From: a virus | DNA length: 20,303 nucleotides | IMG/VR virus record: IMGVR_UViG_3300047443_000137 | Location: 1-20,303 of that record | Strand: one strand, 5' to 3' | In this document: positions 1 through 20,303 of the stretch, in pieces | Layout of the letters: every line of letters starts with the position of its first letter | How positions within the stretch are numbered: position 1 is the stretch's first letter | Program-made: the position numbers and the translations under genes | Notes under the pieces: model-generated | Database searches by the model: none | Seen by the model: the letters and a program-made list of their open reading frames with translations, nothing else | What the model was told of the DNA's origin: nothing

Positions 1-26
1 AAACAGGCAGGGGTAACCTCAGTCAT
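1..26 (-). CDS. 5' end of next gene downstream of portal (partial)
   Basis: An ATG on the minus strand at 26 opens a frame (MTEVTPAC...) that runs off the left edge of the window. A purine-rich GAGAGAG stretch lies about 9 bases upstream and could be its ribosome binding site. It is the next possible minus-strand gene after the portal gene, separated by about 150 bases. In tailed phages the gene after the portal often encodes a capsid protease, scaffold or capsid protein, but eight residues do not allow any assignment. The only support is the start codon, the purine stretch and the position. Confidence 0.4.
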
Positions 27-175
27 GTCGATCTGCTCTCTCAGGTCGGCCACGCCCCGGGAGCGTTGGCGCGCTCGCCGGGGTCCATTGTCGTTACGCC
101 TGATTCTACCGTTTCCGCAGGTCAACCACGTTGCCGAATAGGTAAGTTGAGGCTCGGGGCACAGCGTCAGAAGCG

Positions 176-2245
176 TCATTCGTTGCCCCCCGTCGTGTCC
201 CAGAAAGCGGTGACCGTGCCGCGGCAGCGGATGCCGCCCTCGCACGCGTGGTACGGGCCGGCCCCGTAAGCGGCCGTGACGTCGGCGAGCGAGGTGAAGT
301 TGGTGCCGTCGATGGCGCGGCACGGATCGCATGTGTTGGTGTCGTTCTTCTCACTGGCGACCCACCGCGCGGTCGGCGCGGCTTCGAGGGTGGCGATCCG
401 TCCGGTGTTCTGCGCGCGGTGGATGGCGCCGCCGAGCTGGTCCCGCTTGAACACGCCCTTGATCTTGCGGAGCGTGTTCTTCACCGCGTTCGCGACGTCG
501 GAACCGGACACCCCAGGAACGAAGCGGCGCACCGCTTCCTGCGCGGCCGTTGATGCGAGGCCAGAGGCAATCAGCGAGGCAACGGCCGTGGCGATCGAGG
601 TGAGTTCGTCGCCGAAGTTGATGATCTGGCCCGGGCGCAGGCGCGCGGACAGCGACTCGTCGACCTGGGGGGCCGTCACCTGCACGCCCTGCTTGCGGGC
701 TTCGTCTGCCATGCGGTCTGCGGCCTGCTGCGCCGCGGCCGCGAGCGCGGTCCGAACGGTGTCGGCGGCGCGGCTGGAGTCGAGGGTGAGCTCGGCCAGC
801 GCTGCTGTGTCGTCGTCGCTGATGGCCTGCTCGATCTGGGTGCCGAGCTGGTCGATCCATGCGTCGTCGATCGGGGCGAAGTCGGTGAGGAGCACGGTGA
901 GGGCGGTCTCGTGGTCCTGCTGCATCTGCTCCAGCGGATCGACGGCGGCATTGCGCGGGCCCGGGGCCCGCCCGAACAGCCCAGCAACTGCCTCATCCCA
1001 CGACGCCGCAGGAGCGCCAGGAGCGGCCGTCGGCAGCACGGGCGCAGGGGCCCGGCGCATCGCCGGCAGGCCGACCGCGGAGAGGATGTCGTCCGCGTCC
1101 CACAGCTGTGCTTCCGCGAGTTCCTTCGCGGCCTTGGCGCGTGCGGCAAGCTGTACCGACTCGGTCTCGACGTCCGTGGGTACCGGGTCGCAGTAGTCGA
1201 ACTCCAGGCTGTCCGCGGCGCGCCCGTACATGGGGAGCAGCTCGTGGTTGAGCGCGGCCTTGATGCGCTCCAGGCGGGGGATGGTCTGCTGCTCCGCGAA
1301 CCACGCCTTCGCCGCGAGGGCGGACGCCCTGTTGATGTCCTCGAAGTCGCCGATGGCGCTCTTCGAAATGCCGTACGCCTCGCGGACCCGGTCCGCGGTC
1401 GCGCCGCGCAGCTCGACGAACTGCATGTCCCGCTGGCTGATGGTGCGGTCGATCCACTTGCCCTGTTCGAGGATCGCCACCCGGTGCGCGTTCGCGACCC
1501 CTTTGTGCTGCTCGGCCCACCGGTCCCGCAACTCGGTGAACTCCTGGTCCGACAGTCGCTGGTCGAATTGCAGGATCCCGCCGGGCTGCGCGCTGTTCAT
1601 GAAGAACGCGCGTGACCACTCGGCCGCATACCTCGACGTGTCGAGGTCGGGCAGGATCGACAGCACTGGGGACAGCCCGCGGTACGGGTCCAGCGGGTTC
1701 GGCCGGCGGAGTTGGATGACCTGGTCGAGTTCGAGGGGGACCTGCTCGCCGTCGGGCGCCGTGTAGATGTAGCCCTTGAGGAAACGCTCGCGGTCCGGGA
1801 CCGGGGTCATGCGGTCGGGGCGGACGGGCCACAGTTCGAGTGGCAGCGTGGATGCGGCGTTGCGTCCGATGACCCACCAGGATTCGCCGGTGAGGTCGTA
1901 GTGCTGGGTGGACGACTCGACGAACTCCTGCCGCGGCATGAATCCGTTGGGCTTCCGCCACAGGTCGAGCGCGGCATGGCTCGTGACTTCGACGCGGTCC
2001 TCGGCGCGGCCTGACTTGGCCTTGCGGTACAGCTTCCAGTCGACGAGCGCGGTCGCGTTGGAGGTGCGGTCGACGATCGCGAAGAGCGTGGACACCGCGG
2101 ACATGGCCCGCATCTGGCCTTCTGCGTCACGGCGGGCGCCGAACATTCCGTACGACTGTGCGCGGCTGGTGTACGGGATGGGCAGGTCGGGGGTGCGGAG
2201 GCTGGCGGCTGCGTTGGCGAGGGAGCCGAAGAGGGTTCTTCCCAC
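176..2245 (-). CDS. HK97-type portal protein fused to MuF-like head morphogenesis domain
   Basis: This 689-aa protein combines two head-assembly functions. Residues about 20-400 read as an HK97/PF04860-type portal, the dodecameric ring through which DNA is packaged, with segments such as PNPLDPYRGLSP, SAQPGGIL and AIGDFEDINRASALAA. After an Ala/Pro-rich linker, the C-terminal 130 residues carry a MuF/SPP1-gp7-like motif with C639, C642, H666, C668 and C674 (TCDPCRAIDGTNF, then YHACEGGIRCRGTV), probably zinc binding. Portal and MuF are usually separate neighbouring genes, so the 689-aa length fits a fusion. The start is GTG at 2245, chosen for the GGGAGGT ribosome binding site 5 bases upstream. 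It lies downstream of the terminase genes in the same direction, as is standard. Portal identity is firm; the MuF assignment rests on the Cys/His pattern. Confidence 0.93.
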   Translation of the reverse strand: MGRTLFGSLANAAASLRTPDLPIPYTSRAQSYGMFGARRDAEGQMRAMSAVSTLFAIVDRTSNATALVDWKLYRKAKSGRAEDRVEVTSHAALDLWRKPNGFMPRQEFVESSTQHYDLTGESWWVIGRNAASTLPLELWPVRPDRMTPVPDRERFLKGYIYTAPDGEQVPLELDQVIQLRRPNPLDPYRGLSPVLSILPDLDTSRYAAEWSRAFFMNSAQPGGILQFDQRLSDQEFTELRDRWAEQHKGVANAHRVAILEQGKWIDRTISQRDMQFVELRGATADRVREAYGISKSAIGDFEDINRASALAAKAWFAEQQTIPRLERIKAALNHELLPMYGRAADSLEFDYCDPVPTDVETESVQLAARAKAAKELAEAQLWDADDILSAVGLPAMRRAPAPVLPTAAPGAPAASWDEAVAGLFGRAPGPRNAAVDPLEQMQQDHETALTVLLTDFAPIDDAWIDQLGTQIEQAISDDDTAALAELTLDSSRAADTVRTALAAAAQQAADRMADEARKQGVQVTAPQVDESLSARLRPGQIINFGDELTSIATAVASLIASGLASTAAQEAVRRFVPGVSGSDVANAVKNTLRKIKGVFKRDQLGGAIHRAQNTGRIATLEAAPTARWVASEKNDTNTCDPCRAIDGTNFTSLADVTAAYGAGPYHACEGGIRCRGTVTAFWDTTGGNE

Positions 2246-2262
2246 TCGGCACCTCCCTCACG

Positions 2263-2439
2263 TCAGTCGCTGTCGAGCACCCATTGCAGGACGCAGGTGA
2301 GGAGTCCTCCGGTGATGAGACCGACCCCGGTTCCGAAGATATTCCAGCATCCTGCTGTGATGAGTGTAAATCCTCCTGTCAACATGGATGCTGGCCGCAA
2401 ATCTTTCAGCTTCTTGGGGTTCACTTGAAGGTTCCTCAT
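2263..2439 (-). CDS. small membrane protein between terminase and portal
   Basis: This is a 58-aa protein with a basic N-terminus (MRNLQVNPKKLKDLRP) followed by a hydrophobic Gly/Thr/Leu-rich stretch from about residue 18 to 54 that would form one long or two short membrane segments. The ATG at 2439 overlaps the terminase stop as TGATG, and GAGGTGG lies about 5 bases upstream, so translational coupling to terminase is likely. The stop is 18 bases before the portal start. It sits in the packaging/head operon, but no known head component looks like this. I do not recognise the family; a membrane or accessory role is inferred from hydrophobicity only. Confidence 0.72.
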   Translation of the reverse strand: MRNLQVNPKKLKDLRPASMLTGGFTLITAGCWNIFGTGVGLITGGLLTCVLQWVLDSD

Positions 2440-3782
2440 CACAGCCACCTCACACGCGGACGACCCCCGAGATCCCGAGCGGCAACCATGTACCGCATCG
2501 CGTCCATCGAGTGATCGTTCTCCTTTACCGGCGCCTCTTTCAGACCACCGCTGTTGCCCGGCTTCACCGCCCACACATAGCCCGCGATCTCCTCCGACCC
2601 GCAGGCCGGCAGGGACGCCGACTCCAACTCCGGATCCCGCTCCACCAGCGCCCCACGCGCGATGAACAGGCGCGGCCGCCCGTCCTCCTGCACCCGCAGT
2701 CGGGCCTGCACCGCCTGAATCCCATCGCTGACCGTCTTCGTCGCAGGCTTCGTCGGTAGCCCCAAGTGGCGCTCCAGGGTGGCCCGGTCCTCCGCGTCGT
2801 GGTCCGCGTAGATCGCGCGCGGGAGCTGCCCGCGCGGCTGTCCGGACGGGTAGAACAGCAGGTCTTTGATGGTCTTCGCGTGGTCCTCGACGAGGCGGCG
2901 GGTGTAGTAGATCTCGTTGGCTAGGTACAGGCGGCCGTCGGGGTCCTCCCACCAGTCCTGGTAGACGAACGGGTTCGTGAACCCGAAGTCGACCGTTCCC
3001 CAACGGGTCCACGCCGCCGTCGGCTTGACCGCGTCGACCATGTGGATCGCGTCGTCCCACGCCTCGTAGATCTGCCCCTCGGCCGCCGCCCACTTCCCGT
3101 CACGGAGCCGCAGCCGCCGGACGCCGGTGAGCTTGTCGAGCTTCGCGAAGTAGTCGACGCCCTTCGCCGTGAGCGTCCCGTCCGCGTTGACGTAGGCGGG
3201 ATTGTCCTTGTGCCGGGAGACGAGCATGCGGGCAGTGCCGTCGTCGGCGCGCTGCTTGAGCCAGTGCGTCGGATGGCTGGGGTTGCATGCGGCGATCTGC
3301 TGCTGCCAGGAGAGGACACCGTTACGGAGGCGGGTGCTGATGGACTCCCAGTCCGTCTTGGTGAGTTCAGTGGCCTCGTCGACGAACACGAGGTCGTACT
3401 CCGAAGACATGATCTTCTCGGGCTTGTCGAGGCCCCCGACCACGATGACGCTGCCGTTGGAGTACCGGTAACAGGCGGCCTCCCGGGCGGACCCGCCGAA
3501 CCAGGAGACGATGCTGCGGGCCAGCGCGTCCGCGGCGACCTTCTTCTCGTACGTCACCAGCGTCGTCGAGGTGAGGGACACCCCGGTCTTGCGGGCGATG
3601 AGGCAGCGGATCCCCGGGTTGTGGAGCGCGGCAAGGTGCACACGGAACAGCGCAGCGAGGGACTTCCCGGTGCCGGCGGGCCCGGCGAGGACTACTTCGC
3701 TGTCGCGGGTGCGGAACAGGTCGCGTGCTGCGCCGCGGGGTTCGTAGCGGACGATCGCGTCCTGGTCGAGCGCGGTCGTCAC
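2439..3782 (-). CDS. terL: terminase large subunit (packaging ATPase-nuclease)
   Basis: This 447-aa protein is the phage DNA-packaging motor. The ATPase half has a Walker A motif GPAGTGKS (about residues 34-41), Walker B LVFVDEAT (131-138) and a coupling-motif region ACNPSHPTHW (165-174). The C-terminal half is an RNase H-like nuclease with candidate metal-binding aspartates in GTVDFGFTNP, IYADHDAED and NDHSMDAMRY, the order usual for large terminases. Length is normal for the PBSX/SPP1-like group. The start is GTG at 3782, which overlaps the preceding stop as GTGA. The open frame extends 62 codons further upstream, but that part is Arg/Pro-rich and lies antiphase within the 116-aa gene, so it is not translated as part of TerL. 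The gene lies between TerS and portal in one operon. Confidence 0.95.
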   Translation of the reverse strand: MTTALDQDAIVRYEPRGAARDLFRTRDSEVVLAGPAGTGKSLAALFRVHLAALHNPGIRCLIARKTGVSLTSTTLVTYEKKVAADALARSIVSWFGGSAREAACYRYSNGSVIVVGGLDKPEKIMSSEYDLVFVDEATELTKTDWESISTRLRNGVLSWQQQIAACNPSHPTHWLKQRADDGTARMLVSRHKDNPAYVNADGTLTAKGVDYFAKLDKLTGVRRLRLRDGKWAAAEGQIYEAWDDAIHMVDAVKPTAAWTRWGTVDFGFTNPFVYQDWWEDPDGRLYLANEIYYTRRLVEDHAKTIKDLLFYPSGQPRGQLPRAIYADHDAEDRATLERHLGLPTKPATKTVSDGIQAVQARLRVQEDGRPRLFIARGALVERDPELESASLPACGSEEIAGYVWAVKPGNSGGLKEAPVKENDHSMDAMRYMVAARDLGGRPRVRWL

Positions 3783-4129
3783 CCGAGGCCCACGAGGCTG
3801 TGGTGGCGGCGGATGCGGTCCTCGCGGTCGATGAAGTCGCGCAGCCAGGGCGCGCCAATACGAGCCTCGCGGCGTAGCACCAGGGCAACGGCCTCCCGGT
3901 TGTGCGGGTCGCGGAGCCACGCGGCGACGTCGGCGGCCGCGGGCTCGGGCGCGATGAGCCAGCCCCATGCCGTCGGCTCCGAGGCGGGGGCATCGTCGGC
4001 GGCGTCAAAGCACAGGTCCAGGTGTGGCTTGCACAGTCGGACGAGGCGCCCTTCAGGGCATTGCCACCAGGCGAGTGGGCCTGAGACGCAGGTGGGGAGG
4101 CGGAGTTCGCAGGGCCCAAGTTTGCTCAC
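3779..4129 (-). CDS. Cys-rich hypothetical protein between small and large terminase
   Basis: This 116-aa protein is inserted between the two terminase subunits and overlaps both by 4 bases (GTGA at each junction), so it is co-translated with packaging genes. The N-terminal 40 residues hold C7, C14, C24, C33, H36 and C40, a pattern consistent with a zinc-binding fold. The middle is acidic and Ala-rich with several Trp, and the C-terminus is basic (LRDFIDREDRIRRHHS). The start is GTG at 4129. Its place suggests a packaging or terminase accessory role, but HNH proteins, which often sit near terminases, have a clear His-Asn-His pattern that is absent here. I do not recognise the family. Confidence 0.8.
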   Translation of the reverse strand: MSKLGPCELRLPTCVSGPLAWWQCPEGRLVRLCKPHLDLCFDAADDAPASEPTAWGWLIAPEPAAADVAAWLRDPHNREAVALVLRREARIGAPWLRDFIDREDRIRRHHSLVGLG

Positions 4130-4680
4130 GTGAGGTCCTCCGGGTCGACTCCGACGACCTCGTACCGGACGCTTCCGGACAGTGCGACCTTCGCGGGCTG
4201 CTTCATCCCGGTCAGATTCCAGAACGCGTCGAGAGTCTGCCGTGCCTCGCGGATCGCGGCGAGCTTCGGCGCGCTGTCCTTCAGCGGCTGCCCGTCCACA
4301 CCGGTGACAACCTTGCCGTGGGAGACGACGACATGGTCTGTCTCCAGCACGTCGAGGGCCGCGTCGTACAGAGTCTCCAGCCGGTCCATGTGCAGTTGGA
4401 GGAGCTTCTCGGCGGGCCCGCGGATGATCTCACGGAGGACACCCCGGATGGCCTTGCGCGCGGTGCTCTTGTCGTAGTAGCCGAGCTCGTCGGCGATGGC
4501 CTGCAAGGTCCAGCCGTCGGCTTGGAGTTCGGCCGCGCGGGCGTCGCGGGCCGCGCTCTCGGCGGTGCGGGTGAAGCGGTTCATCCCGTCGCGGGCCCTG
4601 GCTTGACTGTCGCCGGTGGTGTGGCCGGCGGGCTGCTGGGGCTGCTCGGCCGGTACGGGTGGCTCGTTACCGGTATCCAT
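4126..4680 (-). CDS. terS: terminase small subunit
   Basis: This 184-aa protein is the probable DNA-recognition subunit of the packaging enzyme. Residues about 49-84 (AAELQADGWTLQAIADELGY, then STARKAIRGVLRE) form a helix-turn-helix of the type found in actinophage small terminases. The segment after residue 85 is helical (RGPAEKLLQLHMDRLETLYDAALDVL) and may be the oligomerisation core. It is the first gene of the packaging operon, directly after a strong terminator. I chose ATG at 4680: no clear Shine-Dalgarno precedes it, but a TACCAT -10-like hexamer lies at -12 to -7, which would fit a leaderless message. The frame stays open to 4725, and ATG at 4584 is an internal alternative. Position next to terL plus the HTH make the call good. 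Confidence 0.85.
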   Translation of the reverse strand: MDTGNEPPVPAEQPQQPAGHTTGDSQARARDGMNRFTRTAESAARDARAAELQADGWTLQAIADELGYYDKSTARKAIRGVLREIIRGPAEKLLQLHMDRLETLYDAALDVLETDHVVVSHGKVVTGVDGQPLKDSAPKLAAIREARQTLDAFWNLTGMKQPAKVALSGSVRYEVVGVDPEDLT

Positions 4681-4730
4681 GGTCTGATGGTAACGAGGGT
4701 GTGCAACTGGTGGACGGTGGTGCACGCGGT

Positions 4731-4775
4731 GAAGGCCCGCTTCCCTGACTGGGCGTCCAGGGAATGCGGGCCTTC
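4731..4775. terminator. strong terminator hairpin upstream of terS
   Basis: An inverted repeat with a 10-bp GAAGGCCCGC/GCGGGCCTTC outer stem and a 7-bp TTCCCTG/CAGGGAA inner stem (one extra T) closes a 10-base loop. It lies just beyond the stop of the minus gene ending at 4790, so it ends that transcript and separates it from the packaging operon. The GAAGGCCC...GGGCCTTC form recurs at the other hairpins of this window. Confidence 0.85.
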
Positions 4776-4789
4776 TGCGTGCGGTGGGG

Positions 4790-5170
4790 TCAGGACTGGG
4801 TGAAGTTCAGGGCGTAGGCGGGCGGCTCCTTCAGCACGCTGGCCACTGGCGTCCACTCCAACTCGTCAACCGGGCCCTCAATGCTGCGGAGGTGCTTGTA
4901 TCCCTCGCGCGGCACGAAGAGGGCCGCTCCGTCCTCGGTCCACACGGCGAGCGCTGGCACGGCCCCGCGCGTCTCACGCTCCGGGGAGAGGTGCGCGTCG
5001 GACCGGGCCCACAGGTAGCCATCCCCGTCTCGGCCGATCACGGGTCGGCCGGGGATGCCCACCGTGTTGAACCATCCCCAGGATCCGGCGTGGTTGGGAA
5101 TCTGCCCGAGTGAGGGCGGGCACGGGTAGTCGGGGAGGTCCATGGCGCGGGCCTGCTTTCGGTCGCTCAT
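4790..5170 (-). CDS. hypothetical protein, Trp/Pro-rich, 126 aa
   Basis: This is a soluble 126-aa protein. It begins with a short basic segment (MSDRKQARAMDLPDYP) and continues with a beta-rich region with many Trp, Gly and Asp (GSWGWFNTVG, GDGYLWARSD, EDGAALFVPREGYKHLRSIEG). I see no transmembrane segment, cysteine cluster or known catalytic motif. ATG at 5170 was chosen because AGGA lies about 9 bases upstream; ATG at 5179 is an alternative with no better ribosome binding site. It is the last gene before the terminator at 4731-4775 and the distal member of the WYL/ParB-like operon. The alternating hydrophobic pattern and reasonable amino-acid composition argue that it is a real gene. Family not recognised. 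Confidence 0.72.
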   Translation of the reverse strand: MSDRKQARAMDLPDYPCPPSLGQIPNHAGSWGWFNTVGIPGRPVIGRDGDGYLWARSDAHLSPERETRGAVPALAVWTEDGAALFVPREGYKHLRSIEGPVDELEWTPVASVLKEPPAYALNFTQS

Positions 5171-5240
5171 GCGGTTCATCCTGTCAGCGGTCGGGGCGGG
5201 TCTTCGGTGCGTGCGGGGACGGGTGGGAGCGCGGGGCGGC

Positions 5241-5501
5241 CTACCACCAGCCGTTGCGGGACCGCCAGATGGGCGTGTTCCGCCCGGTGGCCTTGCGGTG
5301 GGCGAGAACCCCGAGCAGGTAGAACGGCTTGACGCACCACCAGGCGAGCCAGGCTTCCGCGACGACGATGTAGCCGATCAGCTTGAAGACATCGGCTGCT
5401 GAGCTGGAGCCGGACCGGCGTCGGCGCCGACGGCTGGTGAGTGGGATTGATCCGCCGATGGAGAACGGGCCGGGGAGCGGGATGGAAATCCGAAGACGCA
5501 C
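5241..5501 (-). CDS. small membrane protein, 86 aa
   Basis: The N-terminus is basic (SRRRRRRSG near residues 23-31) and is followed by a strongly hydrophobic span with many aromatic residues (VFKLIGYIVVAEAWLAWWCV, then KPFYLLGVLA), then a basic tail ending in NGWW. One or two membrane passes are expected, with the Arg cluster on the cytoplasmic side. The start is GTG at 5501, with AAAGG 9 bases upstream. The open frame continues upstream for more than 400 bases, but that part is Arg/Pro-rich and overlaps better genes in another frame. It is a member of the minus operon that starts at 6502. Function unknown. Confidence 0.65.
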   Translation of the reverse strand: MRLRISIPLPGPFSIGGSIPLTSRRRRRRSGSSSAADVFKLIGYIVVAEAWLAWWCVKPFYLLGVLAHRKATGRNTPIWRSRNGWW

Positions 5502-5593
5502 GGGTGCAACCTTTGTGGACGTTGGGCGCGGAGTCGCTGCGGAGCATCTTCTCGTGCTCGGGCGGGCGATCGCGGTGGATACGGGTGGATAGG

Positions 5594-5749
5594 TCAGGCG
5601 CTGCGGGTGTCGCGCTTCCAGGCGTTGCGTTCGCTGCGCTTCACCCGGCGACGGGCCGTCTTCCGCTGTCGGCCGGGCGCCTGACCGCAGCAGTGACAGT
5701 CGCGGCCACCGGGACCGTCCGGACAGGCGCGGCCGATCATTCGAGACAT
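5594..5749 (-). CDS. 51-aa basic Cys-rich microprotein
   Basis: This short ORF reads MSRMIGRACPDGPGGRDCHC and continues with CGQAPGRQRKTARRRVKRSE and a basic tail. Its ribosome binding site GAGAGGAG is strong and 6 bases upstream of ATG at 5749, and it starts 13 bases after the ParB-like gene. C9, C18, H19, C20 and C21 could bind a metal, and the last 28 residues are highly basic, so nucleic-acid contact is possible. It fills what would otherwise be an empty 250-base gap. I infer that it is real from the ribosome binding site, spacing and composition. The function is not recognised. Confidence 0.65.
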   Translation of the reverse strand: MSRMIGRACPDGPGGRDCHCCGQAPGRQRKTARRRVKRSERNAWKRDTRSA

Positions 5750-5761
5750 ACGGGTCTCCTC

Positions 5762-6106
5762 TCAGGCGGCGGGCCGGAAGGGGCCCCAGTCGCCGCGCAT
5801 CACGCGGTTGTACGGGCGGTCTTCGACTTCGAGGGGAAGGTCGGACCAGACGAGGTGGGTGATGCCGAGGTCGATCGCGGCAGCCACCCGATGGTGGCCG
5901 TCGACGAGCCACGGCGCACCGTGGAAGGTGCGGATCATGATGGGGAGTTCCATGCCGGCCTGGCGGATCTCGTCGAGGAGGCCGGCATAGTGCTCGGACT
6001 TCCGCTTGTGGTCGAGGATGTCGCGGACGGACAGGCAGTCGACGGTGTCGTCATCGTCGGGCGTGGCCATGTCGAGAACTTCGGTGACGGGAATGATGCC
6101 GAGCAT
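5762..6106 (-). CDS. ParB-like (sulfiredoxin-fold) domain protein
   Basis: This 114-aa protein carries a ParB N-terminal/sulfiredoxin-like domain. The diagnostic segment is WLVDGHHRVAAAIDLGITHL at about residues 66-85, matching the DGHHR box of ParB-like nucleases and CTPases, preceded by a LLDEIRQAGMELPIMIR helix-strand unit. It has no C-terminal HTH or dimer domain, so it is not a full partition ParB. Stand-alone ParB-like domains in phages are variously nucleases, CTP-binding proteins or DNA-modification partners. The AGGAGG ribosome binding site is 6 bases before ATG at 6106 and overlaps the WYL gene's stop region, so the two are one operon. The catalytic activity cannot be told from the sequence. 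Confidence 0.8.
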   Translation of the reverse strand: MLGIIPVTEVLDMATPDDDDTVDCLSVRDILDHKRKSEHYAGLLDEIRQAGMELPIMIRTFHGAPWLVDGHHRVAAAIDLGITHLVWSDLPLEVEDRPYNRVMRGDWGPFRPAA

Positions 6107-6115
6107 GGCGGCCTC

Positions 6116-6502
6116 CTAGGCGGCGAGCGCGTCGGCGAGGAGCTGGACGCGGGTGGTGATGGGGCAGTCGACGGGGTAGAGCACGGTGACCGTGGCGAGA
6201 CCCGAGGTGCGGGCCGGCTTGTCGTCGGCGGCCGGGCGGGCGATGACGTAGGCAGTCCTGTGGATCGTGTAGGAGACGAGGCGGTCCAGCCGGAAGGAGC
6301 GTGCTTCCTGGCTGTCGCGGTCCATGCCCTTCAGGAGGATGTCGCCGGCGGCGCTGACGACGATGTTGTACAGCTCGACGGTGCGAATCGTCTCCGACCC
6401 GTCGGCCTTGGTGTAGGTGATGGTGACGGGGTGGCGCTTGTCGAGGGCGGTGATGAGGCGGGTGAGGGTCTGGGTGGTGGTCTCGTTCGCCGTGCGCCTC
6501 AT
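6116..6502 (-). CDS. stand-alone WYL-like domain protein
   Basis: This is a 128-aa protein whose centre matches the WYL-domain pattern: an N-terminal helix (TLTRLITALDKRHPV), the strand TITYTKADGSETIRTVELY, then ILLKGMDRDSQEARSFRLDR and LVSYT. WYL domains sense nucleic-acid or nucleotide ligands and regulate defence and phage genes. Here there is no HTH in front of it, which is unusual, so it may act as a ligand sensor or partner of another regulator. ATG at 6502 has GAGGGGGA about 6 bases upstream; the frame is open to 6562 but upstream starts would cover operator sites. It is the first gene of the minus operon and is divergent from the RHH gene, so it is probably controlled by the three palindromes. 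The WYL call is by eye and moderate. Confidence 0.7.
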   Translation of the reverse strand: MRRTANETTTQTLTRLITALDKRHPVTITYTKADGSETIRTVELYNIVVSAAGDILLKGMDRDSQEARSFRLDRLVSYTIHRTAYVIARPAADDKPARTSGLATVTVLYPVDCPITTRVQLLADALAA

Positions 6503-6524
6503 CGGGTCCCCCTCGTTCACCGTT

Positions 6525-6540
6525 CTTTGTAGCCACAAAG
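6525..6540. promoter_or_regulatory. operator palindrome 1 (TTGTAGCCACAA)
   Basis: The core TTGTAGCCACAA (6527-6538) extends to a 16-base palindrome CTTTGTAG/CCACAAAG with one mismatched pair. It covers the predicted -10 box and start point of the leftward promoter of the WYL operon. It is one of three near-identical sites in the divergent spacer. Confidence 0.75.
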
Positions 6541-6567
6541 CTACGGCATCTTGTGGCCACAAAACAA
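6538..6567 (-). promoter_or_regulatory. candidate leftward promoter of the WYL operon
   Basis: On the minus strand TTGTTT (6567-6562) and TAGCTT (6543-6538) are separated by 18 bases, acceptable for an actinobacterial sigma-70-type promoter. Palindrome 2 lies in the spacer and palindrome 1 covers the -10 edge, so binding at these sites would repress it. The prediction is by eye only. Confidence 0.5.
6551..6562. promoter_or_regulatory. operator palindrome 2 (TTGTGGCCACAA, perfect)
   Basis: TTGTGGCCACAA is a perfect 12-bp palindrome, 24 bases from site 1 and 35 bases from site 3. It lies within the spacer of the candidate leftward promoter. The perfect symmetry suggests that it is the highest-affinity site of the set. 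Confidence 0.75.
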
Positions 6568-6585
6568 GGGGTGCGACCTAGCAAG

Positions 6586-6597
6586 TTGTAGCCACAA
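6586..6597. promoter_or_regulatory. operator palindrome 3 (TTGTAGCCACAA)
   Basis: TTGTAGCCACAA is identical to the core of site 1. It ends 5 bases before the TAGGCT -10-like box of the rightward gene, so it lies in the spacer of that promoter and would block it when occupied. Confidence 0.75.
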
Positions 6598-6602
6598 TCC
6601 GG

Positions 6603-6608
6603 TAGGCT
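6603..6608 (+). promoter_or_regulatory. candidate -10 box for leaderless rightward transcript
   Basis: TAGGCT matches the actinobacterial TAnnnT -10 pattern and ends 7 bases before the A of ATG at 6616. No Shine-Dalgarno is visible in those 7 bases, so the transcript would start at or next to the start codon. No good -35 box is visible. Confidence 0.5.
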
Positions 6609-6615
6609 CGCGAGC

Positions 6616-6975
6616 ATGGAAACCGAGGCCGAATACGACACCCCCCGCCGCTTCCGCGCCCCCGACGACGAGTGGGAGCCGTTCGAGGCCGCCACCCGCG
6701 CCGTACACCCCGAAGGCCGCAGCCCCCGCGGCCGCGTCATCCGCGAGTTCATGCGCTGGTACATGCGCCGCCCCGGAGCCAAGCTCCCCGAACGCCCGGC
6801 CGCCGGACCCTGGACCCGCAGCGCGAACGCGTGCAACGCCCCGGGGGACGCGCCCAACAGCTCTGGCAAGGAGCGCTGCGAGCTGCCTGCCGGACATGCC
6901 GGGCGCCACTACGAGGGGACCGTGACGTGGCCGCAGAAGAAGCGCCCGGTGAGCGGCGAGGAGAAGAACGCATGA
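6616..6975 (+). CDS. ribbon-helix-helix-like DNA-binding protein with zinc motif
   Basis: This is a 119-aa protein. Residues about 9-58 (TPRRFRAPDDEWEPFEAATR, then SPRGRVIREFMRWYMRR) have the strand-helix-helix pattern of ribbon-helix-helix regulators: a short basic strand, an amphipathic helix, then a basic helix. The C-terminal half carries C73, C88, H94 and H98 (RCELPAGHAGRH), a Cys/His set common in actinophage proteins that probably binds zinc. It is the first gene of the rightward trio and sits directly beside three palindromic operators, so it is the leading candidate for the protein that binds them and regulates itself and the WYL operon. The start codon ATG at 6616 appears leaderless. 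The RHH call is by pattern; the XRE protein in the same operon is an alternative binder. Confidence 0.75.
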   Translation: METEAEYDTPRRFRAPDDEWEPFEAATRAVHPEGRSPRGRVIREFMRWYMRRPGAKLPERPAAGPWTRSANACNAPGDAPNSSGKERCELPAGHAGRHYEGTVTWPQKKRPVSGEEKNA

Positions 6976-7265
6976 GCGAGCCGCAGCAGCTCACCAGCGA
7001 GCAGGTAGCCGCACTGCGGAGGCAGCTCAACAACCGGCCCGTGCAGGCCCTCGGCACGATCGTGCGCGGTGAGCCCCTGCCGCCGCTCCCACCGTGCCCC
7101 GCGTGTGGGAATACTGCCGAGCGCGTCGACGAGCGGGTAGAGGATCCCCAGTTCGGCGTGTACGAGACGGCGCTGCTCGTGCGCTGGTCGCCGTGTGGGC
7201 ACCGCTTCCGTGCGGTGGTCGACCCGGACGCGGGCCCGGTGCGCCCGGACGAGGAGCCCACGTGA
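6972..7265 (+). CDS. zinc-ribbon protein, 97 aa
   Basis: The start ATG at 6972 overlaps the preceding stop as ATGA. Residues 1-35 form a helix and a loop (LTSEQVAALRRQLNNRPVQA), followed by C42-x2-C45 (PPCPACGNT) and a second half-site C75-x1-H77 (SPCGHRF), which together would make a zinc ribbon. Between them is a beta-rich stretch (YETALLVRWSP). It is the middle gene of the rightward operon and overlaps the next gene as GTGA. Small zinc ribbons of this type are frequent in Streptomyces phages but their roles are unknown; nucleic-acid or protein binding is only an inference. No catalytic motif is visible. Confidence 0.8.
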   Translation: MSEPQQLTSEQVAALRRQLNNRPVQALGTIVRGEPLPPLPPCPACGNTAERVDERVEDPQFGVYETALLVRWSPCGHRFRAVVDPDAGPVRPDEEPT

Positions 7266-7606
7266 GCGAAATACCAAGGGCCCCGCTCGGTCCCGCCGGG
7301 AACAACGTGCGGCGCAACGCCCGTCGCCTCCGCGAGCAGCGCGGGTGGTCGTACCGCGACGTGGAGGAACGCCTCTCGCGAGCTGGCCGTACGATCCCCG
7401 CGGTCGAACTGGGCTGGATAGAAGCCGGGGAACGCCGAGTCGATGTTGACGATCTCGTCGCGCTGGCAGCGGTCTTCGACCTGGGGATAGAGGAGTTGCT
7501 ACAGCCGCCCGCCGAATGCGAGACCTGCCACGGCGCGCCGCCGGCCGGCTTCATGTGCTTGGAGTGCGAGACCATCGGGCTCCCCACCACGTACCCCACC
7601 GCATGA
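7262..7606 (+). CDS. XRE-family helix-turn-helix regulator with C-terminal zinc ribbon
   Basis: In this 114-aa protein residues about 14-82 form an XRE/Cro-CI-type HTH: NNVRRNARRLREQRGWSYRD, then PAVELGWIEAGERRVDVDDL and a final helix VALAAVFDLGIEELL. A short zinc ribbon follows, C86-x2-C89 and C99-x2-C102. The start is GTG at 7262, overlapping the zinc-ribbon gene's stop as GTGA. Small XRE proteins of this type act as repressors or antirepressors in phages and conjugative elements. As the last gene of the trio it is followed by a strong hairpin. It could bind the three palindromes near 6525-6597 instead of, or together with, the RHH-like protein. HTH identity is good; the target is unknown. 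Confidence 0.85.
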   Translation: MSEIPRAPLGPAGNNVRRNARRLREQRGWSYRDVEERLSRAGRTIPAVELGWIEAGERRVDVDDLVALAAVFDLGIEELLQPPAECETCHGAPPAGFMCLECETIGLPTTYPTA

Positions 7607-7610
7607 CGAA

Positions 7611-7642
7611 GGCCCCGCCCGGACCACATCCGGAGCGGGGCC
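7611..7642. terminator. terminator after the XRE operon
   Basis: An 8-bp outer stem GGCCCCGC/GCGGGGCC encloses an inner CCGGA/TCCGG stem and a 5-base loop. It starts 4 bases after the XRE stop codon and lies 16 bases beyond the stop of the opposing minus gene, so it probably ends transcription from both sides. Confidence 0.8.
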
Positions 7643-7657
7643 GCTGCACGTCCGGGC

Positions 7658-7918
7658 TCAGCCCGGGTAGTCCTCCCCGAGCACCTCGCGTCGGGCAGCC
7701 GCAACCTTCCGGTTGAGCGCGCCCGTCATCCGGAACAGCGCGACCGTCAACGCCACGAACACGAGCACGAGCAGCACCTGCGTGACCACGCTGACGACCG
7801 CAACGTCCTTCGTCGCGTTCGCGATCATCAACATGATCACGTTCCCCGCCAGCCACGCGAACCAGATCCGCGCCTTCTCGACTCTCACGGCTTTCTGCAC
7901 ATCGCTGTAACTCGACAC
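7658..7918 (-). CDS. two-span small membrane protein, 86 aa
   Basis: The N-terminal 16 residues are polar (VSSYSDVQKAVRVEKA). Two membrane spans follow, about residues 17-36 (IWFAWLAGNVIMLMIANA) and 40-62 (VAVVSVVTQVLLVLVFVALT), then a basic tail. The start GTG at 7918 follows the G-rich sequence TTGGGGGGACCAG, which serves as ribosome binding site; the frame stays open to 7969 without a better start. It is transcribed alone, facing the rightward regulator operon. Small two-span proteins near phage regulatory regions can be holins or superinfection-exclusion proteins, but there is no lysin beside it, so I make no assignment. Confidence 0.7.
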   Translation of the reverse strand: MSSYSDVQKAVRVEKARIWFAWLAGNVIMLMIANATKDVAVVSVVTQVLLVLVFVALTVALFRMTGALNRKVAAARREVLGEDYPG

Positions 7919-7991
7919 CTGGTCCCCCCAAGGACGTGTGGATGGTGGCCGGATCGTAGCGCCGGCCACCGACAGCCCGCGACGGAATGGC

Positions 7992-8030
7992 GAAGGCCCC
8001 GCCGACGGGGGGGATTGCGGCGAGGCCTTC
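7992..8030. terminator. terminator after the membrane-protein module
   Basis: The inverted repeat GAAGGCC plus CGCCG pairs with CGGCG plus GGCCTTC around a 13-base G-rich loop, with one small internal mismatch. It lies about 50 bases beyond the stop of the minus gene ending at 8084, so it closes the 11.6-8.1 kb module. Confidence 0.75.
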
Positions 8031-8083
8031 TTCAGGGGTGCCGGGCGTTACCCGGCGCGCAGCTTCCAGTGTGGCAGGCGCAG

Positions 8084-8335
8084 TCACCGCCCGAAGGCCC
8101 GAGCGAGAAACTCGGCCAATGCGAGCAGTCCGAGCCCGCCGAGCAGCGCGCCCGTGCTGACGTACCGGCCGTCCGGATCCGGGGTACTCCCGGGCACCCG
8201 CACGATCGACTCGCCGGCCGGGACGAGACCCCCGTGCTCACGGTCGCGGTGCCGTTGCCGGTAAGCCTCGGCCGTTCTTCGAGGGGCGGGCGGGCTCGCG
8301 GCGCGGCACTGCCGGCACCGGTACTCGTACAGCAT
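8084..8335 (-). CDS. zinc-ribbon and single-span membrane protein, 83 aa
   Basis: The protein starts with MLYEYRCRQCRAASPPAPRR; C7-x2-C10 looks like half of a zinc ribbon, similar to the N-terminus of FmdB/regulatory zinc-ribbon proteins, but the second CxxC is missing. A polar middle follows and then a C-terminal membrane span (STGALLGGLGLLALAEFLAR). The ATG at 8335 overlaps the previous stop as TGATG, so it is translationally coupled to the 242-aa membrane protein. It is the last gene of the membrane module before the terminator. Function unknown; probably a membrane-anchored accessory factor of the module. Confidence 0.75.
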   Translation of the reverse strand: MLYEYRCRQCRAASPPAPRRTAEAYRQRHRDREHGGLVPAGESIVRVPGSTPDPDGRYVSTGALLGGLGLLALAEFLARAFGR

Positions 8336-9063
8336 CAGTGGGCCTTCTTCAGTGAGTGCGCGCGGTGGCGGTCGGCCGGATCATTGATGATCGTCATCCC
8401 CTCTCGGGACTCCACCCGCAGCGCGTTGTTGGTGTTGGTGTTGGCGTCCTCACCTGCGGCAACAACGTCAGCAGGGATGTCAACCGGTGCCGGGGAAGGG
8501 GCGGCCAGATCGTCGCGGTGGACGCCCGGCCCGTTCCCGGTGGCCGTGCGCACCCCGGGCCGCACGCGGATGCCGGCCGCGTCGAGCAGCTCGCGGACGG
8601 CGCGCGTGTCGGCGGCGTGGAGGGGCTGGCGGAGAGCGGTGAGGAGGACTCCGCGGTCGTCGCCGATGAGGTCGCGGACGAGGTCCTCGACGTCCTGCGG
8701 GTCGGGCTCGGCTGGCTGGTGTTTGGTGGGTTCGTCGCTCGGTTCGTCGGCCGTGGCGGGGGCTATGCACCAGGCGGCCACGCACCAGCCGACGATGGCT
8801 CCGGGCACGGCGAACCGGGCCGCGTGCGGAGCGTGGGCGCAGCCGTACACGGTCACGTACCCGCCGAACGCGAGCGCGGCGTACCGTTCCCAACCGTCGA
8901 GGTGTTCGCCGAGGAGGGTCCATCCGCGGTGTATGAGGATGCGGGTGCCTGCATACAGGGAGGCCCCAGCCCCGCGGACGGCGAGGATGGGGCGCAGCTC
9001 TGCGGCAAGTCTGCGGTGCAGGCGGGGGATGGGCTGCTCCCCCGGCTCTTTAACGATCTTCAC
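8335..9063 (-). CDS. membrane protein with cytoplasmic C-terminal domain, 242 aa
   Basis: The N-terminal 60 residues are basic and amphipathic (LHRRLAAELRPILAVRGAGA). Two membrane spans follow at about 61-77 (YAALAFGGYVTVYGCAH) and 83-101 (FAVPGAIVGWCVAAWCIAPA). The remaining 140 residues are soluble: an acidic Pro-rich linker, a helical region (DVEDLVRDLIGDDRGVLLTA, then AVRELLDAAGIRVRPGVR), and a tail with ANTNTNNALRVES. The start GTG at 9063 overlaps the preceding stop as TAGTG, with GGTGGGGG nearby. The overall plan, two spans followed by a soluble C-terminus with a small helical region, is one I associate with proteins next to transfer/spread genes in Streptomyces plasmids, but I cannot name the family. 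The open frame upstream to 10032 is an artefact. Confidence 0.8.
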   Translation of the reverse strand: MKIVKEPGEQPIPRLHRRLAAELRPILAVRGAGASLYAGTRILIHRGWTLLGEHLDGWERYAALAFGGYVTVYGCAHAPHAARFAVPGAIVGWCVAAWCIAPATADEPSDEPTKHQPAEPDPQDVEDLVRDLIGDDRGVLLTALRQPLHAADTRAVRELLDAAGIRVRPGVRTATGNGPGVHRDDLAAPSPAPVDIPADVVAAGEDANTNTNNALRVESREGMTIINDPADRHRAHSLKKAH

Positions 9064-9584
9064 TAGACGGCCCCCACCGCATGCGCCCCCGTCAGGATCA
9101 ACGCCTGAGGCAGGCCCCAAATCCCGCCCGCCTGCGCCCACACCCCCGCCGCCAGGATCCCCGTGATCGCGGCCTTCCCAGGGGACAGCTCCCGGAAGTA
9201 CATGAGCGCCGCCAGCCCGAGGCTGACCGCGCCCATACCCGCAGTACCGAACCCGCCCCCGGTGAACATCCCGGCGAACGCGTCGCTGACGCTGCGGCCG
9301 ACGGTCCAGATGGAGCCCGCGGTCATGTAGAACGTGCCCGCGGCGACCCCGGTCCATTGAGCCTGGTCGGAGGTGAGGCGCTTGCGAATGCGGGACTTCT
9401 TCCCCCCGCCCCCACCGCCCTTGCCACCAGGCGCGCCCCCGCCTCCACCGCCCTTCGGCTCGCGGATCCCAGCGAAGAGGACCACGGTGAGCGCGGTAGC
9501 AATCCCGCCGGCGCCGACCGTGCCGAGGATGCGGCCGCCCTCGACGCTGATGGCCGGGGCTGCGGCGATGACGTGCTCGAACAT
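9063..9584 (-). CDS. multi-span membrane protein with Gly-rich basic loop, 173 aa
   Basis: One hydrophobic span lies at about 23-42 (GTVGAGGIATALTVVLFAGI). It is followed by a very Gly-rich, Lys/Arg-rich linker at 44-71 and then by a C-terminal block of about 100 residues with three further spans (WTGVAAGTFYMTAGSIW, GMGAVSLGLAALMYF, ITGILAAGVWAQAGGIW). The layout, small residues dominating and a polybasic loop, resembles pilin-like or spread membrane proteins of actinobacterial conjugative elements, without a firm family match. ATG at 9584 has a strong AGGAG ribosome binding site 8 bases upstream. It lies between the 178-aa and 242-aa membrane proteins and overlaps the latter by one base. DNA binding by the basic loop is a speculation. 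Confidence 0.8.
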   Translation of the reverse strand: MFEHVIAAAPAISVEGGRILGTVGAGGIATALTVVLFAGIREPKGGGGGGAPGGKGGGGGGKKSRIRKRLTSDQAQWTGVAAGTFYMTAGSIWTVGRSVSDAFAGMFTGGGFGTAGMGAVSLGLAALMYFRELSPGKAAITGILAAGVWAQAGGIWGLPQALILTGAHAVGAV

Positions 9585-9599
9585 GCTGATATCTCCTGG

Positions 9600-10136
9600 T
9601 CAGGTGGCGGCGGGTGCCCAAAGGGCGAGCGCGAGAATGGTGGTGGCGAGAGGGATACGGGCGGCCCACGCGAGGCCCGCCCACCAGTGGCGGGTGCGGC
9701 GGTCCCACACGTGGGCGACGAGCAGGCAAGTGCCGATGCCGAGGGTGAGCGCGCCGCTGGTGCTGTAGCGGGTGCCGCAGTCGGCGAGGGATGCGGCGCA
9801 CTGCTGGTAGAGGCCGAGGCCCCACCCGGCCCCGGCCGCGGACGCGTTGTAGAGCAGGGCGCGGGTTTTGGGGCTGATCGCGGGGCGGGCCGGCAGGTGG
9901 GTGAGGGCGTCGGGGAGGTGGGGGCGCGGCCAGTAGTCGGGCTGCGGGGTGAAGCGGCCGGGCGCTGTCTCCTTGGCCTCGGGCTCCTCGTCGGCCTCGG
10001 CCTCGGGTTCGTCGTCGTAGATCTGGTCCCACCAGTCGTCGGCGGTCATGGTGTCTCCGAGGGCGTCGGGGCCTACGCCGCGGAGGCGCAGGATGTCGCG
10101 GATGGTGATCTCGTCGGGGCCCGGGTCGCGGCTCAC
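9600..10136 (-). CDS. membrane protein with acidic N-terminal domain, 178 aa
   Basis: The first 60 residues are soluble and acidic (DDWWDQIYDDEPEAEADEEP). A Pro-rich region follows (RFTPQPDYWPRPHLPDALTH), then three hydrophobic segments at about 92-113, 122-144 and 151-175. The start is GTG at 10136, overlapping the DUF2637 gene's stop as GTGA. It lies directly downstream of DUF2637 and upstream of the Gly-rich membrane protein. This gene order, several small membrane proteins after a DUF2637 gene, is reminiscent of plasmid spread regions. No enzymatic motif is visible. The frame upstream of 10136 overlaps DUF2637 and is not used. Confidence 0.8.
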   Translation of the reverse strand: MSRDPGPDEITIRDILRLRGVGPDALGDTMTADDWWDQIYDDEPEAEADEEPEAKETAPGRFTPQPDYWPRPHLPDALTHLPARPAISPKTRALLYNASAAGAGWGLGLYQQCAASLADCGTRYSTSGALTLGIGTCLLVAHVWDRRTRHWWAGLAWAARIPLATTILALALWAPAAT

Positions 10137-11260
10137 GTGTAGAACCCCGTTCCGTCGCTGATCCGGCCGCGCGCGTCCTTGAGCCGACGGCCCGCGGTGG
10201 CCGGGCTCACGCCGAGGATTTGAGCCGCGGTGTCCTTCGTGAGCCGCTCCCCGTCCCTGAGCCGGGACGCGAGGGTGACGATCTGCTGCTCGATCCGATG
10301 GGCTTCGGGCTCAGGGTCCGGCTCACTCGGCTCAGCGGGGCTCACGAGGGTGGGCTCAGCCGGGCTCAAGACGGGCTCACGTGAGACGTGCTGGTCAACG
10401 GGTTGGGCGGGCGGCGGAGTCGAGGGCAGCACGGGCTCGGGTGCGGCGACGATGAGCGCGGTCTGCACGGTCGTCTCAAAGCCCGGCTCACGGTCGGGCT
10501 CACGGTCTGAGCCGGGCTCAGGCTCACGGATCACCGGCTCAGCCGGGGGCAGTGCAGGCTGAGCCGGGGCGTGCTCGATGTCGAGGACACCTGAGACCGG
10601 AGCCAAGTCCCGCCCGTAGCGGGTCAGGCGCAGCGCCATAACAGCCGACACCGGAGCCTTGCTGCGCCAGCGCCGCCCGTACCGGGCTCGCAGCCGGGCC
10701 CGCTCGACGAGCCGGGACTGCTCCAGCGCGATTACCTGGTCGTAGGAGCGCAGCTCCCACAGCTTCATACGGCGCCACAGCCGGAACGTGGAGATCGGGT
10801 CGAGGAACCAGCGCGCCATGCGGACGGAGTCCATGTGGCGGCCGGCCGTGATGTCGGCGGTCCGTCCGATCGCGTGGCGGGCCGCCTCGACGACGACGAC
10901 GAACAGGACCGGGATCACGGCGTGCATGCCGGTGCCGATGGGGTCGGGCCAGGCGGCTGCGGCGTTGAACGCGATCGTCGCTGTGGTGAGGAGCCATGCG
11001 GTGTGGCGGAGCATGGCGAGCGGCATGCGCAGCCACGTGAGGAGGAGGTCAAGGGCGAGGAGGACGAGGATTCCGGCGTCGATGCCGATGGGGAAGGCGT
11101 GCGCGAAGGCGCCGAAGCCCTTGGCCGTGGCGAGCTTGGCGACCGCGGCGTAGGAGCCGACGAAGCCGATCGCTGCGATCACGGCCGCTCCGGTGGCGAC
11201 GGCGATGATGAGTCGGCGTTGCAGGTCGGTGACCTTGGGGCGGTCGCTGGGCGTCTTCAC
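10133..11260 (-). CDS. DUF2637 membrane protein with C-terminal helix-turn-helix
   Basis: This 375-aa protein has four membrane spans (about 17-38, 56-76, 84-104, 113-127) and the PIGIDAGILVLLALDLLL segment typical of DUF2637, a family known from Streptomyces plasmids, integrative elements and phages. A basic cytoplasmic region follows (WFLDPISTFRLWRRMKLWEL). After a 110-residue Glu/Pro-rich linker, the last 45 residues form an HTH (AAQILGVSPATAGRRLKDAR). Such proteins have been linked to intramycelial plasmid spread (SpdB-like), but that role is inferred from context and not shown by the sequence. GTG at 11260 has GGAG 6 bases upstream; the open frame continues to 11599 across the lipoprotein gene and is not used. 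The linker is encoded by repeated GGCTCA units. Confidence 0.87.
   Translation of the reverse strand: MKTPSDRPKVTDLQRRLIIAVATGAAVIAAIGFVGSYAAVAKLATAKGFGAFAHAFPIGIDAGILVLLALDLLLTWLRMPLAMLRHTAWLLTTATIAFNAAAAWPDPIGTGMHAVIPVLFVVVVEAARHAIGRTADITAGRHMDSVRMARWFLDPISTFRLWRRMKLWELRSYDQVIALEQSRLVERARLRARYGRRWRSKAPVSAVMALRLTRYGRDLAPVSGVLDIEHAPAQPALPPAEPVIREPEPGSDREPDREPGFETTVQTALIVAAPEPVLPSTPPPAQPVDQHVSREPVLSPAEPTLVSPAEPSEPDPEPEAHRIEQQIVTLASRLRDGERLTKDTAAQILGVSPATAGRRLKDARGRISDGTGFYT
10300..10570. repeat. low-complexity GGCTCA repeat inside DUF2637 gene
   Basis: The hexamer GGCTCA (TGAGCC on the coding strand) recurs many times, often as CGGGCTCA, at irregular spacing. It encodes the Ser/Ala-Glu-Pro and Arg-Glu-Pro units of the disordered linker. 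Such repeats can change length by slippage or recombination, so the linker may vary between related elements. Confidence 0.7.
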
Positions 11261-11298
11261 GGTGGTCTCCGGGTGGCGGGGAGAGGGGCGGTGCGGGG

Positions 11299-11628
11299 TC
11301 AGCGCTGCGCGCACTTCGCTTCGACGAGCTGCGCGGCCTGGTCCCAGTCGACGGAGTCGTCGCCGGCGCCGATGCGCATCTGCTCGGCGCCCCAGTCGGT
11401 GCCGTAGAGCGCGAGGCCGAAGCACATGGCGTCTTTGTCGGCTTCGGTCTGCTGGTCCCAGGAGAGGTCGACGACGGTCTGCGTCATGTCGTCGGCGGCC
11501 GGGGTGGTTTCGATGACGGTGGTGGTCGCGGGGTTGTCGCTGCTGTCGCTGCTCCCGGCCGACGTGCAGGCGGTGAGGGCGAGTACGGCGGCGGCGCATA
11601 TCGCGGCGAGGGCGTGGCGGATCTTCAT
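11299..11628 (-). CDS. secreted lipoprotein, 109 aa
   Basis: The N-terminus is a lipoprotein signal peptide: positively charged MKIRH, hydrophobic core AALAAICAAAVLAL-type, and lipobox L18-T-A-C21, so C21 would be lipidated after cleavage. A Ser/Thr/Asp-rich flexible segment follows and then a small folded domain of about 60 residues with two further cysteines (AMCFGLALYGTDWG near residue 69, VEAKCAQR at the C-terminus) that could form a disulfide. GGAG lies 10 bases before the ATG at 11628. It is the first gene of the membrane module, 38 bases before DUF2637. Phage or plasmid lipoproteins commonly act in superinfection or entry exclusion, but no exclusion family is recognised here. Confidence 0.85.
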   Translation of the reverse strand: MKIRHALAAICAAAVLALTACTSAGSSDSSDNPATTTVIETTPAADDMTQTVVDLSWDQQTEADKDAMCFGLALYGTDWGAEQMRIGAGDDSVDWDQAAQLVEAKCAQR

Positions 11629-11651
11629 GAGCGTGGGTCTCCGTGGAAAGG

Positions 11652-11689
11652 GCCGGGCCGCGCGCTGGGGGATGTGCGCGCGACCCGGC
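11652..11689. terminator. terminator after the HNH operon
   Basis: A 13-bp near-perfect stem (GCCGGG and CGCGCGC pairing with GCGCGCG and CCCGGC, with single C/A mismatch) closes a 10-base loop. It lies 20 bases beyond the stop of the gene ending at 11710, ahead of the lipoprotein gene, so it separates two minus-strand operons. Confidence 0.8.
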
Positions 11690-11709
11690 GGTCTGGTGGG
11701 GCGGTTGGT

Positions 11710-11925
11710 CTAGCGGGGCCGGTACCAGGGGCCCTTTTGGTCCTGCTGCCGGTCGGCGTCTTCCCAGGCTTGGCCTTCGGCGGCGGCTCTGCGGATGCTG
11801 CGGGCGGAACTGCCGCGGCGGCCTTCCTTGGTGGCCTTGCGGGCGGCTTTCTCGCGGTCCTTGGTGGACGGGTTCGACGCGTACGGATTCGCGGCCTTCA
11901 GACGGCGGTCGAGGAAGAAGCCCAT
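11710..11925 (-). CDS. basic hypothetical protein, 71 aa
   Basis: The protein reads MGFFLDRRLKAANPYASNPS and continues as a highly charged, helix-forming Lys/Arg/Glu-rich segment (TKDREKAARKATKEGRRGSS) with a C-terminus GPWYRPR. It has no transmembrane segment or cysteine. ATG at 11925 overlaps the preceding stop as TAATG, so it is coupled to the 53-aa gene. The longer open frame to 12093 is Arg/Pro-rich and overlaps the true upstream gene. It is the last gene of its operon. The charge suggests nucleic-acid or partner binding; the family is unrecognised. Confidence 0.7.
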   Translation of the reverse strand: MGFFLDRRLKAANPYASNPSTKDREKAARKATKEGRRGSSARSIRRAAAEGQAWEDADRQQDQKGPWYRPR

Positions 11926-12086
11926 TAGCGGGCGCCTCCGCCCGGGAGAATTCCCTGACGTGTGCCGGGTCCGCCTTGTGCTTGCTTCTCGCGGGCGGCG
12001 GCTTGCGTGGCGGCGTAGTCCTGCTGGGCGCGGCGCAGCAGTTCCGCGGCGCTGGCCTGCGGGTCGGTGGCGACGGGCTCGATCAT
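11925..12086 (-). CDS. 53-aa hypothetical microprotein
   Basis: The frame starts at ATG 12086, overlapping the preceding stop as ATGA, and ends with TAA overlapping the next ATG. It reads MIEPVATDPQASAAELLRRA, then an Ala/Gln-rich helix and a Gly/Pro tail (QGILPGGGAR). The first 36 residues would form a single amphipathic helix. The chain of 1-to-4-base overlaps with both neighbours is the main support; codon third positions are G/C-rich like the rest. Function unknown. Confidence 0.65.
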   Translation of the reverse strand: MIEPVATDPQASAAELLRRAQQDYAATQAAAREKQAQGGPGTRQGILPGGGAR

Positions 12087-12325
12087 CGGGCACCCGCGAT
12101 CTCGCGCAGCCGGGCCGCGTAGGCGCCGCGGGTAGTGGGCTCGGTGACCTCGGGGATGAACTCCAGGAGCAGCGCCGCGAATCCGTTGGTGACGTCGTCG
12201 GCGAGGGTGCGTCGGTCGGCCGCGGTGAACTCGGCGTCGGCCGGCTGCTCGGGGTCGTGGTCGAGGCGGTCGGCCATGGTGATGAGGTGGGCGCGGGGGA
12301 CGGTGTAGGTGGGCTGGTCGCTCAT
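12083..12325 (-). CDS. hypothetical acidic protein, 80 aa
   Basis: It reads MSDQPTYTVPRAHLITMADR and continues through an acidic region with DHDPEQPADAEFTAADRRTL and a C-terminal helical part (GFAALLLEFIPEV, RGAYAARLREIAGAR). ATG at 12325 overlaps the HNH gene's stop as ATGA. It is all-helical by composition and soluble, without cysteine. The extended frame to 12403 lies antiphase to the HNH gene and is not used. Its position right after an HNH endonuclease gives no firm functional clue. Confidence 0.72.
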   Translation of the reverse strand: MSDQPTYTVPRAHLITMADRLDHDPEQPADAEFTAADRRTLADDVTNGFAALLLEFIPEVTEPTTRGAYAARLREIAGAR

Positions 12326-12843
12326 GCGGTCGCCGCCGGACGAGAAGGGGCGTGCCGCCTCGCAGCGCTGCTCCGCGTCCAACCGCGCTGGCACTCCTTG
12401 CACCTGCGAGTGCCGTTCGATTTGAAGTACGTGTTGCTCTCGTCGAACGGGTGGCCGTGTGTGCAGTGAGTCTTGCGGGCCTTATTGGAGCGGCGGCTGT
12501 TCTCCAGGGGCGTCACCGGTTCCAGGTGCGCAGGGTTGATACAGCGCCGGTGCATGCAGTCGTTGCCGCCGTTGCACTCTTTCGCTGCTGTGTGGCAAAC
12601 GTGGTCGATTTGCAGGCCTGCGGGGACCGGCTGGACCATCGCTTCGTAGGTCGCGCGGTGCGCGAACTGGTGCTTCCCGTCGACCCTGGTCCTGCCGTAC
12701 CCCTCGATGTCGACGTAGCCCGTCCAGATCAGGCAGGCACCGCGCCCGGCGACCGCCGTGCTCAAGAGCCGGATGGCGAGCGGGCTGGGGCTGAACGGCA
12801 CGCCGGGGCTGCCCGGCGGTTGGATGTCGCGGATACGATCCAC
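12322..12843 (-). CDS. HNH endonuclease with zinc motifs (173 aa)
   Basis: Residues about 37-115 carry a HNH-type nuclease: CLIWTGYVDIEGYGRTRVDG leads into the AHRATYEAM helix, then LQIDHVCH (D80, H81) and CINPAHLEPV (N103, H106), the expected DH...N...H catalytic/metal set. C83, C90, C96 and C101 give a zinc site. A second zinc motif follows (C127, H129, H131, C148, C151), as in free-standing homing-type HNH enzymes of Streptomyces phages. GTG at 12843 is the likely start; AGCAGG lies just upstream but is part of an RNA stem. It is the first gene of a leftward operon behind a structured leader (12844-12922). It could be a homing endonuclease or take part in packaging or recombination. Confidence 0.88.
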   Translation of the reverse strand: MDRIRDIQPPGSPGVPFSPSPLAIRLLSTAVAGRGACLIWTGYVDIEGYGRTRVDGKHQFAHRATYEAMVQPVPAGLQIDHVCHTAAKECNGGNDCMHRRCINPAHLEPVTPLENSRRSNKARKTHCTHGHPFDESNTYFKSNGTRRCKECQRGWTRSSAARRHAPSRPAATA

Positions 12844-12922
12844 GGTGGACCTGCTCTTTCGTCGCTGTGAGAGGGGGTCCACCCCTCGGCCCGGAGTTCC
12901 AGCTCCACATGGGCCGAGGGGT
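12844..12922 (-). promoter_or_regulatory. structured leader of the HNH operon, two competing hairpins
   Basis: In the minus-strand RNA a 12-bp hairpin (ACCCCTCGGCCC at 12922-12911 with its complement at 12892-12881) is followed by an 8-bp hairpin (GGTGGACC at 12883-12876 with GGTCCACC at 12851-12844). They share bases 12881-12883, so the two full stems cannot coexist. The second stem ends directly at the GTG start and includes the GG of the AGCAGG ribosome binding site. On the plus strand the first hairpin is followed by TTTT. Regulation is inferred. Confidence 0.5.
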
Positions 12923-12954
12923 TTTCCCTTTACCGAGTACGACCGTAGCGAGAA

Positions 12955-12973
12955 GTGTGGACAATGTCCACAC
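12955..12973. promoter_or_regulatory. 19-bp operator-like palindrome before the HTH gene
   Basis: GTGTGGACAATGTCCACAC has perfect 9-bp arms around a central A. It ends 20 bases before the chosen ATG at 12994, where the transcription start or early transcript would be, so a bound protein would block expression. Likely binders are the HTH product itself or an element-encoded repressor. Confidence 0.65.
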
Positions 12974-12985
12974 CTCTCCGAGAGG
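12973..12985 (+). promoter_or_regulatory. hairpin overlapping the ribosome binding site of the HTH gene
   Basis: CCTCT pairs with AGAGG across a CCG loop; the 3' arm AGAGG is the Shine-Dalgarno for ATG at 12994, 8 bases away. If formed in the mRNA it would reduce initiation. The stem has only 5 bp, so the effect may be modest. Confidence 0.4.
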
Positions 12986-12993
12986 ATTGGCCC

Positions 12994-13251
12994 ATGCCCG
13001 ACGCCCCCCAGCGGCAAGAGCCGGAGAGGGAGACGATGACCATCCCGAAACTCGCCGAGAGGGTGGGGCGCAGCCGCACCCTGATCCACCGGCTTGCGAC
13101 GAACCCCGCCGAGGGGTGGCCCGCTCCTGTGTTCAAGGCCGGTAGCTCGCGCCCGGAGTACGACGTCCGTTGGTTTGATCAGTACTGGACTGAGCGACAG
13201 GCGGGTATCCGGCAGGGGAAGCGCACCGACTTGGACAAGCCAGAGGAGTGA
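12994..13251 (+). CDS. excisionase/AlpA-like helix-turn-helix protein, 85 aa
   Basis: After a short acidic N-terminus the segment MTIPKLAERVGRSRTLIHRL is a helix-turn-helix, followed by WPAPVFKAGSSRPEYDVRWF, the wing-like region of MerR/AlpA/Xis-type small DNA-binding proteins, and a polar C-terminus. Such proteins are excisionases or transcription activators in prophages and integrative elements. It is one of only two plus-strand islands. I chose ATG at 12994 because AGAGG is 8 bases upstream; ATG at 12964 and GTG at 12955 in frame would put the palindrome inside the coding sequence. No integrase lies next to it, so an excisionase role is uncertain and a transcriptional regulator is equally possible. 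Confidence 0.8.
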   Translation: MPDAPQRQEPERETMTIPKLAERVGRSRTLIHRLATNPAEGWPAPVFKAGSSRPEYDVRWFDQYWTERQAGIRQGKRTDLDKPEE

Positions 13252-13256
13252 TCATC

Positions 13257-13280
13257 ATGAGCGACACCACCTGGGGCTGA
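13257..13280 (+). CDS. possible 7-codon ORF (MSDTTWG)
   Basis: Five bases after the HTH gene's stop, ATG at 13257 opens a 7-codon frame reading MSDTTWG and ending in TGA. The GAGGAG sequence overlapping the end of the HTH gene is an excellent ribosome binding site 8 bases upstream. The frame ends 15 bases before a strong terminator. It could be a real micropeptide, a remnant of a lost gene, or chance. Nothing in the peptide suggests secretion. Confidence 0.35.
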   Translation: MSDTTWG

Positions 13281-13295
13281 CACCCCGCACACGAC

Positions 13296-13332
13296 GAAGG
13301 CCCCTGCTGACTTGGGAGCAGCAGGGGCCTTC
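13296..13332. terminator. strong terminator after the HTH gene
   Basis: A perfect 14-bp stem GAAGGCCCCTGCTG/CAGCAGGGGCCTTC with a 9-base loop lies 15 bases after the 7-codon ORF. It ends the rightward transcript and may stop leftward transcripts coming from the tRNA-like region. Confidence 0.88.
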
Positions 13333-13413
13333 ATGCTGTCCGTCACCTTCCGCTACCCGGCTGCCCGGGCGTACGGTCGCTGCACTCCACATTGGGGGGC
13401 GCCCGCGGAGGCG

Positions 13414-13448
13414 CGCGGCCCGCTGTTTCTCCACCGCAGCGGGCCGCG
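13414..13448. terminator. second convergent terminator hairpin
   Basis: A perfect 12-bp stem CGCGGCCCGCTG/CAGCGGGCCGCG with an 11-base loop. It lies between the tRNA-like sequence and the terminator at 13296-13332, and probably ends the leftward transcript of the small-gene train. Confidence 0.78.
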
Positions 13449-13589
13449 TTCATGTCCGGACGTGCGAGCGCCCGCCCCCGGAGCGTGGGACGGGCGACGC
13501 GGCGCGGAGTCTGTGACCCTTGGCCTTGCGGCTCGGGCGGCGCGTACCGCCGGGCCCTCGTGTCCCCGCTCCCGGAGACAAGCGGGCGT

Positions 13590-13655
13590 TCCCTCGACGC
13601 GATTTGAACGCGCAACCTCCCCGCCGGGCGCTCTTCCAAGTTGAGCCACGAGGGA
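13590..13655 (-). tRNA. tRNA-like sequence lacking most of the anticodon arm (probable pseudo-tRNA)
   Basis: Read on the minus strand it has a perfect 7-bp acceptor stem TCCCTCG/CGAGGGA, T8-G9, a 4-bp D stem GCTC/GAGC with a 9-base loop containing the invariant GG, G26, and a 5-bp T stem GCGCG/CGCGT (one G-U) with loop TTCAAAT. Between positions 26 and the T stem there are only 15 bases (CCCGGCGGGGAGGTT) where about 22 are normal, so a normal 5-bp/7-base anticodon arm cannot form and no anticodon can be read. No CCA is encoded. The rest is so canonical that I infer a tRNA gene that lost about 7 bases, or an unusual structured RNA. It lies just downstream of the leftward gene train. Confidence 0.7.
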
Positions 13656-13678
13656 ACCCGACCAGTATGCCGCGCCCG

Positions 13679-13954
13679 TCAAACAGGCTGCTGCCACGTC
13701 GTCAACGGCGGGTCCTCCCGGATCGGGCACTCGATACAGCCCCCGTCGCGGGCCTGCTGGCACTGCTCCAGGTGGCGGCGCCCCGATGCGAACACCGGGG
13801 TGCGCCAACGCCGTTCGTCGGGGTCACCAGCGACGATCCAGTCCGGGCCGACGGCTTCGATACGGACGCATTGGTCGTGGTCGCGGCCGAAGGCTCCGCC
13901 GGCGTCGCGGTGGATGACGTCGCCGGGCGCGAGGGGGCGGAGAGGTTCAGGCAT
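13679..13954 (-). CDS. hypothetical protein with C-terminal Cys motif, 91 aa
   Basis: The protein has a beta-rich N-terminal part (MPEPLRPLAPGDVIHRDAGG, then HDQCVRIEAVGPDWIVAGDP) that could form a small SH3-like barrel, and a C-terminal stretch with C65, C73 and C76 (EQCQQARDGGCIECPI). ATG at 13954 has AAGGAG 7 bases upstream and overlaps the end of the HNH gene by 8 bases; the longer frame to 14059 would lie within the HNH gene. It is the last protein gene of the leftward train. Function not recognised; protein or nucleic-acid binding is possible. Confidence 0.78.
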   Translation of the reverse strand: MPEPLRPLAPGDVIHRDAGGAFGRDHDQCVRIEAVGPDWIVAGDPDERRWRTPVFASGRRHLEQCQQARDGGCIECPIREDPPLTTWQQPV

Positions 13955-14444
13955 CGGCCGGCTCCTTCTGGTCGAGGGCGCGGGACGGGTGAGACTTCCA
14001 GAACCCGCCTTCACGCGCTTTCCGTCTGCGGTAGTAATCGCGTTGCGCAACGCGGGCACAGATGCGGCACCTACGCCGCCTACCGCCGTGGGTTGGCTTC
14101 ACGTTGCGATCCGCCAAGGGGTGGCCTTGTGCGCACACCTCGTGTGGCTTGTCACCCCCTGCCGCGCGCCCGCGCTTCACCATGTCTGCCACGTTGGCGC
14201 CCTGGCTGCCGACGTAGATGTGTGCAGGGTTGAAGCAGGGCGGGTTGTCGCAGTGGTGCAGCGCCTTCTGCTCCGGATCATTGAGGTCCAGCCCGTACAC
14301 GAGGTACGCGACCACTCTGTGAACCCTGCGCACCCTTCCGTGCCAAGAGATGCGTCCGTAGCCGTGTTCTGTGCGACTGCGTGTCCATTCCCAGCAGCCG
14401 GCATCTGTGATGAGGCGATGCGCTAGAAGCCGATCAGGTATCAC
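13947..14444 (-). CDS. HNH endonuclease, HNH_3-type (165 aa)
   Basis: The catalytic core reads ALHHCDNPPCFNPAHIYVGS (about residues 61-80), with H63, H64, N72 and H75 and zinc ligands C65 and C70. The preceding CWEWTRSRTEHGYGRISWHG and RVHRVVAYLVYGL segments, and the following NVADMVKRGRAAGG, match the HNH_3 family of free-standing phage endonucleases. A second Cys/His motif (C104, H108, C126, C129) and a basic tail may bind DNA. GTG at 14444 has AAGGAG 7 bases upstream and overlaps the 139-aa gene by 11 bases. A free-standing HNH gene within a tight operon is typical of a mobile homing endonuclease insertion. It is clearly distinct from the HNH gene at 12322-12843. Confidence 0.9.
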   Translation of the reverse strand: MIPDRLLAHRLITDAGCWEWTRSRTEHGYGRISWHGRVRRVHRVVAYLVYGLDLNDPEQKALHHCDNPPCFNPAHIYVGSQGANVADMVKRGRAAGGDKPHEVCAQGHPLADRNVKPTHGGRRRRCRICARVAQRDYYRRRKAREGGFWKSHPSRALDQKEPADA

Positions 14445-14853
14445 CGTTCAACTCCTTGATCGTCGGGCACGGCCACGGGACGAGACTGTCGTATGCCCCG
14501 GTGCAGTGGGCGCAGTGGCCGGGATCGTTCTCCCAGTCGTGGTGCAGCGCGCGCACGCGGTCGGCCGCGGTGAGGAGTTGCTCGCGGGTCGGCTTCACGT
14601 ACGGCTCGAACCAGGCGGGCGGCTTCGTCTTCAACGGCACGCTGTGGGTCTCGTAGGCATCCCTGCCGCGGGGGTCCATCACCTTCGCGCCCGTCTCGGT
14701 CCGAACGAACGTCTCGTATCGGATGGCCCGGCCATCGTCGGTGTCCACGATGAGGAGGTCTCCGTCGACGGGCACGGTGTGCGGGTCGATGCCGTTGGTG
14801 GTGAGCCATTCGGCGAGTGCGGTCCGGCGGGACCAGTCGGTTTGGATGGCCAT
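14434..14853 (-). CDS. hypothetical protein, 139 aa
   Basis: The N-terminal part (MAIQTDWSRRTALAEWLTTN, GDLLIVDTDDGRAIRYETFV) looks like a mixed alpha/beta fold, with an acidic strand-turn DTDDGRAIRY. The C-terminal part has helices (REQLLTAADRVRALHHDWEN) and a small Cys/His cluster CAHCTGAYDSLVPWPCP (C114, C117, C129). ATG at 14853 overlaps the coiled-coil gene's stop as TGATG. It reads as a soluble accessory protein of the early train; the family is not recognised. The longer frame to 15309 is not used because it overlaps the upstream gene. Confidence 0.78.
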   Translation of the reverse strand: MAIQTDWSRRTALAEWLTTNGIDPHTVPVDGDLLIVDTDDGRAIRYETFVRTETGAKVMDPRGRDAYETHSVPLKTKPPAWFEPYVKPTREQLLTAADRVRALHHDWENDPGHCAHCTGAYDSLVPWPCPTIKELNGDT

Positions 14854-15278
14854 CAGTGCTGCTCCCTGGGGTCGGTGCCGTAGTCGCCGGCGGCGAGGCG
14901 TTCGGGCTGCTTGCAGACGTCCCAGTCGCAGGGGGTGCCGGGCTCGGTGTGCCAGCACTGCACGGGCGGGTCGTCTGGGTCGGCGTCCACCTGCCGTACG
15001 GGCTCGGTCGCTTCGGTCGCTGCCGCGCCGGGCGCATCGTGGTCGAGGGCGGCTTGCAGCAGCTCGGCTCCACGCTTGAGCTGGTCTGTGCGCTTGGCCC
15101 ACAGGGCGGCGAGAGTGCGTACACGGGCGAGGGCTGCCTCGGCGCGGGCGGCCTTGCGGGCGAGCCCGGTATTGGCCTCGTTGAGCTCGCCTACGACTTC
15201 CTCGTACCGGGCGAGGTCGGCGTACAGCTGGTCGAGTGCGTCGCTGTTGATCGTGTCGGCGGTGTGGCGGTCGGTCAT
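14853..15278 (-). CDS. coiled-coil protein with C-terminal Cys motif, 141 aa
   Basis: Residues about 16-80 form a long helical region with heptad-like pattern (LYADLARYEEVVGELNEANT, RKAARAEAALARVRTLAALW) typical of coiled coils. The C-terminal 40 residues hold C108, H110, C117 and C122, a small metal site. ATG at 15278 has GGAGG 5 bases upstream and overlaps the preceding stop as ATGA. The similar plan, helical segment plus a Cys motif, is seen in the 252-aa protein at 17364-18122, which suggests related roles. No function is recognised. Confidence 0.8.
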   Translation of the reverse strand: MTDRHTADTINSDALDQLYADLARYEEVVGELNEANTGLARKAARAEAALARVRTLAALWAKRTDQLKRGAELLQAALDHDAPGAAATEATEPVRQVDADPDDPPVQCWHTEPGTPCDWDVCKQPERLAAGDYGTDPREQH

Positions 15279-15508
15279 TTGGTCCTCCGTGCTGCGCGCT
15301 GCATGGCACGCCGGGTGGCGCGGTTCGGTCGGGGCGGGAGCGGGTCGTTCATGCCGGGCGTGGTCGTGTCGAGGTCGCGGGAGGCAAAGCGGGGCGTGTC
15401 GCCAGACCTGTCGATGAGGATCTCGCCGTGCAGGATGAGCTGGGCTTCCCAGTTGGTGCCCGGGGCGGGCGTGTGCTCGCCCCGGGGTGTACGGCTCGGC
15501 CCGGTCAT
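15275..15508 (-). CDS. basic hypothetical protein, 77 aa
   Basis: The protein has a Pro-rich start (MTGPSRTPRGEHTPAPGTNW), a central beta-type segment (EAQLILHGEILIDRSGDTPR) and a strongly basic C-terminus (NRATRRAMQRAARRTK) that resembles a helical nucleic-acid-binding tail seen in many small phage proteins. ATG at 15508 overlaps the previous stop as ATGA and its own stop overlaps the next ATG. It is a soluble member of the gene train. Function unknown. Confidence 0.76.
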   Translation of the reverse strand: MTGPSRTPRGEHTPAPGTNWEAQLILHGEILIDRSGDTPRFASRDLDTTTPGMNDPLPPRPNRATRRAMQRAARRTK

Positions 15509-15807
15509 GCCGCGTCGTCCATGCCGAGCCCAGCCACCAGCTCGTCGAAGGCCGCGCGTTCCTCTTGGCTGATCACGGGCCGGACAACCGCAGGCCGGGC
15601 CGCACGCTCCAGCTCGACGCGCACCGCCCGGAGTTCGTCGGCGTGGGTGGATTCACGGAGGCCGGCCACGATGGTGGCGATGGATGCGGCCGCCATGATG
15701 ATGCTGGTCCAGAGGGGGACGTGGCCGAGGGTGGCGATGGTGCAGAGGGCGAGCCAGAGGGTGACTGCGGCGTAGATGGCGCAGAGGAAGCGGCCGTGGT
15801 TGGTCAT
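15505..15807 (-). CDS. two-span membrane protein with soluble C-terminus, 100 aa
   Basis: Two membrane spans occur near residues 7-24 (FLCAIYAAVTLWLALCTIAT) and 29-48 (LWTSIIMAAASIATIVAGL). They are followed by a helical charged region (ADELRAVRVELERAARPAVV) and an acidic end. ATG at 15807 has GGAGG 7 bases upstream and overlaps the preceding stop as ATGA. The frame open to 15909 lies inside the 136-aa gene and is not used. Small two-span proteins recur in this train (also near 16958-17215). Function unknown. Confidence 0.8.
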   Translation of the reverse strand: MTNHGRFLCAIYAAVTLWLALCTIATLGHVPLWTSIIMAAASIATIVAGLRESTHADELRAVRVELERAARPAVVRPVISQEERAAFDELVAGLGMDDAA

Positions 15808-16214
15808 CGCTGCGCCTCCGGGTCGTCGTCGGCCGGGTCCCAAGTCGCAAGCGGATCGCGCTCGGTGGTGGCCCACACGCGGGTCGGACACGGGTACCGC
15901 TGCTCGCACTCGACGCAGAGGCCGCTGACCAGGCCGCCGGGGAACTGCTCGGGGACGTGCGCGTCGGCGATGCGGCCGAGGCGCGCCTCGGGGCTGTCGA
16001 GGAGGACGATCCGGGTGGCGCCGCCGTGCCCGTGGACGCCCTTGACGGAGACGATCCCCTCGGGGTGGGGGGTGGTGGTGGGCCAGCGGCCGAGCCAGTG
16101 GACGGCGGCGTGGCCGTCGCTGAAGATGACGCCGTCGGCGACGTGCCCGGTGCCGCTGACGCCTGAGATGTCGGTGTCGCGGCGGAGTTGGAAGTGGCGG
16201 GGCGGCGTGGTCAT
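15804..16214 (-). CDS. hypothetical protein with C-terminal Cys motif, 136 aa
   Basis: The N-terminal 80 residues are beta-rich with many His and Gly (HFQLRRDTDISGVSGTGHVA, AVHWLGRWPTTTPHPEGIVS), and the C-terminal part has GLCVECEQRYPCPTR with three cysteines (about C102, C105, C111), followed by an acidic tail. ATG at 16214 has GGAGG 5 bases upstream; overlap with the next gene is ATGA. It is probably a soluble metal-binding protein of unknown function. The frame to 16331 overlaps the 44-aa membrane gene and is not used. Confidence 0.78.
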   Translation of the reverse strand: MTTPPRHFQLRRDTDISGVSGTGHVADGVIFSDGHAAVHWLGRWPTTTPHPEGIVSVKGVHGHGGATRIVLLDSPEARLGRIADAHVPEQFPGGLVSGLCVECEQRYPCPTRVWATTERDPLATWDPADDDPEAQR

Positions 16215-16345
16215 CGGGTCCTCCGTGTGCGGATGCGGGTGGTGAGGGCGCGCCCGCCCCGCCGGATGGCGAGGAGGGCGCAGACGGCGAAGGGCCAGAG
16301 AACGATGGCGACGCCGAGGACCCAGCCCCAATCGACGCGGCTCAC
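16211..16345 (-). CDS. 44-aa single-span membrane protein
   Basis: The sequence starts VSRVDWGWVLGVAIVLWPFA and continues VCALLAIRRGGRALTTRIRT, one membrane span followed by a basic, cytoplasmic tail. GTG at 16345 has GGGAGG 4 bases upstream and overlaps the XF1762-family gene's stop as GTGA; its own stop overlaps the next ATG. The longer frame to 16540 overlaps that gene antiphase and is not used. The tight double overlap supports reality. Function unknown. Confidence 0.72.
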   Translation of the reverse strand: MSRVDWGWVLGVAIVLWPFAVCALLAIRRGGRALTTRIRTRRTR

Positions 16346-16791
16346 GAGGCCTCCCAGAGGGTCCGCGGGATGGCCTCCGTGCCAGTCGCCGTGCGCGGTC
16401 GGCTCGGCCTGTCCCAGCCAGGATTCGCGGGGCGTTCGGCGAGGACGCGCCACCCGGCAGCGCGGAGGCTGGCGCCGGTCTCTCCGGCCTGCGTGTACGT
16501 GATCAGTCGCGTGTAGCCGAGGGCTTTCGCTGCGCGCCATGCTGCGCCGTACAGCAGCGAGTTGCAGTTGCGGGTGCCGTCAGCGGCGGTGCGGGTGACC
16601 TCCAGCGTCTGGCCGTTGTCGAAGAGCCGGGCGATGGGGCGGCCGACGACGGCGACGCCGTGCAGAACACCGTCGTCGTCTGCGGCTCCGACGGCGAACA
16701 CCATGCCGACCGGGGGTTGGTGGTGGCGATGCCACATGGCGACGAACGCAGCAGCATCCCGGAAGCGGACGGGGACCAGGTGGAGAGTCAC
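16342..16791 (-). CDS. XF1762-family protein (GNAT-like fold likely)
   Basis: This 149-aa protein shows the family's conserved blocks in order: LHLVPVRFRDAAAFVAMWHR, HHQPPVGMVFAVGA, VAVVGRPIARLFDNG, TLEVTRTAADGTRNCNSLLY, AAWRAAKALGYTRLITYT and GASLRAAGWRV. The family is widespread in phages and is probably an acetyltransferase-like enzyme, but its substrate is unknown. GTG at 16791 was chosen: it overlaps the preceding stop as GTGA like its neighbours and has GGAGG 9 bases upstream, whereas GTG at 16800 would directly abut that GGAGG. It lies in the middle of the small-gene train. Family identity is from memory of the pattern; biochemical role is inference. Confidence 0.82.
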   Translation of the reverse strand: MTLHLVPVRFRDAAAFVAMWHRHHQPPVGMVFAVGAADDDGVLHGVAVVGRPIARLFDNGQTLEVTRTAADGTRNCNSLLYGAAWRAAKALGYTRLITYTQAGETGASLRAAGWRVLAERPANPGWDRPSRPRTATGTEAIPRTLWEAS

Positions 16792-16958
16792 GGCGTCCAC
16801 CCTCCGGGGTTGAGGCGTCGGTCGGCTTCCTCGATCAGCACCCGCAGCCGATACGAGTGCGTGCCGGATACCGCAGCCAGGGCGGCGACTTCTTCGGCGT
16901 CCAGTTCGATGTGGACGCGCTTCTCGCCTTCGCGCCGGTTGGTGTAGACGATCTCCAT
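16788..16958 (-). CDS. 56-aa hypothetical protein, arc-like fold possible
   Basis: It reads MEIVYTNRREGEKRVHIELD followed by AEEVAALAAVSGTHSYRLRV and an acidic helix LIEEADRRLN. The strand-then-two-helices pattern could be a small RHH-like or similar fold, but basic DNA-contact residues are few. ATG at 16958 overlaps the preceding stop as TGATG and has GGAGG 7 bases upstream; GTG at 16961 is an alternative. Its stop overlaps the XF1762 GTG. It is a soluble microprotein of the train, function unknown. Confidence 0.74.
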   Translation of the reverse strand: MEIVYTNRREGEKRVHIELDAEEVAALAAVSGTHSYRLRVLIEEADRRLNPGGWTP

Positions 16959-17215
16959 CACGCTGCCTCCTGGTACCCGGGGACGTCTGTGGGCTCGTTG
17001 TGGCGCGTGCGGTGCCTGCGTGCGTGGATTCGGGCGCGGAGCCTCCCGCGTCGCCACGACGGGCCGCGCAGCATGCGCCGTGCCGTCTTCCAGCCCTGCG
17101 CGACGGCGAGCATCGTCGTGAACAGGACGACGGTGGCGACGAACGCGGCGGCCATGAGCCAGGCGACGATGGCCCAACCGACGGAGACAGCGGTGTTGAT
17201 GGCCTCAGCGATCAC
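16958..17215 (-). CDS. membrane protein with long basic tail, 85 aa
   Basis: One long or two short membrane spans lie at about residues 9-42 (VGWAIVAWLMAAAFVATVVL, then FTTMLAVAQGW). The rest is strikingly basic (KTARRMLRGPSWRRGRLRAR, IHARRHRTRHN), so the tail would be cytoplasmic and could bind nucleic acid or the membrane surface. GTG at 17215 overlaps the zinc-ribbon gene's stop as GTGA. The frame open to 17605 is antiphase to the 252-aa gene and rejected. Function unknown. Confidence 0.76.
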   Translation of the reverse strand: MIAEAINTAVSVGWAIVAWLMAAAFVATVVLFTTMLAVAQGWKTARRMLRGPSWRRGRLRARIHARRHRTRHNEPTDVPGYQEAA

Positions 17216-17361
17216 GAGGCGGCTCCGTGGGCCTGGTACTTGGTGAAGCATCCGTAGCAGCGCCACCACTGCGCCCGGCGCCATGGCCAGCGGTGCATCC
17301 GGACGATGGCCCGCTTGACCCCGCAGGCGGGGCAGGGCGGCGGCAATTGTTCGTCGGCCAT
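17212..17361 (-). CDS. 49-aa zinc-ribbon microprotein
   Basis: It begins MADEQLPPPCPACGVKRAIV and ends RCYGCFTKYQAHGAAS, with C10-x2-C13 and C39-x2-C42 as the two knuckles of a zinc ribbon; a basic Trp-rich loop (MHRWPWRRAQWWR) lies between them. ATG at 17361 has AAGGAGG 7 bases upstream. It is separated by 2 bases from the 252-aa gene and overlaps the next gene as GTGA. The basic, aromatic loop makes nucleic-acid binding plausible, but this is only inference. Confidence 0.8.
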   Translation of the reverse strand: MADEQLPPPCPACGVKRAIVRMHRWPWRRAQWWRCYGCFTKYQAHGAAS

Positions 17362-17363
17362 GG

Positions 17364-18122
17364 TCAGGCCTCCTTGCCGGGCTGGGACACGACGGCGTGC
17401 TTGCGGTAGGTGGGCGACAGGCCGCACAGCAAGCAGCCGCCGGTGGGCTCGTCGAGGACGAAGGCGTGCGGTACGTCTTGCGCGTCGCCCGCGGTTCCGT
17501 CGATCCCCGCTGCACGGCGGGCGGTGTCGCCCCGCTCCTGGAAGTCGGACTGCTCGGCGTAGTCGCACTCGGCGTTGCAGGCGTGGCACCACGGGTCCCC
17601 GGCAACCAGCGGTGAGGAGTTGGCGCGGTGGTCGGCTCGGCCGTCGTGGTCGCGTTTCGGGTGGCGGCAGTGGGCGCACCGCGGGCTCGGCGGGCGTGGC
17701 GGGCCCTGCTGCGTCTCGGGCTGCTGCGCCTCGCCGGCCATGCGGCTCGGGTCGGACGCGTCGTCGGCCATGAGCGCCGTGGTGATCAGCCCCCTGTAGT
17801 CGAGAGCGCTTCGGCCTACGACGGCTTCCGACTCCAGAGCGGAACGAACCCGCTCCATCGCGGCCTCGGCACGTTCGGCTCGACGCAGGTTCTCGTACCG
17901 GATGCGGCGCAGTTCGTCGACATCGACGGCGGCCCGGTCGCTGCACTGCGGGCACTCGGCGGTCTGGCTGGGGGGCGCAGACGGCACGGCGGCGGCCCGG
18001 GACGCGTCGTAGGCGGTGAGCAGCTGCTCGGCCTCATCCCACGGCATGCCATGCGCTTCGGGGACGGGATGCCAGTCGGGCGAGGACAGGGCGGACAGGA
18101 CGGCAATGCGGGGGTCGGTCAT
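17364..18122 (-). CDS. multi-zinc-motif hypothetical protein, 252 aa
   Basis: Residues 57-60 form a CPQC knuckle, followed by a helical segment (VDELRRIRYENLRRAERAEA, ERVRSALESEA) that may be a coiled coil. A second cluster, CAHCRHPKRDHDGRADHR and WCHACNAECDYAE (C149, C152, H155, C179, C182, C186), and a third CLLCGLSP (C230, C233) follow. Such Cys/His-rich proteins with C..C..H..D..H elements are frequent in Streptomyces phages. ATG at 18122 has AAGGAG 7 bases upstream and is the first gene after the hairpin at 18159-18191. The open frame continues upstream to 18461 but is antiphase to the next gene. Function unknown; a nucleic-acid-related role is inferred. Confidence 0.82.
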   Translation of the reverse strand: MTDPRIAVLSALSSPDWHPVPEAHGMPWDEAEQLLTAYDASRAAAVPSAPPSQTAECPQCSDRAAVDVDELRRIRYENLRRAERAEAAMERVRSALESEAVVGRSALDYRGLITTALMADDASDPSRMAGEAQQPETQQGPPRPPSPRCAHCRHPKRDHDGRADHRANSSPLVAGDPWCHACNAECDYAEQSDFQERGDTARRAAGIDGTAGDAQDVPHAFVLDEPTGGCLLCGLSPTYRKHAVVSQPGKEA

Positions 18123-18158
18123 GGTGTGGCTCCTTGATCGTGCGAGAGGATTGGGGGG

Positions 18159-18191
18159 CCGGCCGCCCGCGGCTCCAACGCGGGCGGCCGG
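18159..18191. terminator. perfect 13-bp hairpin between two minus genes
   Basis: CCGGCCGCCCGCG and CGCGGGCGGCCGG form a perfect 13-bp stem with a 7-base loop (GCTCCAA). It lies 11 bases after the stop at 18203 and 36 bases before the ATG at 18122, leaving little room for a promoter, so it may end most but not all transcription before the small-gene train. Confidence 0.78.
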
Positions 18192-18202
18192 TGCTGCGTT
18201 GG

Positions 18203-18958
18203 TCACTCGTCCGTCTCGTCCGCGCCCCACGCCTCGCACGCGGACTCCAGCTCCCCGGCCCGCCCCCAACGCGCAGCCGGCATGGACTGATTGCGGTGCT
18301 CCACCAGCGCCCGGACGCTGTCGACGACGTACTCCGGAGAGGCGTAGCCCTCCGCCGTGAGGGGCTCCGGCTGCTCGGTCTGCCCGTGGGAGTCGACACC
18401 GGCCGCCCACTGCCACGACGGGCCGCGCTCCGGCTCGCCTTCCTCGATGCCGGTGTGCCACTCCCAGATGAGGACCAGGCCGTTCGGGAAGCGCTCCTCA
18501 TCGAGGCCGCTGCTGTCGGTGTCGAGGTCAATGACGGCGTTGAGGTAGCAGTACAGGCCGCGGGTTTCGCCGTCGGATGTCCACCAGTTGTCGGGCTCCA
18601 GGCCAGCCGCGGTGAGGGCGTCGGCGACGGCGGTGATGTACGGGTCGTGGGGCAGTTGGCGGTCGGCCGGCTGCTCCTCGGCGGTGCTGCCGGCGTGGTC
18701 GGGACAGAAGTCGTCCCCGTCGCCGGTGTGCTCCCAGCCCTCGTTGTCGACAAGGTGCTTCCGGGCGACGGCGAGGCGCTGCTCGCTGCTCATGTCCTCG
18801 CGGACCATGTAGTCGCCGGTGTTGCGGACGCCGCAGTGGTCGCAGAACACGGTGATCTGGGTGGGGTAGTACGGGCTGTCGGGGTCGCGGAGGATCGCGG
18901 AGACGACCTCGGGGGTCAGCGACTTGGGCGTGGCGTCTGGGGTGTTGTTGCTGGTCAC
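18203..18958 (-). CDS. hypothetical protein with N-terminal zinc motif, 251 aa
   Basis: The N-terminal region carries C39-x2-C42, H77 and C85-x2-H88 (VFCDHCGVRNTGDY, then GWEHTGDGDDFCPDH), probably a treble-clef or zinc-knuckle fold. A helical segment (EQRLAVARKHLVDNEGW) lies between the metal-ligand pairs. The C-terminal 140 residues are acidic with many Trp (NWWTSDGETRGLYCYL, LVLIWEWHTGIEEGEPERGP, SWQWAAGVDS). GTG at 18958 has AGGAG 8 bases upstream. It has its own upstream region with short repeated elements (18977-19020) and a terminator behind it. Function not recognised. Confidence 0.8.
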   Translation of the reverse strand: MTSNNTPDATPKSLTPEVVSAILRDPDSPYYPTQITVFCDHCGVRNTGDYMVREDMSSEQRLAVARKHLVDNEGWEHTGDGDDFCPDHAGSTAEEQPADRQLPHDPYITAVADALTAAGLEPDNWWTSDGETRGLYCYLNAVIDLDTDSSGLDEERFPNGLVLIWEWHTGIEEGEPERGPSWQWAAGVDSHGQTEQPEPLTAEGYASPEYVVDSVRALVEHRNQSMPAARWGRAGELESACEAWGADETDE

Positions 18959-18976
18959 GGGTGCTGCTCCTGTCTC

Positions 18977-19020
18977 GTTGTTCAGTACGGGCGGTGGTGT
19001 TACTGACCGGTTGTTCAGTA
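18977..19020. promoter_or_regulatory. repeated GTTGTTCAGTA elements before the 251-aa gene
   Basis: GTTGTTCAGTA occurs at 18977-18987 and 19010-19020 (33-base spacing), with an imperfect inverted copy TACTGACC at 19001-19008. They lie in the 120-base gap upstream of the leftward gene starting at 18958, where its promoter should be, so they are candidate operator half-sites. The binder is unknown. Confidence 0.5.
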
Positions 19021-19078
19021 GTGGACGGGGCCTGGTGGCGGGCCGGTGGGGCGTGTGTGGGGGGTTGCGTGTGCGCGG

Positions 19079-19480
19079 TCAGGCGGTGGGTTGTGGCTGG
19101 TTGGCGATCTCCAGGAGGACGGCGGCGTGGCAGTGGTCGGGTTGTCCGGGCTGGGGTGGGGGGCACCAGCACATGAGGTCGCGGTCGGCGAGCTGGCGGC
19201 GGGCGGCGGCCAGTAGGCCGGGCTGGCTGGAGAGCCAGGCGCGGTACCAGGTGACGGCGATGCGGCGTGCGTCGTGGTCGCTGGTGCCGCCGTAGATCAC
19301 GCCGTCGGTCCGGGAGTCGATGACTGCGTGGGTCGGGCCGCACTGCTTGACGGTGTAGGGGTTGCCCCATTGGGTGCCGCGGCCGACGTAGGTGGCGCCG
19401 TGGGGTGCGCGCCAGCCTTTGGTGCGGCGGCGTTGGATGCGGCGGGGTTGGGGGTCGAGGGTGGGCTGTCGGGTGGTCAT
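19079..19480 (-). CDS. DUF4326 domain protein
   Basis: This 133-aa protein has the DUF4326 blocks in order: RIQRRRTKGWRAPHGATYVG, RGTQWGNPYTV, ARRIAVTWYRAWLSSQPGLL, and DLMCWCPPPQPGQPDHCHAA followed by VLLEIANQ. The CWC...CH set is the conserved feature and may be a metal or active site. The family is common in phage and bacterial genomes and has no established function. ATG at 19480 overlaps the replication gene's stop as ATGA, so it is translated in tandem with the replication gene. Family identity is strong. Confidence 0.9.
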   Translation of the reverse strand: MTTRQPTLDPQPRRIQRRRTKGWRAPHGATYVGRGTQWGNPYTVKQCGPTHAVIDSRTDGVIYGGTSDHDARRIAVTWYRAWLSSQPGLLAAARRQLADRDLMCWCPPPQPGQPDHCHAAVLLEIANQPQPTA

Positions 19481-20303
19481 GCGCTGTGCCTCTCTGTGTG
19501 GTTGGTGGTGGGGTGTTGGGGTGTGTCGGGGTGGCTGCCGGTGGCGGGGTCGCAGCCGATGTGGGTGTCGTATCCGCGGTTGGCCCAGTCGGTGTTCATG
19601 GGGGTTTCGCAGATGGTGCAGAGGGGGGTGTCTGTGGCACCTGTGCCAGGGCTTCCCTCCCCCTTCCCCTCTCGTAGAGGGGGGGAAGGGGGGGAAGGGG
19701 GGGTTCCCGCTGGTTCCCGAGAGGTTCCCGGGGAATGGTTGACCTGGGGTTTTTGCAATCCCTTTGAAGTTCCCGGGGAACGTTCCCCGGGAACGTCTTC
19801 CGGGAAGGTCTCCGGGAACCCTTCGCGGGAACCCGAGTTGTCCCGGTTCTTCCGGTTCCTGACGGCGGCTTCGATCTTGATTTTCGCGGCCCTGATCCCG
19901 GCTCCCGCGAGAGCCGACTTCGTCCGCGGGTTACCCGCATCGTTCGGCAGACCAAGGCTGTCAATCTTCGCCATGAGCCACTCGACGGAGCCCTCTTCCA
20001 CCGCCTGCTGCGGACGGTCGTACTCCATGAGGACGTGGCGGGTGCAGCCGGGCCGGTAGCGGTCGCCGTCCTTCTGTGACTGCCGCACCAGGACGAAGGC
20101 GTCCGGTCCGATCCCGGTACGGGTGTGGGTCCGCTTCAGGACGAGGGTGCCGCCGCCCTGCGCGCGGAGCTCCCATACGTGGTCGACGTCCTGCGTCTTC
20201 GCGGACGAGCCGCGGGCGCCGCGCTCGCCGTCCTTGCCCATGTGGTCGAGGCGTATGGACGCGATGCCGGCGCGCTTCAGGGGGAGCAGGGTGTGGCGGT
20301 AGA
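19477..20303 (-). CDS. RepA/RecA-like replicative ATPase, C-terminal part (5' end outside the window)
   Basis: The frame enters from the right edge and gives 274 residues. The first 45 (AGIASIRLDHMGKDGERGAR, then GSSAKTQDVDHVWEL) match the D-H-x-G-K and R-G-S-S-A-K segment of AAA/RecA-fold hexameric helicases of the RepA/DnaB-like group. The beta core continues to about residue 95. A helical region follows (SVEWLMAKIDSLGLPNDAGN) that resembles a winged-helix or dimer domain. Then comes a disordered, Pro/Gly/Ser-rich linker of about 60 residues encoded by the repeat cluster at 19703-19832, and a short Cys/His region (CTICETPMNTDW, HIGCD). Its C-terminus overlaps DUF4326 as ATGA. A replicative helicase or primase-helicase role is probable; walker motifs lie outside the window. 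Confidence 0.82.
   Translation of the reverse strand, partial: YRHTLLPLKRAGIASIRLDHMGKDGERGARGSSAKTQDVDHVWELRAQGGGTLVLKRTHTRTGIGPDAFVLVRQSQKDGDRYRPGCTRHVLMEYDRPQQAVEEGSVEWLMAKIDSLGLPNDAGNPRTKSALAGAGIRAAKIKIEAAVRNRKNRDNSGSREGFPETFPEDVPGERSPGTSKGLQKPQVNHSPGTSREPAGTPPSPPSPPLREGKGEGSPGTGATDTPLCTICETPMNTDWANRGYDTHIGCDPATGSHPDTPQHPTTNHTERHSA
19665..19690. repeat. imperfect hairpin beside the G-tract
   Basis: CCCCTCT and AGAGGGG pair around CGT (about 19666-19682), and CCCTT on the left can further pair with AAGGG on the right after a bulge of extra G. It overlaps the first run of the triple G-tract. Confidence 0.55.
19679..19703 (+). repeat. triple G7 tract separated by AA
   Basis: The plus strand reads three runs of seven G, each separated by AA. 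It could fold as a G-quadruplex on the plus strand, or expose the C-rich minus strand; it is coding for the Pro/Ser-rich linker of the replication protein. It is next to the GTTCCC repeat cluster. Confidence 0.85.
19703..19832. repeat. cluster of GTTCCC/GGGAAC repeats (iteron-like) inside the replication gene
   Basis: Within 130 bases there are seven complete copies of GTTCCC or its complement GGGAAC plus variants: units at 19703, 19713, 19724 (GTTCCCGGGGAAT), 19769 (GTTCCCGGGGAAC), 19782 (GTTCCCCGGGAAC), 19797 (CTTCCGGGAAG), 19813 and 19826 (CGGGAAC). The pair at 19769-19794 together forms a perfect 26-bp palindrome. The repeats occur in more than one reading frame of the host gene, so the DNA motif rather than the peptide appears to be repeated. 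This is what an origin of replication with iterons inside a replication gene looks like; the role is inferred. Confidence 0.75.

Follow-up and report, generated by a model that had tools for sequence, protein, structure and literature searches.

A candidate replication origin inside the helicase gene of a temperate Streptomyces phage

Why should a dense cluster of short repeats lie in the part of a phage replication gene that encodes a disordered linker? The question is raised by the right end of the window (the whole stretch of DNA analyzed here, a linear fragment of 20,303 bp from a virus record), at which a helicase gene is located. The features on which the argument depends are as follows, in positions of the window.

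19477-20301, minus strand: final 274 codons (3' part) of the replication helicase gene, whose 5' part lies beyond the window end.
19837-19995, minus strand: small domain of three helices preceding the linker and proposed to read the iterons (from covariation and the AF2 model for a relative).
19930-19932, minus strand: class-predicting residue, Asn of DAGNPRT (covariation).
19636-19836, minus strand: disordered linker with the cis element inside (pLDDT of about 25-39 in the close relative L003).
19659-19832, no strand assigned: whole candidate origin element, namely repeat array, core and hairpin (shuffles and cross-relative layout).
19769-19832, no strand assigned: iteron block 1, nearer the helicase domain, with GTTCCC starting at 19769 and 19782, GGGAAC at 19776, 19789, 19814 and 19827, and the palindrome GTTCCCGGGGAACGTTCCCCGGGAAC at 19769-19794.
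19737-19773, minus strand: conserved core and AT-rich stretch, a candidate unwinding element (CAGGTCAACC at 19737-19746).
19703-19729, plus strand: iteron block 2, nearer the hairpin, with GTTCCC starting at 19703, 19713 and 19724.
About 19659-19692, no strand assigned: hairpin with variable arms at a fixed distance from the core, a candidate single-strand priming or assembly site (44-locus comparison).
19537-19626, minus strand: C-terminal putative zinc ribbon, CxxC...RGYDTHxxC, after the linker (no counterpart in prim-pol-type relatives).

The first-pass annotation took the gene for that of a replication ATPase and placed the repeats in the region encoding a disordered linker, and the relatives of the protein bear out both statements. 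The protein shares 52% identity with gp21 of Streptomyces phage mu1/6, annotated as 'DNA helicase', and further relatives were found in many Streptomyces prophages. In full-length relatives, Pfam identified a DnaB N-terminal domain and an AAA_25 ATPase, and the structure model of one of them (L003) matched DnaB helicases in PDB with a best E of 2.2e-15. Judged by family and modeled fold, the product of the window gene is a replicative helicase. The L003 model bears three helices near residues 431-480, followed by a linker (residues 481-548) of very low confidence, as for disorder. Note that the window helicase gene is incomplete and that the relatives used are mostly metagenome or prophage sequences.

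Elsewhere in the window, all on the minus strand, we found a gene for a DUF2637 protein (10133-11599; E of 2e-38) in this phage fragment and a portal protein gene with a weak Mu F-like C-terminal stretch, possibly a portal-MuF fusion (176-2245). The gene at 16342-16800 weakly matched, below the cut-off, the Mom family of DNA-modification proteins (E of 0.0023), and two endonuclease-like genes (12322-13089 and 13947-14444) were recognized by an HNH_3 match and a sub-threshold match to zinc-binding homing endonucleases.

Nine GTTCCC/GGGAAC units were counted within 19703-19832, where at least seven in 130 bases had been claimed. The 26-bp palindrome reported earlier is indeed perfect, and its two halves encode VPGE and RSPGT, each in another frame, so that the repeats are used in different frames as the first-pass annotation had it. 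Codon shuffles that kept both the peptide and the codon usage yielded a mean of 1.09 units against the nine observed, and none of 1000 shuffles reached nine. The same excess was found in the GTTCC-type homologues tested and in mu1/6, where CCTGCCC occurs ten times in the array (0 of 1000 codon-preserving shuffles matched). No other 300-nt stretch of the window holds as many copies of the motif as the array (9 of 18), and in each of six related phage records the relevant motif is likewise most crowded, over 300 nt, in the helicase linker.

There is more to the element than was given initially for 19703-19832, as an AT-rich core and a hairpin belong to it. The relatives share one layout, in which repeats are followed by an AT-rich CAGGTCAAAC core, further repeats and, about 71 nt from that core, a hairpin. 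The core consensus is AAACC[CG]CAGGTCA[AG]AC or near it, followed by an iteron, and the core region contains the most AT-rich 24-mers of the window (15 of 24 positions A/T, top of 20,279). Iterons are in both orientations within arrays, and the positions of the units relative to the core share a register across iteron classes (N versus R, 0.32, and 0.09 when shifted). Across 44 loci, the center of the hairpin loop lies at +71 +/- 3.6 nt, counted from the start of the core. These loci carry 39 distinct hairpin sequences, and arm pairing amounted to 0.93 within own arms versus 0.68 across loci. Since the hairpin by itself did not exceed codon-preserving shuffles at several single loci, the case for it is carried by its fixed place and the covariation of its arms. 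Against an origin, no DnaA-like box was detected within 600 nt of the element at six loci, and the GC skew of six related phage records does not turn at the site, so that this measure is uninformative here. Two loci are rearranged. In L116, one helicase linker has two copies of the core that point in opposite directions (at about 6503 on the minus strand and 6668 on the plus strand). In L063, an inversion splits the prophage helicase gene (2240-3808 on the plus strand and 6738-7151 on the minus strand) with its breakpoint where the helicase domain gives way to the linker, so that the linker with the origin element and the zinc ribbon are now on the opposite strand at a distance of about 3 kb.

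Is this element kept for the peptide or for the DNA? We read the codon phase of the core from the helicase or zinc-ribbon reading frame. The core lies in phase 0 in one clade and encodes PQVKHSPG, and in phase 1 in other clades, encoding AGQTFPG, AGQTSPG or AGQTCPG. In 54 phase-0/phase-1 pairs, a mean of 21.6 of 30 nt around the core were identical, while the peptides shared 1.6 of 10 residues. This cross-frame comparison is moderate evidence when taken alone, because synonymously shuffled sequences, at the best of 61 offsets, still averaged 18.9 of 30. The relatives devoid of the linker were gathered by a pattern scan and a profile scan; 8 of the 27 pattern matches (L049, L050, L052, L055, L056, L059, L060 and L069) had no helicase match, look like chance and were set aside. 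Prim-pol-type relatives possess neither the linker nor the C-terminal putative zinc ribbon, and the sole one so examined by Pfam (L058) comprises Prim-Pol and AAA_25. Array, core and hairpin are intergenic, directly after the helicase stop codon, in L120 (with CTGTACC iterons), L122 and L123 (CTGTCCC) and L124 (CTGTTCC), and an intergenic element in the opposite orientation was found in L118/L058 (CCTCCCC). L138 and L229 are intermediate, with the upstream repeats inside the ORF and the core 11-14 nt past the stop codon. Thus, the explanation by a repeated peptide, which the first-pass annotation had denied, is excluded, because the core is read in two frames and the element is intergenic in relatives, once inverted. 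The homologue check suggested along with that annotation gave the same answer, as the DNA element is kept while peptide and reading frame change. The distribution fits an intergenic origin later covered by an extended reading frame, this being the direction in which we infer the change.

Which protein reads the iterons? Their sequence varies by phage (GTTCCC, CCTGCCC, CCTGTCC, CTGTACC, CTGTTCC and CCTCCCC), and so does one residue of the helicase. Just before the linker, a domain of about 60 residues contains an invariant glycine followed by a variable residue, termed X here. Asn at X accompanies GTTCC/GTTTCC iterons, Arg accompanies CTGNCC iterons, and Ser (rarely Gly, Val or Gln) accompanies CTCCCC iterons. 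Among all aligned columns of 40 helicases, X was the best predictor of iteron class (0.95, leave-one-out), followed by 0.87 for the next-best column outside the linker and a maximum of 0.82 in the ATPase; this comparison covered helicase columns, and other conserved proteins of the replication region exist outside it. On a tree inferred from the ATPase only, X changes 11 times and the iteron class 10 times, giving about ten co-switches, with the iteron motifs of some loci assigned by hand before tree scoring. The scored independent Asn/GTT pairs were all concordant, although the tree offers only five such pairs on well-supported (starred) branches and six in all, and the sign test on the former gives p of 0.0625. 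Loci fetched later fit the pattern (L207-L219, L229, L230 and L242-L245) and added Gln as a CTCCCC residue. The same class-predicting residue is found across differing ATPase and N-terminal architectures (L053, L162, L138 and L122).

Two loci fall outside the three classes. The distant relative L121 combines Arg with CGCACC(G) repeats (800-1000), and its hairpin is on the opposite side of the core. L119 has a different C-terminal domain, and its CGTGTCC array (6016-6475) lacks the CAGGTCA core seen elsewhere.

In the AF2 model of a relative, the domain folds into three helices, and X is the first residue of the second. The proposal that the domain binds DNA rests on the covariation, because it had no significant match in Pfam, PDB sequences or a fold search. 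Part of the association between X and the iterons could be linkage, as domain and array are neighbors, but the reuse of X in different protein backgrounds argues for recognition. The putative zinc ribbon was also considered as the iteron reader and is disfavored, being missing in prim-pol-type relatives and not class-specific in look; that of L117 resembles those of GTTCC phages.

Altogether, we propose that the element is very probably the origin at which a temperate Streptomyces phage starts to replicate, lying in the linker-coding DNA of its own helicase, and that the helicase binds the iterons through the three-helix domain. The assignment of the origin to this site, made initially from the repeats, has gained support from the kept DNA element, its intergenic counterparts and the covariation. 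Probably the helicase itself acts as the initiator that binds the origin, because X predicts the iteron class and about ten co-switches are seen on the ATPase tree. From the anatomy of the element, its conservation as DNA, its intergenic counterparts and the covariation, we infer that binding, melting, loading, priming and replication take place here as follows. The helicase would bind the phage-specific iterons through the three-helix domain, whose codons come immediately before those of the linker, and X would contribute to the choice of iteron. The AT-rich core would be opened by oligomers formed on the iteron arrays to either side, the ATPase ring may load there, and on single-stranded DNA the hairpin about 71 nt off could be the place of priming or assembly.

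The array may be an origin and yet be read by another phage or host protein, with the helicase domain merely traveling along. We consider this unlikely. Recombination would move the domain and the adjoining array together, no known DNA-binding family was matched by the domain, and the proteins outside the predictor comparison might be the readers. Nevertheless, X is common to helicases of differing ATPase and N-terminal architectures, and the zinc ribbon, equally adjacent to the array, does not appear to follow the iteron class.

Iteron arrays in plasmids serve copy control and partition too, and the element might accordingly be no origin but an operator or a site of partition or incompatibility. 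The odds are heavily against this, as the replication region of mu1/6 has no annotated partition gene, and the hairpin, the AT-rich core and the covariation with the helicase point to initiation. An RNA-level element in the helicase mRNA (an attenuator, a terminator or a translation control) would make sense of a hairpin that is strong as RNA; it is scarcely credible for an element that runs opposite to the helicase gene in L118/L058, lies past the stop codon in other relatives and has iterons facing both ways. Practically no credence is left for an artefact of peptide repetition or GC-rich composition. A Pro/Gly-rich linker in a 70% GC genome invites such a reading, which is already contradicted by the codon-preserving shuffles that fall short, the differing frames and the intergenic copies.

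Beyond the origin within the helicase gene, the evidence is evenly balanced on a broader proposal, namely an actinobacterial phage replicon family in which the helicase recognizes its own origin via a new three-helix domain. A near one-residue code (Asn/GTT, Arg/CTG, Ser or Gln/CTC) would have undergone repeated specificity switches, and an intergenic origin would have become a translated disordered linker while keeping its function. If so, the origin of a widespread group of Streptomyces phages would be a separable piece of about 180 bp with a specificity code readable from one residue, offering orthogonal replicons for Streptomyces vectors and a rule to locate origins in unannotated prophages. 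It would also exemplify how an overlap of cis-acting DNA and coding sequence arises, with intergenic, half-inside and fully-inside arrangements all seen.

The closest counterpart is mu1/6 (NC_007967), with its homologous helicase and the same layout at about 14.1-14.4 kb. Unlike the window, its iteron (CCTGCCC) belongs to another class, and gp21 is annotated only as a DNA helicase. We found no earlier origin prediction for mu1/6 in the literature searched, the mu1/6 genome paper being outside it, and plasmid records contained no homologue of the L122 helicase.

An origin within an initiator gene, the precedent invoked by the first-pass annotation, is known from lambdoid phages, in which iterons and an AT-rich tract lie in the middle of gene O (PMC7466680). 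Here, likewise, iterons lie inside the gene of the putative initiator, a helicase gene, and an AT-rich tract adjoins them; a further likeness is that the iteron number alters the protein length in lambdoid gene O (PMC7466680). In contrast, lambda O is no helicase and recruits host DnaB via P, and the window helicase, with DnaB-N and AAA_25, is not homologous to it. The present iterons are short, bidirectional and changing in sequence by phage, and the hairpin is at a fixed distance, unlike in lambda.

P4 alpha, as described in PMC4234260, binds origin repeats with a DNA-binding domain of its own, and thus resembles the present protein in being a single multifunctional replication protein with a helicase and a (here putative) origin-repeat-binding domain. 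By the same description, P4 alpha differs in its winged helix, whereas the three-helix domain tracks the iteron class and matches neither a winged helix nor another structure, in its Toprim-type primase in place of DnaB-N or Prim-Pol N-terminal domains with an AAA_25 ATPase, and in the origin, which lies in the gene here. In plasmid pRN1, the origin follows immediately after the prim-pol helicase gene and has a stem-loop conserved in structure and variable in sequence, matching the intergenic relatives; pRN1 has no iterons, unlike the arrays here, and its helicase is of SF3 type with a winged helix (PMC4234260). RSF1010, in the account of PMC4234260, primes at the origin hairpins ssiA and ssiB, and RepA/RepB'/RepC work with iterons and hairpins at the origin as proposed here, but there as three separate proteins, with RepC, not a helicase, binding the iterons. 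By analogy, the present system appears to combine features of lambda O, P4 alpha, pRN1 and RSF1010, with an architecture like that of P4 alpha and an origin placed like that in lambda O.
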